Shown in pieces: positions 1-64,000 of a DNA stretch of 64,000 bases. The position numbers and the translations under genes are program-made. The DNA lies in the NCBI GenBank assembly GCA_020831625.1, contig JAFIGD010000019.1, positions 1-64,000 on the forward strand, in the 5' to 3' direction. Below the pieces are notes generated by a model that saw only the letters and a list, made by a program, of their open reading frames with translations, had not been told where the DNA came from and ran no database searches. Numbering within the stretch: position 1 is the first letter of the stretch; every line of letters begins with the position of its first letter. This stretch comes from Verrucomicrobiota bacterium. Lineage in GTDB: Bacteria; Verrucomicrobiota; Kiritimatiellia; SS1-B-03-39; UBA6053.

Positions 1-144
1 CATTTGAATCTGCGACAAGATTTTGTGAAAACACTCTCCAAATTGAGGTCTGGGGCTCACGCGCTGAACCAGGCGGACCGGCTGGCGACACGTAACCGGG
101 GCTTCTATCGTGATTATTTTAAAAGCCTCAAAATTATCTACTGA
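1..144 (+). CDS. 3' end of an unidentified protein (partial)
   Basis: An open frame runs from the first base of the window to a TGA at 142-144 and encodes 47 residues ending RDYFKSLKIIY. The start lies outside the window. The peptide is basic and mixed in composition, as in a soluble protein, but I recognise no family. It converges with the next gene, and the two stop regions overlap by about 11 bp. It could be chance, since only 48 codons are visible. Confidence 0.4.
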   Translation, partial: HLNLRQDFVKTLSKLRSGAHALNQADRLATRNRGFYRDYFKSLKIIY

Positions 145-775
145 CAGATTTAAAACCGATGAGCCCGCACCACTCCTGCCGCCGGTGAAAAGACAACTTT
201 TTATGCGGAGAGGTTGAATACAACTCCAGAGCCGTGCCACCCTCCGGACTCCGCGTGTAATCGTAGCGGCAAAAAGACCCTTTGAGCACCAAAGGCCTGT
301 CACCCGCGTCCCCCACGCCGATCCGACTCAACGGAATCCGGGCATACACCTCCCAGCGCTTCGCCTCCGGAAACAGCCGGACTTCGCTCTCAATCGGCTC
401 CTCAATCAACGCGGCGTCAAACGCCTCCAGTCCCTCACCCTCCCGCTTCCGCTGAAAATGCAACTGGAATTTCTGGTTGGTCGGGCTCACATGGAACTCA
501 TAATATTCCTCCGCGCCCTCGACCTGCAGGAAGATCTCAAACACATCCCCCTCCGTGAACGCCCTTTGGTTAAATTCCGTCACCGGATTGAAGATATCTT
601 CATCGGGCAGATCCGCAAACACAAACAGACAGCCTTCACTGAAAGCGGTCTTTGCAACCCCGCCTGAAAGACCGTTCTCCGCCTTCCAGGCCTGAGACAG
701 GAGCATCCCGGACAAATCACTTTTGTCGAAAGCTATCCAATCAAAGAGGTCTTCAAGATTCGTTAAATATTTCAT
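134..775 (-). CDS. CBM9-like / DOMON-type carbohydrate-binding domain protein
   Basis: The 213-residue protein has no signal peptide or membrane segment. Its central part shows the family-9 carbohydrate-binding-like pattern: FVFADLPDEDI, GDVFEIFLQVEG, YYEFHVSPTNQ, then WEVYARIPLSRIG and a late KGSFCRYDY. In secreted relatives this fold binds sugars. Here it stands alone and probably acts in the cytoplasm, so its ligand is unknown. The ATG at 775 is the first start in the frame. No operon partner is seen: the neighbours are a convergent partial gene and a 380-bp non-coding gap. Confidence 0.7.
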   Translation of the reverse strand: MKYLTNLEDLFDWIAFDKSDLSGMLLSQAWKAENGLSGGVAKTAFSEGCLFVFADLPDEDIFNPVTEFNQRAFTEGDVFEIFLQVEGAEEYYEFHVSPTNQKFQLHFQRKREGEGLEAFDAALIEEPIESEVRLFPEAKRWEVYARIPLSRIGVGDAGDRPLVLKGSFCRYDYTRSPEGGTALELYSTSPHKKLSFHRRQEWCGLIGFKSVSR

Positions 776-829
776 AGCAGAGCCTTACAAGCTCACTTCA
801 CTGTTTAAATTGATTCTTTGTCCGGAGGA

Positions 830-1152
830 GCATTAGCATGTGGATTCACTCTGCGTTCATTCGCGGGACGGCCACGCTATTCGCGGGGTTTTACAGCTTC
901 TTTATCCGTTGTCCGGCGCAAGCCATCCGTTGGTTCCTTCCCCGCCCTCCGAGCTTGCTCGGTCAAGGGCGGAATCATCTCATTCCACGAACCGCCCCAA
1001 AAAAAATACAGCGATCTTCGAGCTTGCTCGTGGAGCGCATAAAGAATCAACATCCGTGGTCTTCTATCCGTGGTCTACCTCCCCCTGCCACACAGCATCC
1101 GCAGTCCGGCAAGGCCATCCGTTGGTTCACACCCTCTTCATCCGTTGCCGGA
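830..1152. repeat. Non-coding gap with repeated ATCCGTKG phrases
   Basis: The space between the CBM9-like gene and ilvN holds no convincing gene. It carries several short look-alike phrases: GCCATCCGTTGGTTC twice (near 930 and 1110), ATCCGTGGTC twice in tandem (near 1050-1075), CCGTTG-type variants near 900 and 1140, and GAGCTTGCTCG twice (near 950 and 1020). Open frames across it on the plus strand have repetitive, low-quality translations. A related phrase recurs near 63320-63360. I read it as a dispersed intergenic repeat family. Confidence 0.55.
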
Positions 1153-1704
1153 TCAGGTGGTGCCGGAGCCGCGGGTCATGACCACTTTGCCGGTGCGCAC
1201 CAGCTCAATGATCCCGAAGTCGCTCATCATGTCGATCATCGCGTCCAGCTTGCCGCTGTCGCCGGTCACCATCAGGATCAGACTGTCCTGAGAGAGGTCC
1301 AGCGTTTTGCAGCCGTAGTGCTCACCGATCTGCAGGGCCTCGGCGCGGCGGTCGGGTCCCACCGAAATCTTGACCAGCGCCAGTTCCTTGGAGACGATGT
1401 CATCACTGGTGTGATCATAGCAGTGAATCACATCAATGAGCTTGTTGCACTGGGCTTTGATCTGATCCAGTCCGCTCTCCTCGCCGCGGGCGCCGATGGT
1501 CATCCGCGAAAAGCGGCCGTCGGCCGCCGGGCTGACCACCAGCGATTCGATGTTGTACCCGCGACGGGCGAACACCTGCGCGATCCGGGCCAGGACCCCC
1601 GGCTGGTTGTTCACCAACACACTCAGGGTGTGCAGGGGCTGTTCGGGGATGGCCAGTTCCAGGGTGGTGACCGGCGTGTCGGTTGTAATAATGGTTCGGT
1701 TCAT
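1153..1704 (-). CDS. ilvN: Acetolactate synthase, small (regulatory) subunit
   Basis: This 183-residue protein is the regulatory subunit that activates acetohydroxyacid synthase and makes it sensitive to valine, in the first common step of isoleucine, valine and leucine synthesis. An N-terminal ACT domain (about residues 24-95) shows LSVLVNNQPGVLARIAQVFARRGYNI, shortened here as LVNNQPGVLARI. The C-terminal ALS small-subunit domain follows (about 105-180) and ends in a typical LVRTGKVVMTRG tail. It lies 44 bp behind ilvB in the same direction, so the two form an ilvBN operon. Length and domain order are normal. Confidence 0.95.
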   Translation of the reverse strand: MNRTIITTDTPVTTLELAIPEQPLHTLSVLVNNQPGVLARIAQVFARRGYNIESLVVSPAADGRFSRMTIGARGEESGLDQIKAQCNKLIDVIHCYDHTSDDIVSKELALVKISVGPDRRAEALQIGEHYGCKTLDLSQDSLILMVTGDSGKLDAMIDMMSDFGIIELVRTGKVVMTRGSGTT

Positions 1705-1748
1705 GAAAAATTTCCTTTAAAAGCGTTCGTTTAGAATGACAACCCGGA

Positions 1749-3476
1749 TCAGGTGGAGCCCACCGGTTTTTCCATGCGGTATTTGGGCTTCTCGATGATC
1801 ATGTCCTCGAGGGCCGCGCCGGCGGGTATCATCGGGAACACATTGTCCTCCTGAACCACCTCGCAGTTGATCACGCAGGGTCCGTCATTGTATTCCAGCG
1901 CCCGGGTGAGCACCTTCTCAATGTCGGCGGGCCGCTTGATCTGGAACCCTTTGGCTCCGTACGCTTCGGCCAGCTTCACGAAATCAGGGTTGCCCTCCAG
2001 ATCCACGCCGGACTTGCGGTTGTCGAAGAACAGTTCCTGCCACTGACGCACCATGCCAAGAAAATGGTTGTTCAGGATCAGAATTTTCACCGGCGTCTTC
2101 TGCAGCACCGCCGTGGACAGTTCGAACAGCGTCATCTGGAAGCCGCCGTCGCCCACCACCGCGACCACAATGTCATCCGGACGGCCCAACTGCGCCCCGA
2201 TGGCCGCCGGAAACCCGAAGCCCATGGTGCCCGCGCCGCCCGAGGAGATCCAGTCCCAGGGCGCTTCCGTTTTGCAGAACTGCGCCGCCCACATCTGATG
2301 CTGCCCCACGTCGGTGCAGACCACCGCCCGGCTTTTCGTCAGCTGGTCCATCACATCCAGAATGTGCTGCATTTTCAAGCCGCCCTGCTTTTTATAGTTC
2401 AGCGGAAAACGCTTCTTGTATCCGTCCAAATGCGCCAGCCAGTCCTTGGTCTGCAAACGGGTCACATGCTTGTTCAACGCCGTCAAAATCACTTTCGCGT
2501 CGCCAATAGCCTGCAAGTCGGGTTTGATCATCTTGCCGATTTCCGCCGGATCGATGTCAATGTGGATAATCGTCGCGTTGCGCCCGAATTTGTCCGCCTG
2601 ACCAATGATCCGGTCGTCAAAACGGGAGCCGACCGACATGATCAAATCCGCCTCGCAAATCGCCTTGTTCGCATACGCCGTGCCGTGCATGCCCAGCATC
2701 CCCAGCGACAGCTCATGGCTCTCCGGGAAAATACCTTTGCCCAGCAGCGTCGAGGTCACCGGAATCTGACACGTTTCCGCCAGTTCCTTCAGTTCGGGAC
2801 CCGCATGGGCCAGCATCGCGCCGTGCCCCGCCAGAATCACCGGACGCTTGGAGCGGTTGATCGCGTCCGCAATCGCGATCACTTCGGCTTCATTCACATC
2901 ATAGGCCACATCCGGATGATAGCCCGGCAGATCGATTTCCGCCTCCAGCGGCGCGTTGCACACGCCCTGGCTGATGTTCTTCGGCATATCGATCAGCACC
3001 GGACCCGGACGGCCGGTGGTGGCGATGTGAAGCGCCTCTTTGGTGATCCGCGGAATGTCATCCGTGTTCTTCACCAAATAGCTGTGCTTCACAATCGGCA
3101 TGGTGATGCCGAAAATATCCGCCTCCTGAAAGGCATCCTTGCCCAGCATCCATGTCACCTGCTGACCCGAAATCACCACCATCGGAATCGAATCCATGTG
3201 CGCGGTCATGATCCCGGTGATCGTGTTGCCCGCGCCCGGACCGCTGGTCACCAACACCGCCGCCGGCCTGCCGGTTGCCCGCGCATAACCGTCCGCCATA
3301 TGCACCGCGCCCTGCTCATGACGCGCCAGAACAAACTTGATTTTGGTTCCGGCGGTCTCCAAAGCGTCGAAAATCGGCAGCGCCGCTCCGCCGGAGTATC
3401 CGAACATGTATTCAATTCCGCCCGCTTCCAGACATTTCAGCAAGGTTTGGGCTCCGTCTCGTGCTTCTGCAATCAT
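1749..3476 (-). CDS. ilvB: Acetolactate synthase, large (catalytic) subunit
   Basis: The 575-residue catalytic subunit condenses two pyruvates, or pyruvate and 2-oxobutyrate, using thiamine diphosphate, FAD and Mg2+. It has the N-terminal TPP domain with the catalytic glutamate in RHEQGAVHMADGYARATG, a central FAD/dehydrogenase-like domain, and a C-terminal TPP domain with GDGGF followed by the LNN part of the diphosphate-binding motif. The frame stays open to 3548, but I place the start at 3476 (MIAEARDGAQ): a GGAGA Shine-Dalgarno sits 6 bp before this ATG and the predicted promoter overlaps the longer frame. It is the first gene of ilvBN. Confidence 0.95.
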   Translation of the reverse strand: MIAEARDGAQTLLKCLEAGGIEYMFGYSGGAALPIFDALETAGTKIKFVLARHEQGAVHMADGYARATGRPAAVLVTSGPGAGNTITGIMTAHMDSIPMVVISGQQVTWMLGKDAFQEADIFGITMPIVKHSYLVKNTDDIPRITKEALHIATTGRPGPVLIDMPKNISQGVCNAPLEAEIDLPGYHPDVAYDVNEAEVIAIADAINRSKRPVILAGHGAMLAHAGPELKELAETCQIPVTSTLLGKGIFPESHELSLGMLGMHGTAYANKAICEADLIMSVGSRFDDRIIGQADKFGRNATIIHIDIDPAEIGKMIKPDLQAIGDAKVILTALNKHVTRLQTKDWLAHLDGYKKRFPLNYKKQGGLKMQHILDVMDQLTKSRAVVCTDVGQHQMWAAQFCKTEAPWDWISSGGAGTMGFGFPAAIGAQLGRPDDIVVAVVGDGGFQMTLFELSTAVLQKTPVKILILNNHFLGMVRQWQELFFDNRKSGVDLEGNPDFVKLAEAYGAKGFQIKRPADIEKVLTRALEYNDGPCVINCEVVQEDNVFPMIPAGAALEDMIIEKPKYRMEKPVGST

Positions 3477-3505
3477 AAGGTTCTCCAAAATAAGGTTATG
3501 GGATG

Positions 3506-3535
3506 CATATACACCACAAAAGCACGAACAGTCAA
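3506..3535 (-). promoter_or_regulatory. Sigma-70-type promoter of ilvBN
   Basis: On the minus strand TTGACT (3535-3530) is followed after 18 bp by TATATG (3511-3506). The predicted start point is near 3499, leaving a leader of about 23 nt that carries the Shine-Dalgarno of ilvB. There is no room for an attenuator. This is visual matching only. Confidence 0.5.
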
Positions 3536-3694
3536 CCGGGAAAAGCAATTTTATTTCAAAAAACGATATATTGTTATTTTTTTAACAATTAAAACAACCT
3601 TAAAATAGCCGTTTACCCCGCGCCTCAAAACAGAATTCCTGAAACACAACCGTTTTAAGGTGAAATCACAGCATTTCTGAAATGGGAACGCGAA

Positions 3695-5050
3695 TTACCA
3701 CGCTTTTTGGCCGTCAAGGGGTTGGGCACCGGGATGGATGGCCTTTTCCTGGAGGATGACCTCGTCAAAATAGCACGAGTCTTCGGGGAATTCGTCCATC
3801 GTGCTGCACACGACTTTGACCGAGGCCTCAATGATGTCGATCCCTTTGACGAGCGCATCCTGTTGAATGGTCAGGGGGCAGAGCAACTTGATGATTTCAT
3901 CATTGGTTCCGCTGGTTTCAATGATCAGTCCCCGGGTATACGCCTCATGCGCGATTTTACCGGCGATCTCGCCGTTCACACAATTGATGCCCTGGAACAT
4001 ACCACGCCCTTTGGCGTTGAAGTTGCCCTCGCCGTATTTCTCCACGATCGCGTCGAGCCGTTCGGCGATGTACGCTCCTTTTTCCCGCACGGAGGCGGCG
4101 AAATCATCATTCGCCCAGAATTCATCCAGCGTGGCCCTGGCGGTGACAAACGCGTGGTTGTTCCCCCGGAAGGTGCCGTTGTGCTCGCCGGGACTCCAGA
4201 CATCGAGTTCGGGCTTGAACAACACCACCGCGCACGGCAGTCCGTATCCGCTCAGGGATTTCGACAGCGTAATGAAGTCGGGCTGAATGCCGGCCTCCTC
4301 GAAACTGAAAAACCGGCCGGTGCGGCCGCATCCCGCCTGAATATCGTCAATGATCAGCAACACATCGTGTTTTTTACAGACCCTGGATAAATTCTGAAGC
4401 CATTCCCTGCTGCAATAGTTGACCCCGCCCTCGCCCTGCACCGTCTCGACGATCACCGCCGCGGGCAGATCCACCCCGCTGCTGGTGTCAGTGAGGACTT
4501 TGTCCAGGTATTCCGTGGTGTCAACGTGATCGCCGAGATAGCCGTCGTATGGAATCCGGTGAGCCCCGGCCAGGGTGAGTCCCGCTCCGTTCCGGTGGTG
4601 CGAGTTGGCGGTCATCGACAGCGCGCCCAGCGTCTGACCGTGCCAGCCGTTGGTGAACGCGACCACGTGGGTGCGTTTTGTAATTTTCCGGGCCAGTTTC
4701 AGGGCCGCCTCCACCGCGTTGGTGCCGGTCGGTCCGGTGAACATCATCCGGTGATCCATCTTGCGGGGTTGCAGGATATGTGTGCGGAACGCCTCCATGA
4801 AATCCCGTTTCGCCGCGGTGTGCAGATCGAGGCTGTGGGTGATACCGTCGTCCTGAATATAGTCGAGCAGCGCCTTTTTCAGCACCGGATGATTGTGCCC
4901 GTAGTTCAGAGCGCCGGCTCCGGACAGAAAGTCGATGTACTGCTTGCCGTTTTCATCGTAGATGTACTCCCCCTCGGCTTTGTGAAAGACCCGGGGAAAA
5001 TTGCGGGCGTAACTGCGGACTTCAGATTCAAGTTCTTCAAAGATTTTCAT
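3695..5050 (-). CDS. ectB: Diaminobutyrate-2-oxoglutarate transaminase (ectoine synthesis)
   Basis: EctB transfers an amino group from glutamate to aspartate-semialdehyde, giving L-2,4-diaminobutyrate, the first committed step of ectoine synthesis. The 451-residue protein is a class III PLP aminotransferase: TGPTGTNAVEAALKLAR (about 105-121), IIDDIQAGCGRTG (233-245) and the PLP lysine in LSKSLSGYG (Lys264). It opens with the EctB-like IFEELESEVRSYARNFP. It is about 25-30 residues longer at the C terminus than the usual EctB. It is the last gene of a leftward operon and is separated from ectA and ectC by four importer genes, an unusual order. Confidence 0.95.
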   Translation of the reverse strand: MKIFEELESEVRSYARNFPRVFHKAEGEYIYDENGKQYIDFLSGAGALNYGHNHPVLKKALLDYIQDDGITHSLDLHTAAKRDFMEAFRTHILQPRKMDHRMMFTGPTGTNAVEAALKLARKITKRTHVVAFTNGWHGQTLGALSMTANSHHRNGAGLTLAGAHRIPYDGYLGDHVDTTEYLDKVLTDTSSGVDLPAAVIVETVQGEGGVNYCSREWLQNLSRVCKKHDVLLIIDDIQAGCGRTGRFFSFEEAGIQPDFITLSKSLSGYGLPCAVVLFKPELDVWSPGEHNGTFRGNNHAFVTARATLDEFWANDDFAASVREKGAYIAERLDAIVEKYGEGNFNAKGRGMFQGINCVNGEIAGKIAHEAYTRGLIIETSGTNDEIIKLLCPLTIQQDALVKGIDIIEASVKVVCSTMDEFPEDSCYFDEVILQEKAIHPGAQPLDGQKAW

Positions 5051-5103
5051 GGGTGTCTCCTGTATGCGGTTTTGGTAAAAAAATTGTCGGGGTTCGTTGT
5101 CTG

Positions 5104-5886
5104 TCAGATTTCGAGCACAGACCGCAGAAAGTTCCGCGTGCGCTCATGCTCGGGCTGAGTGAAAATGTCGCCGGGTTTGCCGTCCTCCAGAATCACCCCG
5201 TCATCAAAGAAAAGCACCCGGTCGGAGGACTGCTCGGCAAACCGCATGTGGTGGGTGACGATCAGCATGGTCATTTCGCGTTTTTTTCCGAGCCGCGCCA
5301 GCAGGTCGAGGATCCCGCCCACAAGTTCAGGATCGAGGGCGGAAGTGATTTCGTCGAAAAGCATGATTTCAGGATGCATGGCCAGGGCGCGGGCGATGGC
5401 CACCCGCTGTTTTTGGCCCCCGGAAAGCTGGGCCGGATAGGCGTCCGCCTTGTCCGCAAGCCCCACCTCATCCAGATATCGCAGCCCCTCCGCCTTCGCT
5501 TTCTCCCGGGGAACCCCCAGCACATGCACCGGCGCTTCGGTCACATTGCGCAGCACACTCATGTGCGGAAACAGGTTGAAATGCTGGAACACCATGCCGA
5601 TCCGGTTCCGCAGAGCGCGGAACCGGTCCGGAGGGGGAAGCACCGTGCCGCCCTCCGCGTTGACATCATACAAGGCCTCGCCGCCCACCCGCACCCCGCC
5701 GCGCTCCGGCCGCTCCAGGGTCATCAACACCCGCAGCAACGTCGATTTGCCGGACCCGCTGGGCCCAATCACACTGACCATCTCGCCGAGCGGAATATCC
5801 AGATTGATCCCGCGCAGCACTTTCAAATCACCGTAGGATTTGTGCAGGTTCCGGATTTGAATAAAGGGTTCGGCCGTGTTGTTCAT
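5104..5886 (-). CDS. ehuA: ABC importer ATPase, ectoine/polar amino acid type
   Basis: The 260-residue ATPase of a polar amino acid (PAAT) importer has Walker A GPSGSGKST (39-47), the signature LSGGQKQR, Walker B IMLFDEITSALDP and the switch histidine in LIVTHHMRFA. It overlaps the upstream permease gene by 4 bp and ends 54 bp before ectB, so it is co-transcribed with the ectoine genes. Sequence alone only says PAAT family; I assign ectoine/hydroxyectoine uptake (EhuA) from the operon. It would energise the two permeases encoded just upstream. Confidence 0.85.
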   Translation of the reverse strand: MNNTAEPFIQIRNLHKSYGDLKVLRGINLDIPLGEMVSVIGPSGSGKSTLLRVLMTLERPERGGVRVGGEALYDVNAEGGTVLPPPDRFRALRNRIGMVFQHFNLFPHMSVLRNVTEAPVHVLGVPREKAKAEGLRYLDEVGLADKADAYPAQLSGGQKQRVAIARALAMHPEIMLFDEITSALDPELVGGILDLLARLGKKREMTMLIVTHHMRFAEQSSDRVLFFDDGVILEDGKPGDIFTQPEHERTRNFLRSVLEI

Positions 5887-6554
5887 GTTTTCAACTCCAT
5901 TTTACGCTCAAGCCCCCGGATGCCGCGGGCGGAAATCAGACTCACCGCCAAAAACAAAACCCCCACCAGCGTCATGGGCTCAATGTAGCGAAAGGTTTGC
6001 GACCCGATATCATCCTTGGCGGTGTAAAGCAGTTCGGCCACGGTGATCGCGGAGAGCAGCGGCGTGTCTTTGAACATCGCCACCAGATAGTTGCCGGCCG
6101 CGGGAATAACGGGCGGAACCGCCTGGGGGAGAATCAATGTGAAAAACGTGCGCCGCCGACTGAAATTCAGGGCCACCGCCGCCTCCCATTGACCTTTGGG
6201 CACGCTGTCAATGCCCGCGCGGTACACCTCGGCCATGTAGGCGCTGTAATGAAGCCCCAGTCCGAACAGTCCGGTCGCGAACGGGGAAAATCGGATTCCG
6301 AAATCCGGAAGCACATAAAAATAGAAATACAGTTGAATCAGCAGCGGCGTGCCGCGGATGAATTCGATGATCCAGAATCCGGCGCGCGACAACGCGGGAA
6401 TGCGCGACCGGCGGAGAATGGCCAGAAACAAGCCGCCAACCAGCGCAAGCCCCATGCCGCAAACCGTCGCCATCAGGGTGATCCGCATGGCTTGCAGCAA
6501 TTGCGGCAGCACCTCAAGCGCATACCCCCAGTCCCAAAGCGTTTCTCCGTCCAT
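5883..6554 (-). CDS. ehuD: ABC importer permease, ectoine/polar amino acid type
   Basis: This 223-residue HisM/GlnP-like inner-membrane permease has five hydrophobic segments and the EAA loop (GQWEAAVALNFSRRRTFFTLILPQA) that couples it to the ATPase. The typical FIRGTPLLIQLYFYFYVLP motif sits in its first half. It overlaps ehuC by one base at the start and ehuA by 4 bp at the end, so translation is coupled. With EhuC it would form the heterodimeric channel. The specificity is inferred from its position between ectC and ectB. Confidence 0.85.
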   Translation of the reverse strand: MDGETLWDWGYALEVLPQLLQAMRITLMATVCGMGLALVGGLFLAILRRSRIPALSRAGFWIIEFIRGTPLLIQLYFYFYVLPDFGIRFSPFATGLFGLGLHYSAYMAEVYRAGIDSVPKGQWEAAVALNFSRRRTFFTLILPQAVPPVIPAAGNYLVAMFKDTPLLSAITVAELLYTAKDDIGSQTFRYIEPMTLVGVLFLAVSLISARGIRGLERKMELKT

Positions 6555-7222
6555 TATCGGATACCTCCCAAATCGCGCCCGCGGGACAAACGGGCCTCAA
6601 GACCGCGCATGCCGAGACTGATCACCTGCGAACAGCCGAAATACATCAGCAGCACGATACTGAAAATCGCGCCGGTGCGCAGCGTGTCCGCCCGCAGAGT
6701 CATCGCCGTGAAGGTGAGTTCGCTGAGGGTCACCAGAGACACCAGCGCCGAATTTTTCAACAGCTCAATATAGATATTCGACATCGGTGGCAGCATGGAC
6801 ACCACCGCCTGGGGAACCAGGATGCGCCACAGGGTTTGCCGCGGACTGAACCCCAGGGAGACCGCCGCCTCCCGCTGCCCCTTCGCCACCGCGTTGACCG
6901 AACCGCGCACCACCTCCGCCCCGTAGGCGCCGGCGTTGAGCCCAAGCACCAGAATGCCGACCGGCATGGCCTCAACATGCACCCCGAAATGAGGCAGCAC
7001 AAAATAAAACCAGAAGAGCTGCACCAGCGCCGAGGTGCCCCGGAAAATTTCCACATAGGTCGCGCTCAGCCAGCGCACCGGCCGGTGGTGGCTGAGCTTG
7101 CCCAGCCCCGCCAGAAACGCGAGCGCCGTGGCCAGCACGATGCCCCCCGCCGTCAACTGCAGGGTAATCAGCAGCCCCTGGTAAAGAGGCGGCACCAGAT
7201 CGAATGGCGGGGATAACGCCAT
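6554..7222 (-). CDS. ehuC: ABC importer permease, ectoine/polar amino acid type
   Basis: This 222-residue permease is a paralogue of the next gene, with the same FRGTSALVQLFWFYFVLP motif and an EAA loop (GQREAAVSLGFSPRQTLWRILVPQA). It starts at the ATG that shares one base with the stop of ehuB (TGATG). It is the first of two membrane subunits of the importer. Predicted segments and length fit the PAAT permease family. Naming as EhuC rests on the operon context. Confidence 0.85.
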   Translation of the reverse strand: MALSPPFDLVPPLYQGLLITLQLTAGGIVLATALAFLAGLGKLSHHRPVRWLSATYVEIFRGTSALVQLFWFYFVLPHFGVHVEAMPVGILVLGLNAGAYGAEVVRGSVNAVAKGQREAAVSLGFSPRQTLWRILVPQAVVSMLPPMSNIYIELLKNSALVSLVTLSELTFTAMTLRADTLRTGAIFSIVLLMYFGCSQVISLGMRGLEARLSRGRDLGGIR

Positions 7223-8097
7223 CAGTCAGCGGCGGTGACGGCGCACAGCTCTTCCGCTGTGACGTCCCCGGGCAACTCCTGTTCGGTAAACCCGAAGGGC
7301 TCCACCAGTTCACGGTGTTCGTCGGACCCAATAAAGGTGGCCAGTCGAACATTAAACGCCTCCACAAGATCCCGGTCCTGTCTGCGGAACCCGAAGGCCC
7401 CGTACCCTTTAACACGTTCCCCGTCGATCACCGGATCCGTGAACGGATCGGCACGCTCAAGCCTGCCGCTGTCATCCTTTGAGATCAGATCCTGCACCGT
7501 GAGCGCGGTGCCGCCATAGGCGTCCACCCGCCCGGCCCGCACCCCGGACAACGCGGCCGGCGCGTCCGGAAAAACCACAACCCGGTCATCGGGAATTCCG
7601 ACCTGACGCGCATAGCGGCGCTCGACCGCGCCGGCCACCACCCCCAGCGTGGCATCTTCGTGATCACGGATATCCTCGTAGGAATGCAAGCCTTTCGGAT
7701 TCCCCTCCAGCACCGCGAACGCCTCGCCAATGGCGTAGGTCGGATTGGAGAACGCGATCTGCGCACAGCGCTCGGGCAGAATATACATCCCGGCGGCAAT
7801 GATATCAAAACGACCGGCCTGCAGGCCGGGAATCAGGGAGCCGAACTCGGTCAGCACCCCCTCCACCTCGGTTACGCCCAGTTCCTCGAGAATGACCTTG
7901 GCGATTTCCGGAGCCTCGCCGGTGAGTTCGCCCGTGGCGGTGTCCCGATAGGCATAGGGCGCCTCGTTGGCGTAGCCGATGCGAACCACACCGGTTTCGC
8001 GGATGCGCTCCAGCGTGCTTTGTTGCGGACCTCCGCCGCCGCAGGCCGCCAGAAAAACAGTGAAACAGATCGAAATTAATACAGGAAAAAATTTAAT
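7222..8097 (-). CDS. ehuB: Ectoine/amino acid-binding lipoprotein with apparent ATT start
   Basis: This is the substrate-binding protein of the importer. The conserved part begins RIRETGVVRIGYANEAPYAY and continues with FGSLIPGLQAGRFDIIAAGMYILPERC, as in EhuB-like PAAT receptors. A GTG at 7989 opens a frame with no export signal. Reading further upstream in the same frame gives KFFPVLISICFTVFLAAC, a lipoprotein signal with lipobox LAAC and lipidation Cys at about residue 18. No ATG, GTG or TTG exists in this stretch. An ATT at 8097-8095 lies 7 bp behind a GAGGA Shine-Dalgarno, so I place the start there. A sequencing error (ATG read as ATT) is the alternative. Confidence 0.8.
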   Translation of the reverse strand: MKFFPVLISICFTVFLAACGGGGPQQSTLERIRETGVVRIGYANEAPYAYRDTATGELTGEAPEIAKVILEELGVTEVEGVLTEFGSLIPGLQAGRFDIIAAGMYILPERCAQIAFSNPTYAIGEAFAVLEGNPKGLHSYEDIRDHEDATLGVVAGAVERRYARQVGIPDDRVVVFPDAPAALSGVRAGRVDAYGGTALTVQDLISKDDSGRLERADPFTDPVIDGERVKGYGAFGFRRQDRDLVEAFNVRLATFIGSDEHRELVEPFGFTEQELPGDVTAEELCAVTAAD

Positions 8098-8137
8098 GGG
8101 AATGTCCTCATTTTGGGGTTCATAGCATACAACAGAA

Positions 8138-8542
8138 TTAAAGAGAATCCGACACCGGCTCCGCCTCCAGCGGATACACGCCGTCGGCGTCGTGGGTTTC
8201 TTTCCCGTTCAGCGGCGGATTGAACACACAGGCGAGCTTCATCTCAGTGTGTCCGCGCAACAGATGTTTATCATTTTGATCCAGGATATAGACGGTTCCC
8301 GGTTTAATGGGGTATACCTTGCCGTCATTCACCGTCTCCACCTCGCCCTCGCCCGAAATGCAATACACCGTCTCCAAGTGGTTCCGATACCAGATCGGGG
8401 TCTCGGTGCCGGCGTAAATGGTGGTGATGTGGAACGAAAACCCCATCCCGTCCTCTTTCAGGCTCAGCCGGACACTGTCCCAGTTGTCGGATTGGATTTT
8501 GCGGTCGCTCTTCTCGGCGTCTTGTAAGGTGCGTACAATCAT
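8138..8542 (-). CDS. ectC: Ectoine synthase
   Basis: EctC closes the ring of N-gamma-acetyl-diaminobutyrate to give ectoine. The 134-residue protein is a single cupin with the family hallmarks [35 protein letters not shown] (metal-binding His/Glu/Tyr region) and [16 protein letters not shown] with the second conserved histidine. Length matches the family (about 130). It starts 15 bp after ectA and precedes ehuB by 40 bp. Confidence 0.96.
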
Positions 8543-8557
8543 GGTTTTGTTATGTGT

Positions 8558-9202
8558 TTAAGTATGCCCCGGTGTGGCGGGGTCGTGTTTTAGTGTTGTG
8601 ATGGAGTCATTTTTTGATGTTGTGTTGGCGTTTCCATCCGCGCATTCCCCAACACCCCATCGCCCCCCGCCCTCTCCCATCGGCCCGATCCGGAACAGGC
8701 GCTCGGCCTCGTGCGCCGCCTCGTCTCCGGCGGCGATAAAATGACCGGGCTCAAGATATGCGGTCTCCTCCAGCGTGAGCCCCCGGGATTCCGCCCAGGC
8801 GGCGAACAACCGGCGGCTGGCGGTGTTCGAGGGACTGATGGTCGTTTCCATCCAGCGCGCCCCGGCCGCGGCCCCGCGGTCGGCCGCGGCCTCCAACATG
8901 CGTCGGCCGAGCCCCTGCCCGCGCGCGTCGCGGTGCACCGCAACCTGCCAGATAAAAAGCGTATCCGGCCGGTCGGGGCGTATATAGGCGGTGACGCATC
9001 CGAGGAGCGCTCCGTTCGCCTCCGCCAGCACCGTGGTTTCACGGAAGTGGTCACAGACCAGAAAATACATATACGCACTGTTAAGGTCCAGGGGTGGACA
9101 GGCCTTAATTAAAGCGTGCACAGCGGCGCCGTCCTCCAGTTTCGGGGATCGGAAAAGAAGCGCCGACAGCTCACGCGTCCGGGTTTCTTCAGAATTTGTC
9201 AC
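8558..9202 (-). CDS. ectA: L-2,4-diaminobutyrate acetyltransferase with repeat-derived C-terminal tail
   Basis: EctA acetylates the gamma-amino group of diaminobutyrate using acetyl-CoA. The GNAT fold is clear: LDLNSAYMYFLVCDHF, WQVAVHRDARGQGLGRRML (acetyl-CoA loop) and ETTISPSNTASRRLFAAWA. The normal protein would end near HEAERLFRI, about residue 172. Here about 42 further residues (GPMGEGGGRWGVG...TTLKHDPATPGHT) of low complexity follow, encoded by a repeat also found near 27950-28090. The start is a GTG at 9202. It is the first gene of the operon. Confidence 0.92.
   Translation of the reverse strand: MTNSEETRTRELSALLFRSPKLEDGAAVHALIKACPPLDLNSAYMYFLVCDHFRETTVLAEANGALLGCVTAYIRPDRPDTLFIWQVAVHRDARGQGLGRRMLEAAADRGAAAGARWMETTISPSNTASRRLFAAWAESRGLTLEETAYLEPGHFIAAGDEAAHEAERLFRIGPMGEGGGRWGVGECADGNANTTSKNDSITTLKHDPATPGHT
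8588..8682. repeat. Dispersed low-complexity element, copy 1 (inside ectA 3' end)
   Basis: The plus strand reads AGTGTTGTGATGGAG, then TTTTTTGATGTTGTG, then CATTCCCC and ends CCGCCCTCTCCCATC. The same blocks occur near 27920-28095: TTTTTGATGTTGTGATGG, AGTGTTGTGATGGAG, CATTCCC and CCCTCTCCCAT. Between the blocks the two copies differ, with a CATTAC tandem array only in the second. In this copy the element lies inside ectA and supplies its last ~40 codons. Confidence 0.6.
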
Positions 9203-9486
9203 ATCGTTTATTCGAATAAGTTAACATTTGCGGGTGAGCGGTTACCTTATATTCACGTTATACGCAAATGATTACTGCTTAAAAATATATTCATCCGGTG
9301 AATCTTCGAGCGATTCCTCCTCCTTCACCGCTTTTCCCCGGAAAAAACCAGCGGCGAATTCCGACGGACATTTTTTATTTAATAAATGACACCATATACC
9401 AGATTCCCATCAAGAATAGATCAAGCCTTGACCAACACAGTCAACTTTTGAGAAGTATCAGTCATCTCATCAGGAAAGATGCTGGT
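9203..9486. other. Non-coding gap upstream of ectA
   Basis: No gene is seen. The 100 bp next to ectA are AT-rich and should hold the operon promoter. On the minus strand TATAAC and TATAAG lie about 60 and 47 bp before the GTG, but neither has a convincing -35 partner. An inverted pair CATTTGCG/CGCAAATG lies within this stretch and could be an operator. The remainder (9300-9486) shows nothing. Confidence 0.35.
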
Positions 9487-9532
9487 TTCCGAGGATCGGA
9501 AAAGCATGCACCGCGTTTTCCGATCCTCGGAA
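9487..9532. terminator. Perfect 17-bp hairpin behind the TonB receptor gene (paired TTCCGA palindromes)
   Basis: TTCCGAGGATCGGAAAA (9487-9503) and its exact reverse complement (9516-9532) are separated by 12 bp. Each arm is itself a short palindrome, TTCCGA-N3-TCGGAA. It lies 8 bp after the receptor stop, so it can end that transcript, although no long T-run follows. Paired copies of the same palindrome occur near 38563-38606, so this is also a dispersed repeat. Confidence 0.6.
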
Positions 9533-9540
9533 CGGGGCGT

Positions 9541-11601
9541 TTACCAGTCCGCGCGCAGGGCGAGGGTGAAGGACCGCCCGGGTTCGGGGATCCGGTCGCC
9601 GGGCCGGAGATCGCCCACCGCCATCACCGCGTCGCGGGTGAGGTGGCGGGCATATTCGGTGTCGAAGAGATTTTCGACCCCCGCCTCGATACGGAGTCCG
9701 GGACGCAATTCCGCGCCCGCCCGCAAGTGGGCGACCGCGTGGCCGGCGGTTTCGCGCTCGCCGAATCCGGGGTCAATCCGGGTCTGACGGGCCGCGAAGT
9801 CCACTCCAAGCTGCACATACACCTCCCGATCCCACCGCAGGGCGGCGCGGCCCTCCAGCGGCGGAATTTCGGGCAGGTCTCCCCCGCCCCGCTCTTCGCC
9901 GCGGGTCAGCCCCACCTGAATCGGCAGGCGCATCGCCCCGGCGAGATGAAGATCCGCGGACGCCTCCGCGCCGTAAAAAACGGCATCGACGTTGCGGTGA
10001 CTGAAAATCGGATTCATCATTCCGTCGCCGGTAATGTCCCGGCGGCCAATGAGCACAGGTTTGATGTAGTCGTCGATCCGAGCCGCATGCAACGCCGCAC
10101 TCAGACGGTGCTCACCCGCCCTGCCGCTAACGCGGGCTTCGATCTGATGCTTGATCTCGGGATCGAGGTCGGGATTGCCCAGACCATATCCGCCGGGGCG
10201 GGCCGCGAATCCGTCGTAGCGCTGACTCAGGTTCGGAGCGGCGGCAACGCGGATGAGACCGATCGTGGCAATCCAATCCTCGTTCAGCTCCTGTTGCAAC
10301 CCAACATTCGCGGAAACCAGGGTGTCATCCTGCGCGGTGCGTCCGCTGGTCGATTCGCCGAAACGGGTAAACGCTTCCGCCAACGTGACGGGTCCCACAC
10401 CCGGACCGGGCATCGTCCGCAGCTCGGGACGGCCCATCTTTGAATCCACCTGATCCACCCTCACGCCGGCGCGCAGACGCAGGGCTTCCCGAAGGGGCCC
10501 CTCCCATTCACTGAAGAGGCCGACCTGCTCTTCGCTCAAATCCGCCCAAATGGGATCGCGAAAGCTCATGCCGGTGGCGGCCATGCGACGGCGGCGGGTG
10601 GCCTCGCGCTCCAGTCTGGACGCGTCCGCGCCCAAACGCAATTCGCCCTCCCCCGCATGCCAGCGGCTGAGGAGGCGGGTGCTATAGCTGTCGGAGGTCG
10701 TGGGATTGAACGCCTCCATCATCGAACGGTTGGGACGGTCGCGGTTGTCCATCAGATGATCCACCTGCTGCACGCCGCCGCGCAGTTCCAGCGATGTCAG
10801 CCGCCCGCCCTCCGCCAGCCAGCGGAGATTGAGCGTCAGCAGATTGATGTCGATATAACGCGAATCCATGGGCAGGGCCGGATAGTCCACATCCCGCTCC
10901 TCAATGCGGCGCAGGGCGAAATCCAGAAACAGCGGCTCCTGAAGCCGCAGCGTGCCGTCCGCGCCCAGCTCAAGCAGGTCCCGGTTCGCCGGAACGTGGG
11001 TGCCGTCACCGGAGGTGTAGTCACCCTGGGTACTCCGGGAACCGGAAACCGTCACCGCCCCCTGTTCCGACTCCATGCGGCCCAAAGCGTTAAGGGCGAT
11101 TCGGTCAACATTGCTTTCGGCAGAGGCCGCGGTGCGCACCAACAGCGGACGCGGGGCGGCGGGGTTCCAGTCGGACTGCGTGGACATGCGGATGCGTCCG
11201 CCGAGTCCGCCCGGACCGTCCGTGACCGATCCGGCGCTGAGATCGACCTCCACCCGCTGCAGCGAGGCGGCGGACAGCAGCGCCGCGGGCGGATCCATGC
11301 GGGCCGGACAGGCGCCGTGCAGGCTGAGTCCGTTGAAGTCGGTGCGCACCCGCTCCCAGCCGAGGCCGCGGAACACCGGTTCGCCGCCGGAGGGTCCGCG
11401 GGAGGCGAAGGACGCACCGGGCAACGTGGACAGAAAACGACTCAGCTCCTGTTGGTTGTCACGGAGCGTCCCGGGTTGCGCGGCAACACTGAGAAATGAA
11501 GCGGCAGGTTCCTGCACACGCAGGGGCGGAAGAACAGCGGGTTCCTGACCCGCCATGAGGGTAAGCGCGGCACTTGCGGCCGCAAAAGCAAAAAATTTCA
11601 T
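9541..11601 (-). CDS. TonB-dependent outer-membrane receptor, copper (OprC/NosA)-like
   Basis: This 686-residue outer-membrane receptor has a signal peptide (1-18), a plug domain (about 35-150) and a 22-strand-type barrel ending FTLALRADW. The plug contains HGACPARMDPP (95-105). In the copper receptors OprC/NosA an equivalent HGGCPxRMDPP supplies Cys and Met ligands for copper; here these would be Cys98 and Met102. It therefore probably takes up copper rather than a siderophore, although I cannot align the barrel. A 40-bp gap separates it from the upstream CxxC gene, which supports a two-gene metal-uptake unit. Confidence 0.85.
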   Translation of the reverse strand: MKFFAFAAASAALTLMAGQEPAVLPPLRVQEPAASFLSVAAQPGTLRDNQQELSRFLSTLPGASFASRGPSGGEPVFRGLGWERVRTDFNGLSLHGACPARMDPPAALLSAASLQRVEVDLSAGSVTDGPGGLGGRIRMSTQSDWNPAAPRPLLVRTAASAESNVDRIALNALGRMESEQGAVTVSGSRSTQGDYTSGDGTHVPANRDLLELGADGTLRLQEPLFLDFALRRIEERDVDYPALPMDSRYIDINLLTLNLRWLAEGGRLTSLELRGGVQQVDHLMDNRDRPNRSMMEAFNPTTSDSYSTRLLSRWHAGEGELRLGADASRLEREATRRRRMAATGMSFRDPIWADLSEEQVGLFSEWEGPLREALRLRAGVRVDQVDSKMGRPELRTMPGPGVGPVTLAEAFTRFGESTSGRTAQDDTLVSANVGLQQELNEDWIATIGLIRVAAAPNLSQRYDGFAARPGGYGLGNPDLDPEIKHQIEARVSGRAGEHRLSAALHAARIDDYIKPVLIGRRDITGDGMMNPIFSHRNVDAVFYGAEASADLHLAGAMRLPIQVGLTRGEERGGGDLPEIPPLEGRAALRWDREVYVQLGVDFAARQTRIDPGFGERETAGHAVAHLRAGAELRPGLRIEAGVENLFDTEYARHLTRDAVMAVGDLRPGDRIPEPGRSFTLALRADW

Positions 11602-11641
11602 AAAATCTCCAGATTGAAAAAAACGAATGTAAAAAGACGAT

Positions 11642-12031
11642 TTAAGCCATCTGGAAATGTCGGGGCGGCGGGGTCAATGGACCGGTGACGGGAGAACCAT
11701 AAAGAAACGAACACTCTGCAAAACCTCCGGCGGCTTGCTCACCGGGCCTTGGCACAGCCTCATCAAAAAAAAGACACCAGTTCGCGGAAACATCAGCAAC
11801 CCGGGTCACCAGGGTCTCGTCGAAAGCCTCACTCCAGTCCCGGGTGATTTGCATACACTGACCGCAGGGTTCCTGGCCGCTGAAGGTGCTTTCCACCGCC
11901 TCACTGAACGAACGCTCCGCGCTGCGCTCCACAATCATCCGCCCCCACATCGTCACCAAAGCCCCCTCCCGGCCGAACACCGCCAAGAGGAAAAGCACCA
12001 GCAAACAGAATGAAGCGATAGAGCGAACCAT
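11642..12031 (-). CDS. Small membrane-anchored CxxC protein next to the copper receptor
   Basis: I start it at the ATG at 12031 (MVRSIASFCLLVLFLLAVFG), giving 129 residues; the frame opens 36 bp earlier. A single N-terminal hydrophobic segment is followed by W-x2-MIVERSAERSFSEAVESTF and a CGQC motif in SGQEPCGQCMQI, then a variable Cys-containing tail. Small proteins with this layout (W, then a PCxxC after a hydrophobic anchor) are found beside TonB copper receptors, and a role in periplasmic copper handling is plausible. I do not recognise a named family with certainty. Confidence 0.65.
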   Translation of the reverse strand: MVRSIASFCLLVLFLLAVFGREGALVTMWGRMIVERSAERSFSEAVESTFSGQEPCGQCMQITRDWSEAFDETLVTRVADVSANWCLFFDEAVPRPGEQAAGGFAECSFLYGSPVTGPLTPPPRHFQMA

Positions 12032-12083
12032 TACGGATACGCCTACAATCCGATAATTTTTTAACAAGAAAAATAGGGAGGAA

Positions 12084-12178
12084 CCTTTCCAGGCTGTCGC
12101 AGTACCCAGGCGAAGGACAGCCTTTCCAGGCTGTCGCGGTGCCTCTCCGCCGCGTCAGGCTGGAAAGCCTGACCTCCG
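12084..12178. repeat. CTTTCCAGGCTGTCGC direct repeats plus inverted copy
   Basis: CCTTTCCAGGCTGTCGC occurs twice (near 12086 and 12121, 35 bp apart), followed by GTCAGGCTGGAAAGCCTGAC (near 12156), which is palindromic and carries the inverted copy. The cluster lies between the CxxC gene and the stop of the giant LamG gene and could fold into a large hairpin. It looks like a REP-type intergenic repeat, and nothing in it is coding. Confidence 0.6.
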
Positions 12179-12255
12179 TTTTAAATCCGCCTGCTTTTCA
12201 CACATTCCGTAATACGCCCTTCTCAATTCTATCTCCCGCGAAAGCAAAAAATGAG

Positions 12256-15200
12256 CTAACAATCGTTATCGGAGAAAATGAAAGTCTCGACGACTTCTTC
12301 ACGGTCGGGCAGGATAAGAACGACCCGGCCTTCGGTGCCGCCGAGATTTTGGCCTTGAGGCTCCATTCCGATAAACGCCTCCGCCTGGTTGCCGATCGTG
12401 ACCGGATCGCTTCGGATCGATGGAAACTCAACCGACTCGACGCGCACAGTGTAGGCATTCTCCGTATCGTTGTTTACCACCCGGGTGAACGTATTGATCC
12501 CCCCCGCGCAGAGCGATTCGACGGTGAAGTCAATTTCGACCGGGCAGGTGATCTCTCGGCTGTCAAACAGCCCCAGCGGCGTGTCGATCACGTGGAACCA
12601 CACCTTGGGCTCATAGGTCACGTTGATGGTTATTGTCTGATGGGCCGGCACGGTGAAGGAATGCTCTCCGCTGCCAACGGTCAGGGGCACCGGTTCGTTG
12701 TTCCGGTTTTCCACCGTGAAGCGGCTGATGTCACGCGTTCGGCAGATTCCGGTGACGATGATGTTGGACGCAAAGGTCGGTTCGAGGATGCCTTTCTGTG
12801 CGGAGGCACCGCGAGTCAAAATCCCGAAACGGAATACTTGTATAATGCCTCCGTACTGTGTTGAAATCCGATAAATCCCGCTTTTGTAAGGAAACGTGCC
12901 GCTTGCAATCGTAATCTCCATGGGCCAGTGGGGGCTCATGGCTCCGGTTACGCTGAAGAAGGATTCACTTGCGGTAGAGTAGAGACGCTCGACCTGAAAT
13001 TCTCCAGAGTCGAAGCCATACAAAATCGGGTCACCCGTCAGGGTGTCTAATTCGAGGTCGAATCTGTCGAAGAAGTGCTGCCCTTCCAGATCAATGCCAG
13101 TTGGCAGGTCGAAAGGGATATGCTGCGTCTGAAAGGGTTGCAGCGTGCGCTCGTGGTGCCCGTAGTGAAGGCCGGTTTGACGGTCAGTGATGTATGTCAC
13201 CGCCTCAACCGGAAACGGATATTGGCTCCAAAGCTGTGCGACATTCCCGGCCAAATGCGCACCGGAGGGGAATCGGCTATCGGTATATTTTATTGAACAA
13301 GTGAGGGCCAGAGGCAAAGTGGCCGTCACGTCCACGTCTGCGGTGGCACCTGCCGCATCGGTCAGAGTGAGCGTAAAGGCATCACTGCCGATTTGCTGCG
13401 AAAGGGTGCGAAAAAACGCATGCTCACCATCATAGTACAAACCAAGGGGATCGCCTGAATGCGAGAGGATGGCTTTCGAAGGCAGCGATCGGACATCTCC
13501 GCCGACGATGGGGCTGCCATTGACATGGGTGATTCGCAGGCCATCTCCGACAATCTCGTTTACGACATCCGTGGTGAGGATTAGTGCCCTATTTTGGCCG
13601 TCGGGCTGCAACGTGAAACTTCCCGGGGAGACCGGCGCGGTATTGAAACGCGCCAGATCCAGGGAGGCGGCGGCGGTCGCCGAAAGCCCGCCGGAGTCGG
13701 TCACGGTGTAGGTGAAGCTGTCGGTATCCGTCGCCCCGTGGAAGACGGTCCGGCCGGGCGCGGGAACGTAGGTGAGCGTGCCGTCGCCATTGAGCTGCAC
13801 CTCCGCGCCGGAGGCGAGCTGGACGGGCGTGCTCAGCGTAAGCAGCTGGTCGGCGATGTGGCTGATCGCGAGGACATCATCCTCATCCGGGTCGCTGGCG
13901 CCGGCGAGTGGATCGAGCGGAATGGCCGTGAGGCGCGGGAAGGCTTCGGCGGGGATGGCCTCGCGCAGAAAGCCGGGACCGACGTATTCGACGGTCAGCG
14001 CGGCGGCGGGCTCAGTGGTGTCGAAGTAAAGCACGCGCACGCTGTGGGTGCCGGCGGTCAGTTCGACCGTGCCGGAGCGCTCTGTGTCATCGTGTGCGAT
14101 CACGCGGGTGCCGCCGACGTCGAGCACGGCGGTGTTGTTTCCCATGAGAAAAAAGGTGTAGGGGCCGGGCGCGGGGACAAAGAGTTCCCCCGTCATTTCG
14201 AGACCAAAGCCGCCGGTCGCGTCCGCCGCCGGGGCAAGGCTGAAGGTGGGCTGGCGGCCGGTCGCGGTCGGCTCGGCCGCGAGCAGACTGGCCTCGGTCG
14301 GGAAGTCGCCCTCGAAGTAACGGTAGGCGGTGCCGGCGGGTTCCACCGCGCTGGCATGACTGAGGGCAATGGGTTCGATTGTGGGCGGGTTGTTGATGCC
14401 GTTGACGGTGAAGGCAAAGCTCCGGCGGACCGATTCGCCGAGAGCATTCACCACGGTGTAGGTGATGACCTCATCCACCACGGCACCGCCGGGCATGGAG
14501 ACAGGGGCAAAAAGCTCCCCGGAGCCATCGGCGTTCATTCGCAGCGTGACCCCATACGCAAACGCCAGGGTGCTGCCCACCAGACCGGCCTGATCGTTCA
14601 GGGCGATCACCTCGATTCCGTCCGCACTCTCCGGGGATACTCCCCCGCCAAAGAGAAAACCCGGGGGGAAGGTGCGGGCGTCCGCATCCTCCTCGAAGAC
14701 CGCCCCGGCCGGCGCCTGCACGAGGCCGGGTGCGGGCGGGGCCACATAGCGCAGACGGAAAAAGGCGCGGGTTTCCCCGGCTCCCAATGCGAGGCGGGCC
14801 ATACCGCGTCCATCAGGATGGATTTCGTGGGGCATCGGATACCAGTCCTGCAGATCCGGCGACCATTCGCTGACCGCCTCCACCCCCAGCCGCTCCGCCC
14901 CGCGTTGAAACAGGAACTGCGCCTCGCCGGGCACGACCTCGAGATCCAGATTCAAAACTTCCCGGTTGTTGAGGGCGGGATCAAATCCATGAAACAAGCG
15001 CGCCAGCCGGGGGGCCGGATCGGTGGGGGCCGGGTCGCCGATCCGCAGGGGCGCGCCGTCGAGTTGCACCTCGGCCAGCGCAATGCGCCCCCCGGGGCTC
15101 CCTTGGAGGGAGACCGTCAAGGCCTCGGTGATCAGGCCGAGTCCTTCGATCCGCACCGCCTGCAAACTGCCGGTCTCCGCTCCGGCCGTCACCGGAATAC

Positions 15201-18200
15201 TCGCGGCAAAGCCTCCGGGGGTGGAAAGATGAATCGTGTCCGGAAGATCCACCGAGGCCGCGCCGCCACTGTTGGCGAGGTGAAGGGTCACGGCATCCAC
15301 CTGCGCCCGTCCGGTCAGAGACAGCGTAATGGCGGGATCGTCCTCCTCCCAGACGAGGATGGAGCCAAGCGGTTTTTGCAGCGGGTCGAGCCATGGAGCG
15401 CCCCACACGAGGGTCGGACCGAAACCGTTGGTCAAGACGATGCCGTGCGCATCCGCATACGTCGGCAAAGGCGCGTCGCTCAGGGCGTAGCCACTCATGT
15501 ACGGGCGCAGCGTGCCCTGCGGCAGGGATTGCAGCGGAAAGGTGAAGCCGAGGAAATCGAGCCCGATGACCGGCTCGACCACCGCGACATCGCCGGTCAG
15601 CACGGCATTGGCGAGCTGACCGGTCGCGTCCGGGACCGCAGTCCCGCCGGACATCTCAAACGTGAAGAGGGCCTCAAGCCCGGGCGCGTTCGACGGCGGC
15701 GTGGCAAAGCGCCCGGCGGACAGCACGGGACCGGGGCGGGCGTGGTCCCAGATCCGCAATTCGAGGATGCGTCCGTTGAAAGAAGATCCCGACATGCTGA
15801 ATCCGCCACCGATCTGGAGCGGGAGGGCGTTTTCCGAAAACGGTGCGTCGGCGATGCGGCTGCCGTCGTTTTCGCCGTTCACATAGACGCGCTGGGTGCG
15901 GGTCTCCGCATCGTAGGTGAAGGCGATGTGGACCCACTCGTTGACGGGCAAAACCGTGTCTCCGGTCAGGTCGTCCGACCAAAAGCCAAGGTGCAGGTGT
16001 CCATCGCGGATATTCAGATGCAACACATCACTGGGCCCGGGTTGGCCCAAAACCGACCGGTCGCCGCTGATATCCTTTAGCCATATCCACCCCTCGACGG
16101 TAAAAGAACGCCCCGCCAGAGAGAAGCCTCCGTCCAACTCGACGCGGCCGGGTGCGGCTCCAAACGCCAGGCCCGCCGTCATCCCTTCACCGGGTTGAAG
16201 CAGCAACAGACCATCCTGCACCTCAATCGCCTGCAGCCGGTCGGGGGCCGCTGCCCAGAGGGCGTCCCCGGCTTGCCGGGCGACAACCAGAACAACGCCG
16301 GGCCCGGTGATGCGGAGCGCATCGTCCCCTTCTAGAACTCCCGGCCCGCTTACGACCTCAAAGCTGACCGGCAACCCGGAATCGGCGCTGGCAACGAGCG
16401 TCACGACATCCTCAACCGGGACGGGCGGAATCTGAGGAAAATTCGAGATTTCCTGGGGCACGCGAACGACCTCAATCGTGCGCGAGACCGGCTCGGCAGG
16501 CAAAAACAAATCGTCCCCGGCCTGCGAGGCCGCAACCACAACCGTGCCCGTGGCCGTGAAGGAGAGCTCGTTTCCATCGACCACGGCGGGCCCCGAGACG
16601 ACCGCATAGCTGACCGGCAGCCCCGAGCTGGCGGTCGCGGAAAGCACAATCCCCTCCATCACCGAAGCGGGGGAAATCGCCTGGGTAAACACCACCTCCT
16701 GTGCCGCTTTGAGCACCGTAAAGCTCTGCGTAACCGCCTCGGCTGGCAAAAACGAATCGTTCCCGGCCTGCGAGGCCGCCAACGTGACCGTCCCCGCCGC
16801 CGTGAAGGTGAGCGTGTTGTCCTCCACCACCGCCGGACCCGACACCACCGCGTAGTTCACCGGCAGCCCCGAGCTGGCGGTCGCGACTCCGTCAAGTGTG
16901 ACCGTGCCCGTCGCAAGCTGGGACGATATCGTCTGCGTAAACACCACCTCCTGTGCCGCTTTAAGCACCGCAAAGCTCTGCGTAACCGCCTCGGCGGGCA
17001 AATACAAATCGTTCCCGGCCTGCGAGGCGGCCACCTCGACCGTCCCCGCCGCCGTGAAGGTCAGCGTGTTGCCGTCCAACACCGCCGGACCCGAGACCAC
17101 CGCGTAGCTCACCGGCAGGCCCGAGCTGGCGGTCGCCGCGAGCGTGACCGGCTCCATAAAGGGAACGGGCGAAACGGTGGGAAAGTCGATCGTCTGACTT
17201 TGCATCACGATGCCGCTGATCTCGATTTCAGCCAGCGCAACATTGTGCGCCCCCCGGATCAGTTGAATCACCAGCGTATCGGAAATCATGCCCGTGGGTG
17301 CCACGCTGGCCGGTTGTAGATCGCCCGGGTCTGAATCCGGGACGATCGTCTTCGAGAATGGAGTCCCGCCCGGCACCGAAACCTGAATCGAGGCCGGCAT
17401 GCCCACGCCACCCGCCCCGCCGCTGTTGGCCAGATAGAGCGTTACCAGGTCAACCCGCACCGGAGCGGAAAAGGTCAATGTAATCTCCGGACTCGTATTC
17501 TCCCAAAGCAGCAGGCCCGCGCCCTCGATCTCCATCGATTCGAGCCAGGGCGTCCCCCACACCCGCGCCGGGCCGGTGCCATTGATCAGCAACTCCCCGT
17601 CCGTGTCCGGATAGCCGGCGGCCGGTGCCGGGCTCACGGAGTAGCCGGTGACGGAGGCCGTCAAATTGCCACCGGGCAAGGCCTGCAGCGGGAAAGGGGC
17701 CCCGAGGAATGCCAGATTCACCACCGGCTCCACCACCGTGACCCCGCCGCTGAGGGTATTGCCCGTGAGGCTGCCGGTCGCCTCCGCGATGCTCGTGCCC
17801 TGGCTTTCCTCAAAGGTGAACAAGGCGCCCAGCCCCGGCGCATCCACGGCGGGCGTGGTGAAGCGCTCCGCCGCAATCGTCTCCGCCGACCGCGCATGGT
17901 CCCAGATCCGCAGCTCCAGCATCCGCCCATCGAAGGGATTCGCACCGGGCTCGAAAAAGCCTCCGATCTGTAAAGGCAGGTTGTTTTCCGCAAACTGAGC
18001 CGCCGCCACCCGCTCGCCATCGGCCACGCCGTTGAGAAAAACGCGCTGCGTGCGCGTCGCCGCCTCATAGCTGTAGGCCACATGCACCCACTCGCCCGTT
18101 GGCACGGGGGTACTGCCCGTCAAATCATCCCCCCAAAACCCGAGGTGCAATCGGTCATTGCGCACCAGCAAATGAAACAAGCCCTCACTCCCGATCTGCG

Positions 18201-18414
18201 CCAGCACCGGACGATCCCCGCCGCTTGCGTTCAGCCACACCCAAGCCTCGACCGTAAAATCCCACCCCGCCAGCGTGGCGCTGGAATCCAGCGTAATCCG
18301 CCCCGGCGTGCCTGAAAATTCGAGGCCGGCTGTGAAAGGCTCTGCGGCCTGCACCGGCAAAGATCCCGCGCAAAGAAGAAAGAAAACTGAAAATCCTATA
18401 GAAAAGTGGGTCAT
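12256..18414 (-). CDS. Giant secreted LamG / Ig-like / PA14 surface protein
   Basis: The 2052-residue protein has a signal peptide (1-23, ...LCAGSLPVQAAEP). In order I see a LamG/concanavalin-like domain (about 27-205), a linker beta domain (about 235-400), four Ig-like units of about 84 residues (about 405-700, SGLPVSYAVVSGPAV), a second LamG domain (about 740-950), a cadherin/VCBS-like stretch, a PA14 domain (about 1365-1500, YRYFEGDFPTEASL), another VCBS-like unit (DSFTYTVTDSGGLSA) and a Cys-containing C-terminal module ending FSDNDC. It is a large extracellular carbohydrate- or surface-binding protein. It is the larger paralogue of the next gene and shares its promoter region. Confidence 0.85.
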   Translation of the reverse strand: MTHFSIGFSVFFLLCAGSLPVQAAEPFTAGLEFSGTPGRITLDSSATLAGWDFTVEAWVWLNASGGDRPVLAQIGSEGLFHLLVRNDRLHLGFWGDDLTGSTPVPTGEWVHVAYSYEAATRTQRVFLNGVADGERVAAAQFAENNLPLQIGGFFEPGANPFDGRMLELRIWDHARSAETIAAERFTTPAVDAPGLGALFTFEESQGTSIAEATGSLTGNTLSGGVTVVEPVVNLAFLGAPFPLQALPGGNLTASVTGYSVSPAPAAGYPDTDGELLINGTGPARVWGTPWLESMEIEGAGLLLWENTSPEITLTFSAPVRVDLVTLYLANSGGAGGVGMPASIQVSVPGGTPFSKTIVPDSDPGDLQPASVAPTGMISDTLVIQLIRGAHNVALAEIEISGIVMQSQTIDFPTVSPVPFMEPVTLAATASSGLPVSYAVVSGPAVLDGNTLTFTAAGTVEVAASQAGNDLYLPAEAVTQSFAVLKAAQEVVFTQTISSQLATGTVTLDGVATASSGLPVNYAVVSGPAVVEDNTLTFTAAGTVTLAASQAGNDSFLPAEAVTQSFTVLKAAQEVVFTQAISPASVMEGIVLSATASSGLPVSYAVVSGPAVVDGNELSFTATGTVVVAASQAGDDLFLPAEPVSRTIEVVRVPQEISNFPQIPPVPVEDVVTLVASADSGLPVSFEVVSGPGVLEGDDALRITGPGVVLVVARQAGDALWAAAPDRLQAIEVQDGLLLLQPGEGMTAGLAFGAAPGRVELDGGFSLAGRSFTVEGWIWLKDISGDRSVLGQPGPSDVLHLNIRDGHLHLGFWSDDLTGDTVLPVNEWVHIAFTYDAETRTQRVYVNGENDGSRIADAPFSENALPLQIGGGFSMSGSSFNGRILELRIWDHARPGPVLSAGRFATPPSNAPGLEALFTFEMSGGTAVPDATGQLANAVLTGDVAVVEPVIGLDFLGFTFPLQSLPQGTLRPYMSGYALSDAPLPTYADAHGIVLTNGFGPTLVWGAPWLDPLQKPLGSILVWEEDDPAITLSLTGRAQVDAVTLHLANSGGAASVDLPDTIHLSTPGGFAASIPVTAGAETGSLQAVRIEGLGLITEALTVSLQGSPGGRIALAEVQLDGAPLRIGDPAPTDPAPRLARLFHGFDPALNNREVLNLDLEVVPGEAQFLFQRGAERLGVEAVSEWSPDLQDWYPMPHEIHPDGRGMARLALGAGETRAFFRLRYVAPPAPGLVQAPAGAVFEEDADARTFPPGFLFGGGVSPESADGIEVIALNDQAGLVGSTLAFAYGVTLRMNADGSGELFAPVSMPGGAVVDEVITYTVVNALGESVRRSFAFTVNGINNPPTIEPIALSHASAVEPAGTAYRYFEGDFPTEASLLAAEPTATGRQPTFSLAPAADATGGFGLEMTGELFVPAPGPYTFFLMGNNTAVLDVGGTRVIAHDDTERSGTVELTAGTHSVRVLYFDTTEPAAALTVEYVGPGFLREAIPAEAFPRLTAIPLDPLAGASDPDEDDVLAISHIADQLLTLSTPVQLASGAEVQLNGDGTLTYVPAPGRTVFHGATDTDSFTYTVTDSGGLSATAAASLDLARFNTAPVSPGSFTLQPDGQNRALILTTDVVNEIVGDGLRITHVNGSPIVGGDVRSLPSKAILSHSGDPLGLYYDGEHAFFRTLSQQIGSDAFTLTLTDAAGATADVDVTATLPLALTCSIKYTDSRFPSGAHLAGNVAQLWSQYPFPVEAVTYITDRQTGLHYGHHERTLQPFQTQHIPFDLPTGIDLEGQHFFDRFDLELDTLTGDPILYGFDSGEFQVERLYSTASESFFSVTGAMSPHWPMEITIASGTFPYKSGIYRISTQYGGIIQVFRFGILTRGASAQKGILEPTFASNIIVTGICRTRDISRFTVENRNNEPVPLTVGSGEHSFTVPAHQTITINVTYEPKVWFHVIDTPLGLFDSREITCPVEIDFTVESLCAGGINTFTRVVNNDTENAYTVRVESVEFPSIRSDPVTIGNQAEAFIGMEPQGQNLGGTEGRVVLILPDREEVVETFIFSDNDC
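16300..17195 (-). repeat. Four tandem Ig-like coding repeats, about 252 bp each
   Basis: Inside the giant LamG gene the block GTAAACACCACCTCCTGTGC recurs exactly 252 bp apart (16685 and 16937, plus-strand reading), and the flanking 250 bp are nearly identical. A fourth, more diverged unit lies near 16336-16430. The unit is 84 codons and in frame, so copy number can change without a frameshift. The shorter paralogue at 18513-22577 lacks this block. Confidence 0.8.
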
Positions 18415-18470
18415 AGATAGACAACATCTTAAACCCTCCTTACGGTACCGACAAGCCTATCAGCCCCCTC

Positions 18471-18511
18471 CCCCCTGAATGGCCAAAAAAAGCAAAGGGA
18501 TGTCCAAATCG
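18471..18511 (-). promoter_or_regulatory. Conserved direct-repeat element upstream of the 2052-residue LamG gene
   Basis: The plus strand reads CCCCCTGAATGGCCAAA, an A/G-rich gap, then ATGTCCAAATCG. The half-sites ATGKCCAAA start at 18479 and 18500, 21 bp apart. The same arrangement occurs at 22733-22772, at the same 57-bp distance from the aligned ATG. Two helical turns between direct half-sites suit an AraC-type dimer. The candidate regulator is encoded at 22800-25091. Confidence 0.6.
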
Positions 18512-18512
18512 A

Positions 18513-21500
18513 TCAGAAACAGTTTTCATCCGAAAAGGTGAACGTCGGGCCCTCCATCGGCCCGGATTCCAACAGAATAACCAATCGGCCCTCCGTGCCG
18601 CGGACATCCCGGCCTTGGGTGTCCATCTGGATGGTCACATCGGAATCCGCGGCAATGGTTACGGGACCGCTGATCAGGGTTGGGAATGCCACGGACTCGA
18701 TGCGCACCGTATAAGCCTGGTTACTGTTGTTGATCACTTGAGTAAAGGAGGTGAAGGTGTCGGAGCAAAACGAATTAATGCTGAAATCAATCACCGTGGG
18801 GCACACCGATTCACTGCTGTAGTGCAGGCCGAGGTCTCCATCGAGAAGTTTGACCGGAATCCTCGGCAGGTAATTCACGTCGAATTCCACCGTCTGTCCT
18901 GCGGGCACAGGCACCTGTTTCTGTTCGTTGCCGACGGTGAGCACGATATCCTCATCGTTCAGGTTCTGGGCGGTGAAGCGACTGATGTCATTGGTGCGGC
19001 AAATCCCCTCGATGATGATGTTGGCCGCAAAGGTGGGCTCGATGACTGTGATGTTGGCGGGGGAGGAGCGAGCCCTAAGACCTTGGTGGTAGAGCGTCAC
19101 GATCGAATCGTAGGGGAAATCGTCGACATAAACACCAGTGGGAAAGGATTGCCGGATGCCGCCATTCTCTATTTCATTATGATTAGGCCAGTGGGGGCTG
19201 GAGGCTCCACCATAGGTGAAGAAGGAACGCGAGACAGTCGAATAGAGGGGGGTGAGTATCATACCCCCCGAAGTGCGCCCGTAATAGATCGGGTCGCCGT
19301 CCAGAGTGTCAATCTCCAGATCATAGCTGTCGAAAAAGTCACCCTCTCCCAGATCCACACCCTCGGGCAGATCAAAACTGACATCTATGTTTGTACGGCT
19401 GGGCAGGGTGTATTCAGCGCGACCGATTTCATCCCCGGTTTGCCGGTGCTTTACATAGATTTCGGCGGTGACGGGAAAGTTGTATCGGGAAAGCAGCCGC
19501 ACGGTGCGGGGCGGAATTGAGCTGTCAAAACGGCGATCAGAGTAGCTGATCCTCTGCACTATGCCCAGCGCATCATCGATCCAGATGGGGAGTTCCGCAG
19601 TGGCCCCCGCCGCATCGACTACGGTTAGCGTAAACGAGTCAATATAACGCTCATCTCCGGAGAGAGTCCGAACGGAAGCACCATAACCATCATAAAAGAG
19701 GGATTGTTGACCCCCGCTCGTCTGCAGGTAGATTGTGGCGGTGGAGGGGAGCGTGGCGGCGAGGGTGTTTGTGGCGGTGGAGGGGAGCCAGGCGGGGAAG
19801 GTGTCGGTACCCAGCAGGGGGGCATCTCCCACTCCGATGATACGGAGCGGGTCGCCGTCGGCGTCGCTGAGACGACCGCTCAGGTCGAGGTCACCCTGAT
19901 TAAAAAATTGATCGGTTGACAACTGGGTCGAGCCGTCGGCAGTGGGCGCGGTGTTCTGGCGGGCGAGGTCGATGCTGGCGGTGCCGGTGGCGGAAAGTCC
20001 CCCGCTGTCGGTGACGGTGTAGGTGAAGCTTTCGGCAAAGGTGGCCTCGTGGAGGAGCGTCTTTCCCGGGGCGGGCACGTAGGTGATCTGCCCGTCGGCG
20101 GCGAGCGTCAACGAGGCGCCGGAGGGCAAAACGGCGGGTGCCCCGTCGACGAGAGCGGTGCCGTTGAGGTGGGAGATGCGCAGGACATCGCCGTCATCGA
20201 TATCACTGGCGGTGCCAATGGGCAGATCGGACAGGCGGGGAAAGGCGCTGGCGGGGATCGGCTCGCGCGGCAGGCCGGGGCCGGAGTAGTCCACAGTGAG
20301 CGGCCCGGGAACGTCGGCGTCGAAATAGCGCACCCGGAGGGTGTGCGATCCGGCGGCGAGGGTTATGGTGCCGCTGCGCCCGGTGGCGGGATCTTCCCAG
20401 GTGTTGTCAACCACGCGCTCGCCGTCGATATCGAGCACGACGCCGTTGGCACTGCCGGTGTAGAAGGTATAAGGTCCGGCGGCGGGGACAAAGAGTTCGC
20501 CGGTGAATTCAAAGCCGAAGCCATCGTCCGCCGTGGCGGGATCGAGGCTGAAGGTGGGCAGTCGTCCGGTGGCCACGGGTTCGGCGGCGAGCAGGCTTTC
20601 CTCGGTCGGAAAGTCGCCTTCGAAGTAGCGGTAGGCGATCCCGGCATCGACGGTCCCGGTGGCGTGGCTGCCGGTGAAGTCTTCCACCGTCGGCGGATTG
20701 TTTTCACCGTTGACGGTGATGGCGAAGGTGCGGCGGATGGATTCGCCGAGGGCGTTGACCACCGTGTAGGTGACGGCCTCGTCCACGACGGCATGGCCGG
20801 GCATGGAGACGGGGGCGGTCAACTCGCCGGAGCCGTCGGCATGGATCCGCAGCGTGACGCCGAAATCAAAGGTCAGCGTGCTGCCAACCAGGCCGGTTTG
20901 ATCGTTCAGGGCAATCAGCTCAAGATCGCCGGCATCCCCGGCGGACAACTCGTCGCCAAAAAGGAAGCCGGGAGCGAACAGCTGCGGCTCAGCATCCTCT
21001 GTAAAGACGGAGTCTGCCGGAGGCTGCACAAGGCCGGGTGCGGGCGGGGGCACATAGCGCAGCCGGAAAAAGGCCCGGTCCTGGCCGGGGGCCATCGTGA
21101 ACCGGGCCATGCCGCGGCCATCGGCCGGGTTGATTTCCTGCGGCATCTCATACCAGGTTTGCAGGTCGGACGACCATTCGGGCACGGCCTCCGCGCCCAG
21201 CCGCTCGGTCCCGCGATGGAACAGAACCTGTGCCTCGCCGGGTACCAACTCCATCTGCAATTTCAAGACGTCACGGTTGTTGAGAGCCGGATCAAAGCCA
21301 TGATACAGACGGGCCAGACGGGGGGCCGGATCGAAGGGGGCGGGATCGCTGATTCGCAGCGGCCCGCCCTCCAGGTGGACCTCTGCCAGCGCGATGCGCC
21401 CGCCTTCGGTCCCCGAGAGGGTGACGGAGAGGGCCTCGGTGATCAGTGCCAGATCCTGAATCCGCACAGTCTGCAAGCGGCCGACTTCGGCTCCGGCGGT

Positions 21501-22577
21501 GACGGGGACGGTGATGTTGAAGCCGCCGGGGGTGGAAAGCTGAAGGCTGTCGGGCAGAGCGACATCCGCCGCGCCGTCGCTCTGGGCGAGATAGAGGGTG
21601 ACCGCATCCACCCGGGCGCGCCCGGCGAGGGAAATATGGATGGCGGGATGGGACTGATCCCAGACCAGGATGCTGTCGACGGGGTTCAGGAGGGTGTCGA
21701 GCCAGAGGGTGCCCCAGACGCGGGCGGGGCCGAGGGTGTTGGTGAGCACGGTTCCGCTGGGGTCGGCGTAGTCCGGCAGAGGCGCGGGGCTGAGCGTGTA
21801 GCCGCTCACGTAAGGGCGGAGGCTGCCGATGGAGAGCTGCTCCAGCGGGAAGGTGGAGCCGAGAAACGCGGGTCCGACAACCGGCTCGACCACCGCCACA
21901 TCCCCGCTCAGCGTGGCGTCGGAGAGCTGACCGGTTTCCTCCGGGATTGTGGTTCCGTTGGATCCTTCAAAGGTGAAGAGCGCATCGAGGCCGGGCGCAT
22001 CGGTGGATGGAGTGGCGAAACGTTCCGCCGCGATGTCTGCCGCCGTCCGCGCATGGTCCCAAATCCGCAGCTCCAGCATACGGCCGCTCAGGAAATTCCC
22101 CCCCAGCCAAGTGCCGATTTCAAGCACGCGGTTGTTTTCCGCGAATTGATGATCCGCAGTGCGCTCGCCATCGGGCACCCCGTTCAGAAAGACCCGCTGC
22201 CGGCGGCTGGAAACGTCATAGGAAAAGGCCACATGCACCCACTCTTGAGCGGGCACGGGGGTCGCTCCGGTCAAATCATCCGCCCAAAATCCGAGATGCA
22301 CCCGTCCGTCCCGTACAAGCAAGTGCATCGGGTCGGCATCGGGCTGCGCCAGAATCGCTCGATCCCCCGCTGTGCTGTCGAGCCACACCCAGGCCTCGAC
22401 CGTGAAGGAGCGCCCCGCCAGCGAAAACCCCGAATCCAGCGTCACCCGCCCCGATTCACCCGAAAACTCGAGCCCGGCGGTGAGAGGCTCTGCGGCCAGA
22501 ACACGCTCGGCTCCGGCACTGAGAAGCAAGAGGGGTATGGCGACAACAGAAAATGTGCGCGCCACGAAATCGGGCAT
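18513..22577 (-). CDS. Giant secreted LamG / PA14 surface protein (paralogue)
   Basis: Starting at the ATG at 22577 (MPDFVARTFSVVAIPLLLLS) it encodes 1354 residues with a clean signal peptide ending LAAEP. Domains: one LamG (about 30-210), a linker beta domain, a VCBS-like stretch, PA14 (YRYFEGDFPTEESL), another VCBS-like unit (ESFTYTVTDSGGLSA) and the same C-terminal module as its neighbour, ending FSDENCF. Compared with the 2052-residue paralogue it lacks the four Ig repeats and the second LamG. The frame is open to 22715, and an ATG at 22676 aligns with the start of the paralogue, but it would put 33 residues before the signal peptide. The two genes are tandem duplicates. Confidence 0.85.
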   Translation of the reverse strand: MPDFVARTFSVVAIPLLLLSAGAERVLAAEPLTAGLEFSGESGRVTLDSGFSLAGRSFTVEAWVWLDSTAGDRAILAQPDADPMHLLVRDGRVHLGFWADDLTGATPVPAQEWVHVAFSYDVSSRRQRVFLNGVPDGERTADHQFAENNRVLEIGTWLGGNFLSGRMLELRIWDHARTAADIAAERFATPSTDAPGLDALFTFEGSNGTTIPEETGQLSDATLSGDVAVVEPVVGPAFLGSTFPLEQLSIGSLRPYVSGYTLSPAPLPDYADPSGTVLTNTLGPARVWGTLWLDTLLNPVDSILVWDQSHPAIHISLAGRARVDAVTLYLAQSDGAADVALPDSLQLSTPGGFNITVPVTAGAEVGRLQTVRIQDLALITEALSVTLSGTEGGRIALAEVHLEGGPLRISDPAPFDPAPRLARLYHGFDPALNNRDVLKLQMELVPGEAQVLFHRGTERLGAEAVPEWSSDLQTWYEMPQEINPADGRGMARFTMAPGQDRAFFRLRYVPPPAPGLVQPPADSVFTEDAEPQLFAPGFLFGDELSAGDAGDLELIALNDQTGLVGSTLTFDFGVTLRIHADGSGELTAPVSMPGHAVVDEAVTYTVVNALGESIRRTFAITVNGENNPPTVEDFTGSHATGTVDAGIAYRYFEGDFPTEESLLAAEPVATGRLPTFSLDPATADDGFGFEFTGELFVPAAGPYTFYTGSANGVVLDIDGERVVDNTWEDPATGRSGTITLAAGSHTLRVRYFDADVPGPLTVDYSGPGLPREPIPASAFPRLSDLPIGTASDIDDGDVLRISHLNGTALVDGAPAVLPSGASLTLAADGQITYVPAPGKTLLHEATFAESFTYTVTDSGGLSATGTASIDLARQNTAPTADGSTQLSTDQFFNQGDLDLSGRLSDADGDPLRIIGVGDAPLLGTDTFPAWLPSTATNTLAATLPSTATIYLQTSGGQQSLFYDGYGASVRTLSGDERYIDSFTLTVVDAAGATAELPIWIDDALGIVQRISYSDRRFDSSIPPRTVRLLSRYNFPVTAEIYVKHRQTGDEIGRAEYTLPSRTNIDVSFDLPEGVDLGEGDFFDSYDLEIDTLDGDPIYYGRTSGGMILTPLYSTVSRSFFTYGGASSPHWPNHNEIENGGIRQSFPTGVYVDDFPYDSIVTLYHQGLRARSSPANITVIEPTFAANIIIEGICRTNDISRFTAQNLNDEDIVLTVGNEQKQVPVPAGQTVEFDVNYLPRIPVKLLDGDLGLHYSSESVCPTVIDFSINSFCSDTFTSFTQVINNSNQAYTVRIESVAFPTLISGPVTIAADSDVTIQMDTQGRDVRGTEGRLVILLESGPMEGPTFTFSDENCF

Positions 22578-22732
22578 CCTGAAAAATAAGGTTTGCAGGT
22601 GATCGAGTGACAGAGCTTGAATCCCGCGGCAAAGGGATTGGACGGGAGCTAAGCGTCCTATGGGAAAATTATTCATAGATAGGTTCCGGCTTACGCCCCC
22701 TAACGAAAACCACAAGAATATCCCGGGATCTG

Positions 22733-22772
22733 CCCCCTGAATGTCCAGAAAAAACAGAACATGTCCAGATCG
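22733..22772 (-). promoter_or_regulatory. Conserved direct-repeat element upstream of the 1354-residue LamG gene
   Basis: The plus strand carries CCCCCTGAATGTCCAGA and, 20 bp on, ATGTCCAGATCG; the half-site ATGTCCAGA is repeated exactly (22741 and 22761). It matches the element at 18471-18511 in content, order and distance to the start region. It lies between the LamG gene and the stop of the hybrid AraC regulator gene, the likely binding protein. Confidence 0.6.
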
Positions 22773-22799
22773 GCAGCAAACCGATCCCCACCGTGAAGC

Positions 22800-25091
22800 C
22801 TACGGCTCTGTTATTTCAGGCAACACTTGGGCCGCAAGGAATTCCTTGGGTACCTGGTTGAACACCGCCCGAAAGCGGCGGGACAGATAGCTCGCGCTCA
22901 CACCGACGGCCCGGGCCGCTGCGGCAACGGAATCGACTTCGCCCGATTCCAGAAGCAGGCGGGCGCGCCGCAGGCGGATTTCCTGGATCAGTTGACCCGG
23001 CGTCTGGCCGAAGGATTCGGTACAGCGGCGCTGGAGCTGGCGCTGGCTCATCCCCAGCGCATCCGCGAGTTCCACCGCGCCGAACGGCCCGGTGCCCATA
23101 CGATCCGATATCACCGCCCGCACCTGTTCCGGCCAGGCCGCCGGCTGCGGTGCTGCGGTCCGGCGCACGCAAAGGTGGTTGTGGATGCGCAGGCGCAGTT
23201 CGTCCATGGAGAAGGGCTTCGAGAGGTAGTCATTCGCACCGGCCTGAAGGCCAATGAGGCGGTCTTCCGGACGCCCCTTGGCGCTGAGCAGGAGGATGGG
23301 GAGTTCCCGGGCTGAAAAGTGATCCCGAATCTTTTGACAGAGGGCGATGCCATCGAGTCCCGGCATCATCACATCACTGAGGATCAAATCCGGAGGATGG
23401 TTTAGAATGACCGGCAGAGCCTCCTCTCCGTTCCGGGCAAACCGGAGCGCATACACCTCTTCCAATTGACGGGCCAGAAAACGCTGCAGATCCGGGTGAT
23501 CCTCGATGATCATAATCTCTGATGTTCTCCCCGGTTCGGATGCGGTCCTTTGGGGATCGCCGGGGGAGTCAGCGCAAGAGGTGTCGGCCTGAAAGACCGG
23601 CATCGGACGGGGCGGATCCTCCGGAGCGCTCCCCTGGGAGGCCGGTTCTATCGCGAGATCCTCCAGCGCAATATGATCCGCCCCCAGAGGAACGCGTATC
23701 CGGAAACAGTTGCCGGCACCGCCGCCCGGGTCGGGAAGCAGACCGATCTCCCCGCCATGCAGGGCGACGATTTCGGCGGCCAGACTCAACCCCAGACCCA
23801 TCCCCTCCCAGCCGCGGTCGTCCCCGGACTCCCCCTGAAAAAAACGCTCAAACATCCGCGCCCGAACCTCCCCGGGAATGGGGCGGCCGGCATCCTCAAT
23901 TTCGATTTCGAGTTCGCCCGGTGCCTCGCCCCCCGCCCGGCGGCAGCGAATGCCAATCCCGCTGCCCTCCGGGGCGAACTTCACCGCATTTCCGATCAGG
24001 TTAAATATCACCTTCGCAAACTTTGTGGTGTCCAGATACACCCGGAGAGAAGGATCGACCGGATCGAAAACAAGGGTCATTCGGCGGGCCTCGGCAAGCG
24101 GCCGCATCTCCGCCACCAGCTCCCGCAGGAAATCCCCGGCCATCACCTCCCGTACCCGCAGGCGTGCCTCACCCGCGTCCAACAAGGTGAAATCAACCAG
24201 CTCCTCGATCAGCAATTCCAGGCGACGCAACCCCCGTTGAACCATGTCCCATTGCGGATCCGCCTTTTGCGCCGGGATCAGCGCCTCCAGAGGTTGTTTG
24301 ATTAACGAAAGCGGGGTGCGCAATTCGTGCGAGAGCATGGCCATGAAGCGTTGTTGCCGAGTCTGCAAGGCCTCCGCCGCCTCTTTCGCCTCGGTCAGGG
24401 CCCGCTCCATTTCGACCCGCGCGGTGACATCGTGAAAGGTATTGATCATCCCGCGGATCTGCGGATCCTGCAACTGGTTCACCACCGTGCCCTCGAGATA
24501 GATCCAGTGTCCGTCGCGATGACGCCAGCGCACAACATCCGCGTCCAGTTCACCCGGCAGCCCGGCAAGCCGGGCGAAGCGCGGGATCAGCCTCCCGGCA
24601 TCTTCCGGGTGAATGAACTCGAATAAACTCCGCCCCACACACGCTTCGGCGGGATAGCCGGTGATGCGCTCGTTGGTGGCACTTTCGTAAAGAATCGTTG
24701 CCTGGGCATCGAAGATCGTGAATCCTTCGTAACTCAATTCGATCAGGGCCTGGGCTCTCGCCAGTGCGCGGATGGCCTTCTGTTGCTCTCCGGCCCCGCG
24801 TAAAAGAAACGTCCGCGCCTCATCCCGCTCCGACGGCAGCCGCACCGCCTCCAGCGCGATCGGCTCCCCTTCCCCCCATACCAGCTCAAAGGCAAACGGT
24901 GCCAGCTCACCCGCCTCCTCCAAGTGAACGCCTACCGCCCGCCAGAAGGCGGGTTCCTCTTCCGGGGCGTGCAGGGCCGCCAACGCTTGAGCGGCGGCAT
25001 CGGGTTCCACCTCTTCCGCAAACCGAACCCTGCTCCAGTCGTTGCCGCGAAGAGCGGCAATATCTGGATGACTGTAAGAGAATTCGTTCAT
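22800..25091 (-). CDS. Hybrid sensor kinase / receiver / AraC regulator (one-protein two-component system)
   Basis: This 763-residue cytoplasmic protein has no membrane segments. Domains: an N-terminal region, PAS with PAC (about 112-230, DVTARVEMERAL), HisKA with phospho-acceptor His256 in MLSHELRTPLSL, HATPase (NLIGNAVKFAPE, GMGLGLSLAAEIV), a receiver (SDVMMPGLDG aspartate, KPF lysine) and a C-terminal AraC double helix-turn-helix (about 660-755). In gut Bacteroidetes similar one-chain regulators control polysaccharide genes, but those sense sugars in the periplasm; this one would sense an internal signal. It is upstream of and co-directional with two LamG genes that carry a direct-repeat element, so they are its likely targets. 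Confidence 0.85.
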   Translation of the reverse strand: MNEFSYSHPDIAALRGNDWSRVRFAEEVEPDAAAQALAALHAPEEEPAFWRAVGVHLEEAGELAPFAFELVWGEGEPIALEAVRLPSERDEARTFLLRGAGEQQKAIRALARAQALIELSYEGFTIFDAQATILYESATNERITGYPAEACVGRSLFEFIHPEDAGRLIPRFARLAGLPGELDADVVRWRHRDGHWIYLEGTVVNQLQDPQIRGMINTFHDVTARVEMERALTEAKEAAEALQTRQQRFMAMLSHELRTPLSLIKQPLEALIPAQKADPQWDMVQRGLRRLELLIEELVDFTLLDAGEARLRVREVMAGDFLRELVAEMRPLAEARRMTLVFDPVDPSLRVYLDTTKFAKVIFNLIGNAVKFAPEGSGIGIRCRRAGGEAPGELEIEIEDAGRPIPGEVRARMFERFFQGESGDDRGWEGMGLGLSLAAEIVALHGGEIGLLPDPGGGAGNCFRIRVPLGADHIALEDLAIEPASQGSAPEDPPRPMPVFQADTSCADSPGDPQRTASEPGRTSEIMIIEDHPDLQRFLARQLEEVYALRFARNGEEALPVILNHPPDLILSDVMMPGLDGIALCQKIRDHFSARELPILLLSAKGRPEDRLIGLQAGANDYLSKPFSMDELRLRIHNHLCVRRTAAPQPAAWPEQVRAVISDRMGTGPFGAVELADALGMSQRQLQRRCTESFGQTPGQLIQEIRLRRARLLLESGEVDSVAAAARAVGVSASYLSRRFRAVFNQVPKEFLAAQVLPEITEP

Positions 25092-25223
25092 GAGCAGAAT
25101 TGTAAACGGTAAGAAATAGAATACATATTAAAAAAATTCAAAACTATTTCACAAAAGGTCAAAAGCAAGATTTAACAATCTTTGGCTTTACCCCTCCCCT
25201 ACCCGGGATGTACGGTTTTCAAT

Positions 25224-25694
25224 ATGGCAAACCTGCTTGAAGCCCTTCTTAAAGATCCACAGTACCCGTTCTTCGCGTTGATCGGGCTGGTGTTGCTCTG
25301 CTATCCCTTTTATGCCAAATGGGAGGCCGCCAAACTCAGCCGGCGGCGCACGGCGCGAACGAGGGGTGAAGTGGTGGACGAGGAAACGCAGGCCACGCGG
25401 GGCGTGGGCATGGGCGTGGGCAGTCACCATGTCCCCACCCGCCATCCGGTGGTGGTCTTTGACGTGGACGGAGTCCAATACCGCTTGGTCTCCAACACCG
25501 GCGCAAGCTGGCAAACCCTCCGGCAGGGTCAAACCGTCGACGTTCACTACAACCCTTCTGATCCCAACGATGCCGGCATCAGCGACATCTCCCTCGATGC
25601 CGTCGAGCACCTCCTGCTCTGGCTCCTCCCCCTCATCGGCGCGGCATTCTTCCTCTGGGGTCTCGTGAATTTCCTCAAAAACCTGAACGGGTAA
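25224..25694 (+). CDS. DUF3592 family membrane protein
   Basis: I start at the ATG at 25224 (MANLLEALLKDPQYPFFALIG), giving 156 residues; an upstream start at 25182 adds an unlikely GC-rich leader. Two membrane segments (about 12-32 and 130-150) flank a soluble domain with HHVPTRHPVVVFDVDGVQYR and GQTVDVHYNPSDPNDAGI, the DUF3592 pattern. Function is unknown. Its last residues (GLVNFLKNLNG) have a diverged, truncated copy at 38621-38683. Confidence 0.75.
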   Translation: MANLLEALLKDPQYPFFALIGLVLLCYPFYAKWEAAKLSRRRTARTRGEVVDEETQATRGVGMGVGSHHVPTRHPVVVFDVDGVQYRLVSNTGASWQTLRQGQTVDVHYNPSDPNDAGISDISLDAVEHLLLWLLPLIGAAFFLWGLVNFLKNLNG

Positions 25695-25720
25695 ACCGTT
25701 TTGCAATCCCAAACCCGCAA

Positions 25721-26611
25721 ATGAGCAGAGCTTTCACGGATGGATTTTCAATGGATGATCGGGATGACGGTGTGACGCTCGGCACCTGGGAGGACGTGGC
25801 GGCCGCGCATGAGCATGCCCTGGTGGTGCTGGCCATGGGATTGCCGTGCGTGGTGATCGAGGCTCCCGAACAGAGTGGCTTCTCGGTGGCCGTGGAACCA
25901 AAACATGCGCAGGCGGTTCTGATGGAGTGGCAACTGTATGATGAGGAAGCGCGCGCCAGGCCACATCCAAGACCGGCGATGGAAACACGGACACACCCGT
26001 TGCGTCTCGATGTGGCCGGCGGTTGGGTGCTCTCGCTGCTGGTGGTGTTTTTCCTTCAGGGGCGGGACCCGGCCTTGAGCGCGCGGTTTTGCAACTCGAC
26101 GACCGACATGATGGTGCATGGCGAGTGGTGGCGTCCGTTTACCTCGCTTTTCCTGCATCGGGATATGGATCATTTACTGGGGAACGCCCTGCTCGGGGGC
26201 GTGTTTTGTGTGTTGGTCGCCCAGGCGACGGGGGCGGTGCGGGGGTGGACCTTGATTCTTGCCAGCGGCACCATCGCCAACGCGCTGAATGCGGCCCTGC
26301 GGATGCCCGATGAATTCCGCTCCCTCGGCGCGTCCACCGCGACCTTTGCGGCGCTGGGCATCCTCGTGGGATACGCCACCCGGCAGGCGTGGAGGATACG
26401 TTCGTTCCGGGGATTCCGCATGCTCTTTGCCCCAATCATCGCAGGTGGCATCATGCTCAGCTGGTTCGGCGGCGGCACCCCAACGGGCAACACCGACGTC
26501 CTCGGCCACCTGCTGGGCTGCTGGGTTGGCTTTCTGGCCGGCGTGTTTTTGAGCCCTCATAGGCCAATCCCAGTCACAGTCCGTGATGCGCCCCCTGACC
26601 CCATTGCGTAG
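25721..26611 (+). CDS. Rhomboid-family intramembrane serine protease
   Basis: The 296-residue protein has a short N-terminal soluble domain (1-95, DUF2007-like by eye) and then a six-helix rhomboid core. The L1 loop WWRPFTSLFLHRDMDHLLGN carries His151 and Asn155, the catalytic serine is Ser205 in LGASTATFAALG, and the catalytic histidine is His263 in VLGHLLGCWVG. The dyad is therefore complete. The variant GAST replaces the usual GxSG, with Ala before the Ser. The gene follows the DUF3592 gene by 26 bp, probably in one operon. The substrate is unknown. Confidence 0.85.
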   Translation: MSRAFTDGFSMDDRDDGVTLGTWEDVAAAHEHALVVLAMGLPCVVIEAPEQSGFSVAVEPKHAQAVLMEWQLYDEEARARPHPRPAMETRTHPLRLDVAGGWVLSLLVVFFLQGRDPALSARFCNSTTDMMVHGEWWRPFTSLFLHRDMDHLLGNALLGGVFCVLVAQATGAVRGWTLILASGTIANALNAALRMPDEFRSLGASTATFAALGILVGYATRQAWRIRSFRGFRMLFAPIIAGGIMLSWFGGGTPTGNTDVLGHLLGCWVGFLAGVFLSPHRPIPVTVRDAPPDPIA

Positions 26612-26975
26612 ATTTTTCGTGATAATGATTTAGCGAAGTTCCCAAAAGAAGAAAACCACTTTCGGAATCGTAACCCTGATCGTCATCCTGATCGAAAAAC
26701 CTATTTTGTGGTTCGATTATGATCACGAAAAAGAATGCAAACACCACTCTCACAACGGTGGATTATTTACTCGGGCAGGCCCTGCCCAAAGACAAGGTAT
26801 GTGCCGTGACATAACTGGTATAAAACTAAAAACTTTGACTAATCAAAATAAATACTTGTGCTTATAAGTGTTTGGCATATAAAGCGAAATCATGGACGTG
26901 AAACCCACGAGGATTTTCGGTGCAGCGTGACCGGAAACTTCTCTGAACTTCAACCCCTTATTCAAGGAACTAAAC
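26612..26975 (+). promoter_or_regulatory. Intergenic region with a candidate promoter for the prepilin gene
   Basis: The AT-rich gap has TTGTGC (26856-26861), a 16-bp spacer and TATAAA (26878-26883), placing the start near 26890 and giving a leader of about 85 nt before the prepilin gene. A TTGACT at 26835 lies too far upstream for the same -10. Further left are a palindrome GGGCAGGCCCTGCCC (near 26775) and a 31-codon frame that I do not count as a gene. Confidence 0.4.
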
Positions 26976-27749
26976 ATGCAAAACCATGAACAGAACCAAG
27001 CAGAACTCGCGCGTCTGAAGCGCAAATCCAAGGAGGGTTTGACCCTTCTCGAACTCGTGGTGGTCCTCACCGTGCTCGTCGCCCTTGCCGGAATTGTGCT
27101 GCCCTCGCTGCCCAACCTCCTGCGTCAGTCCCACGTGGCCGTGTGCTCCACGAACATCCCGGAACTGAACAAGGCGGTGATCATGCATTCCACCCTCAAT
27201 ATTGGTCAACATCCCAACAACCTGGATAACCTGGTGGATGGAGACGGGGCCGGAGACGGACTTCCAGGTGGCAGTGTTGCCGCTTATGCCGGGAACCTCG
27301 CTGTACTCACCCTCACCGCCGATGAACTGGAAAGCCTGGAGGAGATCGGGATCACCGATGTGGTGATTGCCGATTGGGATAAAAACCCCACCTTCGGTGC
27401 GCACACCGGGACTCCGGCTGCGTTGGACGATACCACCGACGTGTTCATCGCATTGGATGCTCATGTCGCGGATGTGATGGGCGCGCCTACGATTGCCGGG
27501 TCCCGCTTCGTGGTCTTTGGTGTGGGACAGCAGGCCTCCATCGTCGGTGCCCGTGCCGGCGGGATCTTCGAAGCTCCGGTTCACTTCTCGGATGAAGCTG
27601 GACAGGATCCCAACAGCGTTTACTCCCGCTATGTGCTGGTGTACCGCGTGTTCGATGACGGTGAACCTGCTGAATTCGTGGGTGCCTCCGCGCTGCACGA
27701 TGACGGTCTGGAAAACGTGAACGAGCACATCGCTGAGTTCTACCTCTAA
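26976..27749 (+). CDS. Type IV prepilin-like / pseudopilin protein
   Basis: The 257-residue protein opens with a 19-residue basic leader, then the prepilin peptidase site G|LTLLELVVVLTVLVALAGIVLP: cleavage after Gly, with the conserved Glu at mature position 5. Its body is acidic with VFGVGQQASIVGAR and YVLVYRVFDDGEPAEFV. It ends with two strong terminators (27851-27924), so it is transcribed separately from the secretion operon downstream, although it shares the same leader. It may be the major, abundantly made pilin subunit. Confidence 0.8.
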   Translation: MQNHEQNQAELARLKRKSKEGLTLLELVVVLTVLVALAGIVLPSLPNLLRQSHVAVCSTNIPELNKAVIMHSTLNIGQHPNNLDNLVDGDGAGDGLPGGSVAAYAGNLAVLTLTADELESLEEIGITDVVIADWDKNPTFGAHTGTPAALDDTTDVFIALDAHVADVMGAPTIAGSRFVVFGVGQQASIVGARAGGIFEAPVHFSDEAGQDPNSVYSRYVLVYRVFDDGEPAEFVGASALHDDGLENVNEHIAEFYL

Positions 27750-27850
27750 ACCGCAGTCTTGTCTCCAACTCCGGACGTGGCGGGCACGCGCTTCTCTCTC
27801 CTTCTCGAGTGTGTAAGCCAGGGCGTGTGTCCGCGGAGTTCCTTACGAGA

Positions 27851-27877
27851 CCGGCCCGGGTCAATCCGGGCGGTTTT
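27851..27877 (+). terminator. Intrinsic terminator of the prepilin gene, first of two
   Basis: GCCCGG (27854-27859), a 6-nt loop and CCGGGC (27866-27871) are followed by GGTTTT. It lies about 100 bp after the stop of the prepilin gene. Confidence 0.75.
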
Positions 27878-27880
27878 ATT

Positions 27881-27924
27881 CCCCCGATCGGTGGTCACGT
27901 CCATGCCGGTCGGGGGACCTTTTT
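27881..27924 (+). terminator. Intrinsic terminator of the prepilin gene, second of two
   Basis: CCCCCGATCGG (27881-27891) pairs with CCGGTCGGGGG (27906-27916) with one mismatch, followed by ACCTTTTT. The tandem arrangement suggests that expression of the prepilin gene is kept separate from the secretion operon. Confidence 0.75.
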
Positions 27925-28091
27925 GATGTTGTGATGGGGATGAAGTGTTGAAGTGTTGTGATGGAGGGTCCCCTTTCCCCATTCCCTACCCCCCCATTAC
28001 CACATTACTCCATTACCCCATTACCACATTACTCCATTACCACATTACCACATTACTCCATTACCCCATTACCCTATTACCCCCCTCTCCC
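27920..28091. repeat. Dispersed low-complexity element, copy 2, with CATTAC tandem array
   Basis: It begins TTTTTGATGTTGTGATGG, then AGTGTTGAAGTGTTGTGATGG and CATTCCC, then about 90 bp (27990-28080) of degenerate tandem units CATTACNNN/ATTACTC of about 9-10 bp, and ends CCCTCTCCCAT at the very start codon of the next gene. Blocks at both ends match the copy in ectA (8588-8682). The array is the only part missing there. Confidence 0.7.
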
Positions 28092-28604
28092 ATGCTTCCC
28101 CCTCTCTCCAAAAAAGGCCTGACCCTCCTTGAACTTGTGGTTGTCCTCGTGGTGCTGGTGGCACTTTCAGGCATTGTGCTCTCCCGCCTGGGTGGCGACG
28201 GTCTGCGCGTGCGGGGGCCGGACGGACAGGAGCGCAGCGGAGCCGAGCTGGTGACGATCACCAATCTTCAACGCCTGCGCGACATCCTCGTGGGCACCCC
28301 GGATCAGCCGGGCTATCTGCAGGATGTCGGAGCCCTTCCGGAGAACCTGGAGGCTCTGATCACCCGGCCTGACGGCGTTCCCGTCTTCGACCGCGCCAGC
28401 CGCAGCGGTTGGAACGGACCCTATCTCACCGCCTCCGTGCGCGACGCCTGGGGAGAATGGGTGGTGCTGCAACAGGGAAACACCTCTAACGCCCGCCTGG
28501 TTTCCGGCGGTCCCAATCAAGAAATCGACACCCTCGACGATGCAAACGGCAGCAATCGTGTGGATGATCTGCTGCTGTTCCTATTACGTGAGGACCCCTT
28601 ATGA
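28092..28604 (+). CDS. GspG-like pseudopilin
   Basis: The 170-residue protein starts at the ATG at 28092 (MLPPLSKKGLTLLELVVVL); the frame is open through the repeat to 27945, but that translation is repetitive. Prepilin cleavage follows KKG, with Glu at +5. The C-terminal half has the major-pseudopilin pattern SGWNGPYLTASVRDAWGEW, as in GspG. The gene starts without a Shine-Dalgarno at the border of a repeat element and overlaps the next gene by 4 bp. It is the first gene of the secretion operon. Confidence 0.8.
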   Translation: MLPPLSKKGLTLLELVVVLVVLVALSGIVLSRLGGDGLRVRGPDGQERSGAELVTITNLQRLRDILVGTPDQPGYLQDVGALPENLEALITRPDGVPVFDRASRSGWNGPYLTASVRDAWGEWVVLQQGNTSNARLVSGGPNQEIDTLDDANGSNRVDDLLLFLLREDPL

Positions 28605-29350
28605 AAACCTCAAAATCCGGTTTAACCCTGCTCGAATTGGTGGTGGTCCTGGCCATTCTCGCCCTGCTTTCCGGCCTGGCCATGCGGTCGGTCACCGGAC
28701 TCTTTGAACAAAGCCGCTACGAGCAAAACGAGCGGTTGATGCGCGATCTGGAGGAGGCCCTGCTCGGCGACGCCGGGTTTGTGCGTGACATGGGGCGTCT
28801 GCCGCAAGCAACGGGCACCGATCCTTTGACCCTGCTGTCCGAACTGTGGGAACAGGGGGCTTTGCCGGATTATTCCCTGCAAACGCTCAGCGGTGTCCGC
28901 ATCGGCGGCGGATGGCGTGGCCCGTATCTGCGCCTGCCTCCGGGCGCATCCGGCCTGCGCGACGCCTATGGAACGCCCCTGGCGTTTTTCCAGCCTAACG
29001 GCGATCCGGTGGATGCCACTGGTCAAATCATTGCCCGCGTCGTCTCCAGCGGAGGTCCCCTGAACGACGAGATCGAAATCCTCCTCCCCCATGCGGGCTT
29101 TGCCTTGCCGGTGCAGGTGACCGGGGCCACGGATTCCGTGGGAATTCAGCTTTTCCGTATCGAAAATGGCCTGGTGACCCAAACCGAACAAGCTGCCACC
29201 GCCGCGCCGCTGATTTCGCACAACTTTCTTAACGTTTTGCCGGTCCCGGTGGTGCTGCGGGCGGTGCAGGGGGCGACCCAAAGCCTGCCCGTGAACCGGA
29301 TGCACACCCGCACCCCCTCCCTCCCGGTCGAACTTATTCTGGAACCCTAA
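28601..29350 (+). CDS. Second GspG-like pseudopilin
   Basis: The 249-residue protein has a short leader MKTSKSG|LTLLELVVVLAIL, a classic class III signal with Glu at +5. The sequence GGGWRGPYLRLPPGASGLRDAYGTP again recalls GspG, but with a longer C-terminal region (about 100 extra residues) of unknown role. It overlaps the previous gene by 4 bp (ATGA type). Two pseudopilins in a row in addition to the upstream prepilin would provide major and minor subunits. Confidence 0.8.
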   Translation: MKTSKSGLTLLELVVVLAILALLSGLAMRSVTGLFEQSRYEQNERLMRDLEEALLGDAGFVRDMGRLPQATGTDPLTLLSELWEQGALPDYSLQTLSGVRIGGGWRGPYLRLPPGASGLRDAYGTPLAFFQPNGDPVDATGQIIARVVSSGGPLNDEIEILLPHAGFALPVQVTGATDSVGIQLFRIENGLVTQTEQAATAAPLISHNFLNVLPVPVVLRAVQGATQSLPVNRMHTRTPSLPVELILEP

Positions 29351-29354
29351 TCCG

Positions 29355-30482
29355 ATGTCCCCATACTTCAGTCCCCGTCCCGATCACACCCTTCTTGTAC
29401 TCGATGGTCCTCATGCCCTGCGCATCGATCTGCGCCGGGGACCCACCGCGTATGAGGTCTGTTGGCTGCACCAGGCCGATGAGGAGGCCCAAAAGGAAAA
29501 CCCGCTGCGTCTGCTGGGACACCGGAAACGCCCGGCGCGTCAGGTGACCCTGCTCACCTCCGAATGCCGCAGTCTCATCGTTGAGTTGCCCAGCTATGGC
29601 CTTGGCAATGACAATCTGGAGGACATTCTGGCGCTGGAGGCGGAGCAACTGACCGGAGAATCGCGGGATCTGTGTGAATGTTGCCACATTACGCTGAAAA
29701 ACGAAGCCGAGATGAAAACCTTCCGGGTGCTGCAGATGGATCTTCAGCGGATCCTGCACTATCGCAATGAAGTGGCCGCATTCCGGGGCTGCACGCTGAC
29801 CGGGCTGGGACATCCGGGGCTCCGTCCGGAAGTGGAAGCGGATGGCATCCCCTGGGAAGACGCCAGCGCATTGACCGCCTGGGCGTCGCGCTGGGCGGAG
29901 CCTTTTCGGGTGCTGGACGGCCGCATGCAGGGGATTCCCTGCTTTCAGGTGCCGCCCAAACCGGTGGGGATGCGGCAACAGGTGCGCATTGGCGCCCTGG
30001 CTCTCCTGGGGGGGGCGGCACTGATCGGACTGGACAGCTTCGTGAAAGGTCAAAAGCTGGAAACGCTGCGGGCCGAATTGGCTGCGATTGAAGCCCCGGC
30101 AAACCGGGGGAGAGAACTGAATGAGGAGATTAACCACCTTCGGCGCGACCTGAACCGCGCTCCCGCGTCCGCACCAGGCGGGGTTCTGCACCGGAACCGT
30201 CTGGCCCTTCTTTTGACAGAACTCCGGGAAGGCGTGCAGGCGGAAGCCGCGCTGGCGGGCATTGAGCAGTCGGACACGCTGCCGGTTGTGACCCTGCTGG
30301 CCCCGACAGCGGAAGCCGCGCACCGCGTGGAGCATCGCCTGGGACCGCGCCTCGAGTCCATTGGCTGGCGCATGCGGGTTGCGGAGCGGGAGGCCACCCA
30401 TCTCTGGCCGGACGGCGGTCCGCACCGCCTGCGCCTGCGGTTGGAGCCGCTTGAGGGTTCGTTTCCCGGAGGACGCTCATGA
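29355..30482 (+). CDS. GspL/PilM-PilN-like inner-membrane assembly protein
   Basis: The 375-residue protein has an N-terminal cytoplasmic region (about 1-225) with an actin-like flavour (HTLLVLDGPHALRIDLRRG), one membrane segment (about 229-248, IGALALLGGAALIGLDSF), a heptad-rich stretch (LRAELAAIEAPANRGRELNEE) and a C-terminal periplasmic domain. This is the layout of GspL, or of PilM fused to PilN: it would recruit the ATPase to the membrane. It is placed between pseudopilins and a GspM-like gene, and it overlaps the next gene by 4 bp. Similarity is structural rather than by clear motif. Confidence 0.65.
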   Translation: MSPYFSPRPDHTLLVLDGPHALRIDLRRGPTAYEVCWLHQADEEAQKENPLRLLGHRKRPARQVTLLTSECRSLIVELPSYGLGNDNLEDILALEAEQLTGESRDLCECCHITLKNEAEMKTFRVLQMDLQRILHYRNEVAAFRGCTLTGLGHPGLRPEVEADGIPWEDASALTAWASRWAEPFRVLDGRMQGIPCFQVPPKPVGMRQQVRIGALALLGGAALIGLDSFVKGQKLETLRAELAAIEAPANRGRELNEEINHLRRDLNRAPASAPGGVLHRNRLALLLTELREGVQAEAALAGIEQSDTLPVVTLLAPTAEAAHRVEHRLGPRLESIGWRMRVAEREATHLWPDGGPHRLRLRLEPLEGSFPGGRS

Positions 30483-31048
30483 AAAAACTCACCCGGCGTG
30501 AAAAGCGGTTGATCCCCCTGCTGCCAGTGGCCGTTTTGGTCATTGGCTACATGTATATGGCCCCTTGGAAAGGACAAATCCAGGAGGTGGAAACGCGGCT
30601 GGAACGGGTAAGGAGACGGGAAATCACCCCTGCGGAACTGGCACGCCGCGAGGCGGAACTGCAGACTCTCCAGCGTCAGATGCTGGAACGCGAGCGCCTG
30701 GAAACCGCCCGCCTCCGGGAAGAGGAAAGCCTGCGGAGGCTTTGGGGATCCGCAGAGGCCAAACGGCAGGCGGCCGCGCGCCTGCACCGCGCCCTGCAGG
30801 ATCCGGGGATTCTGGTGATCCACGACCGGCCCGCCACCGCTTCGCCGCGGCTGACCAAGACCCTGCCCGCCCGGGTGCGTGAGCAGGTGGAATTGCGCGA
30901 GCTGCATTTTCTCGCCAGCTATGCCGCCGCCGACGAACTTCTTTCCCTTTTTGCCGATGAAACCCTGCCCATGCTGCCCGCGCGTTTGGAAATGACCGCC
31001 GACACGGAGCGCGGCATCCATCCCTGGAGGCTGTGGCTATGGCGTTAG
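30479..31048 (+). CDS. GspM/PilO-like inner-membrane protein
   Basis: The 189-residue protein has a basic N terminus (MKKLTRREKRL), one membrane segment (about 12-31), a long coiled coil (about 35-100, rich in E, R and L: REAELQTLQRQMLERERLE) and a small C-terminal domain. This is the GspM/PilO layout. It overlaps its neighbours on both sides, so translation is coupled throughout. In the assembly it would pair with the GspL-like protein. Confidence 0.65.
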   Translation: MKKLTRREKRLIPLLPVAVLVIGYMYMAPWKGQIQEVETRLERVRRREITPAELARREAELQTLQRQMLERERLETARLREEESLRRLWGSAEAKRQAAARLHRALQDPGILVIHDRPATASPRLTKTLPARVREQVELRELHFLASYAAADELLSLFADETLPMLPARLEMTADTERGIHPWRLWLWR

Positions 31049-32145
31049 GGCTTGCCGATATGCTTGCCGCCGTAAGCCGGAACAAGGCGTCGGACCTGCA
31101 TTTGGCCCCTGGACGTCCGCCCTTTCTGCGGGTGGACGGGAGCCTGATACCGCTGCCGGGTGCGGAAACCGTGAGTCTCACCGCAGCGGATCTGGAGCAA
31201 AACGTCCTGGAGCTGTGCCGCCACGCCGGAGCGGCGGAGGTGTTGCCCCGCAGTTCGCTCGACGGCGCCCTGCGGGCAGCCGACGGCGCCCGGTTCCGCT
31301 TTCATGTTTATCGCCGCGCCCCCGGGTTCGCAATTGCACTGCGCCGCCTGGAGGACCGCTTCCGCAGCCTCACCGAGCTGGGCCTCTCCGAATCCCTATC
31401 GCGCTGGGGAGAGCTGGGCGACGGACTGCTCCTGGTGGCCGGGCCCACCGGCAGCGGCAAAAGCACGACCCTGGCCACGCTCATCGATCTGATCAACCAG
31501 CGCCGGGCCTGCCATGTCATCACCATCGAAGATCCCATCGAATATGTGCACAGCGATCAAAAAAGCCTGGTGGATCAACGTCAGGTGGGCCTGCATACCG
31601 GCGGATTCCAGGACGCGCTGGTCGCCTCTCTGCGGCAGGATCCGGATGTGATTCTCGTGGGCGAAATCCGCGAGCGGGATACCATCCGCATCGCCCTCAC
31701 CGCCGCCGAAACCGGGCATTTGGTCTTCACCACCGTTCATGCGCCCGACTGTGCCGGTGCCCTGCAGCGGCTGGGGTCGGTCTTTCCGGCGGATGAGCAG
31801 CCGGGCGTGCTCCGTCAATTGGCCCTGAATCTCCGCGGCATTCTCACCCAGCATCTGGTGCCGGCCGACGGACCGGGACGCCGGCAGCGGCCCCGCATTC
31901 TCCTGAGCGAAATCCTGCAGGTGACCCCGGCGGCCGCGAACCTGATCGCCAACGGCAAATTCAATCAGATGCAAACCTGCATGGAGACAGGCGGCTCCGA
32001 AGGCATGCAGACCCTGGAGGAAAATCTGATCCACTGGATCCAGGAGGGCTTTCTCACCGAGGGGGCCGCCATGAGCCATACCCGGCGGCCCGCCTACCTG
32101 CGCCAGCGGCTGCAGCGTCACCCGGCGGGAAGGAGCGGACGATGA
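31039..32145 (+). CDS. PilT-like ATPase inside the secretion operon
   Basis: The 368-residue protein begins at the ATG at 31039, overlapping the previous stop. It has the PilT pattern from end to end: ADMLAAVSRNKASDLHLAPG, Walker A GPTGSGKST, the Asp box ITIEDPIEYVH, Walker B DVILVGEIRERDTI, the His box HLVFTTVHA and the C-terminal ANLIANGKFNQMQTCMETG. PilT enzymes power pilus retraction. Classical type II secretion systems have only GspE, so a PilT paralogue here is unusual. It overlaps gspE by 4 bp. Confidence 0.9.
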   Translation: MALGLADMLAAVSRNKASDLHLAPGRPPFLRVDGSLIPLPGAETVSLTAADLEQNVLELCRHAGAAEVLPRSSLDGALRAADGARFRFHVYRRAPGFAIALRRLEDRFRSLTELGLSESLSRWGELGDGLLLVAGPTGSGKSTTLATLIDLINQRRACHVITIEDPIEYVHSDQKSLVDQRQVGLHTGGFQDALVASLRQDPDVILVGEIRERDTIRIALTAAETGHLVFTTVHAPDCAGALQRLGSVFPADEQPGVLRQLALNLRGILTQHLVPADGPGRRQRPRILLSEILQVTPAAANLIANGKFNQMQTCMETGGSEGMQTLEENLIHWIQEGFLTEGAAMSHTRRPAYLRQRLQRHPAGRSGR

Positions 32146-33647
32146 GCGCGCCACTGGATTTGCGGGAAATTCAGTTTGATCCGCACTGGGCGCTGCGCTT
32201 TCCTCCGAGCCTGCTGGTGCGCCGCCGCATGATGCCGCTGCTGCGCTGGGAGAATCAGTTGCATGTGGCCGCCGCCACCGACATCGATGCGGGCAGCCGA
32301 AAGCTGTTTGAGCGGCAGGCCGGGGTTCCCGTTCGCTGGGTGCCGGCCACACCGGAGAGCCTTCAGGAGATTCTCCGGCAGCTCTACGGAGATTTGGGGC
32401 AGGCCCTGAGCCGGAACACCCCGCCCTTGCTCGTGGAGTCGCTGAACGTGGCCGACGACGACAGCGGCGGCGAGGACATGGCCGGGGTCTGCGAAAGCCT
32501 TTTGCAAAGCGGGCTTCTGCGGCGGGCCTCGGACTTGCATTTCAACGTGCTGCGCGACGGACGCACCGAAGTCCGCATGCGCGTCGACGGTCAGTTGGAG
32601 GTCCTGTCCCACTTTCCGGCCGGACTGCGGCAGGCCCTGTTCAACCGCCTGAAGATCATGGCCCGCATGGATATTGCCGAAAAGCGCGCACCGCAGGACG
32701 GTGCGTTTCGAATCAGCGGCACCGGCGGCACCCGGGTGGACGTGCGCGCCGCCGCCCTCCCGGCGCGGCACGGCGAACGGGTCACGCTGCGGCTGCTGGG
32801 AGGCGAAACCGGTTCCCTGACGCTCGACCGCCTTGGCATGGACGCGGACCAGCGCACCCTCTTCACCGAGGCCCTGGACCTGCCCCACGGCATGATGCTG
32901 ATCACCGGGCCCACCGGCAGCGGGAAAAGCACCACTCTCTACGCCGCCATCCGCCATTTGCTCGAGGGTCCGCCCCGCAACATCATGACGGTGGAAGATC
33001 CGGTGGAGTACGAAACCGAGGGCGTTGTGCAAACCGAGGTGGACACCAAGGGCGGAAAAATCGGTTTTGCCACCGCGATTCGCAGCATCCTGCGTCACGA
33101 CCCGGATGTCATCATGATCGGGGAAATCCGCGACCGCGAAACGGCCGATCTGGCCGTGCGCGCGGCCCTGACCGGGCACATGGTGTTCAGCACCCTGCAC
33201 ACCAACACCGCCGCCGGAGCCGTGACACGACTGATCGATCTGGGACTGGACCGTTTTTTGCTCGGATCGGTCCTGCGGCTGGTGGTGGCCCAGCGCCTGG
33301 CCCGCCGTCTCTGTCCGAACTGCCGGGAGGAGCGTCCGCTTACGGAAGCCGAGGCCCGCCGGCTTCACCGCGAGACCCTGGAAGGATCGCCCCATGCGGT
33401 CGCGCCCGGCTGTCTGCATTGCGCCGGAAAAGGGTACATCGGCCGCGTGGGCCTCTTTGAATGCCTGCCTGTCCATGGCACCCTTTCCGAACACATCAGC
33501 CGTGCCCCCCTGCAGGGACTGGAGCACGAACTGGAACCCCTTGCCCGCGGGGAAGGCCATCGCAGTCTGTTTGAAGACGCGATTCGAAAACTGCACCGGG
33601 GCGATGTCCCACTCGACGACATCCTTCGCGCCACCCTGGAGCTCTAA
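32142..33647 (+). CDS. gspE: Type II secretion / pilus assembly ATPase
   Basis: The 501-residue ATPase has an N-terminal region (about 1-110), Walker A GPTGSGKST, the Asp box TVEDPVEYETEG, Walker B DVIMIGEIRDRETAD and the His box HMVFSTLHTNTAAG. A zinc-binding tetracysteine follows (LCPNC ... CLHC), diagnostic for GspE/PilB rather than PilT. It powers pseudopilus extension at the inner membrane. The N-terminal domain is shorter than in PilB. It starts within the stop of the PilT-like gene and ends 3 bp before gspF. Confidence 0.92.
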   Translation: MSAPLDLREIQFDPHWALRFPPSLLVRRRMMPLLRWENQLHVAAATDIDAGSRKLFERQAGVPVRWVPATPESLQEILRQLYGDLGQALSRNTPPLLVESLNVADDDSGGEDMAGVCESLLQSGLLRRASDLHFNVLRDGRTEVRMRVDGQLEVLSHFPAGLRQALFNRLKIMARMDIAEKRAPQDGAFRISGTGGTRVDVRAAALPARHGERVTLRLLGGETGSLTLDRLGMDADQRTLFTEALDLPHGMMLITGPTGSGKSTTLYAAIRHLLEGPPRNIMTVEDPVEYETEGVVQTEVDTKGGKIGFATAIRSILRHDPDVIMIGEIRDRETADLAVRAALTGHMVFSTLHTNTAAGAVTRLIDLGLDRFLLGSVLRLVVAQRLARRLCPNCREERPLTEAEARRLHRETLEGSPHAVAPGCLHCAGKGYIGRVGLFECLPVHGTLSEHISRAPLQGLEHELEPLARGEGHRSLFEDAIRKLHRGDVPLDDILRATLEL

Positions 33648-33650
33648 GTC

Positions 33651-34862
33651 ATGCCCTGGTACACCTATCATGCATTGGATTCAAACGGCGAGCCGCAACA
33701 CGGCACGATCGAGGCGGAAACCCTGTCCGCCGCCCGCTGGGCCCTGCGGGAGGACAAGCTGCGAACCCGCGAACTGCGCGAGTGCGATCCGCCTCCCTCC
33801 TGGCTGCGGCTGCCGGATCCACGGGCCCTCATGCCGGTCAAATCAGTGCAGGTGGAGGTGAGCCTCCGCCAGTTGGCCATGATGCTCCGCTCGGGGCTGC
33901 CGCTGCTGGCATCGCTCGAAACCCTGATCGAGCAGGCCCCCGGGCCGGGAATGCGCCGGGTCTGGGCCCGGGTGCGGGACCGCGTCGAGCAGGGCGGCAG
34001 TCTTGCCGACGCGCTCGAAACGCAGCGCCCCTTTGGCCATGCCACCGTTCAGCTGGCCCGGCTGGGCGAGGAAAGCGGGAACCTGGATCTTGTCCTGCGC
34101 CGCGCAGCCGACAGCATGGAAAAGCGGCGAATTCTCAAACAGACCACGATCAACGCGCTGCTCTATCCCATCATCACCCTCGTTTCCGCCATCGGCATCG
34201 CCAGCTACATGGTGCTGGGCGTGATCCCGCAAATGGAACGCTTTCTGAATGCGCTGGGACGCAGACTCCCGCCCATCACCCAGTCCCTGCTCGATTTTTC
34301 CAACCTCATTCAGCGCCATGCCGGAAATCTCCTGGTCACGCTGGTCATGAGTGTGGTGGTGTTCACGGGCGTGTTTCTCTGGCCGCCGGGACGCTTGCGG
34401 ATCGACCGCGCCCTCCTGCGGATTCCCTTGATCGGCGGCATCCTCCGCACCGCCGCCACCGCCCTGTTTTCCAGGTCCATGAGCATCCTGCTGCAAAGCG
34501 GCATCCCCCTGCTGGAGGGACTTCGCGCGGTGCAGCGGCTGCACAACAACCGCTGGATTGCGGCCCGCCTGGATCATGCGCGGCGGGAGGTCATGGACGG
34601 CCATCCGCTGTCCGAACCGCTGGCCGCGCCGTTCACCTACACCCCCATGCTGCCCCGCATGGTGGCGGTGGGCGAAGCCGGCGGCACCCTCGATGAGGTG
34701 CTCGAAGAAGTCGCCGATTTTCATGAGGAAAGCCTCGCCCATCTGATCAAACAACTCAGCGCCCTCATTGAGCCGGCCATTATTTTCTTCGTCGGCGGCA
34801 TCGTCGGCTACGTGTACATCGCTTTTTTTGTCGGACTCTTTGCCGCCACCGGCGGCCGTTAA
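33651..34862 (+). CDS. gspF: Type II secretion inner-membrane platform protein
   Basis: The 403-residue protein has an N-terminal cytoplasmic region (MPWYTYHALDSNGEPQHGTIEAE), two GspF domains (about 60-190 and 265-390) with LAMMLRSGLPLLASLETL and FSRSMSILLQSGIPLLEGLRAV, and three membrane segments (about 170-195, 220-245, 370-395). It is the polytopic core on which GspE acts. Length and motifs are typical. Confidence 0.93.
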   Translation: MPWYTYHALDSNGEPQHGTIEAETLSAARWALREDKLRTRELRECDPPPSWLRLPDPRALMPVKSVQVEVSLRQLAMMLRSGLPLLASLETLIEQAPGPGMRRVWARVRDRVEQGGSLADALETQRPFGHATVQLARLGEESGNLDLVLRRAADSMEKRRILKQTTINALLYPIITLVSAIGIASYMVLGVIPQMERFLNALGRRLPPITQSLLDFSNLIQRHAGNLLVTLVMSVVVFTGVFLWPPGRLRIDRALLRIPLIGGILRTAATALFSRSMSILLQSGIPLLEGLRAVQRLHNNRWIAARLDHARREVMDGHPLSEPLAAPFTYTPMLPRMVAVGEAGGTLDEVLEEVADFHEESLAHLIKQLSALIEPAIIFFVGGIVGYVYIAFFVGLFAATGGR

Positions 34863-34877
34863 CCCAAGGAATTCTTT

Positions 34878-35231
34878 ATGAAATGGATCACTCTCTCTTG
34901 TCTGTTGATCGGATCGGCCTTCGCCGAGTCCACCGATCCCACCCATCCCGCCGACCCGCGGATGCAGGAGGCGCTGCGCGCCCTGCGGGATCAGGAAAAC
35001 ACGCCCGTCCTGCGCGGCGCCGACCCCCGGCTCGCAGAGCCGCGCGTACACTTGCGGGCCCGCGTCCGGCAGGGCGATCAGGCTCTGGTCCTTGTCGAGG
35101 TGGACGGAGAAGCGGTTCTGCTGGCCCCCGGCGATGAAATCCGGCTGCGCCAGCACCGGCTGGCCCTGTTGACCTATGATGAAAACGGCGTGCGAATTCG
35201 GCTGAATGATGCGGAAAGGAGACTGCGATGA
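34878..35231 (+). CDS. Small periplasmic protein, GspC/PilP-like position
   Basis: The 117-residue protein has a signal peptide (1-16, ...LLIGSAFAES) and one small domain, RVHLRARVRQGDQALVLVEVDGEAVLLAPGDEIRL, with a beta-barrel look similar to the HR domain of GspC or to PilP. Its place directly before the secretin gene, overlapping it by 4 bp, suggests that it links the secretin to the inner-membrane platform. It lacks a PDZ domain and an N-terminal anchor. Confidence 0.6.
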   Translation: MKWITLSCLLIGSAFAESTDPTHPADPRMQEALRALRDQENTPVLRGADPRLAEPRVHLRARVRQGDQALVLVEVDGEAVLLAPGDEIRLRQHRLALLTYDENGVRIRLNDAERRLR

Positions 35232-36937
35232 AATCCCGAATTGTTTTTCCGCTCTCCTTGATCCTGCTCCTTCTGGGGCTGTGGATGAACCGGGTCGATG
35301 CAGCCGCTACGGTCCATGAATTTGACGTGCGCGATGTGCCGCTGGGCCAGGCGCTGGACATGCTGGGCCAGGTCACCCAAAGCAACCTCACCGCCTCCCG
35401 AAGCGCCCGGGACATTCCGGTGCGCTTTCAGGCGCGAAACCTGTCGCTGGATGAACTCCTCCAGGCCTTGGCCGCCAGTCACGGGCTCTGGATGTCGGGG
35501 CGTATCGGCGAAACCCCGATGGTGGTGTTTCACACCCTGGAGGAGTACCGCCGCGATGCCGAAACCCTTCGTCCGGCCCGGACCGAGGTGTTCACCCTCC
35601 GCTATCCCCACAGCCGCGCCGCCGCGCAGGCCATTGCCGACCTGTTCGGCAGCCGGGTGCAAATCGATTCCCGCCTGACCGAAGATCCCGCCCGGGAGGA
35701 ACTCAACGAACTCAGCGAACGCCTGCGCCGCCTTGATCTCATCGGCGGGCGGGGCAGCCTGGATTTGGGTGCGGGTGGGCGTGCTGCACGTGCGGGAACG
35801 GGGCAGACCCGCGAACGGCGCCTCCGCGAAGATGACCGCCGGCTCCGCAGCCGGGATCAGACCGCAGACGAGGGGCTGGATTTTCAAGATCTGACACCTG
35901 CGGAGATTCAGCGGCTTGAAATCGGAACGCTTGAAGACCAACTGGCCGCCGCCGACCGGCTGCTCCGGCGAAGCGCCGACATCCACGTCACCACCAACGA
36001 CCGCAACAACCAAATCATTGTCCGCACCCGCGATCACAGTGCTCTGAAGGATATTCGCAGCCTCATCGCGGCCATGGACCGGCCCACCCCGATGGTGCTG
36101 CTGGAAGTCCGCATCTTGCGGGTGGACCTCGGCAACGAGTTCGAATCCACCTTCGACTGGGTGGTGAACTCCACCGAAAATCCGGTCAGCTTCAATCAAG
36201 GCAACCCCGTCAATACCGGCGCGCTGGTGCATCGTTTTCTAGACGAGCGCATCCGCACCACGCTGCAGATTCTGGAGCGCCGCAACAAACTCACCACTCT
36301 CGGCCGCCCCCTGTTGCTCACCGCCAATCAGGAAGTCAGCCGCCTCTTTATCGGCGAAGAAGTTCCCCTGAACCGGGATTTCACCGCCGGCGACACCATT
36401 GTCACCCCCGGCGGACCCGTGGTGTCCCCCTCCGCGACCCGGGTAGAGTTCCGGCCCGTGGGCTCCACGCTCCTGGTCACCCCCAGTATCAACGACGACC
36501 GCACCGTCACCCTCCGCATCCTCCAGGAGGAGTCCAATATCAACCGCGATGCCCGCCAAGTCCTGGTGCCCGACGGACTCGGCGGCTTCGTCAGCCGCAA
36601 CATCGACACCGTGGCCACCCAGAGCGCCACCGGCACCTTTATTGCCGCCGACGGACAAACCCTGGCCATCGGCGGACTCATCCGCGAGGAGATTTCCGAT
36701 CAGCGCAGTCAGGTGCCCATCCTCGGCAGCCTCCCCCTCATCGGCATCGCCTTCCGCAGCGAGCGCACCCTGCGTCAGCGCCGGGAAATCGTCATCCTCA
36801 TGACCCCGCACATCCTTGCCAGTCCCGAGGACGCGGAACGGATGCGCCAACAAATCGAAGCGGACCACCTGCACCCCGTCCTCGAGGACGGGGCCCGGGA
36901 TTTGAATCTCTTCCAGAGGGAGACGGTTCTGCCCTAA
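35228..36937 (+). CDS. gspD: Secretin, outer-membrane channel
   Basis: The 569-residue protein has a signal peptide (1-25), an N0 domain (about 28-110, VHEFDVRDVPLGQALDML), one or more N1-type domains containing DIHVTTNDRNNQIIVRTRDH, and a C-terminal secretin domain (about 330-545) ending RREIVILMTPHIL. A low-complexity stretch (GRGSLDLGAGGRAARAGTGQ) splits the N domains. It forms the exit pore of the pathway. It is the last gene of the operon; no prepilin peptidase, GspK or pilotin is visible nearby. Confidence 0.93.
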   Translation: MKSRIVFPLSLILLLLGLWMNRVDAAATVHEFDVRDVPLGQALDMLGQVTQSNLTASRSARDIPVRFQARNLSLDELLQALAASHGLWMSGRIGETPMVVFHTLEEYRRDAETLRPARTEVFTLRYPHSRAAAQAIADLFGSRVQIDSRLTEDPAREELNELSERLRRLDLIGGRGSLDLGAGGRAARAGTGQTRERRLREDDRRLRSRDQTADEGLDFQDLTPAEIQRLEIGTLEDQLAAADRLLRRSADIHVTTNDRNNQIIVRTRDHSALKDIRSLIAAMDRPTPMVLLEVRILRVDLGNEFESTFDWVVNSTENPVSFNQGNPVNTGALVHRFLDERIRTTLQILERRNKLTTLGRPLLLTANQEVSRLFIGEEVPLNRDFTAGDTIVTPGGPVVSPSATRVEFRPVGSTLLVTPSINDDRTVTLRILQEESNINRDARQVLVPDGLGGFVSRNIDTVATQSATGTFIAADGQTLAIGGLIREEISDQRSQVPILGSLPLIGIAFRSERTLRQRREIVILMTPHILASPEDAERMRQQIEADHLHPVLEDGARDLNLFQRETVLP

Positions 36938-37155
36938 GCAGTTCCATCCAATATGACAGAAGCCTGGCCGCAGTGCTAATCGTCACCATGGGCATGATCA
37001 TGCCTCCCTGATCATTAGGACCGGGGACGGCGGGGATCTGCGCAGCACGAGAAAGCAAAACAAAGAAACAAACGACATAGAAAACATGTACTGTTTTCAT
37101 AGACGGCTATTTTACCGCGTATGGTCTCATCTGAACATGTGGCAAATTGTCGCAG

Positions 37156-37183
37156 GGGGTGATAGACGTTTTTCACCCCTCTT
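37156..37183. terminator. Hairpin between gspD and the larA-like gene
   Basis: GGGGTGA (37156-37162) and TCACCCC (37173-37179) form a 7-bp stem with a 10-nt loop, followed on the plus strand by TCTT. It lies between two convergent genes and could serve both. The remaining 36938-37155 shows nothing convincing. Confidence 0.45.
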
Positions 37184-37212
37184 ACCCTGAGAAACAAAGT
37201 CAGGATGAGGTT

Positions 37213-38505
37213 CTATTCGACTGCAGTCAGCTTTTCTTTTGCGGCCCAGAGGCCAGCCGAGGGGGTGGAGATGAAAAAGATTTCCTCTCCGTCCGGCAGG
37301 GTGTTCCAGCCTTCTTTCAGGATTTCGGGGTTGTAGCGGGCCAGGGCTTCATCGATGTCCATGTACGCGTATCCCACCTGCTCCACCTCGGCTTGTGTGA
37401 GATGTCCGGGCGCGTAGCGGATGGTGAACCGGCCCTCGGAGGATCCGTGAATCAAATGCGCGGTGCCGTGGGCGTACTCCCGCAGCATGGGCTCGGTTTT
37501 GTATTTCTCCATGACATACGGCGTGCCGCGATAGCCGTAGGTGCGGATAATCTCCTCCACCTCCGGCTGCTCTCCGAAGCGCTTCACGCCGGGTGCGATG
37601 ATGAGCAGCTCCCCGCCGTCCGCCATCGCCATGCGGGTGCGGTACACGGCTTTGTTGGCCACCCAGGTGGCAAAAAATTCGTCGCTCTGCATCACCGCCA
37701 CAATTTTTTGAACCGGCTTGTCAAACACAGTGATGTTTTGAGCGCGGCTGGCCCGGGCCGCCTCCAGATAGGTCTCCAAATCATCGCCCACATACACCCC
37801 GCTGGTCACCAGCTTGTTTTCGGGATCCCGTTGCATCACAATCTGAAAGTACACATCCGGCAAATGCGATAAGAACTGTTCTTCCGCCCAGTTATAGCAG
37901 GCGCGTAAAGGAGTGATGAGGTTGCCGAGGTTGTTTTCAATTCCGTACGTGGCGGCGGCGAGATGGGAGGCGCAGATCAGTTCCTTGCCCCCGAGGCCGA
38001 TGAAATAGTTTTTGTTGTGATTGGCGAAACCCAGCACCTCGTGGGGAACCACATGGCCGATGTTGATGATGAGATCCCAGGGCTCCTTGACGAGCATGGT
38101 GTTCAGATCCACCGGAATATCCCAATCTGCCACCCCGCCGGTGCTCTCGCGCACCCGCTCCGCCGGAATCACCCCCACGCGGGTGACCCCGTTCCGCCAG
38201 TCATGCGCATGAATGCGCTCTTCCGGAATCGACCCGAACATCCACCGGTTCTGCTCCGGAGTGTGCGGCACGTGCTGACCCAGCGTCGGAATCACATGCA
38301 CCTCCGCCTCGTCTTTCAGCGCCAGATACAGCCATTCCGTAACTTTCCCCGCCCCGCTGTGAGCCCGGGTCAGATCCGGCGGCAACAAAAGGACCCGCTT
38401 TAGATCCGAAGTGATCCGTTTCCGGGCCTCCTCCAGCAGCCGCAGCGACAAGGCGTGGATTTCGGCTTCGGGAATGACAGGGGCTTCATGCGTAAACCAA
38501 GGCAT
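37213..38505 (-). CDS. LarA-like nickel-pincer lactate racemase family protein (DUF2088)
   Basis: The 430-residue protein carries the LarA fold signature: LLPPDLTRAHSGAGK at the N terminus, PTLGQHVPHTPEQN (active-site His), IINIGHVVPHEVLGFANHNKNYFIGLGGKE (second His and a Lys near the pincer cofactor site) and a late MADGGELLIIAPGV. LarA racemises lactate with a nickel-pincer cofactor made by LarB, LarC and LarE; none of these is in the window, and related proteins act on other 2-hydroxyacids. The substrate is therefore open. It stands alone. Confidence 0.8.
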   Translation of the reverse strand: MPWFTHEAPVIPEAEIHALSLRLLEEARKRITSDLKRVLLLPPDLTRAHSGAGKVTEWLYLALKDEAEVHVIPTLGQHVPHTPEQNRWMFGSIPEERIHAHDWRNGVTRVGVIPAERVRESTGGVADWDIPVDLNTMLVKEPWDLIINIGHVVPHEVLGFANHNKNYFIGLGGKELICASHLAAATYGIENNLGNLITPLRACYNWAEEQFLSHLPDVYFQIVMQRDPENKLVTSGVYVGDDLETYLEAARASRAQNITVFDKPVQKIVAVMQSDEFFATWVANKAVYRTRMAMADGGELLIIAPGVKRFGEQPEVEEIIRTYGYRGTPYVMEKYKTEPMLREYAHGTAHLIHGSSEGRFTIRYAPGHLTQAEVEQVGYAYMDIDEALARYNPEILKEGWNTLPDGEEIFFISTPSAGLWAAKEKLTAVE

Positions 38506-38561
38506 ATAAATTTACTCCAGTTAAGACAGTTGAATGCGATTAACAATACGTCTTATACAGA

Positions 38562-38608
38562 TTTCCGATGACCGGAAAGTATAAACCGCAATTTCCGATC
38601 CTCGGAAC
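38562..38608. repeat. Paired TTCCGA palindromes, second locus
   Basis: A degenerate hairpin TTTCCGATGACCGGAAA (38562-38578) is followed 13 bp later by TTTCCGATCCTCGGAAC (38591-38607). The second matches the palindrome at 9516-9532, including the bases after it (AACAGGACGT here, AACGGGGCGT there). The two loci share spacing and order, so the pair is probably the repeated unit. Confidence 0.6.
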
Positions 38609-38620
38609 AGGACGTGCCAT

Positions 38621-38683
38621 TTTCTGTGCGCTGGAATCATTCTCCGGGGAATCGTGAATTTCCTTAAGAATCTGACCGAATAA
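38621..38683 (+). pseudogene. C-terminal relic of a DUF3592 gene
   Basis: In frame, this stretch encodes GIVNFLKNLTE followed by TAA, matching GLVNFLKNLNG and the stop of the DUF3592 gene at 25224-25694, including the preceding membrane-segment residues (AGIIL against AAFFLW). No upstream remainder of the gene is present. DNA identity is clear over about 40 bp. It is most likely a decayed duplicate that ends at the paired palindrome element next to it. Confidence 0.6.
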
Positions 38684-38717
38684 AACCGAAAGCTCGCCAA
38701 GATGCTTTCTTCGGGAT

Positions 38718-39101
38718 ATGGGCTCGGTGATGAAATCTTTTCTCATTGTCGCATCTATGTATGGATTCCTGGCAGTCATTCTCGGGGCCTTCGGAGCCCA
38801 CGCTCTGAAAGACCGGCTCACCCCCGAACAGCTTGTCAGTTGGGACACCGGGGTGCGCTATCAGATGTTTCATGCCCTGGCCATGATACTCCTGGTCCTG
38901 CTGTCTGACCGCGGCATCCCGGGGCTTTCGCTGGCAGCGGGATGTTTCGCCGTGGGCGTGATCCTCTTCAGCGGCTCGATTTATCTGCTCTGCCTCGGCA
39001 TGGGTCCCCGCGCCCTCCTCGGTCCCGTCACCCCTCTCGGCGGCCTCAGCCTCATTTTCGGCTGGCTGGTTCTCCTGATTCAGGTGGTCCGCACTCCCTG
39101 A
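38718..39101 (+). CDS. DUF423 (YgdD-type) inner-membrane protein
   Basis: The 127-residue protein has four membrane segments and the family pattern: FLAVILGAFGAHALKDRL at the N terminus, RYQMFHALAMILL in the second segment, FSGSIYLLCL in the third and PLGGLSLIFGWLVL in the last. DUF423 proteins are of unknown function. A start at 38730 (MKSFLIVASMYG) is equally possible. It lies 9 bp before the next gene and is probably co-transcribed with it. Confidence 0.85.
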   Translation: MGSVMKSFLIVASMYGFLAVILGAFGAHALKDRLTPEQLVSWDTGVRYQMFHALAMILLVLLSDRGIPGLSLAAGCFAVGVILFSGSIYLLCLGMGPRALLGPVTPLGGLSLIFGWLVLLIQVVRTP

Positions 39102-39110
39102 AGGTTGACC

Positions 39111-39458
39111 ATGAACGTTGCCGATCCCGACCCCTCGACCTGCCCGCTTTGCGGGCGGCCCAATCACTGCGGGGCCTGCTCGAATGCTGCAAGCTGCTGG
39201 TGCGCCGAGATCGTGATTCCGGCCGAGCTGATCGCGCGGGTTCCGGCCGCGTCCCGCAACAAGGCCTGTATTTGCGGGCTCTGTGTTGAGGAATTTCATC
39301 GAGAGGATCGGAAAAAACGTATTCCTGCCCAACTTGCGCGCGAGGGCGAATATTATTTCGAAAAAGGCCGGATGGTCTTCACCCGCGACTATCTTCTGCG
39401 GCGGGGCTACTGCTGCGGCAATGGCTGCCGCCACTGTCCCTATGGCTGCGCGCCCTGA
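39111..39458 (+). CDS. Cysteine-rich CWC domain fused to DUF5522
   Basis: The 115-residue protein starts at the ATG at 39111 and joins two small families. The N-terminal CWC unit is CPLCGRPNHCGACSNAASCW and then CA (about 10-31), followed by a CICGLC pair (about 55-60). The C-terminal DUF5522 unit has YYFEKGRMVFTRDYLLRRGY and the CCGNGCRHCPYG cluster. Twelve or more cysteines suggest metal or Fe-S binding; no function is known. In most genomes the two units are separate genes or neighbours, so the fusion is a functional link. Confidence 0.8.
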   Translation: MNVADPDPSTCPLCGRPNHCGACSNAASCWCAEIVIPAELIARVPAASRNKACICGLCVEEFHREDRKKRIPAQLAREGEYYFEKGRMVFTRDYLLRRGYCCGNGCRHCPYGCAP

Positions 39459-39603
39459 TGCGGGCCTGCCCGAGGTAGTGTTCAGGGAGGGTTTCAAGCT
39501 TCTGAGTTCGGAGCAGAAGATGCCAAAGCGGAGGAACCCGGTTCGTCATCAATACGACAGCGCGGAGTTGGCCGGGTGTCCAGGCACTCATGGCGTGCTG
39601 GCC

Positions 39604-39732
39604 AAAGGTTCCGCCGTTGGGCAACCAGTTGGTGAAGCGGGCCGCGTCAAACCAGCTCACATGCGCCACCGGGACGTTACCGCGCCCCCTGATGACTTGA
39701 TAGGTGATAAGATTGATTTCCCGGGTGGGCGT
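39604..39732 (-). pseudogene. Fragment of an FGE-sulfatase (SUMF1) domain gene
   Basis: The minus strand encodes REINLITYQVIRGRGNVPVA followed by HVSWFDAARFTNWLPNGG. This is the recognisable PVxxVSWxDAxxFxNWL core of formylglycine-generating-enzyme-like domains, common in secreted verrucomicrobial proteins. On both sides the reading frame runs into unrelated or repeat sequence, so only about 43 codons survive. Confidence 0.6.
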
Positions 39733-39739
39733 GAGATGG

Positions 39740-40100
39740 AGGTTTTCCCGCCCCAACGGGGGGGCGCATCCCGGACAGGGTGGAATCCCGGGATGCACAC
39801 CCGCCCCAACGGGGCACCGCATACCAGCCCGGGGCACCGCCCCGGGTTTAGGGGTGGGTAAACATTTGCGGTCTGAAGGACCGCCGCATAGTTGCGGGGG
39901 CATGGGGCATGGCTCGGGAACCGGGTATGCGGCGGTCCTTCAGACCGCACTGGAATCATATCCGACGTTCCCCGGGCGATGCCCGGAGCTGGTATGCGTC
40001 GCCCCGCTGGGGCTGGAGATAGGCGATGGGTATGCGGAGCGTTTGTTATACAGGCGGTTATGCGCCGCCCCGTTGTGTCGGATATGCGTTGGCCCGTTCC
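39740..40100. repeat. Large inverted REP/BIME-like element
   Basis: Two half-elements face each other. The left half has GCCCCAACGGGGC, CCGCATACCAGCCCGGGGCA and CGCCCCGGG; the right half has the reverse complement, CCCCGGGCGATGCCCGGAGC, TGGTATGCG and GCCCCGCTGGGGC. In the middle, 39868-39890 and 39926-39948 are a perfect 23-bp inverted repeat around GGTCCTTCAGACC. Further partial copies of GCCCCAACGGGG lie at the left edge. There is no transposase. It abuts the FGE-sulfatase relic. Confidence 0.75.
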
Positions 40101-40337
40101 TATCGTGACACAGCATTGACGGTATAAACTGCGTCATACAATCCAAACCGAGTCCGAAACTGTGGACGGCGGTCCGGAACGTTTCCGCGTAGTCCGCTCT
40201 GTCATATATCCAAAATTTAATTTGATAAAAGATTATCATTAGATATGGTTGTCTATTATGACAATCTCTAATAAATTCCATCCCCGTATCTCCATCGAGC
40301 AAATCGAAAAAATTTGACCCCAAGGAGGTCTACGGCG
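40101..40337. other. Non-coding gap before the flavoprotein gene
   Basis: An AT-rich stretch with no gene. It should contain the promoter of the flavoprotein gene; several TATNAT-like hexamers occur (40220-40260) but no clear pair. A strong Shine-Dalgarno, AAGGAGG, at 40322-40328 fixes the start of the next gene. Confidence 0.3.
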
Positions 40338-41402
40338 ATGCCCCCAACCCCACCCAACTCTGAACTTCCGCGCCACGCCTCCGTGATCATCGTGGGAGCC
40401 GGTCCCGCCGGCATCGGTGTGGCCCTGGAACTCAAAAAGCAGGGCGTTGCCGATGTCATCCTCCTCGAAGCCCGCGAGGCGGGGGCCAGCTTCCGCGCCT
40501 GGCCGCGCGACACCCGCTTCCTCACCCCCTCCTTCCCCGCCAATCCCTACGGCTGTCCGGATCTGAACTCCATCAAACCCTGCCGCTCCCCCGGCGGCGA
40601 ACTCGGCTGCGAACACCCCTCCGGAACCGAATACGCCGACTGGCTGGACCGCATCGTCCAGGACACCCGCCTCCATATCGCCACTCCCGTGGAGGTGCAG
40701 CGGGTTCTGCCGCATGACGGCGGCTTCGAGCTGCTCACCTCCCGGGGCTCCTGGACCGCGCAAAACGTTGTCTGGGCCACCGGCGAATTTTTCTTCCCGA
40801 ACCGCGGCACGTTTCCCGGTGCCGAACACTGTCTGCACTACCGCGACATTTCCGGCTGGGCCGGTCTGCCCGGCGAACGCTTCGTCCTCATCGGCGGCGG
40901 CGAAAGCGGCATCGACGCCGCCTGCCACCTCACCGGCCTCGGTAAAACCGTCACCGTACTCGATCCCGACGGGGCCTGGATTCCGGAACAGGGCGACCCA
41001 AGTCAAGTGCTCGCCCCCCAGTCCCGCTGCCGCCTGCGCGAAGCCCTCGCCACTGGACGCCTCATCCTCCAGGCCGGCATCACCGTCCGCCGCATTGAAG
41101 CCGCCCACGCAGGCTATACGGTTCACAGTACCGCCGGCCAAGTCTTCCCCACCGACACCCGTCCCGTCCTTTGCACCGGATTCAAGGGAGGCGCCTCCCA
41201 AATCGAAGACCTGTGGGACTGGAAAAACGGCATCGTGCAGCTCACCGACCACGACGAATCCACCCGCACCCCCGGCCTCTTCCTCGCCGGCCCCCAGGTC
41301 CGCCACCCCGGCGAAATCTTCTGCTTCATCTACAAATTCCGCACCCGCTTCCCGGTTCTGGCACATGCCGTAAAACGGAACGTCATGAATGGATATGAAT
41401 GA
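40338..41402 (+). CDS. FAD/NAD(P)-dependent oxidoreductase (flavin monooxygenase / YpdA-like)
   Basis: The 354-residue protein starts at the ATG at 40338, 9 bp behind AAGGAGG; an upstream TTG at 40314 is not used. An N-terminal FAD motif IIVGAGPAGIG is followed by LEAREAGASFRAWP, and a second dinucleotide motif LIGGGESGIDAACHL binds NAD(P)H. The final GLFLAGPQVRHPGEIFCFIY closes the FAD domain. It belongs with CzcO/YpdA-type single-component flavoproteins. The substrate is unknown and there is no operon partner. Confidence 0.8.
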   Translation: MPPTPPNSELPRHASVIIVGAGPAGIGVALELKKQGVADVILLEAREAGASFRAWPRDTRFLTPSFPANPYGCPDLNSIKPCRSPGGELGCEHPSGTEYADWLDRIVQDTRLHIATPVEVQRVLPHDGGFELLTSRGSWTAQNVVWATGEFFFPNRGTFPGAEHCLHYRDISGWAGLPGERFVLIGGGESGIDAACHLTGLGKTVTVLDPDGAWIPEQGDPSQVLAPQSRCRLREALATGRLILQAGITVRRIEAAHAGYTVHSTAGQVFPTDTRPVLCTGFKGGASQIEDLWDWKNGIVQLTDHDESTRTPGLFLAGPQVRHPGEIFCFIYKFRTRFPVLAHAVKRNVMNGYE

Positions 41403-41410
41403 ATATTTTT

Positions 41411-41442
41411 AATCTAGAATACTAGATTTTAATCTACTTTTT
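41411..41442 (+). terminator. AT-rich hairpin after the flavoprotein gene
   Basis: AATCTAG (41411-41417), loop AATA and CTAGATT (41422-41428) are followed by TTAATCTACTTTTTT. The stem is weak but well placed, 8 bp after the stop. Confidence 0.5.
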
Positions 41443-41534
41443 TAAAATATCTGACCACAAGTCTCAACACTTTAAAAATATTAAGTTACTTATCATGAAT
41501 GGTTTAATCTCATTCCTTCCTCCAGGGTAATTGA

Positions 41535-41551
41535 TTGGCACGCTTCCAGCA
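41535..41551 (+). promoter_or_regulatory. Sigma-54 promoter driving the tRNA-like RNA and slipin remnant
   Basis: TTGGCACGCTTCCAGCA has the obligatory GG (41537-41538) and GC (41549-41550) exactly 10 bp apart, and the full TTGGCACG -24 box. The start point would be near 41562. The -24 half is identical to the rtcA promoter at 45255-45271. RtcR, encoded 2 kb away, is the only sigma-54 activator in the window and the obvious candidate to use it. Confidence 0.7.
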
Positions 41552-41644
41552 TAAAGGGATTCACCGACGCTGCCATCGGCGCGCCTGCCTTCCGGAAACG
41601 GAATCGGCGGGGTGCGTTCCGAAGTGGAGTCCGTCGTCTCAGTC

Positions 41645-41718
41645 TTTGAGTTAGCTCATTCCGGTAGAGCAGAAGATTTCAGAATCTTTGTGTGGCGGGT
41701 TCGAATCCCGCACTCATG
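41645..41718 (+). ncRNA. tRNA-like RNA with an 8-nt anticodon loop
   Basis: The D arm is perfect (GCTC, 9-nt loop ATTCCGGTA, GAGC; 41654-41670), as is the T arm (GCGGG, TTCGAAT, CCCGC; 41695-41711). The anticodon stem GAAGA/TCTTT closes an 8-nt loop TTTCAGAA instead of 7. The variable region is 5 nt. The acceptor pairs only five bases (TGAGT with ACTCA), then mismatches, and no CCA is encoded. It therefore looks like a tRNA mimic or a decayed tRNA, comparable in idea to the tRNA-like domain of bacterial Y RNA (YrlA) in rtc loci. CGC-T-GCCATC upstream (41568-41577) can pair with GATGGCGCG (41750-41758) to enclose it. Confidence 0.6.
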
Positions 41719-41771
41719 CCCTGATACGGCATTATCCCCCCGACGGGTGGATGGCGCGGAGGGATTTCGGC

Positions 41772-41822
41772 CTGCCGGCCGTGAAACGGTTCTTTTCGGA
41801 GACTTCGTTTCATGGCCGGCAG
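41772..41822 (+). promoter_or_regulatory. Hairpin burying the start codon of the slipin remnant
   Basis: CTGCCGGCCGTGAAACG (41772-41788) and CGTTTCATGGCCGGCAG (41806-41822) are inverted repeats with one mismatch and a 17-nt loop. The ATG at 41812 is in the right arm and the GGAG Shine-Dalgarno is in the loop, so translation could be gated by this stem. Confidence 0.55.
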
Positions 41823-42090
41823 CGGCGAACTGCGCTTGCGGTGGAAAGAATGCGAGATCCTCAACCAGGTGATCCTCGCCGGAAAGAAGGCGGAGGCCAA
41901 CGGCATCATGCGCCGCGAGGAAACCGCAGCCATGCGCTCGCAAATGAACACCGCCCGGCTCATCCACGAAAACCCCACCCTCATGCGCCTGCGGGAGCTG
42001 GAAGTGATCGAGCGCATCGCCGAAAACGGAAAGCTGAACGTGGTGCTGGGAGAAAAGGGTCTCGCCGACCGCATCACCCACCTCCTTTAA
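41812..42090 (+). CDS. C-terminal part of a slipin (SPFH/band 7) protein
   Basis: The 92-residue product matches only the end of slipins: EILNQVILAGKKAEANGIMR, then REETAAMRSQMNTARLIHEN and PTLMRLRELEVIERIAEN. The membrane anchor and SPFH domain are absent; no part of them is found upstream, where the tRNA-like RNA lies. The frame is open, has a usable Shine-Dalgarno and ends in a strong terminator, so it may still be expressed as a short coiled-coil protein. Slipins of this type are known neighbours of rtc genes. It is either a deletion remnant or a mini-slipin. Confidence 0.6.
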   Translation: MAGSGELRLRWKECEILNQVILAGKKAEANGIMRREETAAMRSQMNTARLIHENPTLMRLRELEVIERIAENGKLNVVLGEKGLADRITHLL

Positions 42091-42096
42091 CCCCAT

Positions 42097-42128
42097 CCCC
42101 CGCTGCCGAATTCGGCAGCGGGGGTTTT
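42097..42128 (+). terminator. Strong intrinsic terminator after the slipin remnant
   Basis: A perfect 14-bp inverted repeat CCCCCGCTGCCGAA / TTCGGCAGCGGGGG (42097-42124) is followed by TTTT. It closes the sigma-54 transcription unit 6 bp after the stop codon. Confidence 0.85.
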
Positions 42129-42191
42129 ATCGCAGTGCCCTGACCTGTTTTGGAATGCCGCCCACCCCTTTTTTAACTGCTGACGCTTCCC

Positions 42192-42441
42192 TCATGCCCG
42201 TCGCGCACCCTCAATCAAATCCCGCTTGATATCCTCCCAGTTCCGGCCCTGCAAATCACGGGGATCGGGGTCGAGATCCGCATCGTCGAAATATACCAGG
42301 GATTTCTCGAGGTTTCCTACACATGCGCAACGCAAGCGCGGGGCCTCCCACCAGATAAAAGTCCTGCAAAACGTCCATGGACATCAGGCGCTTCAACAGG
42401 GTCATCAGAGCGGGCGGCACCGCGTCGAAACAGAGGTTCAT
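42192..42441 (-). pseudogene. AbiEii-type nucleotidyltransferase, frameshifted
   Basis: The start MNLCFDAVPPALMTLLKRLM then QDFYLVGGPALALRM is a nucleotidyltransferase beginning of the AbiEii/AbiGii toxin type. Near 42310 the frame breaks: the continuation LEKSLVYFDDADLDPDPRDL and NWEDIKRDLIEGARRA reads in another frame to a TGA at 42192. The gene is also much shorter than full-length relatives. Its ATG overlaps the stop of the DUF6922 gene (ATGA), as expected for a toxin-antitoxin pair. It is probably non-functional, unless the shift is a sequencing error. Confidence 0.65.
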
Positions 42442-42746
42442 GCGTCCCAATTTCCGGTTTGTTGAACCGTATAGGCGCGGAAAGCCTCCCGCGGGAGACC
42501 AAACATCACCGCGAAATAGGCGATGGTTTTTTTATGCAGGGATCGGGCCCCCAACAAGGCCTCCCGTATCTCCGCTGGTGAATAAAACGCCCGGGTCAGC
42601 CGCACATCCTCGCGGGAGCCCCGATCCATCACCCGGCAGATCACGAAGCGTTTGTGCCGGGCCGCATCCACCGATGCGGGATCCACATCCCAAAACAGCG
42701 CGGGCGAAAGGTGTTGAAGAAACTCCTGCGTATTCATGTCATTCAT
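42438..42746 (-). CDS. DUF6922-like antitoxin-type protein
   Basis: The 102-residue protein (start MNDMNTQEFLQHL; a start 9 bp later is possible) shows ALFWDVDPASVDAARHKRFV, then RVMDRGSREDVRL and REALLGARSLHKKTIAYFAV. Proteins with this FWD...RFVIxRVxxxG pattern regularly precede AbiEii-like nucleotidyltransferases, exactly as here, and are thought to be their antitoxin partners. With the partner broken, this copy may be a leftover. Confidence 0.7.
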   Translation of the reverse strand: MNDMNTQEFLQHLSPALFWDVDPASVDAARHKRFVICRVMDRGSREDVRLTRAFYSPAEIREALLGARSLHKKTIAYFAVMFGLPREAFRAYTVQQTGNWDA

Positions 42747-42791
42747 TTTACAGGACCCGCACCGTTTCAGCAAGGGATTCGGATATAAATC

Positions 42792-42820
42792 TTGACGGCG
42801 GTCACTGTGTGCGCTAAATT
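42792..42820 (+). promoter_or_regulatory. Promoter of the Phd-PIN pair
   Basis: TTGACG (42792-42797), a 17-bp spacer and TAAATT (42815-42820) lie just before the antitoxin ATG at 42830. A small inverted repeat GCTA...TAGC overlaps the -10 and could be the autoregulatory operator. Confidence 0.5.
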
Positions 42821-42829
42821 TGTAGCACC

Positions 42830-43081
42830 ATGAAAACAGCAACGGTAAGAGACTTGCGTAATCATTATTCAGGACTTCTGGATTGGATTGCAGCGGGCGA
42901 AGAAATCCTCATCACCCGCAGGGGGCGTGTGGTCGCGCGACTTGTACCGGAGTCCGCTGATTCCGGAGAGAAAGCGGATTGGAAGCAGAGTCCGGCCATG
43001 CTTCGAAATCGTTCAGCCTTATCGCTTTCCTCACAACAGGATGTATCAGAGCTGTTGAAACAGAGTGCCGGAAAATGGTGA
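42830..43081 (+). CDS. Phd/YefM-type antitoxin
   Basis: The 83-residue protein begins MKTATVRDLRNHYSGLLDWI, then GEEILITRRGRVVARLVPES, the typical Phd/YefM DNA-binding half. The C-terminal half is polar and toxin-binding. It overlaps the PIN toxin start (ATGGTGA), which ensures coupled translation. As usual for this class the antitoxin comes first. Confidence 0.85.
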   Translation: MKTATVRDLRNHYSGLLDWIAAGEEILITRRGRVVARLVPESADSGEKADWKQSPAMLRNRSALSLSSQQDVSELLKQSAGKW

Positions 43082-43515
43082 CGTGCGCCGACACCAGTTT
43101 CCTTTTTTCGCTGTACGGGAATGATGCCAATACCGCACAGGCCCTGGGCTGGCTACAGGACCATCCTTGCGTGATTACGGTGACCCTCCTGAACGAATTC
43201 GAATTGGAGAACGCCCTTCGCTTTGCTGAATTTAAAAAATTCATCCCACACGAATCTGCGGACCGCTATTGGAAAGACTATCTGAAGGACCGTGATGCGG
43301 GGCGTATCCGCTTGGCCACCTGTAATTTGGCAGATCTGCTCTCCCGCGCTTCCAAATTATCGGAGGAGTGGACGCTCCGGCGGGGACACCGGAGTTTTGA
43401 CATCCTGCATGTAGCCGGTGCATGCATCTGTGAAGCGCAAAAGTTTCTGACCTTCGACAAAAATCAGGTCGACCTTGTTCGTCGTGTTGGCATTACGCCT
43501 TGTCCCGAGGGCTGA
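43075..43515 (+). CDS. PIN-domain toxin (VapC-like ribonuclease)
   Basis: Start at the ATG at 43075 (MVTCADTSFLFSLYG), 146 residues; the longer frame from 42979 only shadows the antitoxin gene. PIN acidic residues are visible: Asp6 in CADTSF, Glu in NEFELENAL and Asp in RSFDILHVAG, plus a late TFDKNQ. VapC-type enzymes cut tRNA or rRNA at single sites. It converges on rtcR (10-bp gap), an RNA-repair regulator. Confidence 0.85.
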   Translation: MVTCADTSFLFSLYGNDANTAQALGWLQDHPCVITVTLLNEFELENALRFAEFKKFIPHESADRYWKDYLKDRDAGRIRLATCNLADLLSRASKLSEEWTLRRGHRSFDILHVAGACICEAQKFLTFDKNQVDLVRRVGITPCPEG

Positions 43516-43525
43516 CGGTCACCCG

Positions 43526-45115
43526 TCACGCCCCCTTCACCATTTCCCAGCTCAGCCCGAATTTGGCGAGGTATTTGCGGATGCGGTCGGAATCGTTTTG
43601 GGTTTGTTTGATTTCGCGCGAGACATCGAAAAGGCGGCGGCCGGCTTCGGCCAGGGAGCGGCAATCCTGACAGACCCTGAGCACGGACTCCAGTTGCAGG
43701 CGGTCGAAGAGGTCGAGCTTCCGGAGCTTCTCCGCGCCGAGCAGCTTTTCCACCGTGGGGGCGGATTCCGGTTTGCGGGAGCCCCAGTGCTGTTGCAGGC
43801 GCTGAATTTCGTCGCGCACCCCCTCCTCGGTGATGCGCCCCTCGGTGGCGAGGGTGGCCATGCGGGTGACGGCAGCGTTGAGATCCCGGAAATTTCCGCG
43901 CCAGCGGGCATCCGGATGCAGGGCGAAATCGAGAAACGCCCTGGAGGCTTCGCGGTTGAAGCGGACACGTTTTCCGCTGCGCTGGGCGATTTGGTTGAGT
44001 TCGTATTCGAGGTTGGGTTCAATGTCCTCTTTGCGTTCGGCCAGTCCGGGAAGCACAAAGGTCCAGAGATGAATGCGGGTGAGCAGATCCTCGCGGAATT
44101 CCCCGCGCTCCACCTGCGCCTGCAAGTCCCGGTTGGTGCCGCAGATGAGCTGGAAGTTGCTCTTGACCGGAGTATCGGCGCCCAGGGGATAGAAGACCTT
44201 CTCCTCCACCGCCCGCAGGAGCATGGCCTGTTCGTCGAGCCCGAGTTCGCCAATTTCGTCGAGGAACAGCATGCCCTTGTTGGCGGCGCGCAACAGACCC
44301 GGCCGATCGGAGGCGGCACCGGTGTAGGCGCCTTTTTTATGACCGAACAATGCGGACATCGCGGCCTGTCCCTGCAGGGTGGCGCAGTTGACCTCCACAA
44401 ACTCTCCGCTCATGCCGCGCCGGTGCACCGCGAGATCGTAGATACGGCGGGCGAGCTGGGATTTGCCCGCCCCGGTGGGGCCCATCAGCAGAATGGGCTC
44501 GGTGGAGCGGATGGCCACCTGCTCGATGCGCGCGATGAGCCGGTTGAAGTCCGGATTCCGGGTGGGGATGCCGGATTTTAAAAAGGAAATGTCGTCGAGG
44601 GCCTGCTGCTCAAAGCGGCTGGCGAGTTGGTCGTAGCGGGCCAGGTCGAGGTCTATGATTTGATAGGTCCCCTCGGGGCCCTGGTTTTTGCGCAGGGCCG
44701 GGGAGGTTTGCAGGAGTTTGGCGGGAAAATGACGGGATTCGGTGAGCAGGAACAGACAGATCTGCATCACATGGCTGCCGGTGGTGATGTGCACCAGATT
44801 CCTGTCCTTCGGATTAAGCTTGAGATCGCGGGCGATGTCGAAGAGCGTGCCGTACACCTCCTGAAAATCCCAGACATCCGACATGTCGGTTTCCAGAACC
44901 TCGACGGCCGTCTCCGGCGACACCGACTGCAAGTCCCCCACCACTTGGTTGGTGAGCTTGTGGAAATTTTTCTGGGTCAGCAACACATACCGGTCCACCA
45001 CGAGGTCCTGCTGTTGGCAAATGGCCACGGAAGGGCGCCACTTGTGCCAGCGGTCCGTGCCCGTGGGGCGGTCCAAGGTGGGGCCCAAGGCCCCGATGAC
45101 AACGGTTTTTGACAT
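43526..45115 (-). CDS. rtcR: Sigma-54 activator of the RNA repair operon
   Basis: The 529-residue protein has an N-terminal CARF-like domain (1-170, MSKTVVIGALGPTLD ... NLVHITTGSHVMQI) that in RtcR binds tRNA ends with 2',3'-cyclic phosphate. The AAA+ domain (about 180-420) has Walker A GPTGAGKS (212-219) and the sigma-54 contact loop GAYTGA (262-267; Tyr instead of the usual Phe). A C-terminal helix-turn-helix follows. It is divergent from rtcAB and should activate the sigma-54 promoter at 45255. Confidence 0.95.
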   Translation of the reverse strand: MSKTVVIGALGPTLDRPTGTDRWHKWRPSVAICQQQDLVVDRYVLLTQKNFHKLTNQVVGDLQSVSPETAVEVLETDMSDVWDFQEVYGTLFDIARDLKLNPKDRNLVHITTGSHVMQICLFLLTESRHFPAKLLQTSPALRKNQGPEGTYQIIDLDLARYDQLASRFEQQALDDISFLKSGIPTRNPDFNRLIARIEQVAIRSTEPILLMGPTGAGKSQLARRIYDLAVHRRGMSGEFVEVNCATLQGQAAMSALFGHKKGAYTGAASDRPGLLRAANKGMLFLDEIGELGLDEQAMLLRAVEEKVFYPLGADTPVKSNFQLICGTNRDLQAQVERGEFREDLLTRIHLWTFVLPGLAERKEDIEPNLEYELNQIAQRSGKRVRFNREASRAFLDFALHPDARWRGNFRDLNAAVTRMATLATEGRITEEGVRDEIQRLQQHWGSRKPESAPTVEKLLGAEKLRKLDLFDRLQLESVLRVCQDCRSLAEAGRRLFDVSREIKQTQNDSDRIRKYLAKFGLSWEMVKGA

Positions 45116-45254
45116 GCTCTTTTCTTTCCGGGTTACGATGAAATTCTATGTTCCTAGACTCAAGGATAGAAAGTGTAAGTCAAAAAAGGAATCTCTTTTT
45201 ATGCTTTTCTTTTAACCCACTGAATGAGAGTTATTTGCAGGTTTACCGGATATT

Positions 45255-45271
45255 TTGGCACGCGCATTGCA
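45255..45271 (+). promoter_or_regulatory. Sigma-54 promoter of rtcAB
   Basis: TTGGCACGCGCATTGCA fits the consensus at every key position, with GG (45257-45258) and GC (45269-45270) 10 bp apart. The start point would be near 45282, only a few bases before the first ATG of rtcA. Upstream activator sites for RtcR should lie in 45116-45230. Confidence 0.85.
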
Positions 45272-45285
45272 ATAGGAAGGTCAGC

Positions 45286-46347
45286 ATGAACAACCAACAA
45301 AACAACATGGATCCCATTGATATCGACGGTTCTCAGGGCGAGGGCGGCGGACAGATTCTGCGCACGGCACTGAGTTTGTCGATGATCACGGGACGAACGG
45401 TTCGTCTGACCCGCATCCGGGCCGGACGGAAAAAGCCCGGACTGCTGCGTCAGCATCTTGCCGCCGTCCGGGCCGCGAAGGACCTGTGTTCCGCACAGGT
45501 GGAAGGAGACCGGCCGGGCAGTGAAGCGCTGACCTTCACGCCCGGACCGGTCGGGCACGGGGATTATCGGGTAGTGATCGGAACCGCCGGCAGCACCTCA
45601 CTGGTGTTGCAGACGGTGTTGCCGGCCATGCTGACCGCGCCGGGTCCGAGCACGATCCACGTGTTCGGTGGCACTCACAATCCCATGAGTCCACCCATCG
45701 AATTTTTGCAACGGAGCTTTCTCCCCCTGTTGAAGCGAATGGGCGCGGAGGTTTCCGTGGAGTTGATTCGTCCCGGCTTCTACCCCGCAGGGGGCGGAGA
45801 GTTGCGCATGACCGCACAGCCCTGCGACAAACTACAGCCCCTGGAATTGAAGCACCGCGGCGGCGTGAAGCGCCGTCAGATCCGGGCGGTCGTTGCCGGT
45901 CTGTCCGAGTCCATCGCCCGCCGCGAGATCAAGGAAGTGCACAGGCATCTGGAGATTCGCGACGTGGAGGTGGAGATCGTCTCCATGAAGGACAGCATCA
46001 GTCCCGGGAATGTGCTGCAACTGATCCTGGAGAGTGACGGGGTGACGGAGGTGTTCACCGCCTTTGGTCAGTTGGGGGTGAGTTCGGAGCAGGTGGCCCG
46101 CGACGTCTGCAAGCAGGCGCAGAAGTATTTGGCCGCGGACGTGCCCGTGGGCCGTTTTCTGGCCGATCAACTGCTGCTGCCCTTCGCAATGGCGGGGGGC
46201 GGACGCTTCCGCACCCTGCGTCCCTCCGGTCATACTCTCACCAATATCCAGGTGATCGAACGTTTTTTGCCGGTGTCCTTCCGGGTGGAAAAACTGGGCG
46301 ACGGCATGGTGGATCTTTTTGTGGAACCCAAAGGAGAAAAATCATGA
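45286..46347 (+). CDS. rtcA: RNA 3'-terminal phosphate cyclase
   Basis: RtcA converts RNA 3'-phosphate to 2',3'-cyclic phosphate through a covalent RtcA-His-AMP. The 353-residue protein has IDGSQGEGGGQILRTALSLS, IRAGRKKPGLLRQHL, GTHNPMSPPIEFLQR, RPGFYPAGGGE and the C-terminal HTLTNIQVIERFLP with the nucleotidylated His. Because the predicted transcript begins at about 45282, translation starts either almost leaderless at 45286 or at the ATG at 45307 (MDPIDIDGSQ). It overlaps rtcB by 4 bp. Confidence 0.95.
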   Translation: MNNQQNNMDPIDIDGSQGEGGGQILRTALSLSMITGRTVRLTRIRAGRKKPGLLRQHLAAVRAAKDLCSAQVEGDRPGSEALTFTPGPVGHGDYRVVIGTAGSTSLVLQTVLPAMLTAPGPSTIHVFGGTHNPMSPPIEFLQRSFLPLLKRMGAEVSVELIRPGFYPAGGGELRMTAQPCDKLQPLELKHRGGVKRRQIRAVVAGLSESIARREIKEVHRHLEIRDVEVEIVSMKDSISPGNVLQLILESDGVTEVFTAFGQLGVSSEQVARDVCKQAQKYLAADVPVGRFLADQLLLPFAMAGGGRFRTLRPSGHTLTNIQVIERFLPVSFRVEKLGDGMVDLFVEPKGEKS

Positions 46348-47738
46348 AAGAAAAACACTTGAGATTTCACGGCATTCCCGCGGAGTGCAACGAAGTGGCC
46401 ATGGTCGCCTGCAAAGCCTGGACGGCGGCGGGAAAAGACGACCGCGAGCTGGGACTCCTGCTGAAGACGATGGCCCGAAACGCGGAACCGTTTCTGCGTC
46501 ACGAACTGCTGGGGGATCTGGCGGCGGCGATGTGGGAGGTACAGGCAAAGCAGCGCGAGGACATGGCGGTGTACGAACCCAAGCCCTGGCACCAGTGGGG
46601 CACGGATATCGAGGGCACGTCCATCGACCAAATGAAAAACGCGGTGAAGCTGCCGGTGGCGGTGCGCGGGGCGCTGATGCCCGACGCGCATCTGGGATAC
46701 GGTCTGCCCATCGGCGGGGTGCTGGCCACCCGCAACGCGGTGATCCCCTACGCGGTGGGGGTCGATATCGCCTGCCGCATGAAAATGACGGTGCTGGATC
46801 TGCCCGCATCGGCGCTGGCCACCCACGAGAAAAAACTGGTCGAGGCGATCCACAGGGAAACCCGCTTCGGCATGGGCGCGCGCTTTGAAGACAAACGCGA
46901 ACATGCGGTTATGGATGCCGACTGGTCGGTGAGTCCCGTGACCCAACAGTTCAAAAACAAAGCCTGGGCGCAGTTGGGGACCAGCGGGAGCGGCAACCAC
47001 TTTGTGGAGTTTGGCGTGCTGACCCTCGATGCCCCCGATTTGGGACTGGAGGCGGGGCGCTATCTGGCTATGCTGTCGCACAGCGGCAGCCGGGGAACCG
47101 GCGCGCAGGTGGCCGCCCACTACAGCCGTCTGGCCATGGACGCGCATCCCGAACTCCCCAAACCGCTCAAACACCTGGCCTGGCTGGATCTCGACAGCGA
47201 TGCCGGTCAGGAATACTGGGCCGCCATGAGCCTGATGGGGCAGTATGCCGCCGCCAACCACGCCTGCATTCACCGCGCCATCGCGTCGCGTCTCGGCGCG
47301 GAAGTGCTGCTGGATCTGGAAAACCATCACAACTACGCCTGGAAAGAAACTCACGACGGCGAGGAGGTGATCGTGCACCGCAAAGGGGCCACGCCGGCGG
47401 GGGAAGGCGTGCTCGGCATCATTCCCGGCAGCATGGCCGACCCCGGCTTTGTGGTGCGCGGTAAAGGAAGTGTTTATGCGCTCGACTCCGCCTCGCACGG
47501 AGCCGGACGCCGCATGAGCCGCACCGCCGCCGCCAAGAAATTCAAGAACCTCAACCCCGAGGCCGAACTGAAAAAGCGGGGAGTCAAGCTGCTCTCCGCC
47601 GGACTGGACGAACTCCCGATGTGCTACAAAAACATTGAGGAGGTCATGGCCGCCCAGGCCGATCTGGTCGACATCGTGGCCCGCTTTGACCCCAAACTGG
47701 TGAAAATGGCTCCCGCTGGCGAAAAACCGGAGGATTGA
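46344..47738 (+). CDS. rtcB: RNA-splicing / tRNA repair ligase
   Basis: RtcB joins 2',3'-cyclic phosphate and 5'-OH RNA ends using GTP and Mn2+. The 464-residue protein shows PDAHLGYGLPIGGVLAT, GVDIACRM with the metal Cys, LGTSGSGNHFVEF, LSHSGSRGTG and HRKGATPAGEGVLGIIPGSM with the guanylylated His. The length is slightly above E. coli RtcB. It is translated with rtcA. No archease gene is in the window, as expected for an E. coli-type RtcB. Confidence 0.96.
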   Translation: MKEKHLRFHGIPAECNEVAMVACKAWTAAGKDDRELGLLLKTMARNAEPFLRHELLGDLAAAMWEVQAKQREDMAVYEPKPWHQWGTDIEGTSIDQMKNAVKLPVAVRGALMPDAHLGYGLPIGGVLATRNAVIPYAVGVDIACRMKMTVLDLPASALATHEKKLVEAIHRETRFGMGARFEDKREHAVMDADWSVSPVTQQFKNKAWAQLGTSGSGNHFVEFGVLTLDAPDLGLEAGRYLAMLSHSGSRGTGAQVAAHYSRLAMDAHPELPKPLKHLAWLDLDSDAGQEYWAAMSLMGQYAAANHACIHRAIASRLGAEVLLDLENHHNYAWKETHDGEEVIVHRKGATPAGEGVLGIIPGSMADPGFVVRGKGSVYALDSASHGAGRRMSRTAAAKKFKNLNPEAELKKRGVKLLSAGLDELPMCYKNIEEVMAAQADLVDIVARFDPKLVKMAPAGEKPED

Positions 47739-47904
47739 GCCTGGAAACCGAAATACGCTCTCCTTATGTGCATCATTGAAATTCCGATTTAGTGGCCTTT
47801 GCTGATTTTCCGACGTATTGGCGTGACACGTTCAACGCGTTGGGCATCGAAAGCGTCCCAATACCCACCTTGGCAGAACAGTAAATCCACCAAACAAATG
47901 CTTC
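47739..47904. other. Short gap between rtcB and the second PIN pair
   Basis: No gene and no clear terminator for rtcAB. Only the promoter region of the toxin gene at its right edge is recognisable. Confidence 0.3.
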
Positions 47905-47937
47905 TTGACATGCCGGGATAATTGGACAATTGTACAA
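47905..47937 (+). promoter_or_regulatory. Promoter and palindromic operator of the PIN toxin-antitoxin pair
   Basis: TTGACA (47905-47910) with a 17-bp spacer leads to AATTGT (47928-47933), which lies inside the palindrome TTGGACAATTGTACAA (47922-47937). The ATG follows 2 bp later, so the message is nearly leaderless and repressor binding would block the -10 box. Autoregulation by the toxin-antitoxin complex is likely. Confidence 0.6.
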
Positions 47938-47939
47938 GT

Positions 47940-48344
47940 ATGAAGAGTGAATCCATACTTGTTGATGCGTCTGCTGTTTTGGCCGTGCTTCTCGAAGAGC
48001 CTGAAAAATCATCGATTCTTGACGCGACAGTTGGCTGTGAAGCGAAGGTGCCGGGATGTCTGCGTTGGGAAATTGGAAACGCCTTTTCCGCAATGGTCAA
48101 ACGCGGCAGGCTTGAAGAACAAGACACTATTGCCGCATTACGAATTTTCGAAACCATTCCGGTTCAGGAAGTGGATGTGAACCTGGAAGACGCGCTTTCC
48201 CTGGCAGCCAAACACCAGATTTACGCATATGATGCGTACTATTTGGTGGCGGCAAAAAAACACAGGTTGGCGTTGTTGACTCTGGATGGAAGAATGAATG
48301 ATGTCGCCAGAGCGGAAGGAATCAGCCTAAAGGAGATCGTATGA
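47940..48344 (+). CDS. PIN-domain toxin (VapC-like), toxin-first gene order
   Basis: The 134-residue protein (ATG at 47940) shows SILVDASAVLAVLLEEPEKS with the first Asp, LRWEIGNAF with Glu, YAYDAYYLVAAKKHRLALLTLD with the late acidic pair, and MNDVARAEGI. It resembles VapC of the type that cleaves tRNA or rRNA. The partner antitoxin follows with a 4-bp overlap, the reverse of the usual order and of the first pair in this window. Confidence 0.85.
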   Translation: MKSESILVDASAVLAVLLEEPEKSSILDATVGCEAKVPGCLRWEIGNAFSAMVKRGRLEEQDTIAALRIFETIPVQEVDVNLEDALSLAAKHQIYAYDAYYLVAAKKHRLALLTLDGRMNDVARAEGISLKEIV

Positions 48345-48586
48345 AGGTCTATACGTACAGTGATGCACGGCAGAAATTCTCTTTGGTGTTAGAGTCTGCT
48401 CAGAAAGATGGGAAAGTCCTCGTTCGGCGGCGAGACGGCAGGCTGTTTTCAATCAGCCCGGAACGCACAACTAAATCCCCGTTTGACGTGAAAGGAATCC
48501 GCAGTTCGGTTACGACAGCGGATATTCTTGAGACTCTCCGGGAAACCCGGGCAGAACCATGCGCTGGTGATGACGCCACTCACTGA
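48341..48586 (+). CDS. Phd-like antitoxin of the second PIN pair
   Basis: The 81-residue protein begins MKVYTYSDARQKFSLVLESA, then DGKVLVRRRDGRLFSISPE, a short Phd/YefM-like unit, followed by a polar tail with TTADILETLRETR. It overlaps the toxin stop by 4 bp. A role as antitoxin follows from size, pairing and fold pattern. Confidence 0.75.
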   Translation: MKVYTYSDARQKFSLVLESAQKDGKVLVRRRDGRLFSISPERTTKSPFDVKGIRSSVTTADILETLRETRAEPCAGDDATH

Positions 48587-48701
48587 ACTCGTGTCGCACC
48601 ACAGCTTTCAACGCTCAGGGAGGGGTTCACCACCCGCGGAATACAACCTCTGATGGATTGAAGAACGTGCAGAGAGATCAACAGGAAGCTTAAAAGAATT
48701 C

Positions 48702-48729
48702 TTGCATATTATTGATAATAAATTATCAA
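48702..48729 (+). promoter_or_regulatory. Promoter with Fur-like inverted repeat for the FeoB-like operon
   Basis: TTGATAAT-AA-ATTATCAA (48712-48729) is a perfect 8-2-8 inverted repeat, one base longer than the classic Fur 7-1-7 core TGATAATNATTATCA. A -35-like TTGCAT (48702-48707) and a -10-like TATCAA (48724-48729) overlap it. The position just before a FeoB-like operon makes iron or metal control by a Fur-family repressor likely. Confidence 0.5.
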
Positions 48730-48736
48730 ATACTTA

Positions 48737-48952
48737 ATGCACTCCTTTTATTTTCGCACCTACACCGAATGGCGGCAGGCCTTGACCGAACGCTGTGGAA
48801 TTTCACTTACATCTGCGTATGCGCGCGGGCGCATTCAGGCGCTCCGGGATACAAAGGATCCCACCACCGCTGAGTTTACCCGAAAATACGGAGAGGCCTA
48901 TTTGCAACAGGTGATCCGCTGGTTTGAACAATCCGCAAAGGAAACCCATTGA
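48737..48952 (+). CDS. Small conserved-looking protein upstream of the FeoB-like gene
   Basis: The 71-residue protein (MHSFYFRTYTEWRQALTERC, then GISLTSAYARGRIQALRD and YGEAYLQQVIRWFEQSAKET) is soluble and has no named family that I recognise. Its stop overlaps the TTG start of the FeoB-like gene, and its ATG follows the Fur-like operator by 7 bp. By position it may play the part of FeoC/FeoA for the transporter, but no FeoA SH3 pattern is seen. Confidence 0.65.
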   Translation: MHSFYFRTYTEWRQALTERCGISLTSAYARGRIQALRDTKDPTTAEFTRKYGEAYLQQVIRWFEQSAKETH

Positions 48953-50580
48953 AAACCCTTTTACTTGGCGTGGAAAGCAGCGGTAAAACCGCATTGGTTC
49001 GGGCCTTGACCGGTGCCTCCGGAGAGAGCGCCCGCTTTCGCGGCACCACCCTGGCTTGCGAGACTTATGCCTGGGAGGACATGACGCTGATCGACAGCCC
49101 GGGCATTCTGCGCAGTTCTGACAGCCATACCACCCGCAGCGCGCTGAAGGCTCTGGAAAAAGAAACGCATGTGCTGCTGGTGCTGAACGCCCGGCATCTG
49201 GACATGCAGGTGCCGGAACTGCTCCCGCTGCTGGCCAGTAAATCGGGTGCGATTGTTCTCACGCATTGGGACTCCGCCAAAGCGCATCCGCAGGCCGAAG
49301 CCTCGCTGCAAACCCTGCGCACAGCCTCGAATTTGACCGTAATTCCTCTGGACGCCCGCAAAGTGCCCGAAGCGTTGCGCGCGGAACTCAAAGACGCCCT
49401 GACTTATCCCCTGCCCTTTCCGGCCAATCTCCCGCCCCTGCCCGCCCTGCGCGAAGCGAACCGCCGCGATGTGTTCTCGATTCCGGTGCTGGGCGGCGTG
49501 CTGGCGCTGCTCCTGCTCTTCGGTCCCGCCTGGATTGCGGTCATGGGCGCCAACGCCTTCGCCGAAGCGCTGTACGATCCGCTTTATGCACTCCTGGAAC
49601 CCGTGTTGGACTGGTTTGCGGCGCAACCCGTCTGGATCGATGCGATGCTGGCGGGCGAATACGGCTTTGTGGCCATGTTTCCCTTTCTCCTTCTCTACGC
49701 CTTGCCGACCGTTTTGGTGTTCGCGCTCTTTCTTTCGCTCCTCAAAACCAGCGGACTGGTGGACCGGCTCACGGTGGCGCTGGAAGGCTGGCTGCGGCCG
49801 GTGGGGCTTAGCGGCCGCGACCTGGTGCGGGTGGTGATGGGTTTCGGCTGCAATGTCCCGGCGGTCATCAGTACCCGCGCCTGCTCCGGCTGCAGCCGGG
49901 GCGCGGCGGTGCACGCCATCTCCTTCGGCTCCGCCTGTTCCTATCAGCTCCCCGCCACCCTCGCGGTTTTCGCCGCTGCAGGCATGACCGGACTCGCGCC
50001 GGTGTTCATGCTCTGGCTCGGTATCACAACCCTCGTCTATGTGCGGTTCACCACGCCAAAAATTCTGCGTGACAGCCTCAACAAACTCCAACTCCCCCCC
50101 TGCGATCCGGTGCAATGGCCTTCCTTGCGCAGCGTGTGGCAGGAGGCCTGGCAAACCCTGCGGCAATTCCTGCAACTCGCCCTGCCGGTGTTTTTTGTGA
50201 TCTGCTTTGTGGCCGCGCTCCTGCAGCTCACCGGACTCCTCGATCTGCTTGCCCGTCTCAGCGCCCCGCTGATGGCGCTCTTCAATCTTCCCGGCGAAGC
50301 CGCCACCGCCGTCATCCTCGGCTCCATCCGCAAAGACGGACTCGCCATCGCCCTGCTGGATGCCGACTGGGACGCACTCAAAGTGCCGCTCACCACGCCC
50401 GCGCAGGTGCTCACCGCCGTTTACCTCGCCGGCGTTCTCCTCCCCTGTCTGGTCACCCTCTGGACCATCGCCCGCGAGTTCACCTGGAAATATGCAAGCC
50501 GCCTCTGCCTCCGCCAAGTCCTCGGGGCCGCGTTCTTTTCGTTGATCCTCGCATGGACGGGCTCTGTTTTCGGCGTATAA
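48949..50580 (+). CDS. FeoB-like ferrous iron (metal) transporter, short form
   Basis: The 543-residue protein starts at a TTG overlapping the previous stop. A small G domain has the P-loop GVESSGKT (7-14) and DSPG (49-52), but the guanine-specificity motif NKxD is replaced by THWD, so nucleotide preference may differ. The membrane part has the FeoB gate GFGCNVPAVISTRACSG, the second gate segments and a Cys pair (CSGC). It is about 200 residues shorter than E. coli FeoB. Metal specificity is inferred from the family and the Fur-like site. Confidence 0.8.
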   Translation: MKTLLLGVESSGKTALVRALTGASGESARFRGTTLACETYAWEDMTLIDSPGILRSSDSHTTRSALKALEKETHVLLVLNARHLDMQVPELLPLLASKSGAIVLTHWDSAKAHPQAEASLQTLRTASNLTVIPLDARKVPEALRAELKDALTYPLPFPANLPPLPALREANRRDVFSIPVLGGVLALLLLFGPAWIAVMGANAFAEALYDPLYALLEPVLDWFAAQPVWIDAMLAGEYGFVAMFPFLLLYALPTVLVFALFLSLLKTSGLVDRLTVALEGWLRPVGLSGRDLVRVVMGFGCNVPAVISTRACSGCSRGAAVHAISFGSACSYQLPATLAVFAAAGMTGLAPVFMLWLGITTLVYVRFTTPKILRDSLNKLQLPPCDPVQWPSLRSVWQEAWQTLRQFLQLALPVFFVICFVAALLQLTGLLDLLARLSAPLMALFNLPGEAATAVILGSIRKDGLAIALLDADWDALKVPLTTPAQVLTAVYLAGVLLPCLVTLWTIAREFTWKYASRLCLRQVLGAAFFSLILAWTGSVFGV

Positions 50581-50859
50581 TCCCCTCATGAGTCAAACAA
50601 ACCCCTCCCCGCTGCCGGTGGAGGCGTATCCGCAGAGGCAAACGGGGATCCATTGTCCGCCGCGCTGCTGCCGGATCATTTTGTGATCATGCGGCAGGCG
50701 TGACCAAGGCGGAGGTCTGGACGAGCCAATGGTGCCGCTGCCGGGAGACCGCGCGCCTGTTGCACCTGGGAGAAGCGAAAGACCTCCGGCGGGAGAACAA
50801 CAATGACGGCATTCGTTTTGTGGTGGTCGCCAGGGTGCGGGTGGACGCATAGATATCCT
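50581..50859 (+). other. Gap with a possible gene relic
   Basis: No full gene is seen. A GTG at 50700 opens a 50-codon frame, VTKAEVWTSQWCRCRETARL ... IRFVVVARVRVDA, ending at 50852. It has the look of a real protein end but matches no family I know, and frames upstream are broken. It is either a relic or chance. Confidence 0.3.
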
Positions 50860-51288
50860 TCATTGTTCCAGCATCCTATGGGCATTCTTCAGCCGGGTGT
50901 CCGCCCGCGTGATCAGGACAAAAACCACAGCCGAGAAAACCGGCAAGAAAATGAACAGCGGGAAAATAAGGGTGAATACAATCCCCACCAGACCGAAGCC
51001 GATGACAACTGATTTCGCACATCCTTGTTCCTTGTAAGGTGTCATCCATCCGGTTGTGAGGTTCTTGCATGCTGTCCCCGTAAACTGCCCCTGGCCGCGG
51101 AGACCCGCCACTCTCAAATGGTCACCGTCGGCAATCATCGCGGGGGATGGTGTCTTCAGAAGCACCCTCTCTCCATTGAGATTGAAAAGGGAAAGATGTG
51201 TGGTGGTGGTCATGGTATCTCCCCCGCCACTCACTTGGGTAGTTCGTTCAAGCCCCGAAATTATTCCGTCGATTAAGGTGAGGTCCAT
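50860..51288 (-). CDS. Unidentified membrane protein with N-terminal soluble domain
   Basis: I start at 51288 (MDLTLIDGIISGLERTTQVS), giving 142 residues; the frame upstream overlaps the antiporter gene and is not coding-like. A small beta-rich region (HLSLFNLNGERVLLKTPSPA, DGDHLRVAGLRGQGQFTG), OB-like by eye, is followed by WMTPYK and two membrane segments (about 90-130). Function unknown. It lies 60 bp downstream of the antiporter gene in the same direction. Confidence 0.6.
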   Translation of the reverse strand: MDLTLIDGIISGLERTTQVSGGGDTMTTTTHLSLFNLNGERVLLKTPSPAMIADGDHLRVAGLRGQGQFTGTACKNLTTGWMTPYKEQGCAKSVVIGFGLVGIVFTLIFPLFIFLPVFSAVVFVLITRADTRLKNAHRMLEQ

Positions 51289-51349
51289 GGCTGGTTCATT
51301 CTGAAGGTTAGAGGGTCCATAGGCGGAAATCCATGGTTGAACAAATCCG

Positions 51350-53071
51350 TTACGCCTTCCGCTTCGCCTGACTCTCCCGCTGACCGCGGCGGAGGATTTC
51401 GAGCAGTTCGGAGGCGGAGGTGGCGCGAAGCAGATGAGAGCGCATTTCTTTTTGCGAGACACAGCGGGAGATGCCCTGCAGCAACTGCAACTGCACACTG
51501 GGATCCTCCTGAGGCGTCAGCATCAGAAACACCATGCGCGTCAGCCGTCCGTCGGCGCTGTTCCACTCCAGCCCGTGCATGCTCCGGGCGTACACCACCA
51601 CCGGACGGTCCAGATTCTCGAGGCGGGCATGCGGTAGTGCCACCCCGCCTTCAATCGACGTGGTCATTTCCTCTTCACGCTCCAGCACTGCGCGGGTGAC
51701 CTCACTGAGCGCCAGTCCGGAGAGTTCGCCCTCCACGCTTTGACACAGCTCGCGAATCGCGTCCTCGCGGTTCTTGGCCACCAAATCCACCCGGATATGG
51801 TCCACTGGCAGGAACGCGAGCCAGTCAATCTGCTCAATTTTATGCAGCAGCCGCCCCATCATCGGTCCGGAAATCACCGAGGTCACAATCGCGCCGAACA
51901 CAATCGCCACGTAAACCGTCTCGGAAATCACCCCGTATTCCAGCGCCAGCATCCCGATGATAATCTGCATCTCCCCGCCGGGAATATGCGCGTCCGCGAT
52001 CAGCCGGCTGTGCAGTGAAGGCTGACCAATCAGCCGTCCGCCGATATACGCCGCCACATAGCGGCCCAAAATCCCGATCCCGAGAATAAACAGCACCAGG
52101 AAAAGGTCGAAGTTGCCTAAAAAGTCAAGTTTCAGACCGATCGCGGTAAAAAACAGCGGCACCAGAATCGCCTGAACCATCTGATCGAAAATGTGCCGGG
52201 TGCGTTCGGACAGCCGGGGGGATTCACCCGCCATAATTCCGGCGATAAAAAAGCCGAACAGGGCGTGAATGCCGATCCAGGTGGTGATCATGCCCCCGGT
52301 CAGTCCGGCCACCACCACCAGGGTCAGCGAGCCCGAGGGCTCGGGCACGCGTTTGCGCTGGAAAAACCCGAGAATCCCGTCAAAAATTTTCGATCCGTAG
52401 GAGAGGCAAAAAACGGCGTACACAATCGTCGCCCCGAGCACAAATCCCATCTGCATCAGCGTCATGCCCGCTTCTGTGACCACCCCGAGGATCAGCGCGA
52501 ACACAATCCAGCCCGCCACATCGTTGATGGTCAGGGCGGACATGATCAGCAGCCCCAGATCCGTTCGGTAAATTTTCAGATCCTGAAGCACCCGGGCGGT
52601 GACCGGCAGGGCGCTGATGGTCATGATCACCGCGATAAACAGCGAAAAAATCACCCGGCTTCCGTCCGGCCCCATGTAATGCACTGGCAGGTACATGCAG
52701 GGAATAAACGCGATAATCATCGGAATCGTCAGGTCGCAAAACGACAGCTTCATCGCCTGGTGCCGCTGACGCCAGGCGGTCGCGAAATTCGTTTCCAGTC
52801 CCGCTTTCAGCAGAAACAGCAGGATGCCCAGCCACGCCACCGTGCCCAGCATCTTCATCTGCACCGGATCCGACGGAAACATTTGCGCCTGCAGCGCCGG
52901 GGCGATCCGCCCGAAAATGGTCGGACCGAACAGGATCCCCACGAGGATCTCCGCCGTGATCGACGGCTGTCCCATACGGCGGAACAGCTCGCCCAGAGCC
53001 CGGGCACAGCCCAACAACAGGGAGATTTGCAACAGGAAAAGCAGGATGTTGTCTTCGGTAAGGAGATGCAT
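51350..53071 (-). CDS. Cation:proton antiporter fused to a PTS EIIA (type 2) domain
   Basis: Start at 53071 (MHLLTEDNILLFLLQISLLL), behind GGAG; ATGs at 53083 and 53131 are also in frame. 573 residues: a Kef/NhaP-type CPA2 membrane domain (about 1-400; LGELFRRMGQPSITAEILVG, LTINDVAGW ion-binding Asp) and a C-terminal EIIA fructose/nitrogen-like domain (about 425-570) with the phosphorylatable His in VALPHARL. The fusion suggests that antiport is tuned by the PTS phosphorylation state. The gene stands alone. Confidence 0.88.
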   Translation of the reverse strand: MHLLTEDNILLFLLQISLLLGCARALGELFRRMGQPSITAEILVGILFGPTIFGRIAPALQAQMFPSDPVQMKMLGTVAWLGILLFLLKAGLETNFATAWRQRHQAMKLSFCDLTIPMIIAFIPCMYLPVHYMGPDGSRVIFSLFIAVIMTISALPVTARVLQDLKIYRTDLGLLIMSALTINDVAGWIVFALILGVVTEAGMTLMQMGFVLGATIVYAVFCLSYGSKIFDGILGFFQRKRVPEPSGSLTLVVVAGLTGGMITTWIGIHALFGFFIAGIMAGESPRLSERTRHIFDQMVQAILVPLFFTAIGLKLDFLGNFDLFLVLFILGIGILGRYVAAYIGGRLIGQPSLHSRLIADAHIPGGEMQIIIGMLALEYGVISETVYVAIVFGAIVTSVISGPMMGRLLHKIEQIDWLAFLPVDHIRVDLVAKNREDAIRELCQSVEGELSGLALSEVTRAVLEREEEMTTSIEGGVALPHARLENLDRPVVVYARSMHGLEWNSADGRLTRMVFLMLTPQEDPSVQLQLLQGISRCVSQKEMRSHLLRATSASELLEILRRGQRESQAKRKA

Positions 53072-53189
53072 ACCCGTCTCCATAAAAGCCCGCTCCGAAA
53101 AAATCAACCTTTTCAGGAGAATCCTGTTCAATGAAGGTAACGAATCTCCAAACGGATCGTTGACGGAATGAAAAATCGACCAATGATTT

Positions 53190-54611
53190 TTAAGATCCCA
53201 ACAGGCTCCGGGCCAGGTTCGCCCGGTCGGGCTTGAGTCCGGTATCGTCCGGCAGCGGCCGGTACTCGACCGGAATCATGTATCCTGGCAAAATCTCCCG
53301 CAAACGGGCCGTCCAAACCCCGGGCTCGAATTCCCCGTCGCTCGCACGCAGCCAGGCCACGGGCCGGGCCCCGAATTCCGCGTCCGGCTTGGGGGTCACC
53401 ACCACCGTGTCCGCGCCGCTGATTTCCTGCAAAGCCCGCTCAATCTCTTCGGGCTGTATGTTTTCGCCTCCGGAAATGAACCGGTTGTCCTTGCGGCCGG
53501 TCACGGTCAGATAGCCGTCCTCCAGCGTGCCCAGATCTCCGGTCGGCAGCCAGTCGTTTTCCAGCGTCAGGGGCTGCACCGCCCCGTCCCGCCACTCCCC
53601 CAGGGCGAGCACATGCCCCCGCACCAGAATCTCCCCGTCGGTGTTCACCCGCACCATGCGGTGATCCAGAACCGCGCCGTCGGTGCTCAGGCGCTTCGCG
53701 ATCGGAGTCACCTTGCCGGTGGTGCAAATCTGCGAGGCGGTTTCGGTCATGCCGTAGGTCGGATGCACCGGAATGCCCGCCTCCAGCGCCTGCCGGACCA
53801 GACGCCGGGGAATCGGAGCCCCGCCCAGAAGCACGCACTGCAGTTGACGCCCGGCCTCCGCAACCCGCGGATGGGCCAGCATTCGGATCAACTGCGTGGG
53901 CACCAGCGAAAGATGGGTGATCTTATGTTCCAAAACCGCGTCCACCGGATCCCGTCCAGCCTCCGGCAACTCAATGCACGTCCCCGACAGCATGCAGCGA
54001 AACAGCACCGCCATGCCGCCGACATGATACAGCGGCAAACTGAGCAGATACCGGTGACGCTGGTTCATGGGCAGATTCCGGTTCGCCCCCAGCGCCGAAT
54101 AATAATGTGCCTCCAGCGTGTGCACCACCGCCCGCGGCGTTCCCATCGACCCGGTGGTGTACAGACACGTAGCGGGCGCCTCCAGATTCAGCGGAGACGG
54201 GGCCGCCCCGCCACCGTCCAGAAAGCTCGCGTCGCACAAATCCCCCATCCGCACACAGGGAACCCCGGCCAGCAAAGGATCCCCCTTGTCATCGCAAATT
54301 TGCAGGGCCGGATCCAGACGGCGGGCCCGGTCCTTCAGCGCGGCGGCCGGCAAACGGGTGTTCAAGGGACACAACACCGCCTCGATGCGCAGACAGGCGA
54401 ACAGCAAGGGCACCCAGCGCCATTCCGGTCCGGCCGAAACCACCACCCGGTCGCCGGGCCCGAGCCCGAACTCGTTCACCATGCGGTGCCGAATCTGCTG
54501 GGCCGCCTGATGCAGCACCGGATACGAAAATCCCCGCCCGCCTTCCGACCAGCCGATCTGGTTGGGCGCCATGCGGGAAATATCATACAGCGGACAGGTG
54601 ATCCCGCTCAT
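53190..54611 (-). CDS. menE: MenE-like o-succinylbenzoate-CoA ligase (AMP-binding)
   Basis: The 473-residue protein is an ANL-superfamily ligase. It has P-loop YTTGSMGTPRAV (the usual Lys is Arg), the A5 motif YGMTETASQI, the A7 motif PTGDLGTLEDGYLTVTGRKD and the MenE-like FISGGENIQPEEIE, with the catalytic Lys in TGLKPDRANL. Size and the ISGGENIQPxEIE motif favour OSB-CoA ligase of menaquinone synthesis over acyl-CoA ligases, but no other men gene is in the window. Its ATG overlaps the mgtE stop by 4 bp. Confidence 0.75.
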   Translation of the reverse strand: MSGITCPLYDISRMAPNQIGWSEGGRGFSYPVLHQAAQQIRHRMVNEFGLGPGDRVVVSAGPEWRWVPLLFACLRIEAVLCPLNTRLPAAALKDRARRLDPALQICDDKGDPLLAGVPCVRMGDLCDASFLDGGGAAPSPLNLEAPATCLYTTGSMGTPRAVVHTLEAHYYSALGANRNLPMNQRHRYLLSLPLYHVGGMAVLFRCMLSGTCIELPEAGRDPVDAVLEHKITHLSLVPTQLIRMLAHPRVAEAGRQLQCVLLGGAPIPRRLVRQALEAGIPVHPTYGMTETASQICTTGKVTPIAKRLSTDGAVLDHRMVRVNTDGEILVRGHVLALGEWRDGAVQPLTLENDWLPTGDLGTLEDGYLTVTGRKDNRFISGGENIQPEEIERALQEISGADTVVVTPKPDAEFGARPVAWLRASDGEFEPGVWTARLREILPGYMIPVEYRPLPDDTGLKPDRANLARSLLGS

Positions 54612-56191
54612 GTCATATACGGACCGAGCAGCCAGCCGTTGATGCTGAAGAAAATAAACACGCCGCTGATATCCACACAGGTCGTGAGCGCCGGACTGGC
54701 CACCAGGGCGGGGTCCACATTGAAACGCGAGGCCGCCAGAGGCAAAAACGCGCCCAGCAGAGTTGAGCTGACCACCTGAAGGGCCAGAGCCAGCGACACC
54801 GCAAAACCGATATAGTAGAGACTCAGGGGTTTGCCGGGGGCCGGAACCTTCACGTTGCCGATCACTTCATACGCCTCCTCCGCCCCGCGCCGGTATAGCC
54901 CGAATTCATCGCCGGGAGAAAGGCCGGTCTGTTCAGGAAAATTGCCGGTGGACAATTCAAGCGGAATCCAGTCACCGCCAATCTGTGCAAAGAGATTTTC
55001 GGTGGGCACCGACTCCGCCAGAACCGGGGCGGGACTGCTTCGCGAGCCGAAAAACATCACCCGCCCGAACGCCACCAAAGAAAGGGCCACACCCAGCAGA
55101 ATCGCAATGCGCGCCTCTTTAAACAGCACTTTGAAGATATCCCGGGGCTTGATTTCCTGCAGGGCCAAAGCCCGCACCACCAGAGTGGCAGACTGACTGC
55201 CGGTGTTGCCGCCGGTATCCGCCAACATCGGAATAAAAATCGCAAGCAAAGGGAGAAATTGGATCAGCGATTGATTTTCCTGGATAATCATCCCGGAAAA
55301 CAGCCCGATCAGCGCCAGCGGCAGAATCCACACAATCCGGTTGCGGAAATGGTTGAGCACCGGGGTGGACATATATTCGCGGGCCGAGTGCGACCCCGCG
55401 ATCGCCATCAGTTTTTCCACGTCCTCCTGCTGTTCCTGACGAAGAATGTCGATCGCGTCGTCGTGGGTCACGATGCCCACCAGCAGGTTGTCGCCGCTCA
55501 CCACCGGAATCGCCAGCAAGTCGAATTTTTCAATCTTGCGGGCGACCTCCTCCTGGTCGTCGTTCACATTGACCGCGAAAATATCGTCATTCATGATGTC
55601 GCGGACAAACTGCTCCGGCTTGGAGAGAATCAGCTTCCGCAAGGATACCAGGCCCAGCAGTTGATGCCGTTCATTGACCACGTACACGTAGTAAATCGTT
55701 TCTTTGGCGGGGGCCTGAACGCGGAGCTGATTCAAAGCGGCGGAAACGGTCACATCCGGCCGCAGCACCGCGTAGTCGGTGGTCATCACCGAACCGGCGG
55801 TGCCCTCCTCGTAGGACGCCAGCCGACGAATGTCCTCCCGCTCGGCTTTGGCCACCAGCGGAAGAATTTCATCACGGACCTTTTCATCCAGTTCCAGCAC
55901 CAGGTCGGCGCGCTCGTCCGCCTCCATTTCCTCCAGCAGCTTCGCCATGTCGCGCCGCCGCTCCCCGCTGGCCAGGTCCACCTGAAGATCCAAATCAAAG
56001 TGCGGAAAAATCCAGGCCCGCTTCTCCACGCTCAGCAGGTGAAGCACCGACCAGATTTGGTCCAGCTCCATCTCCTCCAGCGCCTCGGCGACACTGGCCG
56101 GGTGATGGTCTTCGCAAAAATCAATCAGCCCCTGGCGGTCATCGTTGGCCAGCAGCTCTTCAAGGTTCATGGGGGGAGAATCGATATCCAT
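54608..56191 (-). CDS. mgtE: MgtE magnesium channel with an extra loop domain
   Basis: The 527-residue protein starts behind AAGGAG at 56191. It has an N domain (about 8-125), paired CBS domains (about 130-255) that gate the channel by Mg2+, a plug helix and a five-helix membrane domain with the pore motif MLADTGGNTGSQSATL. About 75 residues (383-457, acidic, W/P/G-rich) are inserted after the third membrane segment, where MgtE normally has a short loop. The insert would lie outside the inner membrane. It overlaps menE by 4 bp. Confidence 0.92.
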   Translation of the reverse strand: MDIDSPPMNLEELLANDDRQGLIDFCEDHHPASVAEALEEMELDQIWSVLHLLSVEKRAWIFPHFDLDLQVDLASGERRRDMAKLLEEMEADERADLVLELDEKVRDEILPLVAKAEREDIRRLASYEEGTAGSVMTTDYAVLRPDVTVSAALNQLRVQAPAKETIYYVYVVNERHQLLGLVSLRKLILSKPEQFVRDIMNDDIFAVNVNDDQEEVARKIEKFDLLAIPVVSGDNLLVGIVTHDDAIDILRQEQQEDVEKLMAIAGSHSAREYMSTPVLNHFRNRIVWILPLALIGLFSGMIIQENQSLIQFLPLLAIFIPMLADTGGNTGSQSATLVVRALALQEIKPRDIFKVLFKEARIAILLGVALSLVAFGRVMFFGSRSSPAPVLAESVPTENLFAQIGGDWIPLELSTGNFPEQTGLSPGDEFGLYRRGAEEAYEVIGNVKVPAPGKPLSLYYIGFAVSLALALQVVSSTLLGAFLPLAASRFNVDPALVASPALTTCVDISGVFIFFSINGWLLGPYMT

Positions 56192-56270
56192 GATCTCTCC
56201 TTATCGAAAAGGGTTGTGGTTGGCGAGAAAGACTACATTAGAATCGTGTGAACGCAACCCCTCTCCCCGG

Positions 56271-57524
56271 TTAAGGCCGGGAAAACCGGGCCCGCGAACG
56301 CAGGCGGCGGATGGCCCGCCGCCGTTTGCGCGTCCGGCGGGAATCAATCGTCTGATGATAATGGAACACCAGTTGGTGCACAATATTTTCAATGCTGTTT
56401 TCGCCGGCCAGCACCCGGGCCGCCTCCCCGCAACGCTCCCGCAATTCGGGTTCATCCATCATGCGCAGCATCGCGGCGGTCAAAGCGTCGGTGTCATCCG
56501 GCGGAAACAGCAATCCGGTCTGTTCCGGACGGATCAATTCGGGAATCCCCTTCGCGGCCGGGCCGATCAGCGGCAACCCGAAACTCATGGCCTCCAGCAG
56601 GCTCACCGGCTGGTTTTCCGTCTTGCTCGCGGTGACAAACACCTGACCGATCCGCGGCAGGTTCCGGCGCACCAAATCCACATGCGGCACGCTGCCCGTG
56701 AACAGAACTCGATCACCCAACCCCAACGACACCGCCTGCGCCTCCAGATCCTTGCGCGCCGGGCCGTCGCCCGTCACCACCAGCCGCGCCTCCGCGCGCC
56801 GCTCCGACACCGCCTGAAACGCCCGCAGCAGCACCGGCAGCGATTTCTCCTCCGACAGCCGTCCCACATACAGAAACACAAACGTGTCCTCCACTCCGAG
56901 GTTTTTCCGCTCCGCGGTAACGGCTTCTTCCGGCACAAAGTCGTAGCGCGGAATCCCGTTGGACATCAAATGCGGAATTTTCTCCGCCCCCCGGTCGGTC
57001 AACTGCTGGGCCACACTCCGGCTCGGCGAAAGAATCCGGTCACAATGATTGTAAAAAAAGACCGAATAGCGCCACATCATCTCCTGGGTCAGCCGATGAT
57101 TGGGCAAATGGAACTGCTTGAGGTATTCCGGCTCGGCAAAAAAGGTGTGAAAGGTGCCCACCAGCGGCTTGCGCAGCATTTTGGCCAGCATCACCCCCTC
57201 CCAGCCGCAGCCCCACTCGGTGTGCACATGCACGATGTCCGGCCGGAACCGCCGCAGCGTCGGCAGATTCGGCGCCACTGTGGGAATCGCGATCCGCAGC
57301 CCCGGCTGGCGCAGACTGGGCAGACTGATGGCCACATCCCGGATTTTCGCCGCCAGTTCCCCCGACCGCTCAATTTTCCGTTTGGTGTTCTGCCCGAAAT
57401 TTTTCGGGCGGAAAATCATCACCTGATGCCCCTGCCGCGCCAATTCATTGGCCTGATTGATCACGGCGGAGCAGACACCGGAAACGTGCGGCAGAAAACT
57501 GTCAGTGAAGATCGCGATATTCAT
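56271..57524 (-). CDS. Glycosyltransferase family 4 (PimB/MgtA-like)
   Basis: The 417-residue GT-B enzyme has MNIAIFTDSFLPHVSGVCSA (acceptor-domain glycine loop), IVHVHTEWGCGWEGVMLA, LVGTFHTFF, and the donor-site pattern FLYVGRLSEEKSLPVLLRAF, FVTASKTENQPVSLLEAMSF with the EX7E glutamates. It resembles enzymes that add sugars to diacylglycerol or phosphatidylinositol. A C-terminal basic tail (SRRTRKRRRAIRRLRSRARF) could bind the membrane. It follows 80 bp upstream of mgtE, probably as its own unit. Confidence 0.85.
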   Translation of the reverse strand: MNIAIFTDSFLPHVSGVCSAVINQANELARQGHQVMIFRPKNFGQNTKRKIERSGELAAKIRDVAISLPSLRQPGLRIAIPTVAPNLPTLRRFRPDIVHVHTEWGCGWEGVMLAKMLRKPLVGTFHTFFAEPEYLKQFHLPNHRLTQEMMWRYSVFFYNHCDRILSPSRSVAQQLTDRGAEKIPHLMSNGIPRYDFVPEEAVTAERKNLGVEDTFVFLYVGRLSEEKSLPVLLRAFQAVSERRAEARLVVTGDGPARKDLEAQAVSLGLGDRVLFTGSVPHVDLVRRNLPRIGQVFVTASKTENQPVSLLEAMSFGLPLIGPAAKGIPELIRPEQTGLLFPPDDTDALTAAMLRMMDEPELRERCGEAARVLAGENSIENIVHQLVFHYHQTIDSRRTRKRRRAIRRLRSRARFSRP

Positions 57525-57570
57525 GGGTATCGAACTTGCATTCCGCGGGACGGACTGGCAAGCCTAAAGC

Positions 57571-58599
57571 ATGTCCGACTGCGCATCCGCCTCCTGTCCC
57601 CGGTCTTTGTCCATTCGCGGCCACGGCCTCGCCGGGGCGCTGCTGGCGGAAACAGCCTCCGCCGCCGGCTTTCAGGTCAAGGTCCATGACGCCGGCCTCC
57701 CCGCCGCCAGCCGGGTCGCGGCCGGACTCTTCACCCCCGTCACCGGACAGCGGCTGCGCCTCAGTTGGCGGGCGGAAGACGCCCTGCCGCTCTGTCACCG
57801 TGTCTATCCCGCCCTCGAACAAACGCTGGGCGTTTCGTTCTACACCCGCCTGCCCACCCTGCGCATCTTCTCCACCGCCGCCCAGCGGGAGGAATGGGCC
57901 GAAAAGCCCTGCGCGGACTGCGTTCAGACCCGTCCACTGCCCCCGCTGCCAATCCATGCCCCCCACGGCGGAGTCTGGATTGAAGGCGGCGGCTGGGTCA
58001 ATGTGCCGGTGCTTCTCGACGCCCTCCGGGCCCGGCGCGTCGCGCGGGGCGAATGGGGTGAACATGCGGACACCGATCTCCGGATCGACTGTACCGGACA
58101 TCACGCCGCCCGCCATCCGCTCTGGCGCGAAACCGGCTGGCGCAACGCCCGAGGGGATGTGCTCACCGTCGAAATTCCCGGACTCCCCGGCGGCCGCATT
58201 TACAGCTTCGACAAATTTCTCATGCCGCTGGGAAACGGACAGTTCCGGCTCGGAGCCACCTACGACTGGGAGGAGACCGAACCCGTTCCCACCGCCCGCG
58301 GCCGTCAGACGCTCGAATCCGCGCTCCGCGCCTTCACCGACCTCCCGTACCGCATCCTCGATCACCAGGCCGGTGTCCGCCCCGTCGCCGTCGCCCGGGT
58401 TCCCGTCGCCGGACCGCATCCCGACCATCCCCGCGAATGGATTCTGAACGGATACGGAAGCAAAGGCGTGCTCTACGCCCCATGGATGTGCCAAAACATC
58501 CTCCAGTACTGGCAGCACAAGGCCCCACTCCCCAAAGAGACCTGGGCCCCCCGCCGCATCCAACGCCAGCGCGACCGAAATTCGACAAACGCTCTTTAA
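57571..58599 (+). CDS. DAO-family FAD-dependent oxidoreductase
   Basis: The 342-residue protein has an N-terminal dinucleotide motif variant SIRGHGLAGALLAETASAAG (GxGLAG instead of GxGxxG), then GLFTPVTGQRLRLSW, GGWVNVPVLLDALRA and a C-terminal LDHQAGVRPVAVARVPVAG and NGYGSKGVLYAPWMC, the closing FAD-binding stretch. It is similar in build to the MnmC C-terminal oxidase or glycine oxidase. The substrate is unknown. It is divergent from the glycosyltransferase (46-bp gap). Confidence 0.75.
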   Translation: MSDCASASCPRSLSIRGHGLAGALLAETASAAGFQVKVHDAGLPAASRVAAGLFTPVTGQRLRLSWRAEDALPLCHRVYPALEQTLGVSFYTRLPTLRIFSTAAQREEWAEKPCADCVQTRPLPPLPIHAPHGGVWIEGGGWVNVPVLLDALRARRVARGEWGEHADTDLRIDCTGHHAARHPLWRETGWRNARGDVLTVEIPGLPGGRIYSFDKFLMPLGNGQFRLGATYDWEETEPVPTARGRQTLESALRAFTDLPYRILDHQAGVRPVAVARVPVAGPHPDHPREWILNGYGSKGVLYAPWMCQNILQYWQHKAPLPKETWAPRRIQRQRDRNSTNAL

Positions 58600-58635
58600 A
58601 ATTGCTGTTATTTCAAGAAAAAACCCGACAGTCGG

Positions 58636-60576
58636 TTAGGGCATATCCGCAGGCGGAGGATTGAGCAGCCTGAATCCGACAAACCCCCGATCGCCAATAT
58701 CCAGCGGCAAACGGGCCTCCCACGCCTCTGTCTGAGAGTCCACATCGCCCAGAGAAAAAATGAACTCCTCCGCGAGCGGCTCCCAATCCGCCAGGTCTTC
58801 ACTCACTTCAACCACCAGAGCGACATCCGCCATGTTTTTTCGCAGGGTGTACCGCACCGGGAGATATGCTCCCGCCCCCTGCCCGACAATTTCACCGGCC
58901 GCAGGCAACGCCTCCGGTTGCGTGGCGCTTAAAGACGCGCCCAAGCTGTAGCGCAGCAGATTGCTCAGCCCGTCCGGGCCGGAACTGTCCCCGACACCGG
59001 ACTGATCAAACGGGATCCCCTCCTCCTGCAGCCAGCGGTGATAGGTCGTGGCTTCGCTGCCGAAAACAGCAAAGGTGAACGCCCAGTCATTCAAAAAATC
59101 AATTGAACTCACCCCCACCCCGTTGCCCGGATTGACGGTGTTTTCCGCGCCCTGCCAGAAAACCCGGTTAGCCTCATCTTCCCCGCCGACCGGATGCAGG
59201 GTAAGCCGATAGGTTTGGCCGGGAACGACAAAAACCCGCACCGGAACGGTTATCAATGTGGAACTCCCCGTTACCGAACCGACCGGGATGCCGCTGCGGA
59301 AAAGCTCGCCCCCGCTGACCGTGCTCAGGCTCACCTCCGGGTCAGGGGGACTCCCGGCCTTAAACAGCCGAACGGTGATCTCATCGATATACCCCGCCGT
59401 CGGAATAATCTCCTGCCAGAGTGGCGAATCATCAATCCCAAAGCCGCTTCCCGCCTCAGGCTGTTCAAGCTGAAGCGTATGGGGCCCGGCGGGCGGAGGC
59501 ACCACCACCACCCGGACGGTGCCGCTGTCAGCCGTCCCCCCGTCATTCGCCGCCCGCATCCAAAAGGTCTGGGTGGCGGTGACCGGATCGACCCTTAAAA
59601 CCCTCTCCTCCGCTCCCGTCAACGGAGAACTCAAATCACCGCTCTGCCCGGCATACCAACTGAAACTCAGGGGGGGGAGGCCCTTCACCAGGGTCTCCAG
59701 AATCAACGGATTCCCCGTCACCAGGGTGGTCCCCGGCGGATCGGCGATGATTTCCGGAAGCGCGGGTTGGGCGGTACGGAAATTTTCCACCTGGGCACCG
59801 ACGCTTTGAAAGGAGGTCGCATTGTCGGCCGGCAGGGGATCTGTCGCGGGCAACCCGGTCGGCACCCCGGCAAAGGAAACGTTCGGATTGGAAAAATTCG
59901 GGATACGGATAAAGCCGGAGCCGGTCGTCATGACGGTTCGGTAGTCAATGTTGTCGGTGCCGGTGAATCGATAGCCGAAGGAGGTGCTTAACTCGGGATT
60001 CCCCCCGCTGGAATCGCCCCGATGATGCCCCGAGGACAAATTGTGACCGATCTCATGGGCAAAGGTGAAATTGCTCATGGCGGTCTCATCCGCCACCACA
60101 CTGAAGCCAAAGCTTTGTTGGGGGGTTTCCCCATGTAATCGATAGGCCAGGCCCGCAATGCCGCCAACCGTCCCCCGCCGGAAAAGGCTGACCAGATCGG
60201 CGCCGTAGGCATCCCTCATGGCATGAACCTCCTCCAACGCCGTCAAATTCGGATCCTGCAAATTATCCAGATCAACGGCAAGAGAAAATGAGTTCTCCAC
60301 GTAATTGACCTCCTCGATCCCGACCACATTCCAGACCATGGGGATTTCGCTGTTTTCCAGCACGGCATTGCTTCCCTCAAAGGTGGCCAGAACCTGGGCA
60401 ATAACCCCGTTTTCGCCTTCGTAGAACGCTTTCACCGCCGGGGTGTAGACCACCAGGATATCGATCCGGATAGGATCAGGATCGCCGGCGGCGACCCGAA
60501 GTGGAGAAGCGGCTAAAAAAAGAAGAGGTAAAAACAGGGCCCTGAAGAGCCGCGAAGCGTTGAGTTTTGTATTCAT
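58636..60576 (-). CDS. Secreted reprolysin-like zinc metalloprotease
   Basis: The start at 60576 (MNTKLNASRLFRALFLPLLF) overlaps the stop of the upstream gene (ATGA); it gives 646 residues. A signal peptide (1-30) leads to the catalytic domain (about 35-300) with the zinc site HEIGHNLSSGHH (174-185) and a Met-turn region VMTTGSG. An Ig-like domain (about 305-390, PPLSFSWYAGQSGDL), a pre-peptidase-like domain (ITVRLFKAGSPPDPEV) and a C-terminal beta domain of verrucomicrobial type follow. No propeptide is encoded here; a candidate is the preceding gene. Confidence 0.85.
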   Translation of the reverse strand: MNTKLNASRLFRALFLPLLFLAASPLRVAAGDPDPIRIDILVVYTPAVKAFYEGENGVIAQVLATFEGSNAVLENSEIPMVWNVVGIEEVNYVENSFSLAVDLDNLQDPNLTALEEVHAMRDAYGADLVSLFRRGTVGGIAGLAYRLHGETPQQSFGFSVVADETAMSNFTFAHEIGHNLSSGHHRGDSSGGNPELSTSFGYRFTGTDNIDYRTVMTTGSGFIRIPNFSNPNVSFAGVPTGLPATDPLPADNATSFQSVGAQVENFRTAQPALPEIIADPPGTTLVTGNPLILETLVKGLPPLSFSWYAGQSGDLSSPLTGAEERVLRVDPVTATQTFWMRAANDGGTADSGTVRVVVVPPPAGPHTLQLEQPEAGSGFGIDDSPLWQEIIPTAGYIDEITVRLFKAGSPPDPEVSLSTVSGGELFRSGIPVGSVTGSSTLITVPVRVFVVPGQTYRLTLHPVGGEDEANRVFWQGAENTVNPGNGVGVSSIDFLNDWAFTFAVFGSEATTYHRWLQEEGIPFDQSGVGDSSGPDGLSNLLRYSLGASLSATQPEALPAAGEIVGQGAGAYLPVRYTLRKNMADVALVVEVSEDLADWEPLAEEFIFSLGDVDSQTEAWEARLPLDIGDRGFVGFRLLNPPPADMP

Positions 60577-61292
60577 CGGATGGGGGGGGCTACGGGTTGA
60601 GGAAATGCCCGGGGGGGCGGGGCGAAGGTATCGGGTTCCAGACAGGTGAGGCATTCGCCCAGGGCGTCGGCGTCGATCTCACTGAAAACCGTCGTTCCCT
60701 CCGGCCCCGGGCGGATTTCATACACCAAACCCTCGCCGGGAATGTGAATCGACCCCGCCAGACTTCCGTTGACAGAGGCCAGACTGACCAGACTGCCGGG
60801 GAATCCCGCGACTTCGCCCCGCAGGACGGAGCCCCCCAGTCGGTGTTCGGTGAACCGCGCGACTTCAATGACATGCGACGCCCCGTCGAAAAACTGAAGC
60901 GTGAACGACTGCTCCTCACCGGACTGAAACCGTTCGCCCACCTCGGCCAGAGAAGGCTCCCAGTGCCCGCGCCGGGAACGGATCACATGAGAATGCTCCC
61001 GGTCTTCCCTCCCGTCCAACCCGGCAACGGCCCGCTCCGGCGATGACGAACCCGGTGTTGACAGATCCGTCGCCTCCGCTTCCGTTTCGTCCGCTTCTGT
61101 CGGCTCCGAATTCCCGGGAGATTCCTCGACAGCGGCCCGATCCCCTTCGCTCCCGTAAGTATCCACCACGCTTCCTTCTCCTTCGGGATCAATCGAATCC
61201 GTTTCCCCGTTTCCGTTTCCAAACCAAAAATAAATCCCAATGCCGCAAGCGCACCCGAGAATCACCAACACGATAAAACGGAAAAAAGACAT
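60573..61292 (-). CDS. Membrane-anchored propeptide-like protein, coupled to the protease
   Basis: The 239-residue protein has an N-terminal anchor (4-24), an acidic low-complexity spacer (28-100) and a domain (about 110-225) with RGEVAGFPGSLVSLASVNGS, IHIPGEGLVYEIRPGPEG and EIDADALGECLTC (Cys214, Cys217). The GxVxGxPxSxVxL and PGxxYEIRP patterns are those of metalloprotease propeptides. It is translationally coupled to the protease by an ATGA overlap, so it may act in trans as inhibitor or folding helper, with its Cys available for a cysteine-switch. Confidence 0.65.
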   Translation of the reverse strand: MSFFRFIVLVILGCACGIGIYFWFGNGNGETDSIDPEGEGSVVDTYGSEGDRAAVEESPGNSEPTEADETEAEATDLSTPGSSSPERAVAGLDGREDREHSHVIRSRRGHWEPSLAEVGERFQSGEEQSFTLQFFDGASHVIEVARFTEHRLGGSVLRGEVAGFPGSLVSLASVNGSLAGSIHIPGEGLVYEIRPGPEGTTVFSEIDADALGECLTCLEPDTFAPPPRAFPQPVAPPIR

Positions 61293-61334
61293 TACTCTTT
61301 ATATCCCGAAACGCCCAAGAAATCAACCCCGTCC

Positions 61335-61398
61335 GCTAAACGATTAGGAGCTGCGGACCCGAGGCGCGAGGGTTCACAGCCGTCTGTTGTTGTTCTGC
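61335..61398 (-). repeat. Integron attC site 3
   Basis: On the minus strand the outer core sites are GCAGAAC (61398-61392) and GTTTAGC (61341-61335). Between them is an imperfect palindrome with arms GCTG...ACCC and GGGT...CAGC. GCAGAAC is the exact complement of GTTCTGC in site 2, as required for the two ends of one cassette. It directly abuts the stop codon of the 61-residue gene. It is the distal end of the array. Confidence 0.75.
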
Positions 61399-61584
61399 CT
61401 ATTCATTTTGTGAGTCTGGTTTGGCCTGCGGCAGGACCGCGTGCAGTATCAGTGACACAATCACGCAGACTGCTGTGGCAAAAAAGGCTTTTGGCCCGGT
61501 GCTCCATGAAACAAGTTGTGCAGACAGCAGTCCGGCAAACAGGCCTCCCGTGCCCATCACAATTCCCTTTGATTTTGCATTCAT
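61399..61584 (-). CDS. Small cassette-encoded membrane protein
   Basis: The 61-residue protein has two hydrophobic stretches (about 8-28 and 34-52: GLFAGLLSAQLVSW, FFATAVCVIVSLILHAVL) and polar ends. It has a good Shine-Dalgarno (GGAGG, 7 bp before ATG). It sits between attC sites 2 and 3, so it is the gene of one integron cassette. No family is recognised. Confidence 0.65.
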   Translation of the reverse strand: MNAKSKGIVMGTGGLFAGLLSAQLVSWSTGPKAFFATAVCVIVSLILHAVLPQAKPDSQNE

Positions 61585-61612
61585 TATTTACCCTCCATCA
61601 TTTTGTTTTCCA

Positions 61613-61673
61613 GCAGAACGTCTCAGTCCACCATACCCGACGTAGGAGGGTTCGGCGGGACTGATAGTTGTGC
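61613..61673 (-). repeat. Integron attC site 2
   Basis: Minus strand: GCACAAC (61673-61667), arms AGTCC-CGCC-GA-ACCC and GGGT-AT-GG-T-GGACT around a 9-nt loop, and GTTCTGC (61619-61613). GCACAAC is the exact complement of GTTGTGC in site 1, the other end of the same cassette. The stop codon of the 225-residue gene lies inside the site, as is usual for cassettes. Confidence 0.8.
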
Positions 61674-62300
61674 CTTTTTCAATTTTATAGTTGCAAATCG
61701 ATAAAATCCGCGAGCAGCAACAACAGGAAGAATAAGTCCGATAATTCCCCAGGGCTCTTTTTTGATGTGGGTATAACCCTCTTTGATAGGCGCATACTCT
61801 TCAAAAGCATTAAATAGAATCATCCATATTTGCAATGCGAGTAAAATAAAAATATTTTTGTTCAGCAATGAGGTAAATGATGGTACTTCATAACTTAAAT
61901 GCTTAAGGATTTTTTGTGCCGTTATAAGGTAGAGCGGGATAGCTGCAAGAGTACATAAAAAAAAGATAATATTATCAAAAAGCCTTTTAGGCAAATTGTT
62001 TGGCAGTATATAGGTTGAAACACCAGAGAGGTAGAGTGCCAAAAAGGCGACAGCCACCCCTGTTAACCATTTGACCGTTTTTTCTTCCATCTCTTGAAAT
62101 AGACGTAACCCTAAGAATATCGCAATAATCCCTGGGATAGCCATCATCGGTACAATTGTTAAGAAGAAAATAAAATCTGCCATCATAAATCCATCTAACC
62201 ATACAGACCTGATTGGTGGGGCCAACGTACCCCATACCCAATAGAAACCGAAAGTGATTATTAAACCACTTATTAGCTTTCTCATGTTCTTGGGTTTCAT
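61623..62300 (-). CDS. Cassette-encoded polytopic membrane protein
   Basis: Start at the ATG at 62300 (MKPKNMRKLISGLI); 62285 is possible and a GTG at 62324 lies inside attC1. About 225 residues with six or so membrane segments (IITFGFYWVWGTL, FIFFLTIVPMMAIPGIIAIF, WLTGVAVAFLALYL, NIIFFLCTLAAIPLYLI, IFILLALQIWMILF, IIGLILPVVAARGF). No family is recognised. Base composition is visibly more AT-rich than in flanking genes, in line with capture as an integron cassette between attC1 and attC2. Confidence 0.7.
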   Translation of the reverse strand: MKPKNMRKLISGLIITFGFYWVWGTLAPPIRSVWLDGFMMADFIFFLTIVPMMAIPGIIAIFLGLRLFQEMEEKTVKWLTGVAVAFLALYLSGVSTYILPNNLPKRLFDNIIFFLCTLAAIPLYLITAQKILKHLSYEVPSFTSLLNKNIFILLALQIWMILFNAFEEYAPIKEGYTHIKKEPWGIIGLILPVVAARGFYRFATIKLKKAQLSVPPNPPTSGMVD

Positions 62301-62305
62301 TTTAT

Positions 62306-62354
62306 GCACAACGCCTACCCGCACTGACTTGTTCAGTGGCGGGGATTGTTAGCC
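62306..62354 (-). repeat. Integron attC site 1
   Basis: Minus strand: GGCTAAC (62354-62348), arms CCCGC-C-ACTGA and TCAGT-GCGGG around ACAAG, and GTTGTGC (62312-62306). One arm carries a single extra C, the extrahelical base that lets IntI choose a strand. It encodes the last residues of the upstream cassette gene (KANNPRH-stop) and the next gene begins within 6 bp of its end. Confidence 0.85.
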
Positions 62355-63076
62355 TTTAGGTGGATTTCTGACCAGTCATGAATTCGTTGGTTTCTTGCCA
62401 CGAGGAATTTGATAGCGGCACTCCGGTAATCAAGGTACATCGAAACACTATTCGGAAGTGGTGTCGATGTGAATCCCTCAAAAGGAGTGAAGAACCTTAC
62501 CTCAGCATAATCCGACGAAACAATGTCTTGCAGATGGAAAAAATCAATATACCCCCGGAAATTTCCGAAAATTTCAAAATAGCTCTCGTATCGTTCTAAG
62601 ACATCACTCAAAGGACTGTCTTCTTTGATGTAGTGCCTTCGGATGCATTCAACTGTATAATCAAATCGATCCTTAATCAGTCGGTTGCATCCACGTGCTT
62701 GGTTGATTGTCCACTTTCGATCAATTTGGATCGCTGGGAATAACATCATACCTCCGATCGTGTATCCAAGGCCACCAAAATTCTTATATTCATCAGGAAT
62801 CTGCTCAAGGATTCTTGAGAGGCTTCTTTGCCTTCGAAAAGTGGGGATTACCGTATCACTCGACAACCAGAAATCGCCAAGTACCGAATTATGGTGAAGG
62901 TAGAATGGAGGTGATGCTTTGCTAACGAGTTTAAACTGCTCACCACTCGGCAAGGGTTTTCCCCAAAGCAACTCATGGTACCTACAAAGCGTCGGACTCC
63001 AAGTATCCGGATCCTTTCCTGGGGGTGTATCCGTTCGAAAGTCAAATGCAGTGTTGATTATGTTGTTTTGCTTCAT
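62333..63076 (-). CDS. Cassette-encoded DUF6994-like protein
   Basis: Start at the ATG at 63076 (MKQNNIINTAFDFRTDTPPG), 247 residues. The sequence KDPDTWSPTLCRYHELLWGK and PLPSGEQFKLV is the opening of the DUF6994 family as I remember it, a soluble protein common in gene cassettes and of unknown function. The rest has FHLQDIVSSDYAEVRFFTPF and WSEIHLKANNPRH; the stop is inside attC1. Its left cassette border is not clear: near 63108 the minus strand has TGTAGCC, a poor match to the expected GTTAGCC. Confidence 0.7.
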   Translation of the reverse strand: MKQNNIINTAFDFRTDTPPGKDPDTWSPTLCRYHELLWGKPLPSGEQFKLVSKASPPFYLHHNSVLGDFWLSSDTVIPTFRRQRSLSRILEQIPDEYKNFGGLGYTIGGMMLFPAIQIDRKWTINQARGCNRLIKDRFDYTVECIRRHYIKEDSPLSDVLERYESYFEIFGNFRGYIDFFHLQDIVSSDYAEVRFFTPFEGFTSTPLPNSVSMYLDYRSAAIKFLVARNQRIHDWSEIHLKANNPRH

Positions 63077-63139
63077 TGCGCAATTGGTGCTGTTCTTGCC
63101 TGACTGGCTACAAGTGCTTATCAGAAAATCCGACAGCAA

Positions 63140-63561
63140 CCGGATTGGGGTGGATATCGAAACAAATTTCGACCTGAATTAACTGTAATCACTTTATTCC
63201 TTTGTTTTGATATTAAGTGGATCATGTTTATTTACCATTCGCTCACCGTATATGACATATTATTTTTCTCTTTTCAATTTTTTTGCTTTTTCTCTTCCTT
63301 ACAAATTCTCGTTTTTTGAAGAGGAGGATCAGTGTTTATCAGTGAAATCGGTGGTTAGTTTCTCCACCCCGCCTCTCCGTGACTCTGGTACTGCATTGTA
63401 GCCGAATCTCCAAAAACCCAACAAGTTGCCAGCCGTTTGCTGGCTAAAAATTAATATATAAAATTTAATTTCACATTATTCTTGCTAATACCAATCGATT
63501 ACTGGAGTAATGATAGGTACTTCGATTGCTCACGCCAAATCTCAGTAAAAATAATCCAATC
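63140..63561. other. AT-rich gap with ATCNGTG phrases; no integrase
   Basis: No gene is supported. ATCAGTG-type units occur in tandem near 63330-63355 with ATCGGTGGTTA and CTCCGTGACTC, similar to the phrases at 830-1150. A hairpin GCCAGCCGTTTGCTGGC lies near 63430. I find no attI or integrase. The AT-rich 63455-63560 should hold the promoter of the next gene. Confidence 0.4.
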
Positions 63562-64000
63562 ATGCACCTGCCCCACGCTTCCCTTCTCGGTGTTCGCCTC
63601 GCAAAACTCGCGATCTTAGGTGCAATCCCATTCCTGACCAGCGTATTGCACGCCTTCCCTCCCGCCCCGTACCACACCCTTTATGGCATGGTGCGCGATG
63701 AAAACGGTCAGGCTTTGCGCGCCGATGGCGGCGAGGTCGTTTTCTACCGCGATGGCGTTGAATTTCTGCGCACACCCATCACTGAAACGTCCCGGATCGA
63801 CCAAAATTACCAGATTCGCCTGCGCATGGACATGCACCGCTTCGGTACAGAGAGCTACACCAGTCTCGCCAACGTGACCGGCACAACCTTTTCCCTCAGC
63901 GTCATCCTCAACAATATCGTGTATCAACCCATCGAGATGTCGCAGTCCCGCGCCATCGGCCAACCCGGCGAACGCGTCCGCCTGAATCTCACCCTCGGCG
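63562..64000 (+). CDS. Secreted protein, 5' part (partial)
   Basis: 146 residues are visible before the window ends. A signal peptide (about 1-31, ...FLTSVLHAFPPAP) is followed by YHTLYGMVRDENGQALRADG, a carboxypeptidase-regulatory-like beta domain often found at the start of large verrucomicrobial surface proteins. The frame is open to the end. It is probably the first domain of a long multi-domain protein. Confidence 0.75.
   Translation, partial: MHLPHASLLGVRLAKLAILGAIPFLTSVLHAFPPAPYHTLYGMVRDENGQALRADGGEVVFYRDGVEFLRTPITETSRIDQNYQIRLRMDMHRFGTESYTSLANVTGTTFSLSVILNNIVYQPIEMSQSRAIGQPGERVRLNLTLG

What the first reader, a model, noticed from the sequence alone, without database searches (positions are those of the whole stretch)
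41562..41760. Candidate regulatory RNA with a tRNA-like core and 8-nt anticodon loop
D and T arms are perfect, but the anticodon loop has 8 nt (TTTCAGAA), the acceptor is mispaired beyond 5 bp and no CCA is encoded. A long-range stem (CGC-T-GCCATC at 41568 with GATGGCGCG at 41750) can enclose the core, and a GAAA-capped hairpin TTCCGGAAACGGAA lies upstream (about 41590). Together with a sigma-54 promoter this suggests a structured RNA rather than a translating tRNA, possibly YrlA-like or a substrate/ligand of RtcR.
Basis: partly seen in the sequence, partly recalled or inferred. Interest (0 to 1): 0.75.

Follow-up and report, generated by a model that had tools for sequence, protein, structure and literature searches.

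The report
tRNA-mimic leader RNA of RNA-repair locus
Next to a bacterial RNA-repair operon lies a switch-controlled, intricately folded RNA carrying a built-in fake tRNA whose anticodon loop differs in almost every relative; the family spans several phyla, matches no catalogued RNA family, and looks like a bait or sensor for tRNA-cutting enzymes.

Summary
Window 41647-41716 is a cloverleaf with intact D and T arms, only 5 acceptor pairs, no CCA and an 8-nt anticodon loop, 116 bp downstream of a sigma-54 promoter. It is not a decayed lone tRNA. It is one member of a large structured leader RNA (5' domain, tRNA-like core, hairpins, 3' domain) upstream of a slipin gene; 66 of 80 fetched slipin loci (Verrucomicrobia, Planctomycetes, Desulfobacterota, Acidobacteria and others) have the tRNA-like. 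A covariance model of the 5' domain built without the window finds the window (34.5 bits, E 2e-7) and 31 of 39 loci not used in training. Both parts covary (0/500 shuffles). Family-wide the acceptor keeps 3-4 inner pairs and the outer pairs fall to chance. The anticodon loop is hypervariable: 50% different where the rest differs 8%. Ordinary tRNAs in the same loci are normal. Rfam sees only 'tRNA'; YrlA does not match. RtcR-linked members have sigma-54 promoters (11/11 versus 1/56). One published precedent: the Pelobacter carbinolicus 'mutant tRNA'. Best reading: a stress-induced tRNA mimic, bait or sensor for anticodon nucleases in the RtcR response; the mechanism is inferred. The window copy has lost most of its slipin gene.

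The parts
41535..41551 (+). sigma-54 (-24/-12) promoter TTGGCACG-CTTC-CAGCA; start of transcription expected near 41562
   Evidence: scan; comparable site in 11/11 RtcR-linked members vs 1/56 array-type loci
41572..41627 (+). conserved 5' domain: CCA 41573-41575/TGG 41625-41627, CGG 41577-41579/CCG 41619-41621, CGCGCC 41580-41585/GGTGCG 41611-41616, enclosing a variable arm
   Evidence: covariance model R1 built without the window hits 41549-41650, 34.5 bits, E 2e-7; covariation in relatives
41590..41603 (+). hairpin TTCCG-GAAA-CGGAA, tip of the variable arm of the 5' domain
   Evidence: sequence; MFE; the arm is present in L019/L020 with other loops
41647..41716 (+). tRNA-like core: truncated acceptor TGAGT/ACTCA, D arm, anticodon arm with 8-nt loop TTTCAGAA (41677-41684), T arm; no CCA
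41717..41731 (+). hairpin TGCC-CTGATAC-GGCA abutting the acceptor 3' strand (L020: TGTC..GACA, L019: TGAC..GTCA)
   Evidence: aligned sequences
41739..41754 (+). conserved block CCCGACGGGTGGATGG, aligned to GCCtGAgGGnGGCG of relatives
41772..41822 (+). long hairpin CTGCCGGCCGTGAAACG / CGTTTCATGGCCGGCAG, a hairpin at this place also in L019 and L020; the RNA continues to about 41845
   Evidence: MFE; sequences
41812..42090 (+). remnant of the slipin (Band 7/SPFH) gene: only the last ~90 of 373 residues; the ORF's ATG lies inside the hairpin above, so the N-terminus is unlikely to be genuine
42097..42129 (+). terminator-like hairpin CCCCCGCTGCCGAATTCGGCAGCGGGGG + T run
   Evidence: sequence
43526..45115 (-). 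rtcR: CARF domain + sigma-54 activator
   Evidence: Pfam RtcR 3.9e-71, Sigma54_activat 3e-48
45255..45271 (+). sigma-54 promoter of rtcAB, perfect consensus TTGGCACG-CGCA-TTGCA
45286..46347 (+). rtcA, RNA 3'-terminal phosphate cyclase
   Evidence: Pfam RTC 9.8e-79
46344..47738 (+). rtcB, RNA ligase
   Evidence: Pfam RtcB 2.7e-88

Best explanation
Shown: the region is a member of an uncatalogued family of structured leader RNAs with a built-in tRNA mimic, upstream of a slipin gene. In the RtcR-linked branch, which includes this window, it stands behind a sigma-54 promoter in the RtcR/RtcA/RtcB RNA-repair neighbourhood. Inferred: when tRNAs are broken, RtcR (known in Salmonella to bind 5' tRNA halves ending in 2',3'-cyclic phosphate) switches on the transcript. 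The mimic cannot be charged (no full acceptor, no CCA) and is not built to decode (U33 and anticodon identity not kept), so it can be cut without harm. It is offered as bait to nucleases that cut tRNA anticodon loops, and its fragments may feed or tune the RtcR signal or be resealed by RtcB. The fast change of the anticodon loop on an otherwise conserved scaffold would reflect a race with changing nucleases. Steps not shown: transcription, cleavage, binding of RtcR/RtcB/slipin.
For: Family and fold: R1 hits the window at E 2e-7, is the best hit of its genome, and finds 31/39 loci not used to build it, each strand-matched in the slipin leader; 5' domain covariation, 94% of cells paired, 0/500 shuffles; tRNA-like D, T and anticodon stems 99.5-100% paired with compensatory change. 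Mimic, not tRNA: inner acceptor pairs 90-100%, outer two 27-29%; 2/39 slipin-proximal elements have 7/7 acceptor pairs vs 234/300 ordinary array tRNAs in the same loci; A34 in 14/49 vs almost none of the array tRNAs; U33 kept in 33/49, loop length 5-8. Hypervariable loop: mean loop divergence 0.50 in pairs that differ by 0.08 elsewhere, and no complement inside the leader. Link to RNA repair: divergent rtcR - RNA - slipin - rtcA - rtcB in L026, L028, L031, L036, L045, L050; sigma-54 in 11/11; the 5 of 388 phylum genomes with the RNA all have rtcR, present in 64/388 overall. Pathway: RtcR CARF binds 5' tRNA halves with cyclic phosphate and is activated by colicin D and VapC, and a tRNA-like RNA of such an operon was proposed as competitive inhibitor of an anticodon nuclease (PMC7790460).
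Against: No expression, cleavage or binding data. Most family members (Planctomycetes) have no RtcR/RtcAB within 6 kb (13 of 64 loci with enough flank have any repair gene), so the bait idea must hold outside RtcR control or be special to this branch. In Salmonella the tRNA-like YrlA was not cut by the nuclease (PMC7790460). 33/49 loops still have U33 and most have purine 37 and A38, like real tRNAs. The window copy has lost most of the slipin gene and the 3' domain model does not find it, nor its family relatives L019/L020, so this copy may be only partly functional. The same-genus genome G001 has rtcR but no R1 match.
Confidence: 0.45

Rival explanations
1. Cis-acting sensor: the tRNA-like lies in the slipin leader and its cutting, or binding of a tRNA-handling protein, changes stability or translation of the downstream slipin message (a leader switch rather than a free bait).
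For: The element keeps a roughly fixed place 340-780 nt upstream of slipin, with conserved domains on both sides.
Against: The RNA stayed recognisable in the window although most of slipin is gone. The loop has no partner in the leader. No ribosome-site sequestering structure was tested.
Confidence: 0.2
2. Scaffold/RNP RNA: an ornate RNA that assembles with slipin at the membrane, or into a cage, and uses the tRNA fold only as a docking handle for tRNA-binding proteins (RtcB, RtcA, RtcR), by analogy with GOLLD/ROOL/OLE.
For: Large, multi-domain, highly conserved; sits with tRNA arrays in Planctomycetes, as GOLLD does in phages and mycobacteria (PMC12286853).
Against: Does not explain why only the anticodon loop is hypervariable. 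No Rfam match to any such family.
Confidence: 0.15
3. Guide RNA: the exposed variable loop base-pairs with an outside target (an mRNA or tRNA anticodon loop); the variability reflects target choice. Aklujkar et al. suggested 'substrate or guide' for the Pelobacter copy.
For: Loop variable in sequence but mostly 7 nt; PMC3543383.
Against: Loops keep tRNA-like 32/37/38 preferences, which a free guide would not need. No targets were searched for.
Confidence: 0.1
4. Ordinary tRNA gene, decayed or mis-sequenced.
For: Weakest tRNA hit of the genome; the window copy sits beside a truncated slipin gene.
Against: The same truncated acceptor and changed loop recur in dozens of genomes with compensatory changes and conserved flanks.
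Confidence: 0.03
5. A backup tRNA (like the inducible tRNA array of Anabaena) still used in translation under stress.
For: Tandem arrays of ordinary tRNAs precede it in many loci; the Anabaena array, rtcB and a slipin are co-repressed by TrcR (PMC10272220).
Against: Defective acceptor, no CCA at most elements, A34 and non-U33 anticodons. This fits the array tRNAs, not the slipin-proximal element.
Confidence: 0.05

Closest known systems
Pelobacter carbinolicus 'mutant tRNA' Pcar_R0061 (PMC3543383)
   Same: Single tRNA-like with defective acceptor and altered anticodon (CAG, A33) between divergent rtcR and slipin-rtcA-rtcB; authors argued it is not a pseudogene and may be substrate or guide for RNA-active enzymes.
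   Different: Described as a one-off mutant tRNA-Asn; no surrounding RNA domains, no family, no hypervariable loop reported. I read the text but did not have its sequence.
YrlA Y RNA of rsr-yrlBA-rtcBA operons (PMC7790460; Rfam RF02553)
   Same: tRNA-mimicking noncoding RNA in an RtcR-controlled RNA-repair operon.
   Different: No match to the YrlA model at the locus; partner gene is slipin, not Ro60/Rsr; different domains around the tRNA-like.
GOLLD / ROOL ornate RNAs (PMC12286853)
   Same: Large structured RNAs near tRNA islands; GOLLD sometimes holds tRNAs in a linker.
   Different: Phage-borne; no match to any Rfam family beyond tRNA in window or relatives; here the mimic is a fixed core element.
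Anabaena TrcR regulon: trn array + rtcB + slipin (PMC10272220)
   Same: The same trio (tRNA array, slipin, RtcB) under one stress regulator.
   Different: Repressor TrcR, sigma-70-type promoter, no rtcR; tRNA-mimic leader RNA not reported there.

Membership tests
Functional tRNA | 7-bp acceptor stem | tested here: not met
   5 bp in the window; family: outer two pairs 27-29% paired, 2/39 with 7/7 vs 234/300 array tRNAs
Functional tRNA | 7-nt anticodon loop with U33 and a usable anticodon | tested here: not met
   8 nt in the window; family 5-8 nt, U33 in 33/49, A34 in 14/49
Functional tRNA | D and T arms | tested here: met
   100% of cells paired
Functional tRNA | aminoacylation in the cell | not testable with these tools
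   needs acid Northern
YrlA | match to the YrlA covariance model (RF02553) | tested here: not met
   whole-genome search: best hits elsewhere, 18 bits against gathering score 69; none at the locus with E up to 10
YrlA | partner Ro60/Rsr gene | tested here: inconclusive
   not among the neighbours annotated in the window; the genome was not searched for it
GOLLD / ROOL and other catalogued large RNAs | match to an Rfam 15 model | tested here: not met
   only tRNA reaches threshold in window and 10 relatives
The slipin-leader RNA family defined here | 5' domain model built without the window | tested here: met
   34.5 bits, E 2e-7
The slipin-leader RNA family defined here | tRNA-like core with truncated acceptor | tested here: met
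The slipin-leader RNA family defined here | 3' domain (CGGCAGCA...CTGCAGTGCGCGGATACCGC) | tested here: not met
   model R2 finds neither the window nor L019/L020, which also lack it by this test
The slipin-leader RNA family defined here | downstream intact slipin gene | tested here: not met
   only residues 284-373 remain, nowhere else in the genome
RtcR regulon | sigma-54 promoter beside rtcR | tested here: met
RtcR regulon | activation by RtcR | not testable with these tools
   needs reporter or in vitro transcription

The most novel reading that the evidence does not exclude
A new class of ornate noncoding RNA that displays a hypervariable, non-decoding tRNA anticodon arm as an evolving bait/sensor for anticodon nucleases, wired to RNA repair (RtcR/RtcAB) in some phyla and to slipin plus inducible tRNA arrays in others.
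Probability: 0.4. Interest if true: 0.95.

Novelty: categorically new. Interest (0 to 1): 0.85.

Why it matters
The signal that RtcR reads (broken tRNAs) is known, but what else its regulon makes, and why a membrane slipin travels with RNA repair, are open. A dedicated tRNA mimic whose only fast-evolving part is the anticodon loop would be direct genomic evidence of a race with anticodon-cutting nucleases, and can be tested with a few nucleases and loop swaps. It also shows a blind spot: at least one published RNA-discovery pipeline cut intergenic regions at annotated tRNAs (PMC2864571), so an RNA built around a tRNA fold would be split and missed.

Tried and rejected
Exact pattern of the family-f1 tRNA-like in genome contigs: no match. 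YrlA: rejected. Long-range GCCATC/GATGGC stem: rejected as conserved fold; the complement is invariant in the three close relatives, where it cannot covary, and GCCA is used by a covarying local helix. Pseudoknot between anticodon loop and leader: 6 six-nt complements seen, 4.6 expected from swapped loops. Second copy in the own genome (L100, 22.9 bits, E 0.02): lies in apparent coding sequence with no tRNA-like nearby, taken as chance. Shared upstream activator sites of the two window promoters: both upstream regions hold CTAG/ATAG-type repeats, but only AT-rich words and the promoter itself were shared, so not used as evidence. 3' domain model in family f1: no match. Literature: searches for slipin + RtcR/RtcB + tRNA, tRNA arrays + slipin, and tRNA-like + RtcB/RlaP found no description beyond Pelobacter and the Anabaena regulon. 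Burroughs & Aravind 2016 (10.1093/nar/gkw722) and Chen et al. 2014 on Y RNAs are not held and could mention it.

Full report
WHAT IS THERE. The window belongs to a 4.9 Mb genome in 111 contigs; same-family relatives in a named collection are Verrucomicrobia MAGs. At 41535-41551 is a sigma-54 promoter, at 41647-41716 a cloverleaf, at 41812-42090 a slipin remnant, at 42097-42129 a terminator-like hairpin. Then come rtcR (43526-45115, minus), a perfect sigma-54 site (45255-45271), rtcA and rtcB. ARAGORN cannot name the tRNA and it is the weakest of 43 tRNA hits in the genome.

RELATIVES. The closest RtcR-bearing relative (L009/L019) has the same order of parts: sigma-54 site, tRNA-like, full slipin, rtcR, rtcA, rtcB. 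Its tRNA-like has the same TGAGT/ACTCA acceptor but a 7-nt loop TTTGGGT. A scan of genome contigs with a slipin alignment gave 80 loci from several phyla. A pattern search plus inspection found a slipin-proximal tRNA-like in 64 of the 80 directly, with L090 added by eye; others lacked upstream sequence. The alignment of 66 leaders including the window shows blocks conserved on both sides of the mimic: CCaGCGGCGC and GtGTTCCG..atGGgtTcTgAcg before it; GCCtgagGG.ggcGg, CGGCAgCA, CCnTGcAGtgcGcGGATaCCGc and gCTcAAgc..cgCTCCGc after it.

MEMBERSHIP TEST OF THE WINDOW. A covariance model of the 5' domain (R1, 37 sequences, window left out) finds 41549-41650 with 34.5 bits, E 2e-7; the next hit in the window is 12 bits. 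In the whole genome it is the best hit. In 39 loci not used for building, 31 gave a hit at E up to 0.1, all on the plus strand upstream of slipin. In 388 genomes of the phylum only 5 have a hit, all with rtcR, which is found in 64 of 388.

FOLD. 5' domain: 12 pairs, 94% of cells paired, 8 pairs with changes on both sides, 0/500 shuffles; sliding the partner destroys it. tRNA-like: D, anticodon and T stems 99.5-100% paired, covariation 0/500. Acceptor pairs from inside out: 100, 95, 90, 68, 51, 29, 27%, so the stem is kept at 3-4 pairs and then given up. The window RNA 41562-41845 folds at z = -4.3 and its unconstrained minimum contains the conserved 5' helices and the cloverleaf.

NOT A TRNA. 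Ordinary tRNAs of the arrays in the same loci are the control: 234/300 have 7/7 acceptor pairs, 266/298 have U33; the slipin-proximal elements have 2/39 and 22/35. A34, almost absent in array tRNAs, occurs in 14/49 mimics. Loop lengths 5 to 8 (the window's 8-nt loop was parsed there as 6 nt because its stem can extend by one pair).

HYPERVARIABLE LOOP. Among pairs of mimics that differ by about 8% outside the anticodon loop the loop already differs by 50%, and it does not rise much after that. 23 anticodons occur among 49 seven-nt loops. There is no complement in the leader. Caution: alignment is of moderate size, sequences are related, and no formal selection test was run.

REGULATION. RtcR-linked members have a sigma-54 site at 112-233 bp before the mimic in 11/11, array-type loci in 1/56, random segments 6.5%. 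Two of these are imperfect at -12 (L036, L090).

WINDOW COPY. The slipin gene keeps only residues 284-373 and the rest is nowhere in the genome. The ORF's ATG lies within a 17-bp hairpin, so it is probably not a real start. The 3' domain model finds neither the window nor L019/L020: in this family the 3' half is divergent as well. The 5' half and mimic are intact.

MECHANISM. Known: RtcR of Salmonella binds 5' tRNA halves ending in 2',3'-cyclic phosphate and oligomerises; colicin D and VapC activate it; the tRNA-like YrlA was proposed as competitive inhibitor of the nuclease but was not itself cut (PMC7790460). Inference: the RNA here is induced by the same signal and offers an uncharged, replaceable anticodon arm to nucleases. 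The variable loop and conserved scaffold fit this best; cis-sensor, scaffold and guide readings are not excluded.

KNOWN? One copy was published as the 'mutant tRNA' of Pelobacter carbinolicus (PMC3543383). No description of the RNA family, its flanking domains or its variable loop was found in the library. The key review of RNA-repair operons is not held, so novelty is stated for what could be searched. 'Categorically new' refers to the RNA class; the wider idea of a tRNA mimic in an RtcR operon has YrlA as an analogue.

Noticed in passing
L024, L033, L048, L052, L064, L067, L069, L074, L098 (upstream of slipin): Arrays of up to about 28 ordinary tRNA genes run straight into the mimic-slipin unit in Planctomycetes and Candidatus Lindowbacteria, without rtcR nearby; they resemble the inducible tRNA array of Anabaena.
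   Followed up: partly
L074:7085-8101; L019 and L050 downstream: RlaP (RNA-repair nucleotidyltransferase, PF10127) directly follows slipin in Adhaeretor mobilis (L074) and lies beyond rtcB in L019 and L050.
   Followed up: partly
window 42979-43515 and 47922-48344: Two PIN-domain proteins flank the rtc locus (VapC toxins, which cut tRNA anticodon loops, are PIN proteins).
   Followed up: no
window 42438-42842; L008 667-1574: DUF6922 protein in the window; in the same-genus genome G001 it sits beside what reads by eye as an AbiEii-like nucleotidyltransferase next to rtcR.
   Followed up: no
L045 5445-5526 and 5531-5595; L025 upstream of 5532: Two tRNA-like units in tandem in one leader.
   Followed up: no
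G001 (L008): Same-genus genome has rtcR-rtcA-rtcB but no match to the RNA model; its contig ends near the locus.
   Followed up: partly
window 41410-41430 and 45150-45170; L036, L050 upstream of the promoter: CTAG/ATAG repeats about 10 bp apart upstream of the sigma-54 promoters, possible RtcR binding sites; not tested statistically.
   Followed up: partly
L085 5520-5620: Zixibacteria member with a strongly degenerate mimic but a good 5' domain (44 bits).
   Followed up: no

Follow-up and report, generated by a model that had tools for sequence, protein, structure and literature searches.

Are the three attC-like sites near the end of this DNA an orphan cluster of integron cassettes (CALIN), and, if so, how did the cluster come to stand apart from an integrase? 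The window, that is, the whole stretch of 64,000 nucleotides that was analysed, corresponds to bases 1-64000 of contig C13 (80703 bases), which runs 16.7 kb beyond it; the study genome (G000) comprises 4.89 Mb in 111 contigs and is 96% complete. Tools of the IntegronFinder type recognise a CALIN by at least two attC sites within 4 kb of each other. We consider it very likely (probability about 0.9) that the cluster is a CALIN of three head-to-tail cassettes, marked by attC sites A, B, and C, and that it adjoins no functional integrase gene.

The attC sites and their cassettes

The features of the cluster, with C, B, and A being the sites in cassette reading order (sites 1, 2, and 3 of the original prediction), are the following:

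61335..61398, minus strand: attC site A (distal), R'' GCAGAAC at 61392-61398, R' GTTTAGC at 61335-61341; model match at 61335-61395
61613..61673, minus strand: attC site B, R'' GCACAAC, R' GTTCTGC
62306..62354, minus strand: attC site C, short type, R'' GGCTAAC, R' GTTGTGC
61341..61618, minus strand: cassette 1, 278 bp by the G|TT rule, start TTCTGC, end R'' GCAGAAC
61619..62311, minus strand: cassette 2, 693 bp, start TTGTGC, end R'' GCACAAC
61399..61584, minus strand: gene of cassette 1, 61 aa, with hydrophobic stretches
61623..62300, minus strand: gene of cassette 2, 225 aa from ATG, hydrophobic, a membrane protein by inspection
62333..63076, minus strand: gene of cassette 3, 247 aa from ATG, DUF6994 (PF22507), Pfam E 1.9e-88
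63100..63447, minus strand: stretch expected to hold the start of cassette 3, with candidates TGTAGCC (63106-63100) and TTTAGCC (63447-63441)

The sites were evaluated with a calibrated covariance model (R1), which stands in for IntegronFinder's own attC model and was built from 40 attC sites of relatives' arrays and of contig C87 of the study genome; neither the window sites nor any site of contig C13 entered the training set. The training sites were gathered by profile search, aligned, and given the R''/R' and then the L''/L' pairing with one extrahelical base. Since the alignment covaries, the helix of the model is supported: 10 of the 12 pairs of the variable stem change on both sides, 93% of the cells are paired (23-35% when the alignment is slid by 1-3 columns), and the covariation score is 0.49, against 0.12 in shuffled and at most 0.07 in slid alignments. 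R1 gave no matches in three relatives that were searched as a check on its specificity. Strict consensus searches (RYYYAAC...GTTRRRY) had returned unrelated sites only, and early arm-matching scans many chance matches; the covariance model was used instead.

In a joint search of the 64 kb window, R1 matched sites C, B, and A, with no further match up to E 10. The three attC-like sites that had been proposed to lie between short genes are thus recovered by a model built without them, at 38.3 (C), 40.9 (B), and 37.1 bits (A) in a 4 kb search with filters off (E-values over 4 kb of 1.1e-8, 2.2e-9, and 2.3e-8, respectively). In the genome-wide search, in which 150 of the 1849 first-look candidates were scored, B and A reached E-values of 2.7e-6 and 2.8e-5; site C is not among the matches listed, probably because of that fraction. 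A search of Rfam gave no matching family.

According to the covariance model and the alignments, all three sites possess R''/R' with the AAC/GTT core, paired L''/L' arms, and an extrahelical base. The single extrahelical base reported for site 1 is indeed there, although it is not peculiar to that site, since R1 places one in the L'' arm of A, B, and C alike. For the R'' of site A, R1 prefers GAACAAC, which is shifted inward by three bases relative to GCAGAAC. An AAC repeat has probably expanded at this point, and cassette closure favours GCAGAAC, the R'' set by hand for the closure score of this site.

This closure rule compares the first seven bases of a cassette (G|TTnnnn) with its own R''. 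As had been claimed, the core sites pair exactly across each complete cassette, 7/7 in both cassette 2 (GTTGTGC/GCACAAC) and cassette 1 (GTTCTGC/GCAGAAC). Over 84 neighbouring attC pairs from the study genome and its relatives, window included, 57 match at 7/7 and 17 at 6/7, whereas 2.1% and 8.7% of shuffled attC pairs reach these values, and the match inside a single site mostly amounts to 3-5 of 7. For cassette 3, the R'' of site C (GGCTAAC) predicts a start GTTAGCC; the stretch 63100..63447 (minus strand) holds no exact copy, only the imperfect candidates listed above, and no attC or attI was recognised in it. Both ends are defined for two of the three cassettes.

It might be argued that the sites are chance palindromes or REP-like repeats. 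The fold of site A is in fact no better than that of shuffled sequence (single-strand folding z of +0.4 to +0.6, against -2.0 to -2.7 for B and -2.8 to -2.9 for C). However, the R1 scores, the closure rule, and the homology to attC sites lying beside intact integrases in relatives speak against this explanation, whose probability we regard as negligible.

Each cassette carries one gene, always on the minus strand. The stops are located as originally described: those of genes 2 and 3 fall inside attC, and that of gene 1 directly abuts site A; the last 17 aa of the cassette 2 protein are encoded at or in attC B. The 61-aa and 225-aa proteins matched no family, and a search of the cassette gene products for a solved structure, a defence family, or a curated name returned none. 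The DUF6994 match was found again in the whole-genome search (E 2.5e-88), and the family is sporadic, occurring in 6 of the 288 genomes of the class. The idea that DUF6994 is a typical cassette gene was discarded on the basis of two neighbourhoods without attC: in G094 the distance to an intact intI is 0.8 kb, but R1 detected no attC beside the gene, and in G001 the gene lies in GC-rich surroundings.

Each cassette comprises one gene and a terminal attC, whose single strand is predicted to fold and to be cut at G|TT by an integron integrase (IntI); excision would yield circles, the first bases of the cassette pairing exactly with R''.

Integrase remnants and further arrays in the study genome

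The cluster was originally described as orphan, with no integrase in the window. Three attC sites lie within 1.02 kb, no integrase occurs within about 15.7 kb, and a full intI with attI beside the array, the mark of a complete integron, was not found at the cluster. The description stands as a working classification. The absence of an integrase holds for the window and, as regards an intact intI, for the assembled genome, where no match exceeded the TIGR02249 cut-off; it does not hold for the contig, since a broken integrase with its own attC array begins 15.7 kb from the cluster, just past the window and in the same orientation. Hence, "orphan" may be a question of distance. The search for intI elsewhere in the genome that had been advised yielded three broken copies (C13:78832-79440, C87:28779-29269, and C68:44747-45094) and none intact. 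All three have lost the core and keep an N-terminal part and a C-terminal part (GHSDVxTTMIYT), the latter being GHSDVKTTMIYT in the C13 remnant. The sites accompanying this remnant are the following:

77867-77927 and 77310-77371, upstream of the C13 remnant, other strand: attC sites
near 76846, likewise upstream and on the other strand: a decayed, short attC site

The C87 and C68 copies are 97.5% identical over 399 bases and bear different internal deletions. The internal deletions of the three integrases are separate, and short repeats apparently flank some of them (by eye, CAGGAGATnCTG at the junction in C68). About eleven attC sites follow the broken integrase of C87. C87 (L015 14722-14776) and C68 (L016 9236-9290) terminate in an identical stretch of 55 bases, with which a cassette present in both arrays begins; therefore, the assembly breaks inside repeated cassettes. 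The C87 array also contains an identical 300-base cassette twice (L015 11225-11524 and 12999-13298) and a cassette (L015 11919-12600) in which an apparent GTA/TAC core, mutually matched, replaces GTT/AAC at both ends (by eye).

Among the matches listed, attC sites at E 1e-3 or better occur on C87, C13 (two places), C23, C25, C71, C100, and C101 and, further, on C8, C31, C76, C6, C65, and C104, and several arrays lie at contig ends. An intact integrase could be hidden in the missing ~4% of this 111-contig genome.

Some other features of these contigs can be mentioned here. Right behind the C13 integrase remnant lies an IS30-like transposase gene (by eye; C13:79629-80573, L011 16629-17573), followed at the contig end by a poly-G tail that looks like a sequencing artefact. 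Contig C100 (L012 2168-4406) carries an IS91-like transposase (by eye) beside a tyrosine recombinase, the latter under the integron-integrase cut-off, close to an attC array at a contig end. The interval between the cassette clusters of C13 contains, amid apparently secreted proteins, a 2587-aa open frame (C13:67637-75400, L011 4637-12400), and within the window two 2.5-kb stretches (13634-16128 and 19945-22430) are 69% identical.

The chromosomal address and the origin of the cluster

A host gene at the distal border of the cluster served as a positional anchor:

60573..61292, minus strand: host gene, 239 aa; G003 ortholog 70% identical

The congener G003 harbors this ortholog on contig C397 (PXAS01000232.1, 3929 bases), which belongs to the MAG "PVC group bacterium isolate T3Sed10_216"; the T3Sed isolates come from soda-lake sediment. 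There, attC sites of 44.6 and 23.5 bits follow the ortholog, with different cassettes, which encode a protein of 190 aa and a pair of small genes resembling, by eye, a ribbon-helix-helix plus PIN-type toxin-antitoxin, for which a family search gave no match. The 225-aa protein of the window and the 190-aa protein of G003 are alike only in their last 17 residues (76%), the attC-encoded tail, and are otherwise unrelated. In the congener G001, a remnant of the 239-aa gene is followed by attC sites of 31.6 and 31.1 bits and by other cassette genes. Because the same gene borders attC sites in the three genomes, attC-bordered cassettes at this address are, judging from these sequences, probably older than the split of G000, G001, and G003, their contents having changed since. 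An empty site was looked for in the sister species and was not found, the contigs there breaking in or beside the arrays and the upstream block being rearranged.

Two species of the genus have an intact integrase, and in one only broken copies were assembled. Relatives of the same family likewise possess intact integron integrases with arrays. The closed genome G008, of this family, contains about 102 attC sites in eight loci (39, 21, 18, 8, 8, 4, 3, and 1 sites), only two of the eight having a full integrase at a distance of no more than about 1.2 kb, and clusters of attC without an integrase are common in the family. It is conceivable, although we hold it improbable, that the integron of this family of uncultured PVC bacteria is a multi-address system in which a small number of integrases act in trans on many clusters at fixed chromosomal positions; were this true, a CALIN like the present one would be a standing exchange site, its position conserved and its cassettes turning over from one species to the next.

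The term "orphan" describes the present state of the cluster and does not necessarily imply an independent origin, given the deleted C13 integrase with its array, the two further broken copies, and the use of the same address in the sisters. Most likely the cluster is the remnant of an old array. We infer that decay of the integrase, perhaps together with rearrangement, might have severed an integron array of long standing at this address from an active enzyme. The loss of intI is what the assembled genome displays.

Concerning rearrangement, the cluster and the broken integrase at C13:78.8-79.4 kb might once have belonged to a single integron, of which the cluster would be the distal part; the roughly 12 kb of host genes that now separate them (63.5-76 kb) would have entered or been moved there. 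This split is plausible, its chances being somewhat below even: the cluster lies on the same contig, in the same orientation, and downstream of the remnant and its cassettes, and in G003 no attC array stands upstream of the gene with which the intervening block opens, this gene being near others that sit on another contig in G000. However, neither scar nor repeat was found when the edges of the 12-kb block were searched, and the attC types are common to the whole genome, so that the likeness of the window sites marks neither this pair nor any source array. Alternatively, an integrase elsewhere in the cell might have placed the cassettes stepwise at a secondary chromosomal site. The attC sites scattered over many contigs of the study genome, some apparently solitary, and the eight loci of G008 are compatible with such insertion, which is also among the proposed origins of CALINs (PMC8618304). 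We nonetheless regard it as possible but rather unlikely: attC clusters next to one and the same gene in G000, G001, and G003 are better explained by an inherited array than by separate insertions, and no clean G|TT junction was found at the proximal end. Both scenarios concern how the cluster arose and leave its identity as a CALIN untouched.

Returning to the remnant of an old array, the cluster would now be immobile in this strain, unless the gaps of the assembly conceal an intact IntI or one is acquired from elsewhere; given such an enzyme, the cassettes might yet be mobilised in trans.

Comparison with known systems

Loot et al. (2024), cited in PMC11023631, are said to have described the insertion of cassettes at attG sites, which resembles the present case as a possible route for cassettes to sites away from attI; however, the proximal junction of the window lacks the expected G|TT.

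A survey of hypersaline sites (PMC7923331) found CALINs rather than full integrons at most of them, and Halorhodospira halochloris was reported to carry a CALIN without any intI. The predominance of CALINs is in agreement with our data, whereas the hosts are different; a text search of that paper gave no mention of T3Sed isolates or Kiritimatiellae. Chromosomal integrons with inactivated integrases are known in Xanthomonas, where arrays outlast integrase function (PMC8618304). Arrays persist after integrase loss in the study genome as well, which differs in belonging to the PVC group, in its three distinct integrase remnants, and in the spread of its attC sites over many contigs.

The same paper proposes that CALINs arise in three ways, by losing intI, by off-target insertion, or by rearrangement, and these correspond to the possibilities considered above for the present cluster. 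The cluster shares with known CALINs at least two close attC sites, one gene per cassette, and no integrase nearby, and differs in its small size (three sites) and in an address also used by sister species with other cassettes. It adds to an already described kind and is nothing new in type. The cluster is ordinary and its setting is useful: R1 and the closure statistic can be reused for this bacterial group, and the genus, with one address, three species, and different cassettes, provides a natural comparison of how CALINs originate and persist.
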